50,348 nucleotides of DNA. Source: a virus. The DNA lies in IMG/VR virus record IMGVR_UViG_3300009161_000066, positions 1 to 50,348 of that record. One strand, given 5' to 3'. Below the pieces are notes generated by a model that did not search any database, had not been told where the DNA came from, and worked only from the letters and a program-made list of their open reading frames with translations. This document shows, piece by piece, positions 1 through 50,348 of this stretch. A program made the translations under genes and the position numbers. Each line of letters opens with the position of its first letter. The stretch's first letter is position 1.

Positions 1-519
1 AATGGGGTATATACCACAAGTGATCAAACTATTACTGGCAATAAGACATTTAGCAATAAAATAACTGGAAGTATAAGTGGTAATGCAGATGGTAATGCTG
101 GTACTGTTACCAATGGGGTATACATAAATGGATCGTATGCAAATCCTACATGGATTACTAGTTTAGCTGGTAGCAAAGTAAGTGGTAATATAAGTGGCAA
201 TGCTGGTACTGTGACCAATGGAGTGTATACTTCATCAAGTATCAATGTGTTAGCCGATGTAGATACTGTATCTGTTGCACCAACTAATGGACAAACACTT
301 GTTTGGAATACTGGTACAAGTCAATGGAAGCCAGGCACTATTGTTGCTGGCGGCGTAACTAAAATTATTGCGGGAACAAACATTTCAATTAGTCCCACAA
401 ACGGCCTCGGTGATGTTACTATTACATCATCTGCAACTAGTGGTGCCGGGGGTAGTTTGGATTTTGGTACGTTTACTATACCGGCAGGCTTTACACTAGA
501 TTTAGGAACATTTTTATAA
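1..519 (+). CDS. Tail fibre protein, 5'-truncated by window edge
   Basis: The reading frame is open from the first base, so this is the C-terminal 172 residues of a longer gene. It contains repeated units ending in GNAGTVTNGVYT (near residues 31-42 and 66-77), with a partial copy (NGVYTT) at the window edge. Spacing is 35-37 residues and includes SGN(A/I) turns. Such Gly/Asn/Thr repeats are typical of trimeric beta-structured phage tail fibres. The C-terminus is Gly/Ser rich and ends in a short hydrophobic stretch. It lies directly upstream of other tail genes. Role as fibre shaft is inferred from repeat style; receptor specificity cannot be judged. Confidence 0.7.
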   Translation, partial: NGVYTTSDQTITGNKTFSNKITGSISGNADGNAGTVTNGVYINGSYANPTWITSLAGSKVSGNISGNAGTVTNGVYTSSSINVLADVDTVSVAPTNGQTLVWNTGTSQWKPGTIVAGGVTKIIAGTNISISPTNGLGDVTITSSATSGAGGSLDFGTFTIPAGFTLDLGTFL

Positions 520-535
520 AGGTTAGGAGAATACA

Positions 536-1633
536 ATGGCATTACAGATTAGAAGAGGCTTAGCAACAGATAGAGCAGCGGTTACTCCTGCTGCTGGCGA
601 ATTACTATATACCACTGACCAACATAAATTATACGTAGGTGATGGAAGCACTGCCGGTGGAAATCTTATAAGCGGCAGTGGGCTAACTGACGTTGTTAAC
701 GATACAAGTCCGCAATTAGGTGGTGATTTAGATGTTAATGGTAAAAAAATTGTTAGTACCGGAAATGGGAACATTGATTTAGACCCAGCCGGCACTGGAG
801 AGGTTCTCGTAAATGCAAACATTGCTATAACTGGTAACATTATAAAAACTGGTGAGTTAAATATAACTCCAACAACTCTACTAAGTATAGGTAACAATAC
901 TAGTCTAGTAAATGGTAACCTTTACCTTACTAGAAATTCTTATTCAGGAGCAACCGGACAAGGATTTACATTTGCACAACACCACGAAACTGCAGATTCT
1001 GTAAACTTTAATTTTTATAGATCACGAGGAACTGGCACAGTTCCTACTGTAGTAGTAAACGGTGATGATATTGCTGATATTGCATTTATTGGGTGGGACG
1101 GTACAGGGCGGGCAGCAGGTGCTGCGATCAGCGCAACTGTAGAAGGAGTACCAACAACCGGACACATACCTACTAAGGTTAGTTTTGGTACAGACAATGG
1201 GTCTACACTAGCTATTCGTGCAGAATTATCATCAGCTGGTATATGGAAAGTTAACTCTATACAAAATTTGTCAGGGTCAACACTAACATTAACTGCTACT
1301 ACTGTTAACGTTGCTGGAGATCTACAAATTAATGCACAAGGCGATTTAAGATTTGCAGATGCTGACAGTTCAAACTATGTTGCATTTCAGGCTCCTGCGT
1401 CAGTAGGATCTAACATAACATGGACATTACCTAGCACTACTGGCATTGCCGGTGAAGTATTAACTGCAGGTGTTAGTGGTGTATTATCTTGGTCAGCCCC
1501 GCTGGCTAGTGCTGCTCCGGCCTCTGCAACTTCTGCAGGAATGACTGGGCAGATTGCGTTTGATGCTACTCACATTTATGTTTGCATAGCACCTGCCACT
1601 TGGGTTAGAGCTACTCTTGCAACTTGGTCATAA
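536..1633 (+). CDS. Tail fibre-like protein with Mtd-type N-terminal domain
   Basis: A 365-residue structural protein. Residues 1-45 (LQIRRGLATDR..., ELLYTTDQHKLYVGDG) match the short N-terminal module seen in major tropism determinant-like and many marine phage fibre proteins. The middle is Gly/Thr/Asn-rich beta-type sequence. The last 45 residues (GMTGQIAFDATHIYVC..TW) are a recurrent phage fibre C-terminal cap. A clear ribosome site (ttaggaga) precedes the ATG. It sits between a fibre fragment and a large Ig-like structural protein, so a tail-tip or adhesin role is likely; the ligand is unknown. Confidence 0.7.
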   Translation: MALQIRRGLATDRAAVTPAAGELLYTTDQHKLYVGDGSTAGGNLISGSGLTDVVNDTSPQLGGDLDVNGKKIVSTGNGNIDLDPAGTGEVLVNANIAITGNIIKTGELNITPTTLLSIGNNTSLVNGNLYLTRNSYSGATGQGFTFAQHHETADSVNFNFYRSRGTGTVPTVVVNGDDIADIAFIGWDGTGRAAGAAISATVEGVPTTGHIPTKVSFGTDNGSTLAIRAELSSAGIWKVNSIQNLSGSTLTLTATTVNVAGDLQINAQGDLRFADADSSNYVAFQAPASVGSNITWTLPSTTGIAGEVLTAGVSGVLSWSAPLASAAPASATSAGMTGQIAFDATHIYVCIAPATWVRATLATWS

Positions 1634-1635
1634 TT

Positions 1636-3972
1636 ATGCCACTAAGCGTATGGACTGAACATTCTGGATATAGTTTTGGTACTATACAAGAAAGAACCTC
1701 AATAAATCAACTACTGCCAGTTGTTGGTACTGCCACATACTCTGTAATTTCGGGAAAACTTCCCCCAGGTCTTAGAATAGTAGATGATGCTATTATTGGA
1801 TCGGCATTTGAAGTGCCACGTTCAACTGAATTTAAATTTGTAGTACGTGCATCGTATAATAATGAAATTTCAGATAGAACGTTTGCAATTACAGTTGATG
1901 GTGCTGATCAACCAGTGTGGCAAACTGCCGCTGGATCGCTACCTGTTGGCCCTAATAATGTTTATTATATACTTGATAGTTCATACATTGATTTTCAATT
2001 ACTTGCAACAGATCCGGATACTGCTGCCGGACAAAGATTAAAGTATTTCATTGCAAGCAAGGAAGGAACTCTTCCTCCGGGATTAGTGTTGACTGATTCT
2101 GGGAGAATTGTAGGATGGGTACAACCTGCATTGGTTATTCCGGAAACTGCGGGGAATGGATTTTTTGATACTACAGTTTATGATGCTGTAGCATTTGACT
2201 TTGGATATAGATCGTCTAACGGTTATGATAGTTACATTTACGATACTGCAATCTTTGACTACAGTACACCGAGTCTTAGCCCAAAGAAATTAAATCGTAA
2301 CTACGAGTTTATAGTAACTATTACCGACGGTGATACTGAAGTAAAAAGAAAGTTTAAAATTTATGTAGTTGGAGATGATTACTTTAGAGCAGACAATACT
2401 GTTACCACTGCTGGTTCGGGATCATTCATGGTTGATGCAACTTATGTAAGGGCGCCGATATGGGTTACTCCTGCTAACCTTGGAGTACGTAGGGCAAACA
2501 ATTATCAAACTATAAGATTAGACACTTATGAAGATTTAGATTTAGGTCCTATAGTATACTCATTGGACGCAACTAATCCGGATTCTACAGTTAGTATACT
2601 ACCTCCAGGTATGCAATTTGATCAAGGGACTGCTGAAATATTTGGTGTTGTTCCTTACCAACCAGCAATTACTAAAACTTACCATTTTACTGTGACTGCA
2701 ATGAGACTAAGTGATCGTGCAGAAACTGCTACAAGTAAACGTACATTTACTGTACAAGTATTGGGTGAAGTTGAAAGTGTAATGGGGTGGGTTACCGGGT
2801 CTAACTTGGGCAATATCGAAGCTAATTTAATCAGTATGCTATCAGTTACCGCATCAAGCACAATTACAGAATCTGTTATCCTATATGTAAAAACATCGGG
2901 AACATTGCCTCCAGGATTAATCCTTGAGTTAGATGGTGAAATAACTGGAAAAGTTTCGCAATTTAATTTAAATGGTGATCAAGGTCTGATTACGTTTGAT
3001 GCCAGTAATTTTAGTTTAGATGCAGGTACTACTACCGTTGATCGAGTTTACTCCTTTACAGTAGAAGCTCGAGATATTTTAGGGTACAGTGCAATATCAA
3101 GAACATTCAGTCTAACTATTACTACTCCTAATAATAGGTTATACAGTAATATAACTGCAAAACCATATCTTAAGTTGGATCAGCGAGAGTTGTTTAAAAA
3201 CTTTATTAGAAATAGTAATATTTTTGATGCTACTGCAATTTATAGACCCGGTGACAGTAATTTTGGAATTCAAAATGATTTAAAAATGATTGTGTATTCC
3301 GGGATTGAAACTAAAACAGCGGCGCAGGTCGTTTCAGTAGTTGGGCAAAATCACCGTAAGAAACGGTTTAAAATTGGTGATGTTAAAAAAGCACAAGCAA
3401 AGGTTACGGGCACTAACAACCTGTTATATGAAGTAATTTATCTTGATGTTATTGACCCGCTTGAAATAGGTAATAAGACGTTGGATTTAGCAGAGGCAGG
3501 TCCTATAGATCCAATACTAACTACTGTGGATCAAACAAACATTTATTTCAACGGACCATTTGATACACCCACACGATTTTGGGGAAGGCCGCAACCTTAT
3601 TCAGTTACTGCGGACCGCAGTGATGTATACCCAGACGGAGAATTTCGACAGCCGGCAAGCATTTCATTATGGCGCAGACGAATTGAACAGTTAGGATTAC
3701 ATGATCGAAATTACCTGCCGTTATGGATGCGTACTATCCAAGACGGTAGTGTGCAAGAATTAGGATTTGTTAGTGCTATTCCCTTGTGTTTCTGTAAAGT
3801 TGGACGCGGAGATGATATCATGCTTAATATTAAGAACTATCTAAAAACAACACCGGACTTTAGCTTTAATAAAATTGACTATGTGATTGATCGGTACATA
3901 ATAGATTCTGTGACCGGTGATACCACTGATAAATACATCGTATTTAGAAACGACAGGACCATAATAACATGA
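1636..3972 (+). CDS. Large virion structural protein with putative Ig-like repeats
   Basis: A 778-residue protein. I chose the ATG at 1636, two bases after the previous stop, over an in-frame TTG at 1624 inside the upstream gene. At least four segments carry the He_PIG-type signature LPPG(L/M) followed by a G-x-(I/A)-x-G turn. Examples are GKLPPGLRI near the start, GTLPPGLVL, ILPPGMQF and GTLPPGLIL, each followed by a beta-rich FTV-type strand region. The last 200 residues are not repeat-like and include aromatic, basic sequence (SLWRRRIEQLGLHDRNYLP). Similar large proteins occur in tail gene clusters of T4-like marine phages. A cell-surface adhesion or baseplate-peripheral role is inference. 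Confidence 0.6.
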   Translation: MPLSVWTEHSGYSFGTIQERTSINQLLPVVGTATYSVISGKLPPGLRIVDDAIIGSAFEVPRSTEFKFVVRASYNNEISDRTFAITVDGADQPVWQTAAGSLPVGPNNVYYILDSSYIDFQLLATDPDTAAGQRLKYFIASKEGTLPPGLVLTDSGRIVGWVQPALVIPETAGNGFFDTTVYDAVAFDFGYRSSNGYDSYIYDTAIFDYSTPSLSPKKLNRNYEFIVTITDGDTEVKRKFKIYVVGDDYFRADNTVTTAGSGSFMVDATYVRAPIWVTPANLGVRRANNYQTIRLDTYEDLDLGPIVYSLDATNPDSTVSILPPGMQFDQGTAEIFGVVPYQPAITKTYHFTVTAMRLSDRAETATSKRTFTVQVLGEVESVMGWVTGSNLGNIEANLISMLSVTASSTITESVILYVKTSGTLPPGLILELDGEITGKVSQFNLNGDQGLITFDASNFSLDAGTTTVDRVYSFTVEARDILGYSAISRTFSLTITTPNNRLYSNITAKPYLKLDQRELFKNFIRNSNIFDATAIYRPGDSNFGIQNDLKMIVYSGIETKTAAQVVSVVGQNHRKKRFKIGDVKKAQAKVTGTNNLLYEVIYLDVIDPLEIGNKTLDLAEAGPIDPILTTVDQTNIYFNGPFDTPTRFWGRPQPYSVTADRSDVYPDGEFRQPASISLWRRRIEQLGLHDRNYLPLWMRTIQDGSVQELGFVSAIPLCFCKVGRGDDIMLNIKNYLKTTPDFSFNKIDYVIDRYIIDSVTGDTTDKYIVFRNDRTIIT

Positions 3973-4547
3973 CAAGTGCAATAGTATCATCAACCATAGA
4001 CGCTGCTTTTCCAGTGGCAGGCCAAGACAATAACAGTCAAGGATTTAGAGATAATTTCCAAATTACTAAAACTGGACTGGCTCAAGCAGCAACTGAGATA
4101 ACAGATCTACAACTAAACACGGCCAAGTTAAATGCCTCAAACGACTTTGCTGGAAGTATTATCCAGAACGCTGTGACTAATAAACTATACGGCGCAGTTG
4201 CTACAATAATTAGTGTAGAGTCGGGCACCACCACTGTTCAAGTGTCAAACGGTGAATACCATAGGATCACTATTGGAGATAGTGCTACCTTAGAACTAAC
4301 CAACTGGCCAATATTAGACAATCGATTTGCCAAAGTGCGGATACATTTAGAAAATAATGAAGGTGCTCCGCACACTATTACATTTGCAACCAATGCATTG
4401 GCCACTGTGTCAGACGATGACAGTGGTAAATTTACCAGTCATGCAATTATAGTTCCGGCTGGAAAAACAGTCATTGTCGAAGCATGGAAATATGACTATG
4501 GTAACGGCAGTAAAATGTACATTAGATATATTGGTGAGTTTGCCTAA
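3969..4547 (+). CDS. Conserved virion structural protein
   Basis: A 192-residue protein overlapping the upstream gene by ATGA. The N-terminus (DAAFPVAGQDNNSQGFRDNF) is a recognisable element of structural proteins in T4-like marine phages. It is followed by a helical segment (residues 33-55) and then a beta-rich C-terminal half. No enzymatic motif is visible. Position in the tail cluster suggests a fibre-associated or baseplate-associated part. Confidence 0.55.
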   Translation: MTSAIVSSTIDAAFPVAGQDNNSQGFRDNFQITKTGLAQAATEITDLQLNTAKLNASNDFAGSIIQNAVTNKLYGAVATIISVESGTTTVQVSNGEYHRITIGDSATLELTNWPILDNRFAKVRIHLENNEGAPHTITFATNALATVSDDDSGKFTSHAIIVPAGKTVIVEAWKYDYGNGSKMYIRYIGEFA

Positions 4548-4777
4548 TGCATCCATTAGCTGAAGACTTTTCACAATTAAAAGATGCCGAGATTGAATCT
4601 CGTGTGTCTGAGCTTGGGAAAAAATATTGGCAAAGTAGCAACCCTGCTTTGCAAAATCAAATATCTATGTTTTTAGAATTGTACAACGAAGAACTACGAA
4701 GTAGACGGGCAAAAGTCTGGCAGCAACAATACCAAAATAGAGATAAAGGACTTGACAAACTGATCAATGTCAAGTAA
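4547..4777 (+). CDS. Small conserved phage protein, helical
   Basis: 76 residues, starting at the ATG that overlaps the stop of the preceding structural gene (TAATG). The sequence is charged and almost entirely predicted helical (LKDAEIESRVSELGKKYW, then a QNQISMFLELYNEELRSRR helix). It resembles small hypothetical proteins that follow the tail cluster in T4-like phages. No motif gives a function. It is the last gene before a promoter that starts the next unit. Confidence 0.5.
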   Translation: MHPLAEDFSQLKDAEIESRVSELGKKYWQSSNPALQNQISMFLELYNEELRSRRAKVWQQQYQNRDKGLDKLINVK

Positions 4778-4780
4778 AAT
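4752..4780 (+). promoter_or_regulatory. Sigma-70-type promoter, probably leaderless
   Basis: -35 TTGACA at 4752-4757, 17-base spacer, -10 TAAAAT at 4775-4780. The next ATG (4787) lies exactly six bases after the -10 box. The predicted transcript therefore starts at or next to the start codon, and there is no Shine-Dalgarno sequence. The promoter overlaps the end of the upstream gene. Confidence 0.7.
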
Positions 4781-4786
4781 GTCTGT

Positions 4787-5293
4787 ATGCGCACAGACAA
4801 ATATAGTAATCCCGTTTTTAACGAACAAGATTTATTTGATGCTTTGTATCGTGGGCACCAATTTACTGTAAGCGACACTATGCTAGTCGAAGAACGCAGT
4901 CAATCTATACGGGAAATAGAAAATCAACTTGGCTTTAAATTTATAGAGCCGTACGAAACTCACTTTCAGATAACAGAGTATGATAAGTCATGCCAACGTA
5001 TCTGGAACATGCCCGGTGATTACTGTCCAAATTTAGTAGAAATGCTCTACGGAATGTGCTCTACCGAAGAACAAACTAATAGAGTAAGTGAAGAACTAGA
5101 AGCATTTATACAGCACGGAATGATGGATTTGCTGTTTTATTTAAAATATCTAGTAGATACGCTTAGAGCCAATAATGTAGTATGGGGCGTCGGACGAGGC
5201 AGTAGCGTAGCCAGTTATGTGTTATACTTAATTGGTGTTCATAGAATTGACAGCATGAAATATAATTTAGACTGGCATGAATTCTTGAGATAA
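4787..5293 (+). CDS. DnaE-like (DNA polymerase III alpha) fragment protein
   Basis: 168 residues. The last 75 residues resemble the part of bacterial DnaE just before the catalytic aspartates. A helix (ELEAFIQHGMMDLLFYLKYL) is followed by GVGRGSSVASYVLYLIG and then IDSMKYNLDWHEFLR. DnaE has GxGRGSxxGSLVAYxLxIT followed by D(P)LxYxLxFERFL. The protein ends right there, without the PDFDxDF catalytic motif, and no continuation is seen downstream in any frame, so it cannot be a complete polymerase. The N-terminal half (NPVFNEQDLFDALYRGHQF) is phage-specific. It could bind DNA or nucleotide or act as a decoy or regulator; this is inference. The gene seems to be read from a leaderless promoter. Confidence 0.55.
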   Translation: MRTDKYSNPVFNEQDLFDALYRGHQFTVSDTMLVEERSQSIREIENQLGFKFIEPYETHFQITEYDKSCQRIWNMPGDYCPNLVEMLYGMCSTEEQTNRVSEELEAFIQHGMMDLLFYLKYLVDTLRANNVVWGVGRGSSVASYVLYLIGVHRIDSMKYNLDWHEFLR

Positions 5294-5320
5294 GTACTTA
5301 TATAATGTTAGGAGATAACA

Positions 5321-5617
5321 ATGGCAAATAGTGTTTATAGAACAATGCAAGGCAAAGAAATTGACCTTGACAAATTACGTATTAAAAATGAAATGACGTT
5401 AGCAGTGGGTAATGTTAAAGTTAATGCTCGTGGCGACGAATTAGGACCCGGGGGCAAAATCATCAAAAAGCGTGAAGATGTAATGACTGAATATCATACT
5501 CATGCTGACGCAGTGCCTACTAAGGCAGCGAGACCAGCTAAAACTGTTGCACCAACTGCTCCAGTAAACAATGCACCAGATTCAAAATTTGAAGACTTTG
5601 ACTCGGAGGAGAAATGA
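5321..5617 (+). CDS. Conserved T4-like phage protein of unknown function
   Basis: 98 residues with a good ribosome site (ttaggagataaca before ATG). The first 45 residues (MANSVYRTMQGKEIDLDKL, then VGNVKVNARGDELG) are a well-conserved block in T4-like marine phages. The remainder is a disordered Ala/Pro/Lys tail ending in an acidic patch (FEDFDSEEK). It overlaps the GroES-like gene by four bases, so the two are probably translated together. A TATAAT at 5301-5306 lacks a convincing -35 element. Confidence 0.55.
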   Translation: MANSVYRTMQGKEIDLDKLRIKNEMTLAVGNVKVNARGDELGPGGKIIKKREDVMTEYHTHADAVPTKAARPAKTVAPTAPVNNAPDSKFEDFDSEEK

Positions 5618-5961
5618 GTCTCAATGTAGTACGTGGTAAGATTAACCCTATCCGAGATCGTGTACTAATTTCAGATATGGAGTTTGGTGACGAAACAACT
5701 CAATCAGGTATTGTAGTATTATCAGGTAACGGAAAGTCGTCTGGTATTAAGCCACGATGGGGTTGTGTATTTGCAGTTGGTCCTGAGCAAAAAGATGTTA
5801 AAGTTGGCGAATGGATTTATGTAGATCACGGACGTTGGTCTCGAGGTGTTACTATAGAAGACGAGACTGGAACTGAAATCATTATTCGATTAGTTGATAA
5901 TAAGGATATTCTGTTATCATCCGATACTCCACCCGAGGATGTATTGTTTAATAATCTATAA
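5614..5961 (+). CDS. GroES-like co-chaperonin (gp31-like)
   Basis: 115 residues with the GroES core pattern. INPIRDRVLI at residues 11-20 corresponds to IRPLHDRVIV. A mobile-loop region with SGIVVLSG follows, then GxVFAVGP, VKVGEWIYVDH and a C-terminal strand (IIIRLVDNKDIL) matching the end of the GroES barrel. T4 gp31 replaces host GroES so that GroEL can fold the large capsid protein. The same role is likely here but is inferred. The ATGA overlaps upstream and TAATG downstream put it in a tight operon. Confidence 0.75.
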   Translation: MSLNVVRGKINPIRDRVLISDMEFGDETTQSGIVVLSGNGKSSGIKPRWGCVFAVGPEQKDVKVGEWIYVDHGRWSRGVTIEDETGTEIIIRLVDNKDILLSSDTPPEDVLFNNL

Positions 5962-6728
5962 TGATCGTCAAAGTCAATGACTGCAACAAGTTTATTGTTG
6001 CTAACGGATGTAGCATGGCCAGTGGATTTGAATGCACTAGGCCGGAGCAGCAATCACCAGAAGATTGGAATCATGCTTGGCCAAAGCAGTTATGTAACAT
6101 TCTTAACACAAATGGAATAAATCTTAGCAGGCCTGGTCAAAGTAATTGGAGTATTGCTGTTAATACTCAATCTATATTATTACGTGAGCTTAGTCATCGT
6201 AATCCGGCTGATATACTAGTTGTCATAGGTTGGACTGAATTCACCAGAGAAGAGTTTATAACCGATGATGATATATTTTATTTTAACGCTGGATTTAATG
6301 AACATGCTACAAATGGAACATTAGGTAATTATTTAAACCGATCCGATGTGCAACATGCGTACAAGGGATGGATAAGCCAGAGCATAGATAGTCATATGAA
6401 TAGATTTGCGTGGACCTATTGGGGACTAGTAAATTTTTTAAAACATGCTAATATTCCATACTTGTTTTTTAACTCAATATCTACACCTTACAAACCAAAA
6501 GAAGATTTCATGCTATGTGTTGATGCTAATCGACAACAAACTCCTGAATTATGGGACGCGGTATTTAACGATGATAATTACTTGTGTAATTTAACTCAAT
6601 TTGAATGGTTAACTACTAAATGGGGTGCCAATACTGTTGGCAGCGGAGTGGGGCAATATCACTGGGATCCTGTAGCATTAAATGCGTGGGCTAATTATCT
6701 TGCTCAAATTATAAACAAAGAGAAATAA
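5961..6728 (+). CDS. SGNH/GDSL hydrolase-like protein
   Basis: 255 residues. The N-terminal motif FIVANGCSMASGFE carries a Ser in the block I position. It is followed by GQSNWSIAVNTQSIL (block II-like Gly), an ILVVIGWTEFTREE strand (block III-like) and a C-terminal HWDPVALNAWANYL segment where the catalytic His would sit. This matches a family of uncharacterised phage SGNH-like proteins. Substrate is unknown; deacetylation of a host glycan or phage product is possible. A second SGNH-like gene on the other strand lies at 7835-8575. It starts at the TAATG junction with the GroES-like gene. Confidence 0.5.
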   Translation: MIVKVNDCNKFIVANGCSMASGFECTRPEQQSPEDWNHAWPKQLCNILNTNGINLSRPGQSNWSIAVNTQSILLRELSHRNPADILVVIGWTEFTREEFITDDDIFYFNAGFNEHATNGTLGNYLNRSDVQHAYKGWISQSIDSHMNRFAWTYWGLVNFLKHANIPYLFFNSISTPYKPKEDFMLCVDANRQQTPELWDAVFNDDNYLCNLTQFEWLTTKWGANTVGSGVGQYHWDPVALNAWANYLAQIINKEK

Positions 6729-6729
6729 A

Positions 6730-7098
6730 ATGACAAATCCTTTTAGAGATCAAGAAAAATTTATGCGAGCCTGCGATCAAACAGTAGGAGAGATCAATCT
6801 AAATCAGTTTGCGCTGTACTCAAAACTTATTGAAGAAGAATATAAAGAATACAAGCATGCCTGTGACATGAATGACAATGTCGAAGCACTTGATGCACTA
6901 ATTGATATCCTAGTTGTTACTATTGGCACTATCCACAGTATGGGTGCAGATGCCGAGGGTGCATGGAAAGAAGTTATGAAAACTAACTTTGCCAAGATTG
7001 ATTCAGAGACCGGCAAGGTTCGTAAACGAGAAGACGGTAAGGTATTGAAACCCGTAGGGTGGATGCCCCCGGAGTTAGGACAGTATTTGTCCAAATAA
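6730..7098 (+). CDS. MazG/HisE-like NTP pyrophosphohydrolase
   Basis: 122 residues, all-alpha. The metal-binding pattern of the MazG/phosphoribosyl-ATP pyrophosphohydrolase superfamily is visible: LIEEEYKEYKHA (ExxE) around residues 34-45, then EALDALIDILVVTIG (ExxD) at residues 55-69. The C-terminus NFAKIDSETGKVRKREDGKV is typical of the phage branch. The enzyme class hydrolyses non-canonical or excess nucleoside triphosphates. In phages it may alter nucleotide pools or (p)ppGpp, which is inference here. It is the last gene before a terminator. Confidence 0.65.
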   Translation: MTNPFRDQEKFMRACDQTVGEINLNQFALYSKLIEEEYKEYKHACDMNDNVEALDALIDILVVTIGTIHSMGADAEGAWKEVMKTNFAKIDSETGKVRKREDGKVLKPVGWMPPELGQYLSK

Positions 7099-7101
7099 CT
7101 C

Positions 7102-7130
7102 AAAGGGTTTGGATAAACCCTTTCTTTTTA
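7102..7130 (+). terminator. Rho-independent terminator
   Basis: Nine-base-pair stem aaagggttt/aaacccttt (7102-7110 and 7115-7123) with loop ggat, followed by a T-rich run. It closes the 4787-7098 unit. Confidence 0.75.
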
Positions 7131-7141
7131 AAATAAAATTT

Positions 7142-7834
7142 ATGAAAATTCAAGAATATAAACTTAATAATAAAATCATTTGTTTTACCGACGAACTCGA
7201 CGGCGGTGGCGTACTAATAGCTGAAGATATCTGCGACGCAGTCGGGCTTGTATTAGGTGGCACACCTGCTACTAATTGTTTAGAATGGTGTTCTGGTGCA
7301 GGAGTTATCGGGTTTTCGGTGTTAAGTGCCGAGTTATGTACAAATTTAACGCTGCTCGATAGACATGCCCCGTGTAAGGATTTAATAGATCTTACTATTA
7401 AAAAAAATAATTGTGAAGATACTGTGAAATTTATTTTATCAGATAATTTTAAATCAGTTGATAAAAATTTAAAATTTGATCTAATTGTAGCAAACCCTCC
7501 ACATTTTAATGTTGATCCGTATCACGATGCATATACTGATCCTAGAAGATATAAAGACACTGATTGGAAAATTCATGAAGATTTTTTTAACAATGTTGGG
7601 GATTTCTTAACCGATAATGGCAGAATACTTTTAATAGAAAATAGCTGGGGATCTGGCTTGTCTACATTTGATGACATGATTACTAAAAATAACCTTAAAG
7701 TTAATAGACATTTTCATAGTACTAGATTTCCAGTAGACTTATATTACTTAGAAATAACAAGAAAGAATTACTGGCGCCAAGGGCATTTTAGACCCGCAGT
7801 GGATGGCGGATGGGTTTGGATGACTCCAAAGTAA
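7142..7834 (+). CDS. Class I SAM-dependent methyltransferase (NPP motif)
   Basis: 230 residues from the ATG at 7142; a TTG farther upstream lies inside the terminator hairpin and is unlikely. Motif I is LEWCSGAGVIGFSVL (about residues 48-62). The acidic end of strand 2 is LLDRHAP. The catalytic motif IV is IVANPPHFNV (about residues 118-127). NPP(H/Y) is typical of enzymes methylating planar nitrogen groups (adenine, guanine or glutamine N), for example RsmC- or PrmC-like enzymes. The substrate cannot be told from sequence. The C-terminal WxWMTPK tail is lineage-specific. It is convergent with the next gene, with the two stops adjacent. Confidence 0.6.
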   Translation: MKIQEYKLNNKIICFTDELDGGGVLIAEDICDAVGLVLGGTPATNCLEWCSGAGVIGFSVLSAELCTNLTLLDRHAPCKDLIDLTIKKNNCEDTVKFILSDNFKSVDKNLKFDLIVANPPHFNVDPYHDAYTDPRRYKDTDWKIHEDFFNNVGDFLTDNGRILLIENSWGSGLSTFDDMITKNNLKVNRHFHSTRFPVDLYYLEITRKNYWRQGHFRPAVDGGWVWMTPK

Positions 7835-8575
7835 TTAGGTTTTTTCAGTAAAGTCTAATTCAAAGTAATAGTCAACTGATTCAATTGGCTGTACAAAATC
7901 TTCTTTTTTCATATAGAACTGATTGGTTAACAACCAGTTTTCTATTTTATCTGCAAGTATTTTATTATTAGCATCATTCATGTGACATGCTCTAAGTTCT
8001 AGGCCGCCTTTACGAAGAGGGCGCCGGCGCCATATACCCTTATCATCCTGCCAATCTATACGATAATATAAAATATCAATCATGCTAACATCAAATAATG
8101 TACAATTTTCTCCGGTGGGTACTCTACTTAGATCATAATCAAAGCAAGGAATAATTAATGTATCGGGTCGCTTTAATACAATATCTTGTAACATCAGTTG
8201 ATGATATGCAATTTCTTGATCATCGTTCCTTGCATAAATGGCCCAATTGTATGTTGAGAGTAACACATTCCTATCGTACTCTGGAAATTCGCAAACCTTT
8301 AAAAATTCCTCAATTTGACTAACTCCAGGCCAGAATGGCTGTTTCAATTGGGGCAAATGAAATCTACCCCAATTAGTAACCATTATTATACATCGATCAA
8401 ACACAGCATGATTTTTAATAAATTTATCGTAGCTATACCAAAGACTTGATCCTGTACTGGAAAATAATGTTACACTATGACCTTGAGATTTTAATAAGTT
8501 ATACCATGCCTTATCTTTCAATTTTGAAAGAGGGTTAGTGTGTGCAAAACTATCACCGAATATTGCAATTTTCAT
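7835..8575 (-). CDS. SGNH hydrolase-like protein, reverse strand
   Basis: 246 residues from the ATG at 8575, which has GGAG five bases upstream; a GTG at 8590 is less likely. MKIAIFGDSFAHTN is a GDS block I with the nucleophile Ser. TGSSLWYSYDKF gives the block II Gly region and MVTNWGRFHLP a block III-like Asn. ACHMNDANNKILADKI provides the C-terminal His block. It is one of only two reverse-strand genes in the window and converges on the methyltransferase gene. Substrate is unknown. Confidence 0.5.
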   Translation of the reverse strand: MKIAIFGDSFAHTNPLSKLKDKAWYNLLKSQGHSVTLFSSTGSSLWYSYDKFIKNHAVFDRCIIMVTNWGRFHLPQLKQPFWPGVSQIEEFLKVCEFPEYDRNVLLSTYNWAIYARNDDQEIAYHQLMLQDIVLKRPDTLIIPCFDYDLSRVPTGENCTLFDVSMIDILYYRIDWQDDKGIWRRRPLRKGGLELRACHMNDANNKILADKIENWLLTNQFYMKKEDFVQPIESVDYYFELDFTEKT

Positions 8576-8627
8576 AAAGACTCCGAACACTGATATTTAA
8601 TTGTTAAACATAACTTACCAAATAATC

Positions 8628-8656
8628 TTGACCTTTCCTTACTTTTTATGTATAAT
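8628..8656 (+). promoter_or_regulatory. Sigma-70-type promoter, probably leaderless
   Basis: -35 TTGACC at 8628-8633, 17-base spacer, -10 TATAAT at 8651-8656. An ATG (8663) begins exactly six bases after the -10 box, as at two other promoters in this window. It drives the 8715-11595 operon. Confidence 0.75.
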
Positions 8657-8662
8657 AGTACT

Positions 8663-8698
8663 ATGAAAATACAATTCTCTTGCTCAACATGTAGTTGA
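8663..8698 (+). CDS. Possible 11-residue leader peptide
   Basis: ATG placed at the predicted transcription start of the upstream promoter, followed by MKIQFSCSTCS and TGA. It contains a CxxC pair (SCSTC). The stop precedes the aaaagga ribosome site of the next gene by a few bases. It could be a leaderless leader peptide or chance; there is no conservation evidence available. Confidence 0.3.
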   Translation: MKIQFSCSTCS

Positions 8699-8714
8699 TG
8701 CTAAAAGGAAAAAA

Positions 8715-8963
8715 ATGAAATGTGAAACATGTAACAAAGAATATAGTGCAGATTGTGAATATAATCAAGGTCGCTGCCCGCATCATCCATCATTAATTAA
8801 TGTGCAACCTAAAGATACTAGCAAGGGACATTTTTATGTTAGTCTTGTAAAGAGTGCATTGCGGATTGGTGCAGGTGTCAGATTACTACGTGGTGACTTG
8901 TTTACTGCAGGTATTTTGTTCATCTTGGCCGAAATCCTTGGGGTAGTTGAGGAGTTGGTATAA
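8715..8963 (+). CDS. Small zinc-ribbon plus membrane-segment protein
   Basis: 82 residues. The N-terminus has a Cys/His cluster (CETC at 3-6, C14, then CPHH at 21-24) likely to bind zinc. The C-terminal third is hydrophobic (LFTAGILFILAEILGVVEEL) and could be a single membrane helix. The strong AAAAGGAAAAA sequence precedes the ATG. It is the first full gene of the operon and overlaps the next gene by one base. Similar small proteins occur in T4-like phages without assigned function. Confidence 0.5.
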   Translation: MKCETCNKEYSADCEYNQGRCPHHPSLINVQPKDTSKGHFYVSLVKSALRIGAGVRLLRGDLFTAGILFILAEILGVVEELV

Positions 8964-9676
8964 TGTTTTGGAAGAAAAGTCCTACATTAAAAATAGAATG
9001 TTTTAATTTAAATTACCAGCTTATTAAATTGTTTCCAATTGTACATGCTAAAGAAAGCATTCCAGACTGGTGGCAAAAATTATCGAGAACAGTTAAATTT
9101 GGCAACTCTGAAGATATCCCGACAATGCGAACATGTCCGGGATTTATTGATTTTTTTAAACGCGGAATAACTATCCCGCTTTGGCAAGATCATAAAATTA
9201 CCTGGACTAACAACAGATTAATTGAGGTACAGGTTCCAGGCGGTGCTAATCCGGAAAATCAAACATCACACCCCGGTGAACAGTTTAACTTTGCATTTAA
9301 AAATTGGACCAACGTTAAACTAATGAGTCCGTGGAACCTACAAACTAAGCGAGAAGTTCCATTTTTAGTAGTTGAGGCATCTTGGAACAAACCTAATTTA
9401 GAAGATTGGGCGTTACCGCCAGGTGTATTAGAATTCAAATATCAACATACTACACACTTAAATATGTTCTTGCCGCCGGTGCAACGTATAGGGGAATTAG
9501 AAATTCCTGCTGGAACTCCTATGGTACATTTAATCCCTTTGGAACCAGTTAACATTGAATTAGAGTTTATTGAAATGACTAGAGAACAGTCTAACAGTTT
9601 TAGATTATTTCCATGGGCGTTTGCTAATAGCTATTATAAAACAAAAAAAATATTACAATCAAGAGAAAATATATGA
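8963..9676 (+). CDS. Conserved phage protein of unknown function
   Basis: 237 residues. The N-terminus (LFPIVHAKESIPDWWQKL) and a Trp/Pro-rich middle (FKNWTNVKLMSPWNLQT) recur in hypothetical proteins of T4-like marine phages. No catalytic pattern, membrane helix or signal is evident. It looks like a compact beta-rich globular domain. It is coupled to the preceding gene (TAATG) and the following gene (ATGA). Confidence 0.5.
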   Translation: MFWKKSPTLKIECFNLNYQLIKLFPIVHAKESIPDWWQKLSRTVKFGNSEDIPTMRTCPGFIDFFKRGITIPLWQDHKITWTNNRLIEVQVPGGANPENQTSHPGEQFNFAFKNWTNVKLMSPWNLQTKREVPFLVVEASWNKPNLEDWALPPGVLEFKYQHTTHLNMFLPPVQRIGELEIPAGTPMVHLIPLEPVNIELEFIEMTREQSNSFRLFPWAFANSYYKTKKILQSRENI

Positions 9677-9936
9677 ACGAACGAATTAAAGAACTTGCTA
9701 TTGAGGCTGGATACGAAAAGGATATGTTTGGTATTGGACACTGGGATATGTCAGAGTGTAAAAAGTTCGCTGAACTATTACTACGTGAGGCAATAGACAT
9801 AATTGAAAAAGCCCCTACACAACATTGTGCATATACTACATACGATAAAACTGTAGTAGATTGTACAGTTCAAAAAATTATTACTGCATTACATTCTGAA
9901 TTTGAATTAACAAAAATATACAAGGCCCCACAATGA
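9673..9936 (+). CDS. Small conserved phage protein
   Basis: 87 residues. The pattern NERIKELAIEAGYE, followed by CKKFAELLLREAIDIIE, is widespread in tailed phages. The protein is predicted to be a short helical domain. No function is known. It overlaps both neighbours by four bases within the clamp-loader operon. Confidence 0.5.
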   Translation: MNERIKELAIEAGYEKDMFGIGHWDMSECKKFAELLLREAIDIIEKAPTQHCAYTTYDKTVVDCTVQKIITALHSEFELTKIYKAPQ

Positions 9937-10850
9937 ACGATTTATGGACAGAAAAATATCGCCCAAGCACCGTCGACGGATACGTGTTCCGTGACAATCA
10001 TCAAAAGACTCAAGTAGAAGCATGGATCAAACAAAAGACCATTCCGCACTTGCTGTTTAGCGGTAATGCTGGCATTGGCAAGACAACCTTAGCCAAGATA
10101 TTGTTTAAAGAACTTGATATTAACGATCTTGATATTTTAGAAATTAACGGCTCACGTACTAACTCTGTAGACGACATCCGCTACAAGATTGTAAACTTTG
10201 TACAGATGATTCCGTTCGGTGACTTTAAAGTAGTGCTACTAGATGAAGCTGATTACTTGAGTCCAAACGCACAAGCGGCATTACGTGGTGTTATGGAAGA
10301 ATATCATACTACTGCTAGATTTGTACTTACTTGTAACTATCCTAACAGAATTATCCCTGCTATCCATTCCAGATGTCAAGGTTTTCATATTGAAAAAGTT
10401 GACATTGCTGAGTTTACTGCTCGCATTGCTACTATTCTTATGGAAGAGAAAGTAGAATTTGATCTAGACACTTTAGACACATTTGTCAAAGCAACCTATC
10501 CGGATCTACGTAAATGTATTAATACTGTACAAATGAACAGCCTAAATGGGTCATTGCATACTCCGGAGAAGGGAGATACTGGAGAACAAGACTATAAGAT
10601 TGAAATGGTTGAACTTTTTAAGAAAGGCAAGATCAGCGAAGCACGTAAATTAGTGTGCAGTCAAGCTAGGCCAGAAGAGATGGAAGAAATCTATCGTTGG
10701 TTGTATGACAACATTGAAATCTTTGGTACAGAATCACTACAAGAAAAAGCAATCCTTATTATTAAACAAGGACTAGTAGATCATACGCTAGTCATCGACC
10801 CCGAAATTAACCTTGCCGCTTGCCTAATTAGACTGAGCCACGTACAATGA
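9933..10850 (+). CDS. 44: Clamp loader large subunit (gp44-like AAA+ ATPase)
   Basis: 305 residues, the usual size for gp44/RFC-small-subunit proteins. [14 protein letters not shown] at the start is the RFC box. Walker A is GNAGIGKTT (44-52), Walker B is VVLLDEAD with D104/E105, and the SRC arginine-finger motif is at 146-148. The protein opens the gp45 ring and loads it at primer ends using ATP. The partner gp62 is not recognisable in the adjacent genes; instead a ferredoxin gene overlaps downstream by four bases. Confidence 0.88.
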
Positions 10851-11170
10851 CGCACCTTGTTACCGAAAATTGCATCAAATGTAAGCATACTGATTGCGTA
10901 TCAGTATGTCCAGTTGACTGTTTTTATGAAGGTCCAAATTTTCTAGTAATTAATCCAGATGAATGCATCGATTGCGGAGTATGTATTCCCGAATGTCCAG
11001 TTGACGCAATTGTAGCAGACAACGATACTAATACTAACATTCCAATATGGTTAGAAATTAATACTAGACTTAGCAACAAATGGCCGGTTATTACTAAAAA
11101 GAAACCGGCCTTGCTCGATTCTGAAGAATGGAAAGACAAGCCTAATAAATTAGACTTGCTAGAAGAATGA
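10847..11170 (+). CDS. fdxA: FdxA-type 7Fe ferredoxin
   Basis: 107 residues, the same length as Azotobacter-type FdxA, and closely similar along its length. Cysteines lie at 9, 12, 17, 21, 25, 40, 43, 46 and 50. The family pattern predicts a [3Fe-4S] cluster on C9/C17/C50 and a [4Fe-4S] cluster on C21/C40/C43/C46. The extra FdxA tail ([13 protein letters not shown]-like region) is retained. This is a proteobacterial ferredoxin, unlike the plant-type [2Fe-2S] ferredoxins reported in cyanophages. It overlaps gp44 and dCMP deaminase. Supplying electrons to phage redox enzymes such as the QueE-like radical SAM protein is inference. Confidence 0.9.
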
Positions 11171-11595
11171 AACAACGACTGATCGATGCATACATGAAAA
11201 CTGCGGAGACATTTGCAGAACTTAGTCATGCTCGCAGATTGCATGTTGGTGCTATTGTGGTCAAGGATGATAGAATTATATCCATTGGCTACAATGGTAT
11301 GCCGGCTGGTTGGGATAACGATTGTGAAGACAAAGTTTGGACACAAGACGGCGATTATACATTAAAAACTAAACCAGAGGTACTTCATGCTGAAACTAAT
11401 GCAATTGCCAAGTTGGCTAAATCTAACGAATCTGGTATGGGTGCTACTATGTTTATTACCCATGCTCCATGTTTGGACTGTGCCAAACTTATCTACCAAA
11501 GTGGTATTGGCAGTGTTCTATATAGGAACTCTTATCGGGATACTGGTGGGGTTACGTTTCTTGAAAAATCAGGAATACAAGTAGAACAAGTATAA
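11167..11595 (+). CDS. cd: Deoxycytidylate deaminase
   Basis: 142 residues. The zinc and catalytic motifs are HAETN (H74, E76) and PCLDC (C102, C105), with the substrate-loop pattern [15 protein letters not shown] near residues 41-55 typical of dCMP deaminases. It converts dCMP to dUMP, feeding thymidylate synthesis, here by the ThyX encoded at the right edge of the window. It overlaps the ferredoxin gene by four bases and ends at a terminator. Confidence 0.88.
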
Positions 11596-11618
11596 AAAGG
11601 ACCCGAAGGTCCTTTTTT
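11594..11618 (+). terminator. Rho-independent terminator between convergent genes
   Basis: Stem aaaaaggacc/ggtccttttt with a cgaa tetraloop. The A-run on one side and T-run on the other let it act in both directions, ending both the dCMP deaminase operon and phoH on the reverse strand. Confidence 0.85.
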
Positions 11619-12339
11619 AATCATCACCGTAAACTTCTAGTACCTCCCGCACGGCATCGTGTCTTTCAATGTCTTTATGATCAAACTGAACAACGTCTAT
11701 ATGTGATAGCCGTTTGCCTTCAATCTTTCCCACAAAGTCTAATAGACCGTTGTCTCTCAATCTATCTGCTTGATTCAAATCTCCTGTTACCACCATCTTA
11801 GAATTCTCACCTAACCGGGTTAGTAACATCTTCATTTGGTTTTGTGTGGCATTTTGCATTTCGTCCGCAATAATGTAAGCATTCTTAAACGTACGGCCGC
11901 GCATATATGCAAGTGGGCTTATTTCGATAACTCCTTCCTCCAGCATTGCTGCTATATCTTTTTGTTGGTAATATTCTCCTAATACATCGAAGATCGGTCT
12001 TGTCCATGGAGCCATCTTTTCATTTAGCGTACCTGGTAAAAATCCTAAATCTTCATCTACGGAAACGGCGGGTCTTGTGACTATAATTTTGTCAACTTTA
12101 CCTTCTTGATAAAGTTTAATACCATTTTGCACAGCCAACAAAGTCTTACCCGTACCTGCAGGACCGATTGCAAAAACAATATTTTTACGATCGTCTTGAA
12201 GTTTAAAAAGATAAGTTTCTTGGTTTTTATTGCGAGGCAACAGCGTTACACGCTGCTTTTTTGCAGGTATGTGTGCATGAAAGTCAATTACATTCACATC
12301 TGAAGTAAAACGTTTTTTCACTCTTGTGTTTTTACTCAT
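11617..12339 (-). CDS. phoH: PhoH-like ATPase
   Basis: 240 residues. Walker A GPAGTGKT is at 59-66. The characteristic PhoH segments are IIVTRPAVSVDEDLGFLPG, SPLAYMRGRTF and IIADEMQNATQNQMKM (Walker B, DE), followed by VVTGDLNQAD. PhoH-like proteins are common in marine phages; they are ATPases, possibly with RNA-related roles, and their job in phage infection is not settled. It is one of two reverse-strand genes, with its own upstream region (12340-12480) that includes a long imperfect hairpin. Confidence 0.85.
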   Translation of the reverse strand: MSKNTRVKKRFTSDVNVIDFHAHIPAKKQRVTLLPRNKNQETYLFKLQDDRKNIVFAIGPAGTGKTLLAVQNGIKLYQEGKVDKIIVTRPAVSVDEDLGFLPGTLNEKMAPWTRPIFDVLGEYYQQKDIAAMLEEGVIEISPLAYMRGRTFKNAYIIADEMQNATQNQMKMLLTRLGENSKMVVTGDLNQADRLRDNGLLDFVGKIEGKRLSHIDVVQFDHKDIERHDAVREVLEVYGDD

Positions 12340-12366
12340 TAAGTTTATCTCCCACTTTTGGTTATA

Positions 12367-12408
12367 GTAGGACTTGTAGTGACCGCCCAGTAACTACATA
12401 GGTCCTAC
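12367..12408 (-). promoter_or_regulatory. Imperfect inverted repeat upstream of phoH
   Basis: GTAGGAC...GTCCTAC (7 bp) and TGTAGT...ACTACA (6 bp) form a two-step hairpin or operator-like dyad 28-69 bases before the phoH ATG. There is no T-run, so it is not a terminator. Its role is unknown; it may be a 5'-leader structure or a repressor site. Confidence 0.35.
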
Positions 12409-12425
12409 ACTCTTACTTATACCTT

Positions 12426-12455
12426 TTGGACTAAGATAAACTGACGTGATATGAT
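12426..12455 (+). promoter_or_regulatory. Candidate sigma-70-type promoter
   Basis: TTGGAC at 12426-12431, 18-base spacer, TATGAT at 12450-12455, upstream of the gene at 12498. A CTAAATAA sequence at 12466-12473, loosely like the T4 late promoter, also lies here, so the unit may be read early and late. Confidence 0.45.
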
Positions 12456-12497
12456 TTAAACCCAGCTAAATAAGTATAGAACACCCTGGGAACCAAT

Positions 12498-13067
12498 ATG
12501 CGCGATATACTTGACGTTATTAAAAACGTAGAAACAATTTACAGTACTAACAGCAGTCTATCAACTCTTAAAGATTTCGAAAGAGTTCTAGATGAAATGA
12601 ATATGTACGTATATAAAAACTGGCAAGATGGCGAATTAGCAGAAGGTCCTAAAGTTGACCGTCACTGGATTACTTGTAGTTTTATGTGGCCAAAGGATAA
12701 GATGCCTGATCCTATGGCAGGCAAGAGATTGCTAGACTATGGCTGCAAAGTAACTTATGAACAAACACATTTGCTAGAGCCACGGAAAGTTAAAACCCCT
12801 GATGATTTTAGACCAGGCACACGTAAAGGTAAACTAGACCGCAAACCTGTATGGCTTGTAGAAATTACAATGCCCAAGACGCTAGTTGAAGATATTTACA
12901 ACGGATACATGACTAAGATGAAGGAAAGTATGGGCATTGGACGAAATGCGAACGTAGATAGTGCTCCGGCACAAGCAGCTGATGTGGCTGCTCTAGCAGC
13001 GCCGCCAATACCTGCACCAGCAGCACCAGCAGCACCAGCAGGAGGAGATGTTAATGCACAAGTTTAA
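12498..13067 (+). CDS. Conserved phage protein with Ala/Pro-rich tail
   Basis: 189 residues. The globular part (1-150) has a helical N-terminus (ILDVIKNVETIY, LKDFERVLDEMN), then a basic region with WLVEITMPKTLVEDIYNGYM. The last 35 residues are an Ala/Pro linker (AAPPIPAPAAPAAPAG). It resembles unassigned proteins of T4-like marine phages. The gene end overlaps the next gene, whose ribosome site (ggaggag) is encoded within the linker. Confidence 0.45.
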   Translation: MRDILDVIKNVETIYSTNSSLSTLKDFERVLDEMNMYVYKNWQDGELAEGPKVDRHWITCSFMWPKDKMPDPMAGKRLLDYGCKVTYEQTHLLEPRKVKTPDDFRPGTRKGKLDRKPVWLVEITMPKTLVEDIYNGYMTKMKESMGIGRNANVDSAPAQAADVAALAAPPIPAPAAPAAPAGGDVNAQV

Positions 13068-13788
13068 TGAAGGCCTATTAGCAGGCGACTTAAAAATGTT
13101 AGTGGATAATATTTTTGAAGTTGACAGCTATTCTAGTAAAATGGGCGAAGATAAAGACATTGTAGTTTTGGCATTCACTGTAGGTAGTCAAAAACCTGCA
13201 GATGATCTAGTTGAGTTTATGGAAAGCGGTTATGATTTTGTTCTAGACGCAGATGCAAGCCCTGGAGAACTTAGTGATGGCAAGTATAAAGTGTTTGTTG
13301 AAATTGAACGTAATCGTCGTATCAGTGAACAAATTTTAGAATTACTAAATGGAGTACGCCAACTTGCAGAAGTTGAAAACTTTAAATTTAGATATCATAA
13401 GAGCTTTCACAGTATCGATGCCGACGAATCAAATCTCAACGAAACAATTCCAAAAACTAAAGATGACTATGAGATCACTATACAAGAAAATGTAATGAAT
13501 AACTTTGGTAACTTCTTTGGACGTAGCTATTTAGAAAGTGTTAGTGTAGATCACGAGGACATAGTATTCCAGAAGAAATTTTCAGGCCCGTTGCGTTTGC
13601 GTATTAAAGATTTTGGCCGTACTGAAGAAATATACAACAATATCCAAGGCCCTATTATGTTAGAAGGTAGTGCAATGAGTGAAATACTGTACTACACAAA
13701 GTATGTTGGTAACTATAATATTACTAAAATTGGTTCATCTTTTGTATTTGAGAATGACGGATATGCAGTGGTGTTGGAGAAAGTTTAA
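13054..13788 (+). CDS. Conserved phage protein of unknown function
   Basis: 244 residues. Start set at the ATG at 13054 because GGAGGAG at 13041-13047 is spaced seven bases away; the in-frame ATG at 13048 is too close. The sequence is acidic and mixed alpha/beta, with segments VVLAFTVGSQKPADDLVEF and KVFVEIERNRRISEQILELL. No catalytic motif is evident. It overlaps the upstream gene by 14 bases and is coupled to the spanin gene by ATG/TAATG. Confidence 0.45.
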   Translation: MHKFNEGLLAGDLKMLVDNIFEVDSYSSKMGEDKDIVVLAFTVGSQKPADDLVEFMESGYDFVLDADASPGELSDGKYKVFVEIERNRRISEQILELLNGVRQLAEVENFKFRYHKSFHSIDADESNLNETIPKTKDDYEITIQENVMNNFGNFFGRSYLESVSVDHEDIVFQKKFSGPLRLRIKDFGRTEEIYNNIQGPIMLEGSAMSEILYYTKYVGNYNITKIGSSFVFENDGYAVVLEKV

Positions 13789-14408
13789 TGAGCCAATTTG
13801 GATGGATGTTAAGTCTTATCCCAGATAGCCTTTTTGTTTGGATTTACTATGCATTTACAATAGTAGGTGTTAGTCTGTACATTGCCAGTAAACTTGTAAC
13901 GTGGATTCCCATGATGGGGCAGTACAAATTACCCGCAGAACTAGTGGGCGTAGTACTGTTAGTAATAGGATCATACTTGTTTGGCGGACATAATGTGCAA
14001 TCTGCATGGCTTGCTCGAGTAGCAGAATTAGAAGCTAAAGTTAAGATTGCAGAAGAAAAATCGCAACAGGTTAACACAGTTATAGAAACAAAGGTAGTTA
14101 CAAAGGTTAAAGTCATTAAGGAAAATGTCTATGTCAACAGAGAAATTATCAAAGAAGTTGCAGGTAAGCAATTGGATGCTAGTTGTAGCTTGCCTAAGTC
14201 TACTGTCAGCTTGCACGACAGCGCCAGTCGTAATGAAGTGGCCGGACGTGCCGCCGCAACTGATGGAACCCCCAGTGAAGTTAAAGCCAGTCAACTCCTA
14301 GACAGAGTTGTTGAAAACTACGGAAGCTGTCATGAAAATGCGGCTAAACTAGAAGCATGGCAAGAATGGTACCGAGAGCAGAAAAAAATCTTCGAATCAG
14401 TTAAATAG
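13788..14408 (+). CDS. Rz: Inner-membrane spanin (Rz-like)
   Basis: 206 residues. Two hydrophobic segments lie near the N-terminus (about residues 8-32 and 50-66). A coiled-coil region (VAELEAKVKIAEEKSQQVN, then KVVTKVKVIKENVYVNREI) follows, with a periplasmic C-terminal region (LLDRVVENYGSCHENAAKLEAWQEW). This layout fits an i-spanin, although two membrane segments instead of one is unusual. The decisive support is a complete Rz1-type lipoprotein nested in the +1 frame at 14131-14301. Spanin pairs fuse the inner and outer membranes at the last step of lysis in Gram-negative hosts. Confidence 0.75.
   Translation: MSQFGWMLSLIPDSLFVWIYYAFTIVGVSLYIASKLVTWIPMMGQYKLPAELVGVVLLVIGSYLFGGHNVQSAWLARVAELEAKVKIAEEKSQQVNTVIETKVVTKVKVIKENVYVNREIIKEVAGKQLDASCSLPKSTVSLHDSASRNEVAGRAAATDGTPSEVKASQLLDRVVENYGSCHENAAKLEAWQEWYREQKKIFESVK
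14131..14301 (+). CDS. Rz1: Outer-membrane spanin lipoprotein Rz1, nested in Rz
   Basis: A 56-residue frame lying wholly inside the Rz gene, shifted by +1. It has a basic N-terminus (EKLSKK), a hydrophobic stretch (WMLVVACLSL) and a lipobox LSAC with Cys28 as the lipidation site. A proline-rich mature peptide follows (PDVPPQLMEPPVKLKPVNS). That is the classic nested Rz1 architecture of lambda-like spanins. AAGGA at 14118-14122 is eight bases before the ATG at 14131; the in-frame ATG at 14125 is too close. It partners with Rz across the periplasm. Confidence 0.85.
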   Translation: MSTEKLSKKLQVSNWMLVVACLSLLSACTTAPVVMKWPDVPPQLMEPPVKLKPVNS

Positions 14409-14432
14409 TAGTATATTAAGTAGGAGCGAGAG

Positions 14433-14996
14433 ATGGCATTAATAGATTCAGTACTAAACTTGGTAACTAAACACCCTAAAGACCCGGACGCACCTAAGCC
14501 TCCAGTGGGATCACGTAGTGAACGTGAAGCAAAATTAAAAGACAAAGCAGGTATGGTTATTTCCGTATTTGCTTTATTGTTAGCAGTCAACGCATGGTAT
14601 GGCGGCAAGTTAGGTAGCACAGTATTAAATAATACACTGGGTGCTAACAACACTTGGGCACAGTATCAAGCTAAAGCCAGTCGTGGCGTAAGCTACGAGA
14701 TTGCCGCTAAGACAACAGCTGATCCAACAATTAAAGCAGAATTCATGGCAGAGAAAGAACGCATGGATGCTGACAAGAAAGAAATTGCTAGTAAAGCAAG
14801 AGAGATGGAAGCTGAACGAGAAATTGCTAAAAAATCCAGTCCATGGATTGGTTATGCATCAACAGCATATCAGTTGGCAATCGTTGTGCTGTCAGCAAGT
14901 ATTCTTGCAGTCAGCATGGCCATGTTCTGGGGTAGCTTTGTTGTAGCAGGATTCGGAATTGTATTAAGCCTAAACGGTTTATACCTTTGGTTCTAA
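14433..14996 (+). CDS. DUF4337-like membrane protein
   Basis: 187 residues. The hydrophobic segment MVISVFALLLAVNAWYGG (about 41-58) and the following NTLGANNTWAQYQAKA signature match the DUF4337 family. A charged helical region (EFMAEKERMDADKKEIASK) follows, then two C-terminal membrane helices (about 143-160 and 166-185). It lies between the spanin pair and a holin-like gene, suggesting an envelope role during lysis. The biochemical function of DUF4337 is not known. Ribosome site taggagcgag before the ATG. Confidence 0.65.
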   Translation: MALIDSVLNLVTKHPKDPDAPKPPVGSRSEREAKLKDKAGMVISVFALLLAVNAWYGGKLGSTVLNNTLGANNTWAQYQAKASRGVSYEIAAKTTADPTIKAEFMAEKERMDADKKEIASKAREMEAEREIAKKSSPWIGYASTAYQLAIVVLSASILAVSMAMFWGSFVVAGFGIVLSLNGLYLWF

Positions 14997-15006
14997 GGAG
15001 AATGTT

Positions 15007-15123
15007 ATGTTAGATATTTTATTATGGGTAGCAGTAGGAGCATTTGTAGGTTGGAATTTTCCGCAGCCTTTCTGGGCCAAGGCAATTCAAGAAAAGATTC
15101 AAACAATGTTAGCTAAGAAGTAA
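15007..15123 (+). CDS. 38-residue membrane peptide
   Basis: ATG at 15007 is preceded by AAGGAG with six-base spacing. The N-terminal LDILLWVAVGAFVGWNF is a single membrane segment, and the C-terminal helix (KAIQEKIQTMLAKK) is amphipathic and basic. It sits in the lysis-type cluster between DUF4337 and the holin-like gene. Its size and topology would suit a small holin or holin modulator, or an accessory of its neighbours; this is inference. Confidence 0.6.
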   Translation: MLDILLWVAVGAFVGWNFPQPFWAKAIQEKIQTMLAKK

Positions 15124-15145
15124 TAGACTAATAGGAGCGAACATT

Positions 15146-15703
15146 ATGGCAGAAGAAGTTAAAGTTTTAAGCGCAAGCGAAACAAAAAAAGAAGATTGGA
15201 TGAACAGTAAATGGCGTCCAATGATGGGGTGGATGTATATGGTAGTCTGTATGATGGACATGGTAGTATTTCCAATTCTTTGGAGTCTATTGCAGACCTT
15301 CACTCATAGTACAATTACACAATGGACACCACTAACACTGCAAGGTGCAGGACTATTTCATATTGCCATGGGTGCAGTACTAGGTATTGCGGCATTTGGT
15401 CGCACACAGGAAAAATTAGGCGGAGCAAACAATGGCGGAATACAAACACCAGGAGCAGGATTTGCGAGCGGGACTCCAGCATTTGGCCAACCGCAATCAG
15501 GAGGCTTCGGCAACTCCGGTGGTTTTAATTCACCAGCACCAACAGGCTTTGGTAGTAATTCAGGATTTGGAGCACCAGTGTCTGCAGCTCCAAGTTGGGG
15601 GACAACACCTGTTGCAGCCGGTGGGTTTGGTGCAATGCCGGTCGTGAGTAGGCCAGCGCCTAGTAGGCCGCCATTGGATGAAAAATTTCCACCTTTAGAT
15701 TGA
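15146..15703 (+). CDS. 3-TM holin-like protein with Gly/Phe-rich tail
   Basis: 185 residues. The first 95 resemble the 3-TM holin family (gene-transfer-agent type). KWRPMMGWMYMVVCMMD and a VVFPILWSLLQ helix are followed by PLTLQGAGLFHIAMGAVLGI and the short FGRTQEK end. Residues 95-185 are a low-complexity Gly/Phe/Asn/Pro tail (FGQPQSGGFGNSGGFN and similar) ending PPLDEKFPPLD. That tail is long for a holin and would be cytoplasmic or periplasmic depending on topology. A holin would time lysis by opening the inner membrane. The endolysin gene is at 21697. Confidence 0.6.
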   Translation: MAEEVKVLSASETKKEDWMNSKWRPMMGWMYMVVCMMDMVVFPILWSLLQTFTHSTITQWTPLTLQGAGLFHIAMGAVLGIAAFGRTQEKLGGANNGGIQTPGAGFASGTPAFGQPQSGGFGNSGGFNSPAPTGFGSNSGFGAPVSAAPSWGTTPVAAGGFGAMPVVSRPAPSRPPLDEKFPPLD

Positions 15704-15729
15704 CAAACTAGGTCTTAATGCTATATAAT
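15700..15729 (+). promoter_or_regulatory. Sigma-70-type promoter, probably leaderless
   Basis: -35 TTGACA at 15700-15705, 18-base spacer, -10 TATAAT at 15724-15729. The dnaJ ATG at 15736 follows after exactly six bases, and there is no ribosome site. It overlaps the end of the holin-like gene. Confidence 0.75.
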
Positions 15730-15735
15730 AGCACT

Positions 15736-16575
15736 ATGGACTATTATCAAATATTAGGTGTAAACGAAAACGCAAGTCAGGATGAAATTAAAAAGGCCTA
15801 CAAAAAGTTGGCCATGAAGAATCATCCTGACCGTGGCGGCGACACAAAGAAATTTCAAGAAATATCACAAGCTCACGATGCGCTGAGCGATCCCCAAAAA
15901 CGTCAACAATACGATGCCCAGAAGAATGGAAATCCATTCGGACATCCGGGCCACCCTGGACCGCCCGGCTGGAATGATGTTAGCGAAATGTTTGGTTTTA
16001 ACTTCGGCCCTGGTTTTGCAGGATTTGGGGGTCGACAAATGCAGAGAAACAAAGATTTAACTATTCGAGTAACTGTTTCATTTAAACAAGCATATACAGG
16101 AACTCAGATTGAAGCTAGATATGCAATGCCTTCGGGCAAACATCAAACTGTAGTTGTTGACATTCCACAAGGCGTACAAAGTGGGCAAATCATTCGATAC
16201 GGGGGACTTGGGGACGATTCAGTTCCGCAGTTTGCTCGAGGTAATCTCAATGTATCTGTAATGGTTGAGCCAGATCCTGAATGGGAACGTAGAGGTAATG
16301 ATTTATTTAAAATTGTTACCATTACGGCATTAGAAGCAATGACTGGCTGTACTAAAGAAGTGGTATGTTTAGACAGTAATATTATGCCGCTAACTTTACG
16401 TGCTGGCATTACTCCAGGAACTGAGTTTTCAAGCGGTGGTCGCGGCTTTAGAGACATCAATACTGGCAGAGTCGGCAACATGATAATTGTAGTTACTGTA
16501 ACGATTCCGGCGGTATTAGATCACCAATTAAGGCAAGAATTAGAAGCATTGTATGCTAAAATAGAAAAACAATAA
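15736..16575 (+). CDS. dnaJ: DnaJ/CbpA-type co-chaperone
   Basis: 279 residues from the ATG at 15736 (MDYYQILGV is the normal J-domain start; an ATG at 15718 lies within the promoter). The J-domain spans residues 1-62, with the HPD motif at 30-32. A Gly/Pro/Phe-rich linker (about 68-100) follows, then two C-terminal beta domains. There is no CxxCxGxG zinc repeat, so it is CbpA-like rather than full DnaJ. It would stimulate a host DnaK-type Hsp70. It is followed after 16 bases by a ClpA-type unfoldase, forming a chaperone pair. Confidence 0.88.
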
Positions 16576-16591
16576 CCGTAAGGAAATGATA

Positions 16592-18868
16592 ATGGTAGAA
16601 CCTAGCAGTGAATTGCAACAAGTATTTGAAAAAGCTATTGACGTTGCTAAGAAACTAAAACACGAATATCTAACCATAGAACACTTATTGTTTTCCATGT
16701 TATGTGAAGAATCGTTTAGTAAGTGTGTTACTGGATACGGTGCAGATGCAGGTTTCCTTAAAAAGAATCTTGAATTGTACCTTAAAAATAAATGTGACGA
16801 AATTGTAACAGAAGTTACAGATGTTAAGCCTCGCAAAACACAAGCCGTAGAACGTGTACTTAATCGTGCATTTACGCAAGTCCTTTTCAATGGGCGTCAA
16901 AAGATTGAGCCCACTGATGTGTTCCTTGCCATGATGGCAGAGAAGCGGTCGTATGCCAACTACTACATTGGCCAAGCAGAGATCGACAAAGATAAATTTG
17001 CCGATTATTTAAACTCAGAAATTACGGAATCGGAAGAATCGGAAGAACCTAGAGACGGGCAGGGCGAACGTGCATTAAAAGCATTTACAACTAATCTTAA
17101 TGAAGCTGTTAAGAAAAACAAAGTCGATCCGGTAATTGGTCGAATTGATGAATTAGAAAATATCGCACTATCACTTGGTCGTAGAAGCAAAAGCAATGTT
17201 ATCCTTGTTGGAGATCCTGGTGTAGGTAAAACTGCCATTGCAGAAGGCCTTGCATTTAATATTGTTAAAGGTGCAGTTCCCGACTTTCTAAAAGAATATA
17301 CTGTGTATAATCTTGACATCAGTGCAATGTTAGCTGGCAGCAAGTATCGTGGAGATTTTGAAGAACGATTTAAATTAGTTCTTAGAGGACTTGATAAGAA
17401 AGGCAAGACAGTATTGTTCATTGACGAAGCCCATATGATTAGTGGAGCCGGAGCCGGCGGCAGTCAAAATAGCAATGACCTTGCTAACATGATGAAGCCA
17501 GCACTGAGTAAAGGTAACATTAAAGTCATTGCAAGTACTACATGGGAAGAATATCGTAAGTACTTTGAAAAGGATCGTGCATTAATGCGTCGATTTGCAC
17601 GTATTAGTATTGATGAGCCTACTCCAGAAATGGCAGTTCAGATCCTTAAGGGTATTAAGAAATACTATGAATCTCATCATAATGTTAAAATTAAAGATGA
17701 TGCTATTCAGGCTGCAGTTAAATTATCTATTAAGTATCAAACAGATAAAAAGTTGCCCGACAAAGCTATTGACTTAATTGATCTTGCGTGTTCACGCTTT
17801 AACTTAAAGTTAGCAGATGAACGAATTGTTGACGAGGCTGCTATTCAATATGAGCTTGCAAAAGTAGTTAACATGCCCACTGAAAAGATTGCCGAACAAG
17901 AGTCAAGTAATCTTGCAAACCTCGAAGCTAACTTACAACAAGAAGTATATGGGCAAGATCTTGCCATTACAGAAATTGTTGATAAGATCCTTGTTAGTCA
18001 AGCAGGATTAAAATCAGAGAATCGACCAGTCGGTGCGTTTGTGTTTATGGGACCAACCGGTACAGGTAAAACAGAAACTGCTAAAGCACTGGCTAAAAAT
18101 CTTGGAGTTAAACTTGTACGATTTGATATGAGTGAATACCAAGAAAAACACTCAGTTAGCAAACTAATTGGATCTCCGCCGGGATATGTGGGCTTTGAAG
18201 AAAATTCTGGATTGTTGATTACCCAGATACAAGAAAGTCCTAACTGTGTATTATTGCTTGATGAAATTGAAAAGTCGCATCCTGATGTTTCAACTATCTT
18301 ATTGCAAATGATGGATAACGGATTTGTTACAGGCAGCAATGGTAAAAAGGCAGATTGTCGTAATCTTATCCTTATTATTACAACAAATGCCGGCGCACAG
18401 GATAGCGAGAAGAATCAAATTGGATTCGGTAGTCAAGAGAAAGAATATGAAGACAAAGCTCTTAAGAAGTTCTTTGCTCCCGAATTCCGTAATCGATTAG
18501 ACGGCGTTGTTACGTTTGGCAAGTTAAACAAAGAAACAATGATTAAAATTGTTGGCAAGTTTATGGTCGAAGTACGTGACCAAGTTAAGGATAAAGGAAT
18601 TAAAATTAAGATTACCGATGAAGCAATTGATTGGTTAATTGAAAAAGGGTTTGATTCTAAGATGGGAGCTCGGCCACTACAACGTGTTATTGACAAGGAA
18701 ATTAAACGCCCATTGGCAAAACTAATGTTGTTTGGAGACTTGAGAAAGGGCGGCAATGTAGGTATTGCTGTATCCGATACCCAATTAGTGCTCAATGTTA
18801 AAGTTAAAACACCTAAGGTAATCATTGATGAAATTGTATCCATCGATCCAGACCAAACAAACAACTAA
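16592..18868 (+). CDS. clpA: ClpA-type AAA+ unfoldase
   Basis: 758 residues, the size of ClpA. Start set at the ATG at 16592 (AAGGA seven bases upstream). An N-terminal Clp domain covers about 1-145. AAA+ module 1 has Walker A GDPGVGKT (207-214) and Walker B VLFIDEAH. Module 2 has GPTGTGKT (487-494) and VLLLDEIE. There is no ClpB/Hsp104 middle domain. A loop after module 2 Walker B contains IGF (610-612), the position of the ClpP-docking tripeptide (IGL in ClpA, IGF in ClpX). It could thus work with host ClpP, though no clpP gene is in the window. Confidence 0.88.
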   Translation: MVEPSSELQQVFEKAIDVAKKLKHEYLTIEHLLFSMLCEESFSKCVTGYGADAGFLKKNLELYLKNKCDEIVTEVTDVKPRKTQAVERVLNRAFTQVLFNGRQKIEPTDVFLAMMAEKRSYANYYIGQAEIDKDKFADYLNSEITESEESEEPRDGQGERALKAFTTNLNEAVKKNKVDPVIGRIDELENIALSLGRRSKSNVILVGDPGVGKTAIAEGLAFNIVKGAVPDFLKEYTVYNLDISAMLAGSKYRGDFEERFKLVLRGLDKKGKTVLFIDEAHMISGAGAGGSQNSNDLANMMKPALSKGNIKVIASTTWEEYRKYFEKDRALMRRFARISIDEPTPEMAVQILKGIKKYYESHHNVKIKDDAIQAAVKLSIKYQTDKKLPDKAIDLIDLACSRFNLKLADERIVDEAAIQYELAKVVNMPTEKIAEQESSNLANLEANLQQEVYGQDLAITEIVDKILVSQAGLKSENRPVGAFVFMGPTGTGKTETAKALAKNLGVKLVRFDMSEYQEKHSVSKLIGSPPGYVGFEENSGLLITQIQESPNCVLLLDEIEKSHPDVSTILLQMMDNGFVTGSNGKKADCRNLILIITTNAGAQDSEKNQIGFGSQEKEYEDKALKKFFAPEFRNRLDGVVTFGKLNKETMIKIVGKFMVEVRDQVKDKGIKIKITDEAIDWLIEKGFDSKMGARPLQRVIDKEIKRPLAKLMLFGDLRKGGNVGIAVSDTQLVLNVKVKTPKVIIDEIVSIDPDQTNN

Positions 18869-18869
18869 G

Positions 18870-19469
18870 TTGTTTAATCACAAGTACAAGTACAAAATTG
18901 TACTTGTGACTAAGGCCGCAGGGTTATTTAGGGGTTGTAATTTTGAATCTATAGATGCTAATCTAAAAGAAAATCAAAAAGAAAATCAGTACGAATGGAT
19001 CAAAAAACTTGCTCCCGAGGACCGATACTATGCAGGTAAGCTAAGTATTGCATTAAAAAAATGTAAGGATTTTGAAATTAGAGTAGAAAACCCGTACGTT
19101 AGCTGTTATACTAATATCGAAAAAGATGTCGAACTATTATCTAAAATAGATAGTGATCGAGTCAAGTATGTTAGTTTGCCTACTGCTGGTACTGAAACTG
19201 CACTGTCCGAAGGTAAAGTTATTGTTAAAAACATTGACTTTGATTATAAGGTAACTATGGGTCGAACTCGACAGGATTTTACATCGTTTGTTGAATGGTG
19301 TGAAGGAAAAGACAAGATTCGTATGCCTAAACGTGCTAAGAAAGATCTATGCAGGAAAAGCTGTTGGGGCGGCAGTCACTTCTACGTTAAGGATGAAAAG
19401 ATGCTTCTTATGGTTAAAGTGTTTGTTGGAAGCTACATACACAGCGTAGAATCCGTAGTTAAGAGCTAA
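18870..19469 (+). CDS. Conserved T4-like phage protein of unknown function
   Basis: About 199 residues if it starts at the TTG at 18870 just after clpA (giving MFNHKYKYKIVLVTKAAG). The frame is also open from TTG/ATG codons at 18825/18828 inside the clpA end, so the start is uncertain. Segments such as VTKAAGLFRGCNFESIDANL, YAGKLSIALKKC and MGRTRQDFTSFVEWCEG recur in uncharacterised T4-like marine phage proteins. The C-terminus is basic with several Cys. It ends before a strong terminator. Confidence 0.5.
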   Translation: MFNHKYKYKIVLVTKAAGLFRGCNFESIDANLKENQKENQYEWIKKLAPEDRYYAGKLSIALKKCKDFEIRVENPYVSCYTNIEKDVELLSKIDSDRVKYVSLPTAGTETALSEGKVIVKNIDFDYKVTMGRTRQDFTSFVEWCEGKDKIRMPKRAKKDLCRKSCWGGSHFYVKDEKMLLMVKVFVGSYIHSVESVVKS

Positions 19470-19488
19470 ATCAAAGCTACTTCCTAAT

Positions 19489-19526
19489 ATCCCTTTTGCG
19501 ATAAATATCGTAAGAGGGATTTTTTT
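19489..19526 (+). terminator. Rho-independent terminator with late-promoter motif in its loop
   Basis: A 14-bp stem (ATCCCTTTTGCGAT with ATCGTAAGAGGGAT, including two G-T pairs), loop AAAT, then a run of T from 19521. It ends the dnaJ-clpA unit. The top of the hairpin spells GATAAATA (19500-19507). Confidence 0.85.
19500..19507 (+). promoter_or_regulatory. Late-type promoter motif GATAAATA
   Basis: Matches the T4 late consensus TATAAATA at seven of eight positions. It is placed 56 bases before the gene at 19563 and is the first of four identical copies in the window. It lies within the terminator hairpin. Confidence 0.5.
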
Positions 19527-19562
19527 ATAGCGCAAGTAAAGCGTTAGTAGAACTTAATAATT

Positions 19563-19928
19563 ATGAAAATATTTGAACTGTTTAACCCCAACATGAAACG
19601 AGAAGAGTTCGATCTGCGCGACGATCTAATCTTTTTTATGCGTAATGACCCACAATTCTATCGTAAAGAACTACTGCCGTTTCAACAGAAATTTACACGC
19701 CATTGTGATTCGGGCCGTAGCGTGAGTTCTAAGGCGTTTGAACCCATTGTAAAACGAGCGTTTGATCGTTACAAAGATATGTTCCCCGTAGAAGGAATGG
19801 AAGATACTCTAACAAAAAGAGACGTACAAGAGATATGTGAAAAGTTGCAAGGTGAAGAAACTAATAATTATCACGAAGAAAAGAAAAACACTGCCGAGAA
19901 AAAAGATGATACTAAGAGAGCTATTTGA
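19563..19928 (+). CDS. Conserved phage protein, possible internal/scaffold-associated
   Basis: 121 residues. It starts MKIFELFNPN, a short M-K-I-x-E-L leader shared with other genes in this cluster. The core (DDLIFFMRNDPQFYRKELLP, FEPIVKRAFDRYKDMFPVEG) is conserved in T4-like marine phages. A Glu/Lys-rich disordered tail follows. No enzymatic motif. The 3' end overlaps the nucleotidyltransferase gene by 23 bases. Confidence 0.45.
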   Translation: MKIFELFNPNMKREEFDLRDDLIFFMRNDPQFYRKELLPFQQKFTRHCDSGRSVSSKAFEPIVKRAFDRYKDMFPVEGMEDTLTKRDVQEICEKLQGEETNNYHEEKKNTAEKKDDTKRAI

Positions 19929-21480
19929 GTCTAAAAGCAAATCGGTAGGAATTATATTTGGCCGATTTAACCCTCCTCATATGGGACATATGAAAGCATG
20001 GGAAATGGCCAGTGAAAATTCAGCCTGGTATGTTGGTACTAATAAAAGTACACAGGGTCCCAAGGATCCACTACCATTTGACATTAAGGTCAAAGCAATG
20101 GACGCTGTATATCCTGCAATCAAAGGACATATTGTTGCTGAACAAAGTTGGCTAACGTTGGCTAGTAAGGTATACGAAAAACACGGCAACATTGTATTAA
20201 ATGTCTATACTGACGAGGCATGGGTTACTAAGGCACTTGTACAATACAATGGTAAAGAAGGTGCCCACGGATATTACGAGTTTGGCACTATCCAACAACA
20301 AGACACACCCCGCCTAAGCTCAGCAACTGCTCTACGTAATGCAGTAGCAGCAGATGATAGAGATGCGTTTGGACAAGCAGCAGGCGTTGATCCCAATACT
20401 CTCGTTGCAGGACATCCGTTCTTTGATGTGGTAAAACATTATCTTATGCCACATGCTGAAAAGGCTGCGGCTAAAGTTGTTAAGAAGAAAGTTAAAGAAC
20501 CAGTGGGGTTAGATGAAGGCCCTTCATTACCTAGCACACTAAAAAGCATTGCAACAAATGGCGAGCCCATAACACAGTTATATGGTAAACTAAAAGCTAT
20601 GGCTAAACGTTGGGTAGACAACAATGGAAGCCTAAAAGGGTTTCATCGTAATGCTGCTGGACAAAGTGCTCAATGGTTTAACAATTTTTACTTTAATAAA
20701 TTGCAAAATGATTTGTATGCCTTGGTTAAACAAGCACCTAAATATGCTCCTCCACTAATTGCATTTTTAAAAGATGCCAGTGAAGATCGCGAACGTCATA
20801 TTAACTTTACAGAAATCAGCGGATCGTTACCTCCTATACTATTCCAAATAGGTAAACGTATGGGTGACGAAAGTCTAGCACGTTTTGCACATAGCTGGAA
20901 GGCACGTAAAGATGAGTATGACTCGTATCTATCACAATTAGAATCAGAAGCTGACAGTGATGATGAATTTGATATGCCTGTTGCAAAGCCAGAAAAGAGC
21001 AAAATGCCCGGGCAACAAAATGCGCAAGCTGAACAAATTGTCAACAGCGTATTATCAAAACTTCCTAAGAATATAGCAGGTGAAATACGTAACGCCATTG
21101 CCCGTGCACCTAATAAAATACAAGCACTACACCAAGAATTAACTAAGCGTAAAATACAAGGTGTGGCGGAAGGTGAAAGCAATGCTATAGATACTGTAGC
21201 TAAACGTTTAACTGATCCTAAAGATGGAATGACTGCTAAACTTAGAGCAGCCGGTGACAAACGCCGTGAAGATAAACTAAAAGGCAGAAATATTTCCAGG
21301 CGTGATACTACTAGCAAGGACGAATGGGGCGACTTAAAACAAGAAAATGCTTGGGACAGACTACAGCGTGAACGAGCATTAGAGTCAGCAGGTGTTGGTA
21401 TTATAACAAAACAGAATTCAACTGTTGACGTAAATAAAAACACCCCAAAGAAGAATCTAAAGGCATTTAGATTAATATAA
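19906..21480 (+). CDS. Nucleotidyltransferase with long phage-specific C-terminus
   Basis: 524 residues from the ATG at 19906 (MILRELFES). Residues 14-30 (GIIFGRFNPPHMGHMKA) carry the HxGH-type nucleotide-binding motif of cytidylyl/adenylyltransferases, and RLSSATALRNAV around residue 140 is the matching ISSTxxR motif. Beyond about residue 190 the protein is unlike known enzymes: a globular region (GSLKGFHRNAAGQSAQWF) is followed by charged linkers. The linkers include LDEG (about residue 203) and QGVAEGE (about residue 420), which fit the (I/L/V)-x-E cleavage pattern of T4-type prohead proteases. Substrate is unknown. Possibly packaged in the head and processed (inference). Confidence 0.6.
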   Translation: MILRELFESKSKSVGIIFGRFNPPHMGHMKAWEMASENSAWYVGTNKSTQGPKDPLPFDIKVKAMDAVYPAIKGHIVAEQSWLTLASKVYEKHGNIVLNVYTDEAWVTKALVQYNGKEGAHGYYEFGTIQQQDTPRLSSATALRNAVAADDRDAFGQAAGVDPNTLVAGHPFFDVVKHYLMPHAEKAAAKVVKKKVKEPVGLDEGPSLPSTLKSIATNGEPITQLYGKLKAMAKRWVDNNGSLKGFHRNAAGQSAQWFNNFYFNKLQNDLYALVKQAPKYAPPLIAFLKDASEDRERHINFTEISGSLPPILFQIGKRMGDESLARFAHSWKARKDEYDSYLSQLESEADSDDEFDMPVAKPEKSKMPGQQNAQAEQIVNSVLSKLPKNIAGEIRNAIARAPNKIQALHQELTKRKIQGVAEGESNAIDTVAKRLTDPKDGMTAKLRAAGDKRREDKLKGRNISRRDTTSKDEWGDLKQENAWDRLQRERALESAGVGIITKQNSTVDVNKNTPKKNLKAFRLI

Positions 21481-21695
21481 TGGATGAGCTTGCCCAACTT
21501 AAACGCCTAGCTGGAGTTAACAGTTATAAAGGCCTACAGCCATATGACATCAATGAAGGCAGTAATATAAGCGTTACTGGCAATGAAAAAGGCAAGTTGA
21601 TGAAGCAGCACAATATTAAATCAGGAACACCCGAGTGGTTTAAGTTATGGTTTAGTCTACCTTACATGACTGGCGAAAAGCCCATTGGAGATTGA
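21480..21695 (+). CDS. Small conserved phage protein
   Basis: 71 residues, starting at the ATG overlapping the previous stop (TAATG). The MDELAQLKRLAGV opening is a frequent N-terminus in T4-like marine phage proteins of the head/core region. DINEGSN in the middle fits the I-x-E-G processing-like motif seen in its neighbours. C-terminus FKLWFSLPYMTGEKPIGD. Function unknown. Confidence 0.45.
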   Translation: MDELAQLKRLAGVNSYKGLQPYDINEGSNISVTGNEKGKLMKQHNIKSGTPEWFKLWFSLPYMTGEKPIGD

Positions 21696-21696
21696 T

Positions 21697-22329
21697 ATGA
21701 GTTTTGAGTTTGATTTTACTGTAGAAAAGTTACATAACTGTGTACACAAAAATAAAGAAATCGAATTATGGTATAACGCCATGGCCGAATACTTACCTAA
21801 GTTTGAAATTACTACACCTGCTCGTGTAGCAGGATTTGTTGCACAGTGCCAACATGAAAGCGCAGACTTTACTGCACTACAGGAAAATTTAAACTACGGT
21901 GCTAAAGGTCTAATGAGTATTTTTAAGAAATACTATACAGACGAAGCATTAGCAAAAAGACATGAACGTAAACCAGAATTAATTGCTAATCGTGTATATA
22001 GTAGTCGCATGGGCAACGGTGATGACGCAAGTGGTGACGGTTGGAAGTTCCGGGGGCGTGGCATTTTACAAATTACGGGTCGCAGTAATTATACCCAATG
22101 CAGTCGTGATTTGTTCGGTGATGATACATTAGCAAATGATCCAGATTTATTACGCACACCAGAATACGCAGTTCTAAGTGCTTGCTGGTTTTGGCACAAG
22201 AATGGATTAAATGCTATTTGCGACAAGGGCGACATTGTATTGCTAAGTAAAAAAATCAACGGTGGTACTATTGGATTAGAAGATCGCATCTCTCACTGGA
22301 ATATTGCGTTAGATCAATTTGAAGGCTAA
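21697..22329 (+). CDS. Endolysin, GH19 chitinase/lysozyme-like
   Basis: 210 residues from the ATG at 21697 (GGAG six bases upstream; an in-frame TTG at 21685 is unlikely). CQHESADFTALQENLNYGA contains the catalytic Glu in the HES context. GWKFRGRGILQITGRSNY is the substrate-site signature of GH19 endolysins. The WFWHKNGLNAICDKGD helix and VLLSKKINGGTIG region complete the fold. There is no signal peptide, so a holin must release it. It would cleave the glycan backbone of peptidoglycan. It is separated from the holin and spanin genes by about 6 kb. Confidence 0.85.
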   Translation: MSFEFDFTVEKLHNCVHKNKEIELWYNAMAEYLPKFEITTPARVAGFVAQCQHESADFTALQENLNYGAKGLMSIFKKYYTDEALAKRHERKPELIANRVYSSRMGNGDDASGDGWKFRGRGILQITGRSNYTQCSRDLFGDDTLANDPDLLRTPEYAVLSACWFWHKNGLNAICDKGDIVLLSKKINGGTIGLEDRISHWNIALDQFEG

Positions 22330-22330
22330 T

Positions 22331-23098
22331 ATGTTTTTAAGAGAATTAATTGTTGAAGATGCTATGATGGGCAAGATTGCAGACTCGGGCAAAATTATTC
22401 GCATCTTAAAGAAAGCACACACTGTGCCATTCAGTGATGAAAAAAACTGGTTGCTGGTAGATATGGATCCGGCCAAAGGCAACAAAGGGCTGGGTATCAA
22501 ATGGATTCCAGCCGACACAAGATTTGAATGGGTAAGGCCTTATAGAGACTCAGTGGATGAAAACTTTGCTGACGGAAAGAACCCACAGGACAAAGGCGAT
22601 GCCAAACGTCACGGGGTAAACACCAAAGGCAATGTAAGTAGCCTACGCAAGGTTGCCAAGCAAGGTGGTCGTAAAGGACAACTAGCACATTGGATGGCTA
22701 ACATGAAAGCCGGTAAGAAGAAGTCACTAAATGAAGCTGTTATACATCCAGGTATAATGGATGCTCTAGAAGACTTTTTGCCATTTGTAATGAAGATGTT
22801 AAAGTTAGACAAACTACCTAGGATTGGCATTCATAAAACTATAGAGACAGGTGATCAACCTAGCTTTGGTGGTTATGATATGGAAAACAACTCAATACAG
22901 TTAGCTCTTAAAGATCGTCATCCTGCAGATATACTTAGAACACTGGCTCATGAACTGGTACACTATAAACAAAATACCACACACGAGCTCGATGATCAAA
23001 GTGGGTCAACTGGTAGTCCAGAAGAAAATGAAGCTAACTCTAAAGCAGGGGTTATCATGCGCCAGTTTAACAAACGTTTCCCGCAATACTTAGAGTAA
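22331..23098 (+). CDS. Zincin-like metallopeptidase with leader-like N-terminus
   Basis: 255 residues from the ATG at 22331, one base after the endolysin stop. The N-terminus is MFLRELIVEDAMMG, similar to other leader-like starts in this cluster. Residues 75-130 form a basic block (GRKGQLAHWMANMKAGKKK) known from T4-like virion proteins. SLNEAVIHPG at about 136 fits an L-x-E-A cleavage motif. The C-terminal domain has HELVHYKQ, an HExxH zinc site, followed by EENEAN, which may give the third ligand. So a peptidase may be freed from a leader and linker by processing. Substrate is unknown. Confidence 0.6.
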   Translation: MFLRELIVEDAMMGKIADSGKIIRILKKAHTVPFSDEKNWLLVDMDPAKGNKGLGIKWIPADTRFEWVRPYRDSVDENFADGKNPQDKGDAKRHGVNTKGNVSSLRKVAKQGGRKGQLAHWMANMKAGKKKSLNEAVIHPGIMDALEDFLPFVMKMLKLDKLPRIGIHKTIETGDQPSFGGYDMENNSIQLALKDRHPADILRTLAHELVHYKQNTTHELDDQSGSTGSPEENEANSKAGVIMRQFNKRFPQYLE

Positions 23099-23102
23099 TA
23101 CT

Positions 23103-23288
23103 ATGAAAATAAGAGAAATACTAGTTAAAGAAGATGCTACACCAGGTGGTACTAGCGCAGGTAATGTTGCAGTAGGTGCAGTATACAAGAACAAGAAAGG
23201 AAAGTCTGCTAAAAACTCCAATGGTACAATAAAGAATGCTCTTGATATGAAGAACAATTTACTAACTGGTGGCAGCTTAAAACGATAA
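23103..23288 (+). CDS. Small basic protein with leader-like N-terminus
   Basis: 61 residues. It opens MKIREILVKEDATPGG, the clearest example of the shared leader with a V-K-E-D processing-like site. The remainder is Gly/Ala/Lys/Asn rich (NKKGKSAKNSNGTIKNAL) and basic. It could be an internal-head peptide. Function unknown. Confidence 0.45.
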   Translation: MKIREILVKEDATPGGTSAGNVAVGAVYKNKKGKSAKNSNGTIKNALDMKNNLLTGGSLKR

Positions 23289-23291
23289 ATA
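23284..23291 (+). promoter_or_regulatory. Late-type promoter motif GATAAATA
   Basis: An eight-base motif like the T4 late promoter, 25 bases before the ATG at 23316, overlapping the end of the preceding small gene. Confidence 0.5.
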
Positions 23292-23315
23292 TTATGAAAT
23301 TGGAGAACTCTCAAA

Positions 23316-24710
23316 ATGCAAGATAACTTTCACCGTCCGGACGATCACGAAGCAAAAATGGCTCGTGCCGATCTATTCAAATGCGCCCAATACAGCTTTA
23401 AGCTATTCAAAATGATCCGCGAAGATCAAGAGCTAGAGGGATGGGTTCAAGCTAAGATTACCAAAGCTGCCGATTACATTGCGTCTGTGTATCACTACAT
23501 GGAATACGAAATGAAGATTAGCGAATACGGTAGTGCCATTGAAAACAGCGATATGTATTCAGAAAGTATTCGTCGTGCTTTTACCCAAAAATTAACAGAA
23601 GCTAAGAAGCAAGCTGTTAAAGCTAAAGATGCAATGAAGAAGAAAGAAAAAGATCTCGACGAAGGTTGGGAAGACATGATTAAAGCTAATAAAGAAAAAG
23701 CAGATGGCAAAGGTGATATGAAAACTGGCGAGAAAAAGAAAAGTTCTTCGCATGGTGTTATTACTAAAACTGAAAAAGGTGTTGTACACAAAGCCGGTAA
23801 CAAGGGCTATGGCAACAACTGGGATGGTGAAACTCCAGCTGCTCCATCGAAAGCTGCAAAATCAGCATCAGAAAAGAAATCAGACAAAGAAAAAGACATC
23901 AAGTTGCCACCATGGAAAGGTAATGTTACCAAGCATAGCAGTAATAAAGGCGCAGAGAAAGATGACGGCACTGGAGATATCAAAGAAGGTAGTATTCAAG
24001 GTGGAGTATGGACCGCTGATGCACCTAAGAAAGGTGCTCCCAATGTTCCAGTTCCAAGTCCAAACGAAGGACCAACTTCAAATGCTATGAAGCCATTACC
24101 GCCAGGAACAACTCCAGAAAAAGCCAAGCTAGATCCACGTTACAAAACAGATCCAGCATTTAAAAAAGAAGTTGATACTGCATCACAAATTACTTTTAAA
24201 GAAGGCAAAAAGCCAGACTTTTTAGACATGGACAAAGATGGCGACAAGAAAGAGCCAATGAAGAAAGCAGTTGCTGATAAAAAAGCAGGTCCTAAGAAAG
24301 GCGTTAATCCTTTTGCCAAAGTAAAAGAAACAGCAATAAGTGGTGCACCACAAAAATCTGGAATTCCAACGACAGCAACTACTACAGTACCAGGAATGAG
24401 AGCCACTCAACAAGATTTAAAGAAGGCAGGAGCAAGTGCAGCATTAGGTGAAGGAAAATGCAACCACACTGCTAAAGGTAAGGCATGCCCAGTACACGGT
24501 CTAAAAGAATGTGGCGGGACGTATGAAGGATCGGATAGTAATCCACAACATAGTCATCAATTTGATGTTACTATGAAACATGCCAAGAACCCAACAGTAC
24601 AACAGCGTATGGCAGCACACGACATTAAGCCGGGCATATCTGGATATAAAGATCGTATTGATCTCTTGAAAGACTTAGAGCGTACAGGCAAATTAAAAGG
24701 TAATAATTAA
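23316..24710 (+). CDS. Large low-complexity internal/scaffold-like protein
   Basis: 464 residues with ribosome site ttggagaactctc. A folded N-terminal domain (about 1-95; FHRPDDHEAKMARADLF, MIREDQELEGWVQAKI) is followed by long Lys/Glu/Gly/Pro-rich linkers. These contain x-x-E-G sites: LDEGWED, DIKEGSI, FKEGKKP and LGEGKCN. LDPRYKTDPAFKKEVD near residues 271-286 is shared with the protein at 26447. The C-terminus has a Cys/His cluster (KCNHTAKGKACPVHGLKEC) that may bind metal, then a compact end domain. Composition and motif spacing suggest a processed head-internal protein; this is inference. Confidence 0.5.
   Translation: MQDNFHRPDDHEAKMARADLFKCAQYSFKLFKMIREDQELEGWVQAKITKAADYIASVYHYMEYEMKISEYGSAIENSDMYSESIRRAFTQKLTEAKKQAVKAKDAMKKKEKDLDEGWEDMIKANKEKADGKGDMKTGEKKKSSSHGVITKTEKGVVHKAGNKGYGNNWDGETPAAPSKAAKSASEKKSDKEKDIKLPPWKGNVTKHSSNKGAEKDDGTGDIKEGSIQGGVWTADAPKKGAPNVPVPSPNEGPTSNAMKPLPPGTTPEKAKLDPRYKTDPAFKKEVDTASQITFKEGKKPDFLDMDKDGDKKEPMKKAVADKKAGPKKGVNPFAKVKETAISGAPQKSGIPTTATTTVPGMRATQQDLKKAGASAALGEGKCNHTAKGKACPVHGLKECGGTYEGSDSNPQHSHQFDVTMKHAKNPTVQQRMAAHDIKPGISGYKDRIDLLKDLERTGKLKGNN
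24132..24176 (+). repeat. 45-bp direct repeat, copy 1
   Basis: Coding repeat for DPRYKTDPAFKKEVD. It matches 27485-27529 at 44 of 45 bases although the surrounding genes differ. Suggests module exchange between the two genes. Confidence 0.9.
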
Positions 24711-24713
24711 GTT

Positions 24714-25880
24714 ATGGATATGAAGAAAATACTTCAAGCAATAGATAATGCTAGCACTGAAGTATCTTCTTCAGAAATGCAGCGGCTACGCAATATAGTT
24801 GAAGGTAAAGGTCCATTAAACAGATTAACTGCTGCCGAATCAATGACTGTTGATCATTATTCTGCACTGCGCACAACAATTACTAGTCCAGTACTTAATG
24901 TACAAGAAGATGCTAGACCCAGTATGATTGGCAAGTATTTCAAAACAGTTGAAGAAGAGTTACAAGAATCAGCACAACAAGGAAATCTTCGGACTCGGCA
25001 ATTAGCAGAACGTGTAACTACACGACTAAACGAATTAAGCACTGCAACTCTTGCAAGCTATAAAAAGAAAGCAGGTGCAGATGCTAGCAAGGCCGATAAA
25101 GAAGGTGACTTTAAACGCGGCGATAAACGTTTTAGTGGCATTGTCAAAGCAACTAAAAAGCAATTTGCTAACGACGAGCAAGGTGTGGCGGAAGGCAATG
25201 ATACAAATGAATTGACAGCGTCTGTTACGGTAGACGGCGAGTTTAAAGAGTTTGATTTAACACCATTTATAGCAAAAAACAATTGGGTAGGAACTCCACA
25301 GCAAGTTATCAAACTGGCTGAAAAATGGTTGAGTGATTTTTTAAGGAAAAAAGGATTAGCTTACTCTAATTTAAAAATCACTTACAAAGGTATGACTTTG
25401 AACGCCAATCAAATTGGCGATGTAGGTTCTTCAGAATTTGAATCAGTAGCAGAAGGCGAGCGTACAATGAGCCGTGCTGCCAAAGGCTATGAGAAGTATG
25501 GCAAGGCAGGTATGACAGCATTAGCCAAAGCAGGCCGAGAAGGTGCCGGTGAGAAAAAGTTAGATGCTATTCGTGATCGTCATGACAACTACAATGAAGA
25601 CAGTGACCCATGCTGGGACAGTCATAAGATGGTGGGCACAAAGAAGAAAGGCGGCAAGCCTGTTCCGAACTGTGTTCCTAAAGAATCAGTTAAAGAAGAT
25701 ACTAAACGATGTATGCAATGTGGTATGACTAACTGTAGTTGTAAGCCAGGAAAATGTAAATGCAAACCTATTGCAGGGTGGATTCCTAACAAAGGTTTTA
25801 AGAAAGCAGTAGATGAAGCTGCTAATGCTGCACAACAAGCAGCAATCGCTATTGCAAAAAAGAAAGCAGGTAAGAAATAA
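24714..25880 (+). CDS. Modular low-complexity protein with Cys-rich C-terminus
   Basis: 388 residues. An N-terminal helical domain (MDMKKILQAIDNAS, LRNIVEGKGPLNRL) is followed by TLASYKKKAGADASKADKEG, a block common in T4-like virion proteins. A short beta domain comes next, then a DPCWDSHKMVGTKKKGGKP / VPNCVP block. Possible processing sites: IVEG (about 29), QGVAEGN (about 155) and SVAEGE (about 243). The C-terminal 55 residues have a metallothionein-like cluster: CMQC, CSC, then CKCK. No enzyme motif. It overlaps the dps start (TAATG). Probably a member of the internal-protein set. Confidence 0.5.
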   Translation: MDMKKILQAIDNASTEVSSSEMQRLRNIVEGKGPLNRLTAAESMTVDHYSALRTTITSPVLNVQEDARPSMIGKYFKTVEEELQESAQQGNLRTRQLAERVTTRLNELSTATLASYKKKAGADASKADKEGDFKRGDKRFSGIVKATKKQFANDEQGVAEGNDTNELTASVTVDGEFKEFDLTPFIAKNNWVGTPQQVIKLAEKWLSDFLRKKGLAYSNLKITYKGMTLNANQIGDVGSSEFESVAEGERTMSRAAKGYEKYGKAGMTALAKAGREGAGEKKLDAIRDRHDNYNEDSDPCWDSHKMVGTKKKGGKPVPNCVPKESVKEDTKRCMQCGMTNCSCKPGKCKCKPIAGWIPNKGFKKAVDEAANAAQQAAIAIAKKKAGKK

Positions 25881-26317
25881 TGGACGAGCTTAAAAAAGCA
25901 TTGAAAATTGCATTTGCCAGCGAATATGCATTTGCTATCAAAACACAAAACTTTCACTGGAATGTAGAAGGTCCGTTGTTTCCACAACTACACATGCTTT
26001 TTGAAACTATTTATATTGAAGTATACGGTGCTATTGATCCATTTGCTGAGAATATTCGCAAGCTGGGTTCATACACACCCGCTAGTTATTCACGTTTATC
26101 AATGCTAACACAAGTTGAAGATGAATTAAACATGCTGGAAGATAGAGCTATGATTGCGGAACTACTGCAAGATAGCGATAAAATGGTCAAACTGTTAAAG
26201 ATGGTGTTTGATCTGTCTGAATCTGCAGGCGAACACGGATTAAGTGACTTTATAGCAGGCCGCATGGATGCACATCGTAAGCACAGCTGGCAGCTGAGGG
26301 CTACATCAAAACAATAA
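25880..26317 (+). CDS. dps: Dps-like ferritin-family protein
   Basis: 145 residues forming a four-helix ferritin-like protein. The Dps ferroxidase pattern is complete: H26 and W27 in NFHWNVEG, H38, D53 and E57, with the same spacing as the His-His-Asp-Glu set in bacterial Dps. Dps proteins oxidise iron(II), protect DNA and can form 12-mer shells. The gene lies within a cluster of apparent internal-head proteins. Whether it acts in the cell or is packaged is unknown. It overlaps the upstream stop and is followed by a structured gap. Confidence 0.8.
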   Translation: MDELKKALKIAFASEYAFAIKTQNFHWNVEGPLFPQLHMLFETIYIEVYGAIDPFAENIRKLGSYTPASYSRLSMLTQVEDELNMLEDRAMIAELLQDSDKMVKLLKMVFDLSESAGEHGLSDFIAGRMDAHRKHSWQLRATSKQ

Positions 26318-26320
26318 GAA

Positions 26321-26396
26321 CACACCTTAGGACCGGTAATTCGTTACCGTAAGTGTGGGGAGGCTGCTGCCCTAGACGGCCCAATTCGCTACTGGG
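26321..26396 (+). ncRNA. Structured intergenic RNA element
   Basis: The 129-base gap after dps holds a two-tier hairpin: outer CACACcTTA/TAAGTGTG (26321-26329 with 26350-26357, one bulged C) and inner CGGTAA/TTACCG (26334-26349) closed by a TTCG tetraloop. A second, weaker hairpin uses CCCA/TGGG (26380-26383 with 26393-26396). No tRNA signature, open frame or T-run was seen. It may be a small RNA, an mRNA processing or stability element, or a 3'-UTR structure. Confidence 0.4.
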
Positions 26397-26414
26397 AATC
26401 TTAAAGTGAGCACT

Positions 26415-26422
26415 GATAAATA
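26415..26422 (+). promoter_or_regulatory. Late-type promoter motif GATAAATA
   Basis: T4-late-like motif 25 bases before the ATG at 26447, the same distance as at 23284. It directly follows the structured RNA element. Confidence 0.55.
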
Positions 26423-26446
26423 TATTACAGAATTTGGAGAATAAAG

Positions 26447-28714
26447 ATGGATTTACGAGCACTAATGCAACAGCTAGAGACAATTAATACTACGCAAACT
26501 CTAACTGAGTCTGTAGAAGAACGTGTAGTTATTACTGAGTCAGTAGCAACATCTAATCCAAGAATTGAAGAACTTACTTTTAAGAGTTCAATTGCACGTG
26601 GCCTAGCTAACGAATTTGGTTATGAATTAAATGAAGAAGGGCGCGGCGGCGGAGAGGCTCAATCTGACGCAGACTATTTTAAGCAACAGGCTCAAGGTCA
26701 AAAGAACCTTAATTCAGTCAAGGGATTTTTTGGTGGAGCACCGGCGGCGGCACCTACAGCAGGAGCTCCAGCTGCGGCAGCACCCGATAATAGAAATTTT
26801 TTGCAGAAAGGCTTTGATGGCATTGCAGACTTTCACAAAAAAAATAGCGAAAAATTTGCTGCAAAACAAGCTGCTGATGCAGCCGCAAACAGTCCAGAAG
26901 GTATGGCAGCGGCCAAGGCCAACCTAACACCAAGTCAACTAACGTGGTTGGGCAATGCTCAACCAAGTCCAGAAATTTTACAAAGAATACCAGCACCAAC
27001 GGCCAAGGAAAAAGCAGATGCAGCGGCCGCGGCACCAAGCGGTCCTGGACTAAAACCGCCGAAATACGGTGCATTTGGTACTGAGACTAGACCGCTCGAT
27101 GGCACCGATGATCGTCGAGAAGGTGGACAAGGACTCAAAATACCAAATGGAGCGATGGCACCAGCAACATCAGTTGCGGCAGCTCAGGCAGCTTTGGCAC
27201 CAGCAGCGGCACCAGCAGCGGCACCAGCAGCGGCACCAAGTGCGGCCCCAGGGGGAGTTACCCGTGGTGGTGGCGCGGCTGCAGATACAGCGGAAATCAA
27301 TCGTGTTAAACAACTAGCAAATCCGAATTCAGCGGCTGCTGATGCTGAAAGAGATGGAGTTCCGGTAGCGCCAGCGGCAGCGGCACCAGCAAATTCAGAT
27401 GCAGCTAATGCTGAAAGAGATGGTACTCCGGTGGCACCAGCTGCCGATCCGGCAAATGGACAAACTCCAGAACAAGCCATGCTGGATCCACGTTACAAAA
27501 CAGATCCAGCATTTAAAAAGGAAGTTGATGCCGCTGCCGCAATCGGAACAACACCACCAACACCAGCGGCACCGGCTACAGGTACGGAAGAAAAAAAGAT
27601 TGCTAGATTTAAAGAACTATTAGATAAAGCTAAAGCTACTGATACCGCAACAAAAGAAAGTATTAGTTACTTTTTAAACAAATTGCGTTTTATTGAATCA
27701 CGTCAATTGAACGAAGCATTAAGCGCGGCAGAACAAAAAGAAATGGATGGGTTGGCTGCTGAGTTAGGAGGGCAGGGTTCAGAAAATAATCCTGCAATAA
27801 CAGCACTGATCAATAACTACAATTCGTCAAAGTCAAAACCAGCAGCAGCGCAAGCAGCGGCACCAGCAGCGGCATCTGCACCAGCAGCGGCATCTGCACC
27901 AGCAGCGGCATCTGCAGCGGCGCCAGCAGCAGGGGGAACGCCTGCGAATGCGGCAGCAATGGCAAATGCAAACTGGTCCTACGTAGAGAAAGGTTCGGAT
28001 GAAGCTTTTGCATTAGACAACGGCTTTGGATACGATGTAGCCAAGTGGAGAGCAGAAGGCTCGCCTGGGAAACCAAAACCGGCAGCTTCAGGGCCGCCGG
28101 CCGGGTCAAGCACAACGGATGACCCAGTATCCATTTCCGCGCAGGATTCATTAAATAAACAGATGGCTAAAAAAGACGACCCAGCCAAGGTCTCACCAGG
28201 GGCCGATGGCGCAGTAGGTCAAGATTTGGCTAAAATGGGTGTCACCAAGCAAAACAGACTTGATCAAGCATTTGTGGATAAGACACTGGGTCCAGGCAAA
28301 TACAAAGCAGGAAGTAAGGAATCTAACTTAGCTTTACAAGCACACTTTAAAAAGCAAGGCAGCGCCGACACGGGAATAGCAGCAGCACCAGCGGCGGCGC
28401 TGACGCGAGGCGCATTTGCCATGCCACAGAAAATTGCGCCTGGTATAGGGATAGCGGCTGGAAATAAACCACAAGGTACTCCTGGCCAACGACCTGCAAT
28501 GTACAAGGATCCAAGAATAGTAAGCGATGACCCGCCAGTGGCTGCGCCCGCTCCAGCAGCATCTGCACCAAAACCAGCAGCTTTACCGGGAACGCCAACT
28601 CGAGCAACTGGCATTGTAAATCGTAGAACACCAGCGCCACCCACACAGGCTGAAAGTATAGTTACTCAAGACGATGCTATACTATCAATGATTCGAAATA
28701 TTCGAGTAAGTTAA
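26447..28714 (+). CDS. Large Ala/Pro-rich modular protein
   Basis: 755 residues with ribosome site ttggaga. The helical N-terminus (DLRALMQQLETI) is followed by ITESVATSNPRIEEL and then LNEEGRGGGEA. Long Ala/Pro tracts, encoded by tandem 12-base and 18-base repeats, separate small folded pieces: KKNSEKFAAKQAADAAAN, ESISYFLNKLRFIESRQLNEA and QNRLDQAFVDKTLGPGKY. It carries the shared DPRYKTDPAFKKEVD module and a duplicated AERDG(V/T)PVAPA unit. LNEA at about residue 425 fits a processing site. The C-terminal AILSMIRNIRVS is a defined end peptide. It ends at a strong terminator. No enzyme motif; an internal-head or scaffold role is inferred. Confidence 0.5.
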   Translation: MDLRALMQQLETINTTQTLTESVEERVVITESVATSNPRIEELTFKSSIARGLANEFGYELNEEGRGGGEAQSDADYFKQQAQGQKNLNSVKGFFGGAPAAAPTAGAPAAAAPDNRNFLQKGFDGIADFHKKNSEKFAAKQAADAAANSPEGMAAAKANLTPSQLTWLGNAQPSPEILQRIPAPTAKEKADAAAAAPSGPGLKPPKYGAFGTETRPLDGTDDRREGGQGLKIPNGAMAPATSVAAAQAALAPAAAPAAAPAAAPSAAPGGVTRGGGAAADTAEINRVKQLANPNSAAADAERDGVPVAPAAAAPANSDAANAERDGTPVAPAADPANGQTPEQAMLDPRYKTDPAFKKEVDAAAAIGTTPPTPAAPATGTEEKKIARFKELLDKAKATDTATKESISYFLNKLRFIESRQLNEALSAAEQKEMDGLAAELGGQGSENNPAITALINNYNSSKSKPAAAQAAAPAAASAPAAASAPAAASAAAPAAGGTPANAAAMANANWSYVEKGSDEAFALDNGFGYDVAKWRAEGSPGKPKPAASGPPAGSSTTDDPVSISAQDSLNKQMAKKDDPAKVSPGADGAVGQDLAKMGVTKQNRLDQAFVDKTLGPGKYKAGSKESNLALQAHFKKQGSADTGIAAAPAAALTRGAFAMPQKIAPGIGIAAGNKPQGTPGQRPAMYKDPRIVSDDPPVAAPAPAASAPKPAALPGTPTRATGIVNRRTPAPPTQAESIVTQDDAILSMIRNIRVS
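27197..27238 (+). repeat. 12-bp tandem repeat, 3.5 copies
   Basis: In-frame repeats of gcaccagcagcg encoding Ala-Pro-Ala-Ala within the 755-residue protein. Copy number could change by slippage without frameshift. Confidence 0.9.
27326..27440 (+). repeat. Imperfect in-frame duplication
   Basis: Two copies about 49 bases long starting with aattcag (27326 and 27392), 66 bases apart, encoding variants of NSAAADAERDGVPVAPA. Confidence 0.75.
27485..27529 (+). repeat. 45-bp direct repeat, copy 2
   Basis: Second copy of the DPRYKTDPAFKKEVD-coding module found at 24132-24176, with one base difference. Confidence 0.9.
27860..27913 (+). repeat. 18-bp tandem repeat, 3 copies
   Basis: Three perfect copies of gcaccagcagcggcatct, encoding Ala-Pro-Ala-Ala-Ala-Ser units in a linker. 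Confidence 0.9.
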
Positions 28715-28728
28715 TAATTTTGTTATCC

Positions 28729-28758
28729 AAAAATAGCAGCTTCGGCTGCTATTTTTTT
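28729..28758 (+). terminator. Rho-independent terminator
   Basis: Stem AAAAATAGCAGC/GCTGCTATTTTT with a TTCG tetraloop followed by additional T. It ends the 19563-28714 unit. Confidence 0.9.
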
Positions 28759-28766
28759 CAAACCTA

Positions 28767-28795
28767 TTGACCTTATACACTAACTACTGTATAAT
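28767..28795 (+). promoter_or_regulatory. Sigma-70-type promoter
   Basis: TTGACC at 28767-28772, 17-base spacer, TATAAT at 28790-28795. The dsbA-like gene starts at 28817 with an aggaga ribosome site. Confidence 0.75.
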
Positions 28796-28816
28796 AACTT
28801 TTAACTAGGAGACAGT

Positions 28817-29080
28817 ATGTCAACACGTATGTATGGGGCCGAAGAAAAGGCCAAACTAGAACGACTTATCAACGAAGGATCTACTGTTCTTCGTGAAATC
28901 GAAGATCTTAAAGAAGGTCTCAAAGAAACCGTTAAAGCTGTTGCAGAAGAACTTGAAATCAAACCTAGCATTATTAACAAAGCCATTACTATTGCTCATA
29001 AGGACAATTGGAAGGAACACGAACAAGCGTGGAATGATATTGAAATGATTTTAGGTGTTACCAATCGATTGCCTGAATGA
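28817..29080 (+). CDS. dsbA: DsbA-like DNA-binding protein
   Basis: 87 residues, all helical and charged. The pattern LERLINEGSTVLREIEDLKE, then VAEELEIKPSIINKAI, matches the DsbA family of T4-like phages. T4 DsbA binds double-stranded DNA near late promoters. It is the first gene after a strong promoter and overlaps the next gene by ATGA. The assignment rests on overall similarity, not on a catalytic motif. Confidence 0.65.
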   Translation: MSTRMYGAEEKAKLERLINEGSTVLREIEDLKEGLKETVKAVAEELEIKPSIINKAITIAHKDNWKEHEQAWNDIEMILGVTNRLPE

Positions 29081-29367
29081 ATGATCTACTTAGACCTACA
29101 TTAGAATGGATAAAGGATGACTATAAAACTAACCCTCGCCGTTTTGTCGTGGAAGTTATGGCTTGGGCAATATCAATTGGCTGCTCGATCACTATGGCGC
29201 TCACTGTACCTAACCCGCCTCTTATTATCCTTTATCCTATTTGGATCGCTGGCTGTGCTATGTATGGTTGGGCTGCTTATACTAGGAAATCATTTGGTAT
29301 GATTGCTAACTACGCACTGCTAGTCACAATAGATAGTGTGGGGTTAGTTAGAATGATAATTAATTAA
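29077..29367 (+). CDS. Conserved small membrane protein
   Basis: 96 residues with about three hydrophobic helices (VVEVMAWAISIGCSITMALT, PLIILYPIWIAGCAMYGWA, YALLVTIDSVGLVRMII). NPRRFVVEVMAW and NPPLIILYP are conserved in T4-like marine phages. The topology slightly recalls half-transporters, but no transport motif is seen. It overlaps the DsbA gene and precedes DNA polymerase. Confidence 0.55.
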   Translation: MNDLLRPTLEWIKDDYKTNPRRFVVEVMAWAISIGCSITMALTVPNPPLIILYPIWIAGCAMYGWAAYTRKSFGMIANYALLVTIDSVGLVRMIIN

Positions 29368-29443
29368 TAAGACACGGTGTTGATCAGCCATAAATGATCT
29401 TGATGGTATTTGTGAGCCTTAAATCACATAGGAGAAATTTAAT

Positions 29444-32107
29444 TTGTATGTAGATGCATTCTTTCAGCGCGATGCTGATATTGTTAAAATTGTAGAACGT
29501 GGTACTGATGGGAAACGAATATTTAAAGAGTTTCCAGTGCGTTACACATTCTATCATACTGACCCAAAAGGCAAGTTCCAGAGCATCTATGGAGAGCCAT
29601 TAACTAGGGTCGTCTGTAAAAACTCAAAAGACTTCCGTAAAGAACTATCCATTCATAATAACAAAAAGTTATATGAAGCCGATATTAATCCTATCTTTAG
29701 ATGTCTCAGTGAAAACTATCTTAATCAAGAAGCCCCTAAACTTAATGTAGCGTTTTTCGACATTGAGGTAGACTTTGATCCGGAACGTGGATATGCAAGC
29801 CCAGAAGATGCTTTTATGCCCATTACTGCTATCTCAATCCACCTACAATGGTTAAACACATTAATTTGTTTAGCTGTCCCTCCAAAGAAAATGACTGTAG
29901 CCGAAGCTGAAGAACTAGTTAAAGATTTGCCTAACACTCATATTTTTGATAACGAAGCAGACATGTTAGACACGTTCCTAAACATTATTCAAGACGCTGA
30001 TGTACTAAGCGGTTGGAATAGTGAAGGCTTTGATATTCCGTATACTGTAAATCGTGTTACTAAAGTTCTAAGTAAAGATGATACACGCAGATTCTGCCTG
30101 TGGGATCAATATCCTAAAAAGCGAGAGTACGAGAAATATGGAAAAGCGGCTGTTACTTATGATTTGGTTGGTCGTGTTCATCTGGACAGTCTCGAGTTGT
30201 ACCGCAAGTACACCTATGAAGAACGTCACACCTACAGACTGGATGCAATTGGAGAGATGGAAGTAGGCGAAACTAAAACGCAGTATGAAGGTACGTTGGA
30301 TCAACTATACAACAATGACTTCCGTAAGTTTGTTATCTATAACAGACAGGATACTACCCTATTAGATAAGCTAGATAAGAAATTAAAGTTCATCGATCTA
30401 TCCAACACACTAGCACATGAGTGTACTGTGTTGTTGCAAACCACTATGGGTGCTGTGGCTGTTACTGAACAGGCCATTATTAACGAAGCTCACAAACGTG
30501 GATTTCAAGTTCCTAATCGTCCAGTACGAGATGAAGAAGCCGATAACAGTGCCGCTGGTGCGTATGTTGCTTATCCTAAAGAAGGCATTCATGACTGGAT
30601 TGGTTCCTTAGATATTAACAGTTTGTATCCGTCGGCTATTAGAGCTCTAAACATGGGTCCGGAAACTATTGTGGGTCAGTTGCGTCAAACAATGACACAG
30701 GAATATATCGATAACCTTGTGGCCAAGGGCAAATCATTTGCCTCTGCGTGGGAAGGTATGTTTGGATCACTTGAGTATACTGCGGTAATGGCCAAAGAAG
30801 TTGGCACTGAGATTACTATTGACTGGCAAGATGGAGCAGTTGATATCCTAAGTGCTGCCGAAGTATATCAACTTATATTTGACAGCAATCAACCGTTTAT
30901 GTTAAGTGCCAATGGCACAATCTTTACATATCAAACAGAAGGTATTATTCCGGGACTGTTAAAGCGTTGGTATAGCGAACGTAAAGAGATGCAGGCCAAA
31001 CTCAAAGATACAATTAAAGCTGGAAACAAGATCGAGGAAGAATACTGGGACAAACGTCAGTTAGTCAAGAAGATTAACCTTAACAGTTTGTATGGTGCTA
31101 TCCTAAATCCAGGTTGCAGATTCTTTGACAAGCGTATTGGACAGTCAACTACACTAACAGGTCGTGCAATTGCTCGTCATATGGCAGGTAAGGTTAATGA
31201 AATTATTACCGGTGAAAACAGCCACACCGGAAAGGCAATTATTTATGGTGACACTGACTCTTGTTATTTTAGTGCTTTTCGCACTTTGCAGAAGGATATT
31301 GAAAAAGGATTAATTCCTTGGTCTAAAGAAAGTGTAGTACAACTATACGACCAAATTGGTGAAGAAGTTAACAAGACATTCCCACAGTTTATGTTAGACG
31401 CCTTTCACTGTCCAACGACACGTGGGGAAGTTATTAAAGCTGGTCGTGAGTTAGTTGCAATTAAAGGCTTGTTTATTACTAAAAAACGTTATGCTGTTTT
31501 GTATTATGACAAGGAAGGCAAGCGAAGTGATATTGATGGTAAGCCAGGTAAGATCAAGGCTATGGGCTTGGATCTGAAACGTAGTGATACGCCAGAATTT
31601 ATTCAAAACTTCTTAAGTGATGTGTTGGAGAAAGTCTTAACTGGTACTACTGAACAAGAAGTATTGGACTTTATTACTGAATTCCGTACTAACTTTAAAA
31701 TACGTCCAGGATGGGAGAAAGGTAGCCCTAAACGTGCTAACAATATTTCGGCATATCGCGGCAAGGAAGAAAAAGCAGGCAAGACTAATATGCCCGGACA
31801 TGTTCGAGCAAGTCTTAACTGGAATACACTAAAGCGTATGATGGACGACAAGTATTCAATGAGCGTCACTGACGGTGCCAAAGTAATCGTCTGCAAACTC
31901 AAAGATAATCCACTGGGGTTTACTAGCGTAGCCTATCCAGTAGATGAGCTTAGACTGCCCCAGTGGTTTAAGGATTTGCCATTTAATCACGAAGAAATGG
32001 AACAGACGATTATTGATAACAAATTAGATAACCTGATTGGTGTTCTAAATTGGGATATCAGATCAACCGAACAGACAAATACTTTCAATAAATTATTTGA
32101 CTTCTGA
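29444..32107 (+). CDS. 43: Family B DNA polymerase (gp43-like)
   Basis: 887 residues, the size of T4 gp43. Proofreading exonuclease motifs: FFDIEV (D106, E108), GWNSEGFDIPY (190-200) and YNRQDTTLL (299-307). Polymerase motifs: A SLDINSLYPSAI (D390), B KKINLNSLYGAI (542-553), C YGDTDS (D603, D605). The C-terminal tail ends NTFNKLFDF, a likely clamp-binding peptide. The start appears to be TTG at 29444, nine bases after AGGAG; the nearby ATG is out of frame. The sliding clamp gene follows directly. Confidence 0.93.
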   Translation: MYVDAFFQRDADIVKIVERGTDGKRIFKEFPVRYTFYHTDPKGKFQSIYGEPLTRVVCKNSKDFRKELSIHNNKKLYEADINPIFRCLSENYLNQEAPKLNVAFFDIEVDFDPERGYASPEDAFMPITAISIHLQWLNTLICLAVPPKKMTVAEAEELVKDLPNTHIFDNEADMLDTFLNIIQDADVLSGWNSEGFDIPYTVNRVTKVLSKDDTRRFCLWDQYPKKREYEKYGKAAVTYDLVGRVHLDSLELYRKYTYEERHTYRLDAIGEMEVGETKTQYEGTLDQLYNNDFRKFVIYNRQDTTLLDKLDKKLKFIDLSNTLAHECTVLLQTTMGAVAVTEQAIINEAHKRGFQVPNRPVRDEEADNSAAGAYVAYPKEGIHDWIGSLDINSLYPSAIRALNMGPETIVGQLRQTMTQEYIDNLVAKGKSFASAWEGMFGSLEYTAVMAKEVGTEITIDWQDGAVDILSAAEVYQLIFDSNQPFMLSANGTIFTYQTEGIIPGLLKRWYSERKEMQAKLKDTIKAGNKIEEEYWDKRQLVKKINLNSLYGAILNPGCRFFDKRIGQSTTLTGRAIARHMAGKVNEIITGENSHTGKAIIYGDTDSCYFSAFRTLQKDIEKGLIPWSKESVVQLYDQIGEEVNKTFPQFMLDAFHCPTTRGEVIKAGRELVAIKGLFITKKRYAVLYYDKEGKRSDIDGKPGKIKAMGLDLKRSDTPEFIQNFLSDVLEKVLTGTTEQEVLDFITEFRTNFKIRPGWEKGSPKRANNISAYRGKEEKAGKTNMPGHVRASLNWNTLKRMMDDKYSMSVTDGAKVIVCKLKDNPLGFTSVAYPVDELRLPQWFKDLPFNHEEMEQTIIDNKLDNLIGVLNWDIRSTEQTNTFNKLFDF

Positions 32108-32125
32108 TATAAAAACCTATATACT
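32097..32125 (+). promoter_or_regulatory. Sigma-70-type promoter for the clamp gene
   Basis: TTGACT at 32097-32102, 17-base spacer, TATACT at 32120-32125, overlapping the polymerase stop. The clamp ATG at 32146 has aaagga upstream. Confidence 0.6.
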
Positions 32126-32145
32126 ATACAACAAAGGAAACAATC

Positions 32146-32874
32146 ATGCAAGATATTTTAAAAGACCTCGTAGGCCATACACACAACCTAGGCTTTTTGC
32201 CACTAGTTAAAATTACCGGTGATAAAGACACAGTAATTGAAGCTATGGCTGAAGACCGTAGTGTTATTCTTACTGGCAAAACACACAAGGCAGTAGATGA
32301 GTTTGACTTCGTATTTGGTATGCCTAACTTAGACAAGTTAGCATTACATTTAAAGAATCCGGAATACAAAGAAGGTGCAACTATTGGTGTTGTTAAAGCA
32401 CAAAGAAATGGCGTTGAGGTTCCGGTTGGATTACATTTTGAAAATGCCGCTAAGGATTTTAATAATGATTATCGTTTCATGAATAGTGATATTATCAATG
32501 AAAAACTAAAGTCAGTTAAATTCAAAGGCGCAAGTTGGGATGTTGAATTTGAGCCTAGTGTTATAAGTATTCAACGACTACGGTTGCAATCGGCAGCGCA
32601 TACTGAACAATCAACATTCCAAGTTAAAACAGAAAATGGTAACTTAGTTGTTTTCTTTGGTGATGCAAGTACACACGCAGGTTCATTTGTGTTACATGCT
32701 AATGTAGACGGCAAATTGAAACAGACATGGGCATGGCCTGTAAATCAAGTAATGGCAATTCTTGCGCTTGATGGTGACAAGACTATGCGTATTGCAGATG
32801 CGGGCGCTATGCAAATTACAGTTGATTCGGGCCTTGCTGAATACAACTATATCTTACCGGCACAGAGCAAATAA
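32146..32874 (+). CDS. 45: Sliding clamp (gp45-like)
   Basis: 242 residues, matching the T4 gp45 type (trimeric ring). Recognisable parts are DKDTVIEAMAEDRSVILTG near the start, VFGMPNLDKLALHL around residues 56-69, and a second repeat with SIQRLRLQSAA and VFFGDAS. The C-terminus is YNYILPA. It tethers the polymerase to DNA and in T4 also couples replication to late transcription. It lies between polymerase and the TGT-like gene, which begins at its stop codon (TAATG). Confidence 0.85.
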   Translation: MQDILKDLVGHTHNLGFLPLVKITGDKDTVIEAMAEDRSVILTGKTHKAVDEFDFVFGMPNLDKLALHLKNPEYKEGATIGVVKAQRNGVEVPVGLHFENAAKDFNNDYRFMNSDIINEKLKSVKFKGASWDVEFEPSVISIQRLRLQSAAHTEQSTFQVKTENGNLVVFFGDASTHAGSFVLHANVDGKLKQTWAWPVNQVMAILALDGDKTMRIADAGAMQITVDSGLAEYNYILPAQSK

Positions 32875-34553
32875 TGAATAAGAACCTGACTGCCAAGCAA
32901 AGCGATTACGCATTTTTCTTGCCGGCTACGTCAGGTTTCTACTCAACGTTCATAGGCAAACAACGCTATGGAAATTATGTAGATCCTGCACGTATACCTC
33001 CGAGTTTAGCAAACGGTGTAGAAAGTCTCAATTATCTAAATCCAGATAAAGGTGCGTTCTACTTCAAACATTGTTTATACTCTGCAGGACACGCTAACTT
33101 AGATCTTACTAAGTCAGATGAAACTGAAGATATGTTTCGTAATAGAGATCGTAGCACCAGTTGGGTATTAGGTGACTCTGGTGGATTCCAGATCGGTAAA
33201 GGTGTGTGGGAAGGTGAGTGGAATGATCCCAACGGTCCAGTAGTTGCACAACGTATGACTGAAGCAGTTGCTCGAGGCATCGAATTAGTTCCGCAGTTAC
33301 ATCCAACCGGTGATCCCAAAACAGATAAAAATGGTAATCCTAAGTATACTAAAATTGATCATGTTAAACTTTATCAAGCCAAACTAGATGCAGCACAGAA
33401 GAAACGTGAACAGGTGTTAGCATGGATGGACGCATTAATGGATTATGGTATGGTGCTTGATATTCCGGCATGGGTTGGTCGCAGTCCGGTTGGTGCTAAG
33501 AATAGTGGTGTTGGAAATTATCCACAAGCTGTTGCAGCCACAAAATACAATAATGAATACTTTATTAAACATCGCACAGGTGCTTGTAAGTTCTTAAATG
33601 TATTACAAGGCGAAACACATAAACAAGCTGAAGATTGGTATCAATCAATGAAAGCGTTTTGTGATACTAAGATTTATGGCGACAAAGCATTTAATGGCTG
33701 GGGTATGGGTGGCCAGAACATGTGTGATATTCACCTTGTGCTTCTACGTCTAGTGGCTTTAAGATTTGACGGATTATTAGAACAGGGTCAACATGATTGG
33801 ATGCACTTCTTAGGTACATCAAAGTTAGAATGGGCTGTACTATTAACAGATATTCAACGTGCTGTTCGAAAGTATCATAATCCAAACTTTACTATTAGCT
33901 TTGACTGTGCAAGTCCGTTCTTGGCAACTGCCAATGGACAGATCTATATCAACACAGAAACTGAAGATCGTACTAAATGGGTTTATCGTATGCAGGCCAG
34001 TGCGGATGATAAAAAGTATGCCACTGACAGCCGATTGTTTAAAGATGCAGTATTACAAGATAAGATATTTGAAAAGTTTGAATCAAGTCCCATTATTGAT
34101 CAAATACAGATGAAAGAAATTTGCATCTATGCTCCCGGCGACCTAAATAAAAATGGTAAAGAGGGTGCAACAAGTTGGGATTCATTTAGTTATGCACTAA
34201 TGATGGGACACAATGTTTGGATGCACTTGAATGCAGTACAGGAAGCAAATCGGCAATATGATTCGGGTAAATTACCATCAATGTTAGTTGACGAACGCTT
34301 TGATAGAGTGTACTATAAAGATATTGTAGAAGCTATATTTTCATGTGATAACCGAGATGATGCTAATGCTATTATTGAACACTACAGCAGATATTGGATG
34401 ACCATTATCGGTACACGTGGTGCTACTGGAAAGAAAACTGTTAATGCGGCAACTATGGCAAATGAACATTTTGAAATAGAAGTTAACTTGACTGTGGACA
34501 AAGTAGTTAAAGAAGACCCTAAAGAAAATAACTTTATGGATTTGTTTGAATAA
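32874..34553 (+). CDS. dpdA: DpdA/TGT-like transglycosylase
   Basis: 559 residues. The tRNA-guanine transglycosylase active-site pattern is present: LGDSGGFQIGKG with D101, FLNVLQGETHKQAEDW (about 240-255), GWGMGGQNMCD (about 275-285) and FDCASPFLATANG with nucleophile-like D344. The TGT zinc motif CxCxxC is absent. Family members in phages (DpdA) insert 7-deazaguanine bases into DNA rather than tRNA. With FolE, a QueE-like and a QueD-like protein nearby, DNA modification of guanine is the best reading. The exact base is unknown. It is coupled to the clamp gene, suggesting action near the replisome (inference). Confidence 0.75.
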   Translation: MNKNLTAKQSDYAFFLPATSGFYSTFIGKQRYGNYVDPARIPPSLANGVESLNYLNPDKGAFYFKHCLYSAGHANLDLTKSDETEDMFRNRDRSTSWVLGDSGGFQIGKGVWEGEWNDPNGPVVAQRMTEAVARGIELVPQLHPTGDPKTDKNGNPKYTKIDHVKLYQAKLDAAQKKREQVLAWMDALMDYGMVLDIPAWVGRSPVGAKNSGVGNYPQAVAATKYNNEYFIKHRTGACKFLNVLQGETHKQAEDWYQSMKAFCDTKIYGDKAFNGWGMGGQNMCDIHLVLLRLVALRFDGLLEQGQHDWMHFLGTSKLEWAVLLTDIQRAVRKYHNPNFTISFDCASPFLATANGQIYINTETEDRTKWVYRMQASADDKKYATDSRLFKDAVLQDKIFEKFESSPIIDQIQMKEICIYAPGDLNKNGKEGATSWDSFSYALMMGHNVWMHLNAVQEANRQYDSGKLPSMLVDERFDRVYYKDIVEAIFSCDNRDDANAIIEHYSRYWMTIIGTRGATGKKTVNAATMANEHFEIEVNLTVDKVVKEDPKENNFMDLFE

Positions 34554-34590
34554 TATTACACGTGAAAACTTTCATGAAAAGAGTTATAAA

Positions 34591-34833
34591 ATGACCATGC
34601 CCGACGAACGATTCCGTTCAGTAGTACAAACTGAGAAATTCCTAAGAGAAATTCTTACTACACCGCGAGTTCCTAAGAATATTAAAGATGGTGCTCGTTG
34701 GTGCTTACGCCATTATCCTAGTCACTGGGATATGCAGCGTACCGCACTTCAGGCACCAGATGTATTCCAAGAACGAATGGAACCCGTGACTAGACTTTTT
34801 AAACAATACGAGCAAAATAAAAATGAAGCGTGA
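34591..34833 (+). CDS. BPSL0761-like small protein
   Basis: 80 residues from the ATG at 34591 (MTMPDERFRSVVQTEKFL); a TTG at 34546 overlapping the TGT-like gene is less likely. MPDER-R-VVQT-EFL followed by ARWCLRHYPSHWDM is the conserved signature of a small bacterial and phage family of unknown function. It overlaps the next gene by 11 bases. Confidence 0.6.
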   Translation: MTMPDERFRSVVQTEKFLREILTTPRVPKNIKDGARWCLRHYPSHWDMQRTALQAPDVFQERMEPVTRLFKQYEQNKNEA

Positions 34834-35341
34834 TTATTCAGATGGTGTTGCAGAAGATGTAATTTACTTTATTGGTAAGGAAGTAGAACATACTCCTGCA
34901 TATGGTATGAACACTTTATTTGTTACCGGGGTTCAACCAGTAGATGAAATTGCATCAAAGTTAAATGGATGTATACACATTTTCTTTGGCGCTAATCATA
35001 GCTTCAATCCAGCACGTAATGACTACAATGGTTGGAGGGCTTGGGAGGATATGATTCAATTCTTTCTCGATAAAGATTATCTATGTAGTTTAGATATTCC
35101 AATCAGTGCTGTAGAAGAATTTAATGACGGTGGATTAAATGAGCATAACAACTTTATTCCACAGATAAGAGTTCCAATTCCTTATTTAAAATTATGGAAT
35201 TATAATACAATGCTTAAAATTGATGACAAAGATTTTAATGCAACGAATCCTGGGGTGTGGTCAGTGCCAATGGGTGCCATAACTCAGCGAAAGTACTTTA
35301 CCCCATGGCGCAATTATAACAACGATGAGATTATCAGATGA
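34823..35341 (+). CDS. Conserved T4-like phage protein
   Basis: 172 residues. MKRDYSDGVAEDVIYFIGKEVEHTPA-type start, then NTLFVTGVQPVDEI and HIFFGANHSFNP, all strongly conserved in T4-like marine phages. It looks like a compact alpha/beta protein; no known catalytic signature. Overlaps with both neighbours suggest a tight operon with the modification genes, and a link to that pathway is possible but unproven. Confidence 0.55.
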   Translation: MKRDYSDGVAEDVIYFIGKEVEHTPAYGMNTLFVTGVQPVDEIASKLNGCIHIFFGANHSFNPARNDYNGWRAWEDMIQFFLDKDYLCSLDIPISAVEEFNDGGLNEHNNFIPQIRVPIPYLKLWNYNTMLKIDDKDFNATNPGVWSVPMGAITQRKYFTPWRNYNNDEIIR

Positions 35342-35463
35342 ACGAAACACAAGCTCAACAACTAATAGATGCAGTAACTAGACAAAATCAATTACTTGAA
35401 GGTATTGATTGGAAACTGTGGGAATTATTTAAACACATAGTCCCACAGGAAGAAAAGAAATGA
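35338..35463 (+). CDS. 41-residue small protein
   Basis: A short frame linked by ATGA overlaps on both sides, which supports it being a real gene. The sequence is helical (TQAQQLIDAVTRQNQLLEG, WKLWELFKHIVP) with a charged end. No family recognised; it could be a small adaptor or coiled-coil peptide. Confidence 0.6.
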   Translation: MNETQAQQLIDAVTRQNQLLEGIDWKLWELFKHIVPQEEKK

Positions 35464-35882
35464 TTATAGGAAATGTAGTACCACTACAAAAAGATACAAT
35501 GCGCCAAGATTGGCGTCCAAACAAAATGATTTGGGTTACCTTTAACAAAGAAGGTATGCACAAATACCCGGCCGCACTTACAGATCCTAACTTAGCAACA
35601 GGCGATGAGTATGATGTAAGTTTCCTGGGCTATCCGCATCGTCACATCTTCCACTTTAAAGTTTGGATTGGTGTTACACATGACGACCGTGATATTGAGT
35701 TTATTCAGTTTAAACGCTGGTTGCTAAACTTGTACAAAGATAGTATACTAGCGTTAGACTACAAAAGTTGTGAAATGATGTCTGGGGATTTATATCAACA
35801 GATTTCACAAAAGTATCCCAACCGTGAGGTTTGGATTGAGGTCTCCGAAGACGGGGAAAATGGTTCATTTATTAAGTACTAA
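35460..35882 (+). CDS. Candidate divergent QueD/PTPS-like protein
   Basis: 140 residues. Three His match the zinc site of the 6-pyruvoyl-tetrahydropterin synthase/QueD fold: H34 in EGMHKYPAA, and H60/H62 in GYPHRHIF. The spacing (26, then 2) is like animal PTPS. DDRDIEFIQFKRWL corresponds to the DF..LK helix and VSEDGENG to the C-terminal Glu region. QueD makes 6-carboxytetrahydropterin from the FolE product, one step before QueE. Phage homologues are usually called hypothetical, so this is a motif-based proposal. Confidence 0.5.
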   Translation: MIIGNVVPLQKDTMRQDWRPNKMIWVTFNKEGMHKYPAALTDPNLATGDEYDVSFLGYPHRHIFHFKVWIGVTHDDRDIEFIQFKRWLLNLYKDSILALDYKSCEMMSGDLYQQISQKYPNREVWIEVSEDGENGSFIKY

Positions 35883-35894
35883 GGAAAAGCTACA

Positions 35895-36155
35895 ATGGCT
35901 AAGAATTATAAAGATGGCAATTACTTTGAAAATCGGCCCGACATTGTTCGGATCTTTGACGACCTAGAAAAGTTTTTAGATTTTTGCAGGTTCGAGTTGC
36001 TGCCATTTAACGAGGCAGATCTCTATAACAGAGACAGTCAGGTGTGGAATCAGTTCTACTATGCAAGTCGCCCTAAGAAGCCTTGGAACGGTGAAAAGAA
36101 ACAATGGACTGGCGAACGTAAGCCTTACCAAGGCACTAAACCACGCTACGCCTAA
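35895..36155 (+). CDS. Small conserved phage protein
   Basis: 86 residues. FDDLEKFLDFCRFELLPFN followed by DLYNRDS is a conserved block in T4-like marine phages. The C-terminus is a basic, aromatic low-complexity tail (KKPWNGEKKQWTGERKP) that could bind nucleic acid. It overlaps the glycosyltransferase-like gene (TAATG). Function unknown. Confidence 0.5.
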   Translation: MAKNYKDGNYFENRPDIVRIFDDLEKFLDFCRFELLPFNEADLYNRDSQVWNQFYYASRPKKPWNGEKKQWTGERKPYQGTKPRYA

Positions 36156-37252
36156 TGACTATCTTCTTAATCGATTTAGAATCGGTTGAGACAAGGTACA
36201 CGGGGCAGTGGAAGTCCCATGTACCTAATCTCTTACGAAAGGCAGGACACAATGTCAACATTATATCAGGTCCTACGGATATTCCTAGTGCTACCACTCC
36301 TGGAGCATTTCTCAACTTTGGCGGTACCAATATCTACAAGGCTAAGCAAGTTGAAACCATGGGTAGGTTATTTTGCGACGGAGCCGTTTGCCCAGGTGAT
36401 CATTTTATATTTACTGATGCTTGGCACCCTGGTATCATCAATCTCAAGTACATGAGTGAGTTATTGGGTATTCCAGTAACTACGCATGGCCTGTGGCATG
36501 CTGGCAGTTATGATCCACAAGACTTCTTAGGTCGGCTTGTTGGAGATAAACCTTGGGTTAGACATGCCGAAAAAAGTTTCTTTCACGCATTTGATCATAA
36601 CTACTTTGCTACAAACTTTCATATCAAAATGTTTGTTACTAATCTGTTAAATGACTATCCTACAGAAAATCCGTGGTTCGAAGAAGATTTAGCCGGTATA
36701 TTGCACGACGAAGATCCTAGATTTGTACGCACTGGTTGGCCCATGGAGTATATGGTTGATACGTTAACTATGTATAAAGGCATGCCCAAGCGTGATCTTA
36801 TACTGTTCCCTCATCGCATAGCGCCAGAGAAACAAGTTGAAATCTTCCGGGACCTTAAGCATCATTTGCCCCAATATGAATTCATTGTGTGCCAAGATCA
36901 GGAACTAACAAAGAACGAATATCATAACTTGCTGGGCGAAGCTAAGATGGTGTTTAGCTGTAGTTTGCAAGAAACTCTAGGCATTGGCTGCTATGAAGGT
37001 GCTATTGTAGATGCTATTCCAATGGTACCTGACCGGCTTAGTTATACTGAAATGTATTTAGATACGTTTAAGTATGAAAGTAAATGGACTGAGAGTTATG
37101 ACTCGTACACTGTATATCGGCCGGATTTATGTCGTGCCATTATATCACATATGGATAATTATAAAACTAGATTGCCTATGTTAAAAAAACAAACGGAGAT
37201 ATTAAATGAGCGATTCTTCTCAGCTGCCGAACTCATTAGACGATTTAACTAA
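36155..37252 (+). CDS. GT-B glycosyltransferase-like protein
   Basis: 365 residues. The C-terminal half reads like the donor-binding domain of a GT-B enzyme: LILFPHRIAPEKQVEIFRDL, LLGEAKMVFSCSLQETLGIG and CYEGAIVDAIPMVP, which includes the E-x7-E-like acidic region. The N-terminal half (VPNLLRKAGHNVNIISGP) is the acceptor domain. Homologues occur in T4-like marine phages. Some T4-like phages glycosylate DNA, so the acceptor could be modified DNA or a glycan; the sequence does not decide. It is located between the QueD-like and FolE genes. Confidence 0.55.
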   Translation: MTIFLIDLESVETRYTGQWKSHVPNLLRKAGHNVNIISGPTDIPSATTPGAFLNFGGTNIYKAKQVETMGRLFCDGAVCPGDHFIFTDAWHPGIINLKYMSELLGIPVTTHGLWHAGSYDPQDFLGRLVGDKPWVRHAEKSFFHAFDHNYFATNFHIKMFVTNLLNDYPTENPWFEEDLAGILHDEDPRFVRTGWPMEYMVDTLTMYKGMPKRDLILFPHRIAPEKQVEIFRDLKHHLPQYEFIVCQDQELTKNEYHNLLGEAKMVFSCSLQETLGIGCYEGAIVDAIPMVPDRLSYTEMYLDTFKYESKWTESYDSYTVYRPDLCRAIISHMDNYKTRLPMLKKQTEILNERFFSAAELIRRFN

Positions 37253-37604
37253 TACTATAACTATTTTAGGTAGTTCGGAGACTGCTACTATTACAGTCCC
37301 TGAATCATATCGGTATGATGAAACTATGTTATCGTCTGATTTTTGTAGTATTTCAACTATTCATTCAGCGTCGGCATGCCCAACAACATTTACCATCGGC
37401 ACAAGCGATACTATCACTATTAGTAATATCAATTCAACATTCGGATGGACTGTTTCTAAAGAGTGGGTTGATGCATTTCCAGAATGGGCAAGGGTTGATA
37501 AAATGTGCAAAGAATATCCATCATTAGAAATTGCTCTAAGAAATTTTCAAACCATTTATCAGCTTGTAAAGGATGACTATGATAATCCAGCACCTAAAAA
37601 ATAA
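37206..37604 (+). CDS. Conserved phage protein, structural type
   Basis: 132 residues, starting inside the end of the upstream gene (47-base overlap). The N-terminal half is Ser/Thr-rich beta-type sequence. The C-terminal end AFPEWARVDKMCKEYPSLEIA, then FQTIYQLVKDDYDNP, is a strongly conserved block of T4-like marine phages. Function unknown; may be a minor virion component. Confidence 0.5.
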   Translation: MSDSSQLPNSLDDLTNTITILGSSETATITVPESYRYDETMLSSDFCSISTIHSASACPTTFTIGTSDTITISNINSTFGWTVSKEWVDAFPEWARVDKMCKEYPSLEIALRNFQTIYQLVKDDYDNPAPKK

Positions 37605-38055
37605 ATTCTTTTCTTTTTTAGAAGGACGTGATCGTAAACGTATTATTATGGATAGACGATACGATGAGCCGCTGTTAACTCGATATTATGTTTTCTTAAA
37701 GGACCGTAAATGGTTTCCATTTAATGTGTTTATTCATAAGTTTCATAAATCGGATCCTGATGATGTACATGATCATCCATGGCCATATGCTACGCTGATC
37801 TTAAAAGGTGGGTACTATGAATACGTCCCAATATTCAATAACAACGGAGAAAAAATTGGAGAAACCAAACATTGGCGGAAGCCTGGTCATTTTCGCACTT
37901 GCAGTGCTAATAGTTATCATCGCATTGAACTAGACCCTAGTGTAACTGCATGGACTCTATTCATGCCCGGACCTCAGAAAAGAGAATGGGGTTTTCTTGT
38001 AAACAACAAATGGATACACAATGACATCTATCTCGAGTCCCGTAAAAACACTTAA
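37579..38055 (+). CDS. Cupin-like phage protein
   Basis: 158 residues from the ATG at 37579 (AAGG six bases upstream). A single cupin domain is suggested by DDVHDHPWPYATLILKGG (metal-type His pair), then PGHFRTCSANSYHRIEL and WTLFMPGPQKREWGF. The family is common in T4-like phages but its substrate is unknown. It overlaps both neighbours. Confidence 0.6.
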   Translation: MIIQHLKNKFFSFLEGRDRKRIIMDRRYDEPLLTRYYVFLKDRKWFPFNVFIHKFHKSDPDDVHDHPWPYATLILKGGYYEYVPIFNNNGEKIGETKHWRKPGHFRTCSANSYHRIELDPSVTAWTLFMPGPQKREWGFLVNNKWIHNDIYLESRKNT

Positions 38056-38464
38056 TACTGTAGGTGCTACAGTAGGTGGCATTGTGACTACTAACGGATT
38101 TAATGGAACTAGTCATCCTTTGTATGGTGCTATTCCTCCACTAACTGTCGGTAAAGTTTACACTACTAACGGTACTGCTGGTCAGTTTTTAATAAGTGGA
38201 TCAAATAGCACAACTTGGGCCAATCCAAACGACAACGTAATGATTGTTAAGCAAGATCCTGCTAGTTTAGAAGTTAAAGGTAAAGTAGTTATAAACGGTG
38301 TAGACTTAGAAGAACGGTTAAACACAATCGAAAAAGTCTTGCAAATTCCCGAAAGAGATGTTATACTTGAAAAGAAGTACCCAAAGCTAAAAAAACTGTA
38401 TGACGAGTACATTACGGCATTGGGAAAGTATAGGACATTTGAAGCAATAAAGGAATCAAAATAA
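38021..38464 (+). CDS. Small fibre-like conserved protein
   Basis: 147 residues. The N-terminus has fibre-type sequence (NGTAGQFLISGSNSTTWANP). The C-terminus (VINGVDLEERLNTIEKVL, ILEKKYPKLKKLYDEY) is a conserved helical block in T4-like marine phages. It may be a small virion or chaperone-like protein. It overlaps the cupin gene by 35 bases. Confidence 0.5.
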   Translation: MTSISSPVKTLNTVGATVGGIVTTNGFNGTSHPLYGAIPPLTVGKVYTTNGTAGQFLISGSNSTTWANPNDNVMIVKQDPASLEVKGKVVINGVDLEERLNTIEKVLQIPERDVILEKKYPKLKKLYDEYITALGKYRTFEAIKESK

Positions 38465-38694
38465 TGTTACACGAATCAATTAAATTAAATGAATTCATTG
38501 CTAAAGAAGATGCTGGTTTTAGACTTAGGGTTAAGCACTGGAAATGTGCCGGACCCGTCGACTTAAACAGTCTCGAATTTACACAAGAATGCATTGATAA
38601 AGATGGCGAAATAAGTTTTAGCTCTACTTATAACTTTTTCCTAACTAATGATGAAATAAAATCGTTATGTAACGGATTGTCGACAATCAAATAA
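38464..38694 (+). CDS. Small conserved protein
   Basis: 76 residues starting at a TAATG junction. The N-terminus MLHESIKLNEFIAKEDA resembles the leader-like starts of the 19-28 kb cluster, though this gene lies elsewhere. The remainder (FRLRVKHWKCAGPVDLN, ISFSSTYNFFLTNDEI) is beta-rich. Function unknown. Confidence 0.4.
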   Translation: MLHESIKLNEFIAKEDAGFRLRVKHWKCAGPVDLNSLEFTQECIDKDGEISFSSTYNFFLTNDEIKSLCNGLSTIK

Positions 38695-38706
38695 TTATCG
38701 TAATTT

Positions 38707-39090
38707 ATGGCAACTGACTTAGAAAAGGCATTAAATGAAAAACGAGCACCATGGACCGACATTGAGTACAGAACAAAAGACTTTTGGATCTTCAGAGATG
38801 CATATCCAGTTACCCAGGGGCATTTGTTATTTGTGCCTACCCAGGAGTCAAGTAACAATCTCTGGGAGTGCTACAAAGCAGCCTACAAGTTTGGATACGA
38901 CGGCGTTGCAGCCGAACGTTGGGATGCTTTTAACATCGGACAAAACTGCGGTGAAGCAGCCGGGCAAACAGTGATGTATCCTCATGTGCATATGATACCT
39001 CGACGCAAAGGCGATATGTCAGATCCACGTGGCGGTGTAAGACATGTTATTCCAGAAAAAGGAAACTATAAAAATGCAGACGAGGGTTAA
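38707..39090 (+). CDS. HIT-family hydrolase/transferase-like protein
   Basis: 127 residues. DFWIFRDAYPVTQGHLLFVP and NIGQNCGEAAGQTVMYPHVHMIPRR match the HIT fold. The His triad is incomplete: HVH is present but the first His position reads Tyr. The family cleaves or transfers nucleotide monophosphates (Ap4A, sugar-nucleotide or adenylylated substrates). The exact substrate is unknown. It overlaps the sugar dehydrogenase gene by 17 bases. Confidence 0.7.
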   Translation: MATDLEKALNEKRAPWTDIEYRTKDFWIFRDAYPVTQGHLLFVPTQESSNNLWECYKAAYKFGYDGVAAERWDAFNIGQNCGEAAGQTVMYPHVHMIPRRKGDMSDPRGGVRHVIPEKGNYKNADEG

Positions 39091-39874
39091 GATCGGCATT
39101 GTTGGATTAGGGTTTGTTGGGGAAGCTGTACTCAATGCATATGAAACGATGTTTACTGACGTAATAGTTGTAGATGTAGATCCCACTAAATCTACAGGAA
39201 CTTATGCGGACTTACAATACTGCGATGCTGTATTTGTGTGTGTTCCTAGTCCCTCTAAAGATAATGGAGAATGTGATACTAGCATACTAAATTCCGTATT
39301 GTATCTACTTCAAGATTATAAGAATGTTATCATCAGCAAGACCACTGCAACGCCGCAATTTTACGAAAAGATGCAGGCAGTTTATCCTAATTTAGTACAC
39401 ATACCAGAATTTCTAAAAGCTAGCAATGCTCGTGAAGATTATCTTAAAGAAGCTAATGCTATCATAGGCGGAAGTATTGCTGCCTATAGAAATGAAGCAG
39501 AACGTATCATCAAACTGGCACAACCAATAACAATGGTAGACCATTGTTCAATAGGTGAAGCTGCCTTTATCAAATATACACTTAATACATACCTTGCTAC
39601 TAAAGTTGTCTTTATGAATGAAACTGCCGAACTAGCAGTAGCACACGGATATAACTGGGATACTATTAGAATGTATCTAGCTGAAGACAATCGAATTGGT
39701 TTGAGTCACATGCAAGTGCCCGGACCAGATGGATACTACGGATTTGGTGGTATGTGTTTTCCAAAAGATACAACTGCTTGGTTAAAATATGCAAATAAAT
39801 TAGGTATACAATTGAGCGTATTGAAAACAGCAATAAAGAAAAATATCCTATTAAGGTTGCAAAAACCTAAATAA
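39074..39874 (+). CDS. Short UDP-glucose/GDP-mannose dehydrogenase-like protein
   Basis: 266 residues from the ATG at 39074. The Rossmann motif GIVGLGFVGEAV is at 8-19, VFVCVPSPSKDNGECD at about 54-69, and the catalytic Cys (C228) in FGGMCFPKDT. The family normally has about 390-450 residues; the C-terminal UDP-binding domain is missing. It could still bind NAD and a sugar nucleotide, or act on a different substrate. Possible supplier of a sugar acid for the nearby glycosyltransferase (inference). Confidence 0.7.
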   Translation: MQTRVKIGIVGLGFVGEAVLNAYETMFTDVIVVDVDPTKSTGTYADLQYCDAVFVCVPSPSKDNGECDTSILNSVLYLLQDYKNVIISKTTATPQFYEKMQAVYPNLVHIPEFLKASNAREDYLKEANAIIGGSIAAYRNEAERIIKLAQPITMVDHCSIGEAAFIKYTLNTYLATKVVFMNETAELAVAHGYNWDTIRMYLAEDNRIGLSHMQVPGPDGYYGFGGMCFPKDTTAWLKYANKLGIQLSVLKTAIKKNILLRLQKPK

Positions 39875-39885
39875 TACTGTATAAT
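39857..39885 (+). promoter_or_regulatory. Sigma-70-type promoter for folE
   Basis: TTGCAA at 39857-39862, 17-base spacer, TATAAT at 39880-39885, overlapping the end of the dehydrogenase gene. folE starts 39 bases downstream with a ggag ribosome site. Confidence 0.6.
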
Positions 39886-39924
39886 AACAAAAGACATCCA
39901 CGTCATTAACTCGGAGAATAAAAA

Positions 39925-40743
39925 TTGACACAAACATTTACCCCAGATCCTGCACTTAAACCCACACCAGAATTTAAATCAGACGAATATGTACCTTTAA
40001 AGAAAGAAGTCTTTATTAAAGCGGGCGAAGACATGTCCGATAAAGGATATCAAGAAGGGACGTTAGCAGGAGCAATCCGCATGAGGATGAGACGTGATAA
40101 CAAACGTTTCTGGGCTGGAGACAATATTAGCGACTATCTGCATGTCTCAGATAAAGAGCATCTAATTAATGAAGCCACAGTAGCATTTGAACAAGTATTA
40201 GATACCTTGCTTATTGATCGTGAAAATGATCCAAACAGTAAAGGTACAGCCAAGCGACTGGCTAAAATGTACTTTAATGAAATTATGGAAGGTAGATATG
40301 AACCGGCACCAGATGCAACAGCTTTTCCAAATGACAGCGCCGACCGTTACGAAGGTATGCTTGTGGTACGTAGTGAGCTTCGAAGTATGTGTTCTCATCA
40401 CCACCAGCCTGTATCTGGGGTTGCCTACATCGGTATCATTGCCGCTAATAAACTTATTGGTCTCAGCAAGTATACCAGAATAGCACAGTGGTGTGCTCGT
40501 CGTGGTACACTACAAGAAGAACTCTGCAATGACATAGCACGTGAAATTAGCAAAGCTACTGAATCTGATAATGTAGCAGTGTACATCCAGGCTGTACACG
40601 GATGCTGTGAGAATCGCGGCATCATGGCGCATAGTTCATTAACGCAGACTACAGTACTTAAAGGGTCGTTTAAAGACGATCCCCATACAAAAAAAGAGTT
40701 CTTTGATAACATTAAACTGCAACAAGAGTTTGCACCACGCTAA
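39925..40743 (+). CDS. folE: GTP cyclohydrolase I
   Basis: 272 residues, starting at TTG (39925) after GGAGAATAAAAA; no in-frame ATG lies close. GTAKRLAKMYFNEIMEGRY is the conserved substrate-side helix. Zinc ligands are in SMCSHHHQPVSG (C156, H159) and CCENRG (C227 or C228). IGLSKYTRIAQWCARRGTLQEEL is the GTP-binding signature. The N-terminal 60 residues are an extension. It makes 7,8-dihydroneopterin triphosphate, the first step towards both folate and 7-deazaguanines. Together with QueE-, QueD- and DpdA-like genes it suggests deazaguanine synthesis. Confidence 0.9.
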   Translation: MTQTFTPDPALKPTPEFKSDEYVPLKKEVFIKAGEDMSDKGYQEGTLAGAIRMRMRRDNKRFWAGDNISDYLHVSDKEHLINEATVAFEQVLDTLLIDRENDPNSKGTAKRLAKMYFNEIMEGRYEPAPDATAFPNDSADRYEGMLVVRSELRSMCSHHHQPVSGVAYIGIIAANKLIGLSKYTRIAQWCARRGTLQEELCNDIAREISKATESDNVAVYIQAVHGCCENRGIMAHSSLTQTTVLKGSFKDDPHTKKEFFDNIKLQQEFAPR

Positions 40744-40751
40744 GGAATATT

Positions 40752-41048
40752 ATGAATTGGTTAAAATTAAAATTACGCAACTGGGTATTAAGTGCCCATG
40801 ATGAATGTGAACGTGACGTACTCGTTAGTAATTCTAAAAGAGGTATATCTGTATCAACAAAAGATATGAATAGTGATCCAACTCTAAACTTTAAGGTATA
40901 CTCGGCAGTAGGTGGCAAGGTGGTAGAATTTTCACGCTATGATAGACGGTCTGATCGAAATGATCATACTACATATATCATTACTAATGAACAAGACTTC
41001 GGCGAGCGGATTGCAAAGATTGCAACTATGGAAAATTTAAAAGCATGA
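40752..41048 (+). CDS. Small conserved phage protein
   Basis: 98 residues, lying between folE and the queE-like gene and overlapping the latter by ATGA. FKVYSAVGGKVVEFSRYDRR and TYIITNEQDFGERIAKI are conserved in T4-like marine phages. No motif known. Its position suggests it is at least co-expressed with the deazaguanine genes. Confidence 0.5.
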   Translation: MNWLKLKLRNWVLSAHDECERDVLVSNSKRGISVSTKDMNSDPTLNFKVYSAVGGKVVEFSRYDRRSDRNDHTTYIITNEQDFGERIAKIATMENLKA

Positions 41049-41899
41049 GTAAAATTAAAATTGCAGAGCTGTTTTACAGCATACAAGGTGAAGGACGCTA
41101 CATGGGCGTCCCGTCTGTGTTTCTGCGCACATTCGGATGTAATTTTAAATGTGCTGGCTTTGGTATGCCACGTGGAGAAATGAGTCATGAAGCCACTGAC
41201 ATTGCGGCCACGCATACGATGATTGAGTCTTTTATGAAGTATGAGGACTTGCCATTAGTCAGCACAGGCTGTGACAGCTATGCCAGTTGGCATCCAGACT
41301 TTAAAGATTTGTCGCCCATGCTCACAAGCGAAGCTATTGTAGAACGTATTATGGAGATTATTCCATTCCAGATGTGGCAAGACGAACATCTAGTAATTAC
41401 GGGCGGTGAACCTTTGTTAGGTTGGCAACGTGCGTATCCTGATTTGCTAAACAATCCTAAAATGAAGGCGTTAAAAGAGATTACGTTTGAAACAAACGGT
41501 ACTCAAAAACTTACACCAGAGTTTAAAGAATACTTGAGAAAGTGGAATAGTGTAGTAGGCAAGGAACTTACATTTTCAGTAAGTGCCAAACTTCCAGCAA
41601 GTGGTGAGAAGTGGGAAGAAGCCATTTGTCCAGAAGTAGTATGTGAATACGAACAAGTGGGCACAGCATATTTAAAATTTGTAGTGGCAACAGAGCAGGA
41701 TATTGCAGATGCCGAATGTGCTGTGGGTGCATTTCGTTCTGCAGGATTTAAAGGCCATGTGTACTTGATGCCGGTGGGTGGTGTGGAAAGTGTTTATACA
41801 CTCAACGCAAAGAATGTGGCACTAGCAGCCATGAAGCGTGGATGGCGTTATAGTGACCGTTTACAAGTGCCGTTATTTAAAAATGAGTGGGGAACTTAA
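41045..41899 (+). CDS. queE: QueE-like radical SAM protein
   Basis: 284 residues. The N-terminus FYSIQGEGRYMGVPSVFLR is the QueE signature. GCNFKC (C32, C36) starts the radical SAM cluster site, but the third Cys expected three residues later is missing. The likely third ligand is C76 in STGCDSYASWH, 39 residues on. LVITGGEPLL is the GGEP SAM-binding motif, and TFETNGTQ and FSVSAKLP follow. QueE converts 6-carboxytetrahydropterin to 7-carboxy-7-deazaguanine. The FdxA ferredoxin at 10847 may supply electrons (inference). Confidence 0.8.
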   Translation: MSKIKIAELFYSIQGEGRYMGVPSVFLRTFGCNFKCAGFGMPRGEMSHEATDIAATHTMIESFMKYEDLPLVSTGCDSYASWHPDFKDLSPMLTSEAIVERIMEIIPFQMWQDEHLVITGGEPLLGWQRAYPDLLNNPKMKALKEITFETNGTQKLTPEFKEYLRKWNSVVGKELTFSVSAKLPASGEKWEEAICPEVVCEYEQVGTAYLKFVVATEQDIADAECAVGAFRSAGFKGHVYLMPVGGVESVYTLNAKNVALAAMKRGWRYSDRLQVPLFKNEWGT

Positions 41900-42342
41900 T
41901 GATTAAGAATTTTTTCAAACGTATTACTGGAATTACAGCAATCGAAGAAGCCACTGCCAAAGCTATAGCTGTTTCTGAAGCAGCCCAATTAGAAGCAAGT
42001 AAAAAAGCGGCTGCGGCAATTAAGGCAGCAGAGGAAGCAATGTATAGTCCAAAAGAACGTGCAACTGCCAAGGGTGAACCTTGGGTGGCGGTTTTGGACA
42101 CACACGTCAATAAAGAAAATGTACGTAATGGCTTTTTTGAGCTTGACTGGAACGACCTGTTCGTGTTACAATTAAAGCAAGCTGGATATGGTTACGATGG
42201 TGACCCGGATGAGGAAATTGTAGATCGTTGGTTCAGAGACCTAGCCAAAAATATGTTAGGCGAAGAAGGGCAAGATACTACAAGAGGTGCAGGTTACATT
42301 AACGTGGTTCCGATTACAAAAGATAAATCAGAAGTTTCATGA
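41899..42342 (+). CDS. Conserved T4-like phage protein
   Basis: 147 residues from the ATG at 41899, overlapping the previous stop. An Ala-rich N-terminal helix (residues 14-47) is followed by a conserved block with KGEPWVAVLDTHVNKENVRN, GFFELDWNDLFVLQLKQAGY and EEIVDRWFRDLAKNML. That block recurs in T4-like marine phages; its function is not known. Confidence 0.5.
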   Translation: MIKNFFKRITGITAIEEATAKAIAVSEAAQLEASKKAAAAIKAAEEAMYSPKERATAKGEPWVAVLDTHVNKENVRNGFFELDWNDLFVLQLKQAGYGYDGDPDEEIVDRWFRDLAKNMLGEEGQDTTRGAGYINVVPITKDKSEVS

Positions 42343-43031
42343 CATCAATTGTAAAAATTACTAGTCCACTACCAGAAACTCCATATGCTCCATTCTGGGA
42401 TATTTCAATTGGGGTTTCTCAATGGGATGATATAAAAAAGATTGATATTATTAGAAATTGGCTTATTAATAATGAAATTAATATTAAAAATAAATATCCT
42501 GCTGTTCACGACGGTGGTACTAATTTAGGGCTGGACAGCGTTACTAGTAGATTTAGTCAATATAATCTTTTCAATTTTATAAACGAATGTCCGGAATTAG
42601 AAGATCTTCTTAATTTTTTAAGAAAATCTTGGATCGAGTTTGTATCTCAGGACAGAACACCTTATATTGATTTAGATATTGTCTGTTGGTTTAATTTAAT
42701 GCATGACACCCAGCAAGTTGCAGAACATAAACATGGTGCTCACCCGACTGCATATTTAAGTGGTAACATGTCATTAGACAACTATCATACTTCCACGCTA
42801 TACCGAAATTCTTTCTCAGACAGTACATATCTATCTATAAAAAATACCAAAGGTGAAATAACTATATTTCCCACTTATGTATATCATAAATCAGAAGAAT
42901 ATAAAGGTGGAAATACTCCTCGACTAACTATTGCGTTTGATTTACACATACATGAGGTAAATGACGGCGTTAAAAAGATTCCATTTATGACTAAATCAAT
43001 TTTTGATCAATTAGTACCCCAGAATGATTGA
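42339..43031 (+). CDS. 2-oxoglutarate/Fe(II) oxygenase-like protein
   Basis: 230 residues, AT-rich and less conserved than its neighbours. CWFNLMHDTQQVAEHKHGAH and FPTYVYHKSEEYKGGNTPR followed by LTIAFDLHI have the layout of the jelly-roll 2OG oxygenases common in marine phages: an HxH/HxD-like pair, a distal His and an Arg for 2-oxoglutarate. Substrate is unknown. Exact iron ligands cannot be fixed from sequence alone. Confidence 0.5.
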   Translation: MTSIVKITSPLPETPYAPFWDISIGVSQWDDIKKIDIIRNWLINNEINIKNKYPAVHDGGTNLGLDSVTSRFSQYNLFNFINECPELEDLLNFLRKSWIEFVSQDRTPYIDLDIVCWFNLMHDTQQVAEHKHGAHPTAYLSGNMSLDNYHTSTLYRNSFSDSTYLSIKNTKGEITIFPTYVYHKSEEYKGGNTPRLTIAFDLHIHEVNDGVKKIPFMTKSIFDQLVPQND

Positions 43032-43056
43032 CTTTAGCCAAATAGTAAGTTATAAT
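43028..43056 (+). promoter_or_regulatory. Sigma-70-type promoter
   Basis: TTGACT at 43028-43033, 17-base spacer, TATAAT at 43051-43056, upstream of the exonuclease gene at 43085. No clear ribosome site lies in the short leader. Confidence 0.7.
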
Positions 43057-43084
43057 TGTATATCATTAATTACTTGAACATATC

Positions 43085-44068
43085 ATGACATATATTATAG
43101 TCGACACTGCTAATACATTTTTTCGTGCTCGTCATGTGGTGCAGGGCAATGCCGATATCAAACTAGGTATGGCATTTCACATTACTTTCAACAGCATTAA
43201 AAAAGCATGGCAGGATTTTGATGGCAGTCATGTAGTATTCTGCCTTGAAGGTCGGTCGTGGCGTAAGGACTTTTACAAGCCTTATAAAGCAAACAGACAA
43301 GAAACTCGTAGTGCTATGACTGTTAAAGAACAAGAAGAAGATAAGTTATTCTGGGAAGCGTTTGATGAGTTTAAAAACTTCATAACAGAAAAGACTAACT
43401 GCACAGTATTGCAACATAAACAACTAGAAGCAGATGATTTGATTGCTGGATTCATTCAGATGCATCCAGAAGCAAAACATGTTATTATCAGCACTGACGG
43501 AGACTTTGCACAATTAGTAAGTCCCACTGTTAGTCAATATAATGGTGTAGGTGATTTACATATTACACACGAAGGCATCTTTGATGCTAAGGGCAAACCT
43601 GTTAAAGATAAAAAGACCGGTGAAGCAAAGCCCGCACAAGATCCAGAATGGATGCTATTTGAAAAATGTATGCGTGGCGATACTAGCGACAATGTCTTCT
43701 CGGCCTATCCCGGAGTTCGTACTAAGGGTACTAAGAATAAAGTTGGTTTACAAGAAGCGTTTGAAGATCGTAAATCCAAAGGCTATGCGTGGAACAATCT
43801 CATGTTGCAACGTTGGTCTGACCATAACGGACAAGAACATCGTGTGCTAGAAGATTATCAACGTAATGTACAGCTCTGCGATTTAACTGCACAACCTGCA
43901 GACATTCGTAATTTTATTACTGAAACTATCAAAATTAATGCAGTACCTAAGACTGTTGATCAAGTTGGTATTCGTATGTTAAAATTTTGTAACACATGGG
44001 ACATGAAAAAGATTGCTGACAACATTCAGCAATATGCTGTTCCATTCCAGGCAAAATATAATAAATGA
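43085..44068 (+). CDS. rnh: 5'-3' exonuclease (RNase H/FEN family)
   Basis: 327 residues, close to T4 RNase H. Acidic metal-binding motifs in order: IIVDTANTFFRA near the start, LEADDLIAGF (about 117-126), STDGDFAQL (about 138-146) and RGDTSDNV (about 196-203). KDFYKPYKANRQETR is the arginine/lysine-rich substrate helix. It would remove RNA primers and flaps during lagging-strand synthesis. It is transcribed from its own promoter. Confidence 0.85.
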   Translation: MTYIIVDTANTFFRARHVVQGNADIKLGMAFHITFNSIKKAWQDFDGSHVVFCLEGRSWRKDFYKPYKANRQETRSAMTVKEQEEDKLFWEAFDEFKNFITEKTNCTVLQHKQLEADDLIAGFIQMHPEAKHVIISTDGDFAQLVSPTVSQYNGVGDLHITHEGIFDAKGKPVKDKKTGEAKPAQDPEWMLFEKCMRGDTSDNVFSAYPGVRTKGTKNKVGLQEAFEDRKSKGYAWNNLMLQRWSDHNGQEHRVLEDYQRNVQLCDLTAQPADIRNFITETIKINAVPKTVDQVGIRMLKFCNTWDMKKIADNIQQYAVPFQAKYNK

Positions 44069-44105
44069 ATGAATGTCCTGTACTACCTATTAAAAGGAAA
44101 TAAAA

Positions 44106-44582
44106 ATGAATTTAAAAGCAAAACCCATTGTTGATGGAAAATTTTGGATTGTAGAAGAAGATGGTGAGAAGGTTGCTATCTTACATAAAAAAGAAAATAA
44201 CAAGTTTATGTTAAGCTCTAAAGAAGGTGAGATTTACTTTAATAGAAAAGATGATTTAACTAAACGATTTGGCAAGGACTTTTTTCTAGTTAGCGATAAG
44301 GTAAAAATTACACACGAAGAAGTGCGTGACGTATATGAGTATCCGACTAGTTGTAGGCCATATAATCCCCTGTTCAATGTACAACGTAAGTTACCATTGT
44401 TTACCAAGAGTCAGGCCAGCAAGAGTCTGTATTGTGCTGGATATTACACAATTAAGTTTGACAAAGGCTGGGTTAAATCATTCTGTCCCAAGTTAATTAC
44501 AGTTGAGCGGTATCCAACTAAAGGTCCGTTTAAAAGTGAACTTGAAATGAAACAGGTACTATCGAATGCCAAATCCGATTAA
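44106..44582 (+). CDS. Conserved T4-like phage protein
   Basis: 158 residues with ribosome site aaaaggaaa. VYEYPTSCRPYNPLFNVQRK, then LPLFTKSQASKSLYCAGYY and FCPKLITVERYPTKGPFKS, are strongly conserved in T4-like marine phages. The protein is beta-rich at the N-terminus. Its role is unknown; its place next to the exonuclease hints at DNA metabolism. Confidence 0.55.
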   Translation: MNLKAKPIVDGKFWIVEEDGEKVAILHKKENNKFMLSSKEGEIYFNRKDDLTKRFGKDFFLVSDKVKITHEEVRDVYEYPTSCRPYNPLFNVQRKLPLFTKSQASKSLYCAGYYTIKFDKGWVKSFCPKLITVERYPTKGPFKSELEMKQVLSNAKSD

Positions 44583-44808
44583 TACTGCGCCTATCCAACA
44601 GTTTATACAACAGGTAAAGGCTGCTGATATTACTCAGCAACGAGAAATTAAGTTAGACATTAAAACTGCCAAAGCACTTGCGTATTGTTTAGGTGAAGTT
44701 AGTGCTAAATTGCTTGAAGATTACGATACAATATTCAGACGATTAGAATCAAGCTCCGGTGGAGCAGTCACAGTACAGATGGACGGGGGCGGGTTTTCCA
44801 CCAATTGA
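44566..44808 (+). CDS. Small conserved phage protein
   Basis: 80 residues, overlapping the upstream gene by 17 bases. Mostly helical: IQQFIQQVKAADITQQREIK, LDIKTAKALAYCLGEVSAKL and LLEDYDTIFRRLES, followed by a Gly-rich VQMDGGGFSTN tail. Function unknown. Confidence 0.5.
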   Translation: MPNPINTAPIQQFIQQVKAADITQQREIKLDIKTAKALAYCLGEVSAKLLEDYDTIFRRLESSSGGAVTVQMDGGGFSTN

Positions 44809-44810
44809 AT

Positions 44811-44818
44811 GATAAATA
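44811..44818 (+). promoter_or_regulatory. Late-type promoter motif GATAAATA
   Basis: T4-late-like motif just after the stop at 44808, 30 bases before the ATG at 44849. It is the fourth identical copy in the window. Confidence 0.5.
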
Positions 44819-44848
44819 TATGCGTACATAATATAGGACGCATACTTC

Positions 44849-45133
44849 ATGTCAAGACCCAAACCCACTGTTCTGTTAGAATACATTAATAAAAAGAACT
44901 ATAAAAGCGAGCAAGTTCTTAGCGCAGAGGCTATCTGGGCAGTATTCTATAAACAAGAACCGTTTAATTTAAAATCAGCAAGTAGCATTACTAGCTATCC
45001 TGGACCTAAGTACAAGAAGGTCTCGTTTAGTAATCCAGGTCATGCACACAATCTTGCAAAGAAACTCAATCAAATGTTTAACTGTGATGACTTTGAAGTA
45101 GTCAAGTTAACCAGCGGCGAAATTATCAAATGA
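44849..45133 (+). CDS. Small conserved phage protein
   Basis: 94 residues. KPTVLLEYINKKNYKSEQVL, SAEAIWAVFYKQEPFNLKS and HAHNLAKKLNQMFNCDDFEV are typical of a small alpha/beta protein found in T4-like marine phages. Its function is unknown. It overlaps the next gene by ATGA. Confidence 0.5.
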   Translation: MSRPKPTVLLEYINKKNYKSEQVLSAEAIWAVFYKQEPFNLKSASSITSYPGPKYKKVSFSNPGHAHNLAKKLNQMFNCDDFEVVKLTSGEIIK

Positions 45134-45537
45134 TTTCAAAAGAGACCTACACCAAAATATTCCTGCAACAAAAGGAAAAAAGTATAGATAGTGCCAATGT
45201 CAAGCATCATATGTACAAATGGTGGCAAAGTCACCGATCAAAAGAAATTGGCGGACTACGATTAAGTGACGAGGGTTTTGAATTTCTAACTGACGAATTG
45301 GGTTTGAAAAGTTATGAGATTCCATTTACTGAGCCAATTGAACTAAGTCCCCAAACTATCATATTTTTTGATAGATCAATGGACGGCCCGTATTTTCTCA
45401 CAAACCAAAGTATTACTGTATTTTCCGAAAAGAAATCTTTTGAGCTGTACATGTTTTCGGACGACATTCGAAAATACGGACTTGTTAAGGCAATGAACGC
45501 CCAAAATAAAGATAGCCAAACGGACGAAAACTCCTAA
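45130..45537 (+). CDS. Conserved phage protein of unknown function
   Basis: 135 residues. HMYKWWQSHRSKEIGGLRL, SDEGFEFLTDELGLKSYEI and GPYFLTNQSITVFSEKKSFE form a conserved block in T4-like marine phages. The C-terminal 12 residues are polar and disordered. No motif. Confidence 0.5.
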   Translation: MISKETYTKIFLQQKEKSIDSANVKHHMYKWWQSHRSKEIGGLRLSDEGFEFLTDELGLKSYEIPFTEPIELSPQTIIFFDRSMDGPYFLTNQSITVFSEKKSFELYMFSDDIRKYGLVKAMNAQNKDSQTDENS

Positions 45538-45544
45538 AAAGAAG

Positions 45545-45573
45545 TTGACAGGGACGCTGTTACGCTGTATAAT
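45545..45573 (+). promoter_or_regulatory. Perfect-consensus sigma-70 promoter
   Basis: TTGACA at 45545-45550, 17-base spacer, TATAAT at 45568-45573. The moxR-like gene begins at 45622 with a caggag ribosome site. Confidence 0.85.
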
Positions 45574-45621
45574 AGCTACATAGACAGTAAGATAACAACG
45601 CTTTTTAACCCAGGAGTATAT

Positions 45622-46719
45622 ATGAGCGAGATCCTTTCACGTACCGTTGGCCCTAAGGCTGCTAAAAAATCCCTTCGCCGTGCTTTTAAAGCCAATCGTC
45701 CGCTGTTCCTTTGGGGACCTCCTGGAATTGGTAAAAGCGATATCGTAAAGCAAATGGGCGTTGAGCTCGAAGCTCACGTTATTGACATCCGTTTGAGCCT
45801 ATGGGATCCCACTGATATTAAAGGTATTCCATTTTTTAACAGCACCGTTAATAAAATGGAATGGGCTCCCCCTACTGAATTGCCCGACGAAGTTATGGCA
45901 GCTAAGTACAAGAAAATCATCTTGTTCTTGGACGAAATGAACTCTGCGGCTCCTGCTGTTCAGGCAGCGGCTTACCAATTAGTGCTGAACCGTAAGGTTG
46001 GTACTTACCGCTTGCCTGACAACGTTTTGATTGTTGCCGCTGGCAACCGTGAAACGGACAGAGGTGCTACTTTCCGTATGCCTGCTCCGTTGGCTAACCG
46101 TTTCGTTCACTTGGAAATGCGTGTTGATTGGGATGATTACTTTGGCTGGGCTACTGAAAACAAAATCCACAAGGACGTGGTTGGCTTTTTGACTTTCTCC
46201 AAGAAAGACCTGTACGACTTTGATCCAAAGTCAGCATCACGTGCCTTTGCTACTCCTCGTAGTTGGGCGTTTGTTAGCGAACTGTTGTTTGATGACGACG
46301 AAGATGACAGCACAATGACTGACTTGATTTCGGGTGCGGTCGGTGAAGGTCTTGCAGTTAAGTTTATGGCTCATCGTAAGATTAGCTCAAAATTGCCTGA
46401 CCCTACAGATATTTTAACGGGCAAAGTTAAGAAAATGGACACCAAGGAAATTAGTGCCATGTACTCTTTGACAGTGTCATTGTGCTATGAATTGAAAGAT
46501 GCCAGCGACAAAAACGACAAGAAGTTCAACGATAAAGTTAACTACTTCTTCCAATTTATGATGGATAATTTTGAAACTGAATTGGTTGTAATGGGTACCA
46601 AACTTGCATTGACTCAATACCAATTGCCGTTGGATCCAGATGAGATCAAATGTTTTGATGACTTCCATGCCAAATATGGTAAGTACATTGCGGCCGCTAC
46701 AGATAAACATTCACGCTAA
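45622..46719 (+). CDS. moxR: MoxR-type AAA+ ATPase
   Basis: 365 residues. Walker A GPPGIGKS (32-39), Walker B ILFLDEMNSA (D104, E105), then VLIVAAGNRETDRGA and the RxMPAPLANRFVHL region with the sensor/arginine residues. MoxR ATPases work with VWA-domain partners as metal chelatase-like or protein-remodelling machines; such a partner is the next gene. Codon use is visibly richer in C/G-ending codons than its neighbours, which may reflect high expression or transfer. A full-consensus promoter precedes it. Confidence 0.85.
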   Translation: MSEILSRTVGPKAAKKSLRRAFKANRPLFLWGPPGIGKSDIVKQMGVELEAHVIDIRLSLWDPTDIKGIPFFNSTVNKMEWAPPTELPDEVMAAKYKKIILFLDEMNSAAPAVQAAAYQLVLNRKVGTYRLPDNVLIVAAGNRETDRGATFRMPAPLANRFVHLEMRVDWDDYFGWATENKIHKDVVGFLTFSKKDLYDFDPKSASRAFATPRSWAFVSELLFDDDEDDSTMTDLISGAVGEGLAVKFMAHRKISSKLPDPTDILTGKVKKMDTKEISAMYSLTVSLCYELKDASDKNDKKFNDKVNYFFQFMMDNFETELVVMGTKLALTQYQLPLDPDEIKCFDDFHAKYGKYIAAATDKHSR

Positions 46720-46736
46720 TTTGTAGCCAAAGTCAA

Positions 46737-46765
46737 TTGACAGGACCCGCGGGTCCTGTTATAAT
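46737..46765 (+). promoter_or_regulatory. Consensus sigma-70 promoter with palindromic spacer
   Basis: TTGACA at 46737-46742, 17-base spacer, TATAAT at 46760-46765. The spacer is occupied by the perfect palindrome CAGGACCCGCGGGTCCTG (46741-46758), an arrangement typical of operators. Confidence 0.8.
46741..46758. promoter_or_regulatory. 18-bp perfect palindrome, candidate operator
   Basis: CAGGACCCGCGGGTCCTG reads the same on both strands and fills the space between the -35 and -10 boxes. It is markedly GC-rich in an AT-rich region and lacks a T-run, so an operator (or RNA-polymerase-spacing element) is more likely than a terminator. Confidence 0.6.
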
Positions 46766-46796
46766 ATATACATACAGTAAATATTTAGGAGCAGAA

Positions 46797-47972
46797 ATGA
46801 CAAGTTATTTAGACCCAATTGTTGACAAGATTGTTGTTGCACGAGTTGGATTGCTGTTACGCCATCCGTTCTTTGGCAACATGGCTACCCGGCTTAGAAT
46901 TGAAGATGCTACCGCTTGGTGTGCTACCGCTGCCACCGACGGACGTCACTTGTATTACAATCGAGACTTCTTCGAAGATCTAACTGTTAAGCAGGTTGAG
47001 TTTGTTGTTGCACACGAAATCCTGCATAATGTGTTTGAGCATATGCTTCGTGTAGAAGGCCGTGATCGCAAAGTTTGGAACATTGCCGCTGACTACACTG
47101 TTAATGGCACATTGGTACGTGATCGTATTGGTGAAGTTCCTCCAAAGATTAAAATCTTCCATGACCCAAAACACTACGGCAAAAGTTCAGAACAAGTGTA
47201 CGATGAAATTTTTGGTGAGATGGATGACCAAGAATTAGATGCACTTGGAGAATTACTCGACGAGCACATTGATTGGGAGAAGGAAGGCAAAGGTCGTCCT
47301 GCATACTCAAAAGAAGAGCTCAAGCAAATCCGTGATGAGATCAAAGAAGCTATGATGACTGCGGCGCAGGCTGCGGGTGCGGGAAATGTGCCGGCAGAGA
47401 TTGGACGCATGATCAAAGAGCTTACTGAGCCTAAGATGAACTGGCGTGAAATTTTACGTCAACAAATCCAAAGCACTATTAAAAGTGACTATACTTTTAT
47501 GCGGCCAAATCGTAAGGGCTGGCACATGAGTGCAATTCTTCCGGGCACTAACTATGCCGAAACAATTGATATTTGTATTGCTATCGATATGTCAGGGTCA
47601 ATTGGAGATGATCAAGCTAAAGACTTTATTAGCGAGATCAAAGGCATTATGGAAGAATACAAAGACTACAAAATTAAAGTGTGGTGCTTTGATACCAGAG
47701 TCTATAATGAACAAGACTTTGACGGATATAACGATGACATTATGGAATACCAAGTTAAAGGTGGTGGTGGTACTGACTTTGATGCTAACTGGACTTACAT
47801 GAAAGAACACGACATTAACCCTAAGAAGTTTATCATGTTCACAGATGGATATCCCTGGAGCTCATGGGGTGATGAAAACTACTGTGATACAGTATTCATC
47901 ATCCACGGTAATACTAGTATTGTACCACCCTTTGGAGCTCACGCTTACTATGAGTTTAGTGATAAAACTTGA
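46797..47972 (+). CDS. Metallopeptidase-like plus VWA domain protein
   Basis: 391 residues from the ATG at 46797. The N-terminal domain carries VAHEILHNVFEH, an HExxH site (H73, E74, H77), as in the DUF2201-type metallopeptidase-like family. The C-terminal VWA domain has an intact MIDAS: DMSGS (D264, S266, S268), GGGGTDF and FTDGYP. It is the likely partner of the MoxR ATPase at 45622, as in other MoxR-VWA pairs. Target is unknown. It is separately regulated from a promoter containing a palindrome. Confidence 0.75.
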   Translation: MTSYLDPIVDKIVVARVGLLLRHPFFGNMATRLRIEDATAWCATAATDGRHLYYNRDFFEDLTVKQVEFVVAHEILHNVFEHMLRVEGRDRKVWNIAADYTVNGTLVRDRIGEVPPKIKIFHDPKHYGKSSEQVYDEIFGEMDDQELDALGELLDEHIDWEKEGKGRPAYSKEELKQIRDEIKEAMMTAAQAAGAGNVPAEIGRMIKELTEPKMNWREILRQQIQSTIKSDYTFMRPNRKGWHMSAILPGTNYAETIDICIAIDMSGSIGDDQAKDFISEIKGIMEEYKDYKIKVWCFDTRVYNEQDFDGYNDDIMEYQVKGGGGTDFDANWTYMKEHDINPKKFIMFTDGYPWSSWGDENYCDTVFIIHGNTSIVPPFGAHAYYEFSDKT

Positions 47973-48522
47973 TCCTGATGCATTCAGCGCAGGGCAAATT
48001 CAAAGTAAGATTTGGGCGGCACGTGAATTAGAACCAGTAGTGGCTCAACTAAAAATTGAGCCACTACGCATTGCCATCCTCGGTGGATGGTATGCTTTGT
48101 TGCATTTTATTTTGCAATCAAGAGAACGTGTGGCTATTGAGTATTGTAGATCATATGATATCGATGCAAGTGTGTGCATGGATGCAAATTTGATTAATAA
48201 CTCATGGGAAATAAATGATTGGCAGTTTAGATCATTCCCCCGAGATGCTAATAAAGCTACATATGACGATAACATTAATTTAGTAGTTAATACATCAACT
48301 GAGCACTTCGATAGTCAAGATTGGTTTGATCGTATTCCCAGCGGCACGCTATGTCTATTCCAAGGTAATGATCTGGACATTAAAGATCACACTCGACGTC
48401 CAACAGATTTAGATCACTTTAAGGCGTTATGGCCATTACAGAAAGAGCTATTTTCAGGATCAATGTATTTTGATTTTAAAGAAGATTCATATACAAGATA
48501 CATGACAATTGGATTAAAATAA
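47950..48522 (+). CDS. Class I methyltransferase-like protein
   Basis: 190 residues from the ATG at 47950, overlapping the end of the VWA gene by 23 bases. RIAILGGWYALLHFIL replaces the usual glycine-rich motif I, and CRSYDIDASVCMDANLI gives the acidic strand-2 end. NLVVNTSTEHFDSQDWF and IPSGTLCLFQGNDLD correspond to the later strands. The family is frequent in T4-like marine phages; no substrate is known. Loss of the canonical GxGxG makes activity uncertain. Confidence 0.55.
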   Translation: MSLVIKLDPDAFSAGQIQSKIWAARELEPVVAQLKIEPLRIAILGGWYALLHFILQSRERVAIEYCRSYDIDASVCMDANLINNSWEINDWQFRSFPRDANKATYDDNINLVVNTSTEHFDSQDWFDRIPSGTLCLFQGNDLDIKDHTRRPTDLDHFKALWPLQKELFSGSMYFDFKEDSYTRYMTIGLK

Positions 48523-48800
48523 TGGCATTAAAGAACGGCAAGGTTAACATCCTTAATACATTAGATTTGAGGAAAGTTAATTTTCCCTCACCGCATTTTC
48601 ATTATGCACTATTATCAAAGTATACGCCTACCTATCATAAAACGATAGATACATGGATTTATCAACATCTTAATAGTCGTTACTATGTAGGTCAAGCTGT
48701 TGATTTAGTGGACAATACTATTGTATTTGTCACTAAGATTGGGTTTGAACAAGAGAAAGAACTTAGTTTTTTCAAACTTGCTTGCCCACATTTAATCTAA
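48522..48800 (+). CDS. Small conserved phage protein
   Basis: 92 residues starting at a TAATG junction. NFPSPHFHYALLSKYTPTYH and WIYQHLNSRYYVGQAVDLVD recur in T4-like marine phages. Beta-rich; no motif. It is followed by a TATAAT at 48820-48825 without a good -35 element. Confidence 0.5.
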   Translation: MALKNGKVNILNTLDLRKVNFPSPHFHYALLSKYTPTYHKTIDTWIYQHLNSRYYVGQAVDLVDNTIVFVTKIGFEQEKELSFFKLACPHLI

Positions 48801-48843
48801 CTGCTAATTAATAAGCATATATAATTTATACAAGGAGGTCATT

Positions 48844-49065
48844 ATGACTGAAGAAACAAACCAAGCAGTTGCTCCGGAAGCAGCCCCGCAGCAAGAAGGG
48901 GCAGAATTAACTATTACTGATTTGAACAACATGAAATCAATCATCGATGTTGCAAGTCAACGTGGCGCATTTAAACCAAACGAAATGGTATTAATTGGAC
49001 AAACATATAATAAGTTATCTGCCTTCTTAGATACCGTAGCAAAAACAGCTAAGCCAGGAGTTTAA
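48844..49065 (+). CDS. Small conserved phage protein
   Basis: 73 residues with a full-strength ribosome site (aaggaggt). A disordered Ala/Pro/Glu/Gln N-terminus is followed by a conserved helical block (LTITDLNNMKSIIDVASQRG, AFKPNEMVLIGQTYNKL). It is common in T4-like marine phages and has no assigned function. Confidence 0.55.
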   Translation: MTEETNQAVAPEAAPQQEGAELTITDLNNMKSIIDVASQRGAFKPNEMVLIGQTYNKLSAFLDTVAKTAKPGV

Positions 49066-49066
49066 T

Positions 49067-49720
49067 ATGCAAACCTTAAAACATGTAGGTCGCATTAAGT
49101 CAACAGGGCGTAGATGCTTAGTAGTGTTTAGAACACTTCCAGGAGATGCATTTAGTTGTTTAGTCATCCAAACAGAAAGCCTTGATCCAAGCCAACACGA
49201 TTCACTTATTAATTTAGTTGAGTCGAATGCTGCGCAATCGGCAAACGAGTTTAGCGAAGTATTAGCTCGCGCATTGTTTGGAGACGGTAGTACCATGTTG
49301 CCAAGTCTACATGCAAGAGGATTGTTAGCTAAGTTTCCAACTGATGCTATTGAGATGGTTCCAAACATGCAAGCTACAATTTTGCTGTCAGAATTGAATC
49401 AGGTTATTGCCCAACAAGCTGGTGTTAGTGTGCAAGATCTTGCTATTCGTCCTTCCGGCAAGGAAAATCTTGACGTGCAAGAATTAGCCAAGGTAAAAGA
49501 CATTAGTCCAAAGACAGGAAATACTGAGCCACTAATGGAGCAGTATGATGCAGGTAAAACTACATCGGCAACAGTAAATGAAGATGGTATTTTAACCGAC
49601 GACTTGTTGGCTAAGAAGTATCGTAGTGATGCGGATCGTCTAAGCAAGGAAGCTGCTCAACTCCGTCGTATGGCTGAAGAACTAGTGCCTACTAAGAAAA
49701 AAACTGCTATTGAAGAGTGA
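49067..49720 (+). CDS. Conserved T4-like phage protein
   Basis: 217 residues, one base after the previous stop. RIKSTGRRCLVVFRTLPGDA and CLVIQTESLDPSQHDSLINL begin a conserved domain. The C-terminus is a coiled, charged tail (KKYRSDADRLSKEAAQLRRM). It is related to proteins next to the same small gene in other T4-like marine phages; no function is known. Confidence 0.55.
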   Translation: MQTLKHVGRIKSTGRRCLVVFRTLPGDAFSCLVIQTESLDPSQHDSLINLVESNAAQSANEFSEVLARALFGDGSTMLPSLHARGLLAKFPTDAIEMVPNMQATILLSELNQVIAQQAGVSVQDLAIRPSGKENLDVQELAKVKDISPKTGNTEPLMEQYDAGKTTSATVNEDGILTDDLLAKKYRSDADRLSKEAAQLRRMAEELVPTKKKTAIEE

Positions 49721-50037
49721 CAAACGGAAAACCATTTCCTAAAGATGTCATTGAACATTGGCCCGAGGTATTTGGAGAGATTACATTAAATGTTGTACCT
49801 CTAAAATACCTCGACTCAATTACTGTTACATTTAAAAATGCAAAAGTATGGGAAATTCAAATAACTGCTAAACAGGCACAAGAAGATTGGGATTCGTTTG
49901 AAACAAATCTTAAAGAGATGCTTGCCTCGTATGAAAGCGAAATAGAAAATGTAGATTTTAAACTCGACACTGAGAGAGTTAAAAAAGACATGATCAAGAA
50001 TACAAACAAATTTTTAAAGAAAAGAAAATTGAGATGA
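49717..50037 (+). CDS. Conserved phage protein, GTG start
   Basis: 106 residues. It appears to start at GTG (49717), overlapping the upstream TGA. FPKDVIEHWPEVFGEITLNV and VDFKLDTERVKKDMIKNT, then FLKKRK, are a conserved pattern of T4-like marine phages. The basic C-terminal end is helical. Function unknown. It overlaps thyX by four bases. Confidence 0.55.
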   Translation: MTNGKPFPKDVIEHWPEVFGEITLNVVPLKYLDSITVTFKNAKVWEIQITAKQAQEDWDSFETNLKEMLASYESEIENVDFKLDTERVKKDMIKNTNKFLKKRKLR

Positions 50038-50348
50038 ATGTTAAATTAATTAGTTACAGTCAACCTACACAAGAATTTGCCGAAATGGGTGTCGACAATG
50101 CCCAAGAACTAATTGCATATTGTGCCCGTGTTAGCAATCCTGCTAATCAACTTAACACAGAAACAAGCGAAAAACTTATTAAGTATTTGGTCAAGCACCA
50201 ACATTGGTCACCACTTGAAATGGTTAGTGCTTGTATTGAAATTACAACCACACGTGACATTGCTCGACAAATTTTACGTCATCGCAGTTTTAGTTTCCAA
50301 GAATTCAGCCAACGTTATGCTGATCCCACAAAGGATCTTGATTTTGTA
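50034..50348 (+). CDS. thyX: Flavin-dependent thymidylate synthase, 3'-truncated by window edge
   Basis: The first 105 residues are present. EFAEMGVDNAQELIAYCARV and HWSPLEMVSACIEI, then TRDIARQILRHRSFSFQEFS and QRY, match the ThyX core; RHRSFSFQEFSQRY fits the family motif RHRxxSxNExSxRY, with Gln for Asn. ThyX methylates dUMP to dTMP using FAD and methylenetetrahydrofolate. dUMP could come from the dCMP deaminase at 11167. Confidence 0.9.
   Translation, partial: MNVKLISYSQPTQEFAEMGVDNAQELIAYCARVSNPANQLNTETSEKLIKYLVKHQHWSPLEMVSACIEITTTRDIARQILRHRSFSFQEFSQRYADPTKDLDFV

Follow-up and report, generated by a model that had tools for sequence, protein, structure and literature searches.

The window analysed here, a stretch of 50,348 bases, is, judging by its genes, a fragment of a large T4-like phage of bacteria. 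Along its entire length, its DNA polymerase is related to the enzymes of T4-like and jumbo phages (e.g., Sinorhizobium phage Phosso, Atu_ph07 and 121Q), and further genes encode a ClpA-type protein, a clamp loader, a CobS-like ATPase and queuosine-type functions. The interval 19563-28714 holds ten genes, all on one strand (Table 1), and belongs to a gene order that runs from ClpA through 18825, 19563, the nucleotidyltransferase (NTase), 21480, the lysin, the zincin protein, 23103, 23316, 24714, Dps and 26447 to the DNA polymerase further on. This order is largely kept among the 14 related loci compared, Dps sometimes adjoining the NTase; one of the 14 (L039) sits in a 383-kb record, G003 (DNA polymerase identity, 84%). 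About 6 kb ahead of the endolysin gene, which itself stands inside the putative cargo block, are a spanin-like gene (13788-14408) and a holin-like gene (15146-15703).

Table 1. Genes and shorter features of the interval in window coordinates (a slash marks a predicted cut)
Start	End	Strand	Feature
19563	19928	+	121-aa protein, leader-like start MKIFELFNP; conserved in 29/80 loci
19906	21480	+	HIGH-type nucleotidyltransferase (NMNAT/cytidylyltransferase-like), leader MILRELFE/S, modular tail; phrog_3041, E 3e-15
19906	19929	+	Predicted capsid-targeting leader of the nucleotidyltransferase; predicted cut after LFE
21157	21174	+	Seam word encoding QGVAEG, first copy, in nucleotidyltransferase gene 19906
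21480	21695	+	71-aa protein starting MDELAQLKRLAGV; INE/G site; conserved family
21697	22329	+	GH19-type endolysin, without leader; phrog_181, E 2e-75
22331	23098	+	Leader MFLRELIVE/D, FADGK basic module, LNE/A site, then zincin (HExxH) domain; phrog_87 metalloprotease
22331	22357	+	Predicted capsid-targeting leader of the zincin protein
23103	23288	+	61-aa basic protein; behind leader MKIREILVKE comes DATPGGTSAGNVAVG, similar to the capsid-protein junction
23316	24710	+	Low-complexity modular protein: ITKAA, LDPRY, PDFLD and CNHT modules; [ILV]xE sites
24714	25880	+	Low-complexity modular protein: MDMKK, LSTATL, TMSRA, CWDSH and CMQCG modules; seven [ILV]xE sites
25179	25196	+	Seam word encoding QGVAEG, second copy, in gene 24714
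25880	26317	+	Dps/ferritin-like protein, without leader; PF00210, E 1e-19
26447	28714	+	755-aa Ala/Pro-rich protein; LTE/S and ITE/S near start

Four proteins of the block open with short leaders: MKIFELF (19563), MILRELFES (19906), MFLRELIVEDA (22331) and MKIREILVKEDA (23103). The original prediction had read such leaders, together with repeated sites ending in glutamate, as the marks of processed internal head proteins, and every leader and site string that it quoted is present in the window, with LDEG in the NTase and in 23316-24710, INEG in 21480, IKEG in 23316, LNEA in the zincin protein and in 26447, and SVAEG and IVEG both in 24714-25880. The T4 record gives MKTYQEFIAE/A for IPII and IPIII, MKTFKEF...ITE/A for IPI, LIE/T in gp21 and LTE65/A in gp23; in IPIII, residues 4 and 7 chiefly govern targeting, and residues 8 and 10 govern processing (PMC9026906). 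The leaders of relatives match the IPII/IPIII capsid-targeting sequence in register, as M[KR]-x-x-[ED]-[FIL]-[IL]-x-E. A pattern modelled on the T4 tag fitted 4.6% of 3811 non-redundant true N-termini from relatives (175/3811) and 0.45% of the internal methionine positions that served as control (80/17602), an enrichment of about tenfold. R or K occupies position 2 in 83% of 177 nine-residue leaders and E or D occupies P5 in 85%, neither having been required by the search. The zincin protein is the sole one in the window whose N-terminus fits the strict pattern. The window tags end in the predicted cuts LFE/S, IVE/D and VKE/D, with V at P3 in the last, a position that is mostly I or L in the leaders of relatives. 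MKIFELFNP of 19563, a protein with no clean [ILV]xE cut site within its sequence, resembles the start MKLFEMFNP of a small gene in the gp20-gp21 interval of a relative (L397), and the MILRELF-type form is found on many different HIGH NTases. The 23316 protein has no leader of its own.

Tagged genes can also stand in arrays: seven lie close together in L318 (2310-11173), one of them encoding an isochorismatase-like protein (VVDVQPEY), and downstream of this group lies a protein in which GVAEG occurs three times. Two further tagged proteins, starting HYTN... (L226, 4629-5519; L277, 3635-4525), are at a guess of ADP-ribosyltransferase type, reminiscent of T4 Alt.

The leaders, QGVAEG and the sites in two genes exceed chance. 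The loose motif (I/L/V/F/M)xE(G/A/S/D) is clearly above shuffled expectation only in 23316 (6 against 1.8) and 24714 (7 against 1.8), and is at about chance level in most other genes, within and outside the block. Such near-shuffled counts would suit a reading in which glutamate-rich low-complexity linkers throw up motifs and no system exists. That reading, which we regard as highly improbable, is disfavoured by the tenfold N-terminal enrichment, by the depletion of sites inside modules and by the fixed QGVAEG word, the last two described below.

The analogy with T4 finds support in the relatives. G001, G002 and G003 encode gp21 and gp23, G003 with a window-like gene order. A gp21-like protease, for which a search had been proposed, is thus present in G003 and also in 10 of the 20 large QGVAEG-bearing contigs; the PF03420 (gp21) profile had no match in the 50-kb window or in eight short close relatives, all of them incomplete fragments, so that absence there is uninformative. 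The capsid proteins (gp23) of the relatives share a junction, LxE/[SN]A[ST]AGxTSAGN[IV]AT, near the T4 cut region. Its LxE is kept in every gp23 copy among those listed, and alignment to T4 leaves the exact bond unfixed. A gp23-type junction also follows the leader in many non-capsid proteins. Window protein 23103 reads MKIREILVKED-ATPGGTSAGNVAVG, that is, a leader and then the sequence of the predicted gp23 cut junction, and its counterpart in a relative reads MKIREILIKE/TATAGATSAGNVSVG. Leader proteins, 23103 included, thus appear to share the predicted cut rule of the relatives' major capsid protein.

The prohead-core genes of relatives open with the same leaders as the block proteins; in G003, a small core gene beside gp20 starts with MILRELF, the leader of the window NTase. 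The interval between gp20 and gp21, in which T4 has gp67 and gp68, holds in another relative, G018, a modular protein bearing QGVAEG twice. The presence of leaders and of a modular protein in this core cluster, and the degradation and expulsion of T4 core proteins, would fit a model in which the modular proteins are assembly core, like T4 gp67, gp68 and gp22, helping to build the prohead and being cut by gp21 to peptides that mostly leave the head. We find this model rather improbable, as the tagged proteins include enzyme domains without obvious assembly role, and homologous modules and an NMNAT are present in mature purified virions (see below).

The gp22 scaffold of the relatives (L096, L110, L120, L396, L398, L400 and L401) ends in ...I[KR][KR]LAGL. 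The window 21480 family begins (21480-21556) with MDELAQLKRLAGV, whose RLAG motif is common to these gp22 C-termini, and some low-complexity proteins end in LRKLAGL (L044, L050); LAGL/RLAG is possibly a scaffold-docking motif.

The low-complexity proteins 23316 and 24714 are basic. Proteins of this kind match relatives in pieces only and have a mosaic build of short modules, the [ILV]xE sites lying between one module and the next; seventeen module seeds recur in many orders and combinations. Glutamates in a site context make up 16.2% outside modules and 5.7% inside (odds ratio 0.31, p=2e-18, a p-value that is optimistic because the sequences are related). Module and breakpoint counts throughout were drawn from related sequences, and their statistics are optimistic in the same way. 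The NTase and zincin domains are placed right after leaders or sites. In several phages the zincin domain comes directly behind the leader, and elsewhere, as in the window, behind a module and LNE/A or LTE/A. An AlphaFold model of the window zincin protein places its three predicted cut sites within the low-confidence stretches 1-14, 63-82 and 129-136; the peptidase part bears a weak resemblance to minigluzincins (E 0.03). Other tagged or QGVAEG-bearing proteins carry GNAT, ParB-like, cytidine deaminase, HIGH and Pol-beta nucleotidyltransferase, M78, GH19 and DnaJ domains. A tblastn search of cultured phages returned nothing for the window 24714 protein, the FADGK module or the 23103 protein.

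The cargo reading proposed for the unit is therefore kept for the NTase, the zincin protein and the low-complexity proteins, with their T4-like leaders and gp21-type (L/I/V)-x-E sites. It is not supported for Dps, suggested as a possible further cargo: none of 14 Dps homologues among those listed has a leader, and they start MDELKKA. The endolysin is probably not cargo either, its homologues starting MSFEFDF, without a leader.

QGVAEG behaves differently from the other sites. Its 17-base pattern, present twice in the window, had no match in 100 shuffles. Our scans of IMG/VR, tolerant of synonymous codons, covered KQGVAEG and QQGVAEG, so that occurrences number at least those among the matches listed, and the word proved far more abundant than chance would allow: a backwards control pattern had no match in 20 records, each of which contains the real word, at 1-4 copies per record and on a single strand in each. 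Its codons are nearly fixed in unrelated contexts (Val GTG 87%, background 23%; Ala GCG 91%, background 12%; Gly GGT 96%, background 45%; preceding Lys AAG 91%, background 32%). By contrast, leaders of the form MRAxEF[IVL]xE have codon use close to background. Conservation ends at the 20-base word, and the flanking bases are not conserved. Unbiased k-mer enrichment in G001-G003 was dominated by glycine-rich and other repeats and did not raise QGVAEG, indicating that its frequency differs between lineages, from rare to common. In G002 and G003 (L100-L131), GGEP(L) is itself recurrent, in 6 and 13 proteins, respectively.

Homology stops at the word. Among protein pairs sharing one side of it, 195 were one-sided and 42 two-sided, as against 0 and 87, and 2 and 122, at control positions 40 residues away; 60 residues upstream of the word lies another homology boundary. 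Across the linker, identity in one-sided pairs falls from about 0.8 to about 0.1. The loss of homology and the fixed codons together mark the word as a place of module exchange at the DNA level. The exchange of flanks may have been an active process, or the word may merely record selected events, and the data are compatible with both.

Of 223 distinct contexts of the exact 17-base word, 221 have it in the QGVAEG frame, the remaining two being in bacterial chromosomes; all other frames of the word are open. We rejected a pure DNA signal (Chi-like or pac-like) on the ground that only one frame of the word is used. A bacterial source was also rejected: bacterial genomes gave three exact matches, two of them without a QGVAEG reading and the third (L426) reading QGVAEG. 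The single frame points to an additional role at the protein level, and the seam is predicted to encode a protease site, VAE/G. The word could still be a recombination or mobile DNA word whose likeness to a protease site is incidental, since its codons are fixed at the DNA level, unlike those of the leaders, and homology breaks at it; this seems unlikely to us given that one frame is used though the others are open, and that the word sits between modules, where the codon-variable [ILV]xE sites also sit.

A bolder proposal, which we put forward tentatively and with somewhat less than even confidence, is that exchange is an active process at the 20-base word AGCAAGGTGTGGCGGAAGGC, where payload modules would be swapped between genes and phages, possibly with the help of a dedicated endonuclease or annealing recombinase. 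The word would be kept in frame because it also encodes a capsid-protease site, so that any swapped-in piece would automatically be packaged and cut free. If true, this would be a plug-in cargo system combining a DNA seam with a protein cut code. A homing-endonuclease-like gene (L404, 14103-15506) adjoins gp23 in G018 and is a possible lead for the exchange mechanism.

Repeated coding words of other kinds are known. Rickettsia palindromic elements are in-frame dispersed coding repeats, in which a repeated DNA word lies in frame inside unrelated genes. The sequences coding for palindromic amphipathic repeats are in-frame dispersed coding repeats as well (PMC2996958). The seam word resembles both in being a dispersed repeat conserved at the DNA level and lying in frame in unrelated genes. 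It differs from these repeats in being only about 20 bases long and not palindromic, in forming an exchange seam at the borders of modules, and in encoding a plausible protease site; nor do we see insertion into otherwise continuous genes, the flanks being exchanged.

Evidence from virions comes from published work on homologues, in phages other than that of the window. Mass spectrometry of CsCl-purified virions of cyanophage S-SCSM1 detected an NMNAT, ORF91 (PMC9602691). This homologue of the window NTase starts MKSFLQFLKE/A (predicted cut), a ten-residue leader that follows T4 in having an aromatic residue at 4, F at 7, L at 8 and E at 10, and the same leader form is kept in P-SSM2, ACG-2014f, P-TIM68, S-T4 and S-SKS1. 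Only two S-SCSM1 proteins match the module seeds, and both are virion proteins detected by mass spectrometry: ORF92 has the PDFLD module found in window 23316 (1e-14), and ORF29 has ACYRK (2e-26), KWVRF (3e-13) and CWDSH (5e-13), the last also found in window 24714. In S-CREM2, a cytidylyltransferase is present in the virions together with the proteins encoded by the two genes that follow (PMC10665884). The authors of both studies allow for carry-over (PMC9602691, PMC10665884). Over all S-SCSM1 proteins, leaders were found in 4/44 against 7/236 (p=0.08), a result that is only suggestive because most virion proteins are tail and baseplate proteins.

The S-SCSM1 data concern whole virions, in which head and tail are not told apart and cut positions are not mapped. 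They would suit proteins in or on the virion that belong to the tail or lie outside the head, the leaders being some other kind of signal. That location is very unlikely in our view, considering the in-register match of the leader to the T4 head tag, and that core genes and the gp23 junction share it.

Taken together, these observations suggest that the block probably encodes capsid-internal proteins of a large T4-like phage, with docking by tag, cutting by a gp21-family protease, modular cargo and exchange at seams; for the tagged proteins, the likeliest role is that of T4-type cargo inside the capsid, in an expanded, modular version. During prohead assembly, the N-terminal tag of about 8-11 residues would dock the protein on the scaffolding core, like the IPII/IPIII tag of T4, and a gp21-family protease would then cut after (I/L/V)-x-E, removing the tag. 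In the modular proteins, cutting would release enzyme domains (nucleotidyltransferase, zincin) and small modules, most of them basic, in the head beside the DNA. The virion would carry the freed proteins, and their entry into the cell alongside the DNA is probable by analogy with T4 IPI and Alt. Module borders often bear the 20-base word encoding (K/Q/E)QGVAEG, where modules have been exchanged in frame, so that a swapped-in piece would bring a VAE/G cut site at its border.

The block and its relatives share with T4 IPI, IPII, IPIII and Alt (PMC9026906, PMC9958956) an N-terminal tag of about ten residues in the same register, an (L/I)-x-E cut rule (predicted here), a gp21-family protease (here in relatives) and diverse cargo behind a common tag. 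They differ from the T4 proteins in having far more tagged genes, sometimes in arrays, NTase and zincin enzyme cargo, modular proteins with many internal sites, and a DNA-level exchange seam. The NMNAT-like virion proteins of S-SCSM1, S-CREM2 and S-CBWM1 (PMC9602691, PMC10665884) belong to a homologous enzyme class found in purified virions, with neighbouring modular virion proteins; the tag, the cut site and the module code are not described in those papers, and the window lies outside the cyanophage group, with an NTase whose modular tail carries the seam. The ejection proteins of phiKZ and SPN3US (PMC9026906, PMC10052503) are likewise a large head-internal set cut after Glu by a prohead protease, but with an S/A-x-E rule in phiKZ and with no shuffled modules or shared DNA seam reported. 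In a full-text literature collection we found neither the string QGVAEG nor a description of tag arrays, modules or seam. What appears to be new here is QGVAEG as a nearly invariant DNA word and as a putative module-exchange seam encoding a predicted protease site.

If true, this would make the sequence code of T4-like head cargo readable, and payloads could be predicted for phages known only from metagenomes, among them nucleotidyltransferases, proteases, acetyltransferases, deaminases, ParB-like proteins and many basic modules. The code would also help to explain the recurrent NMNAT-like enzymes in cyanophage virions, and the seam would be a rare candidate for one short DNA word that serves both the exchange of gene parts and the processing of the protein.
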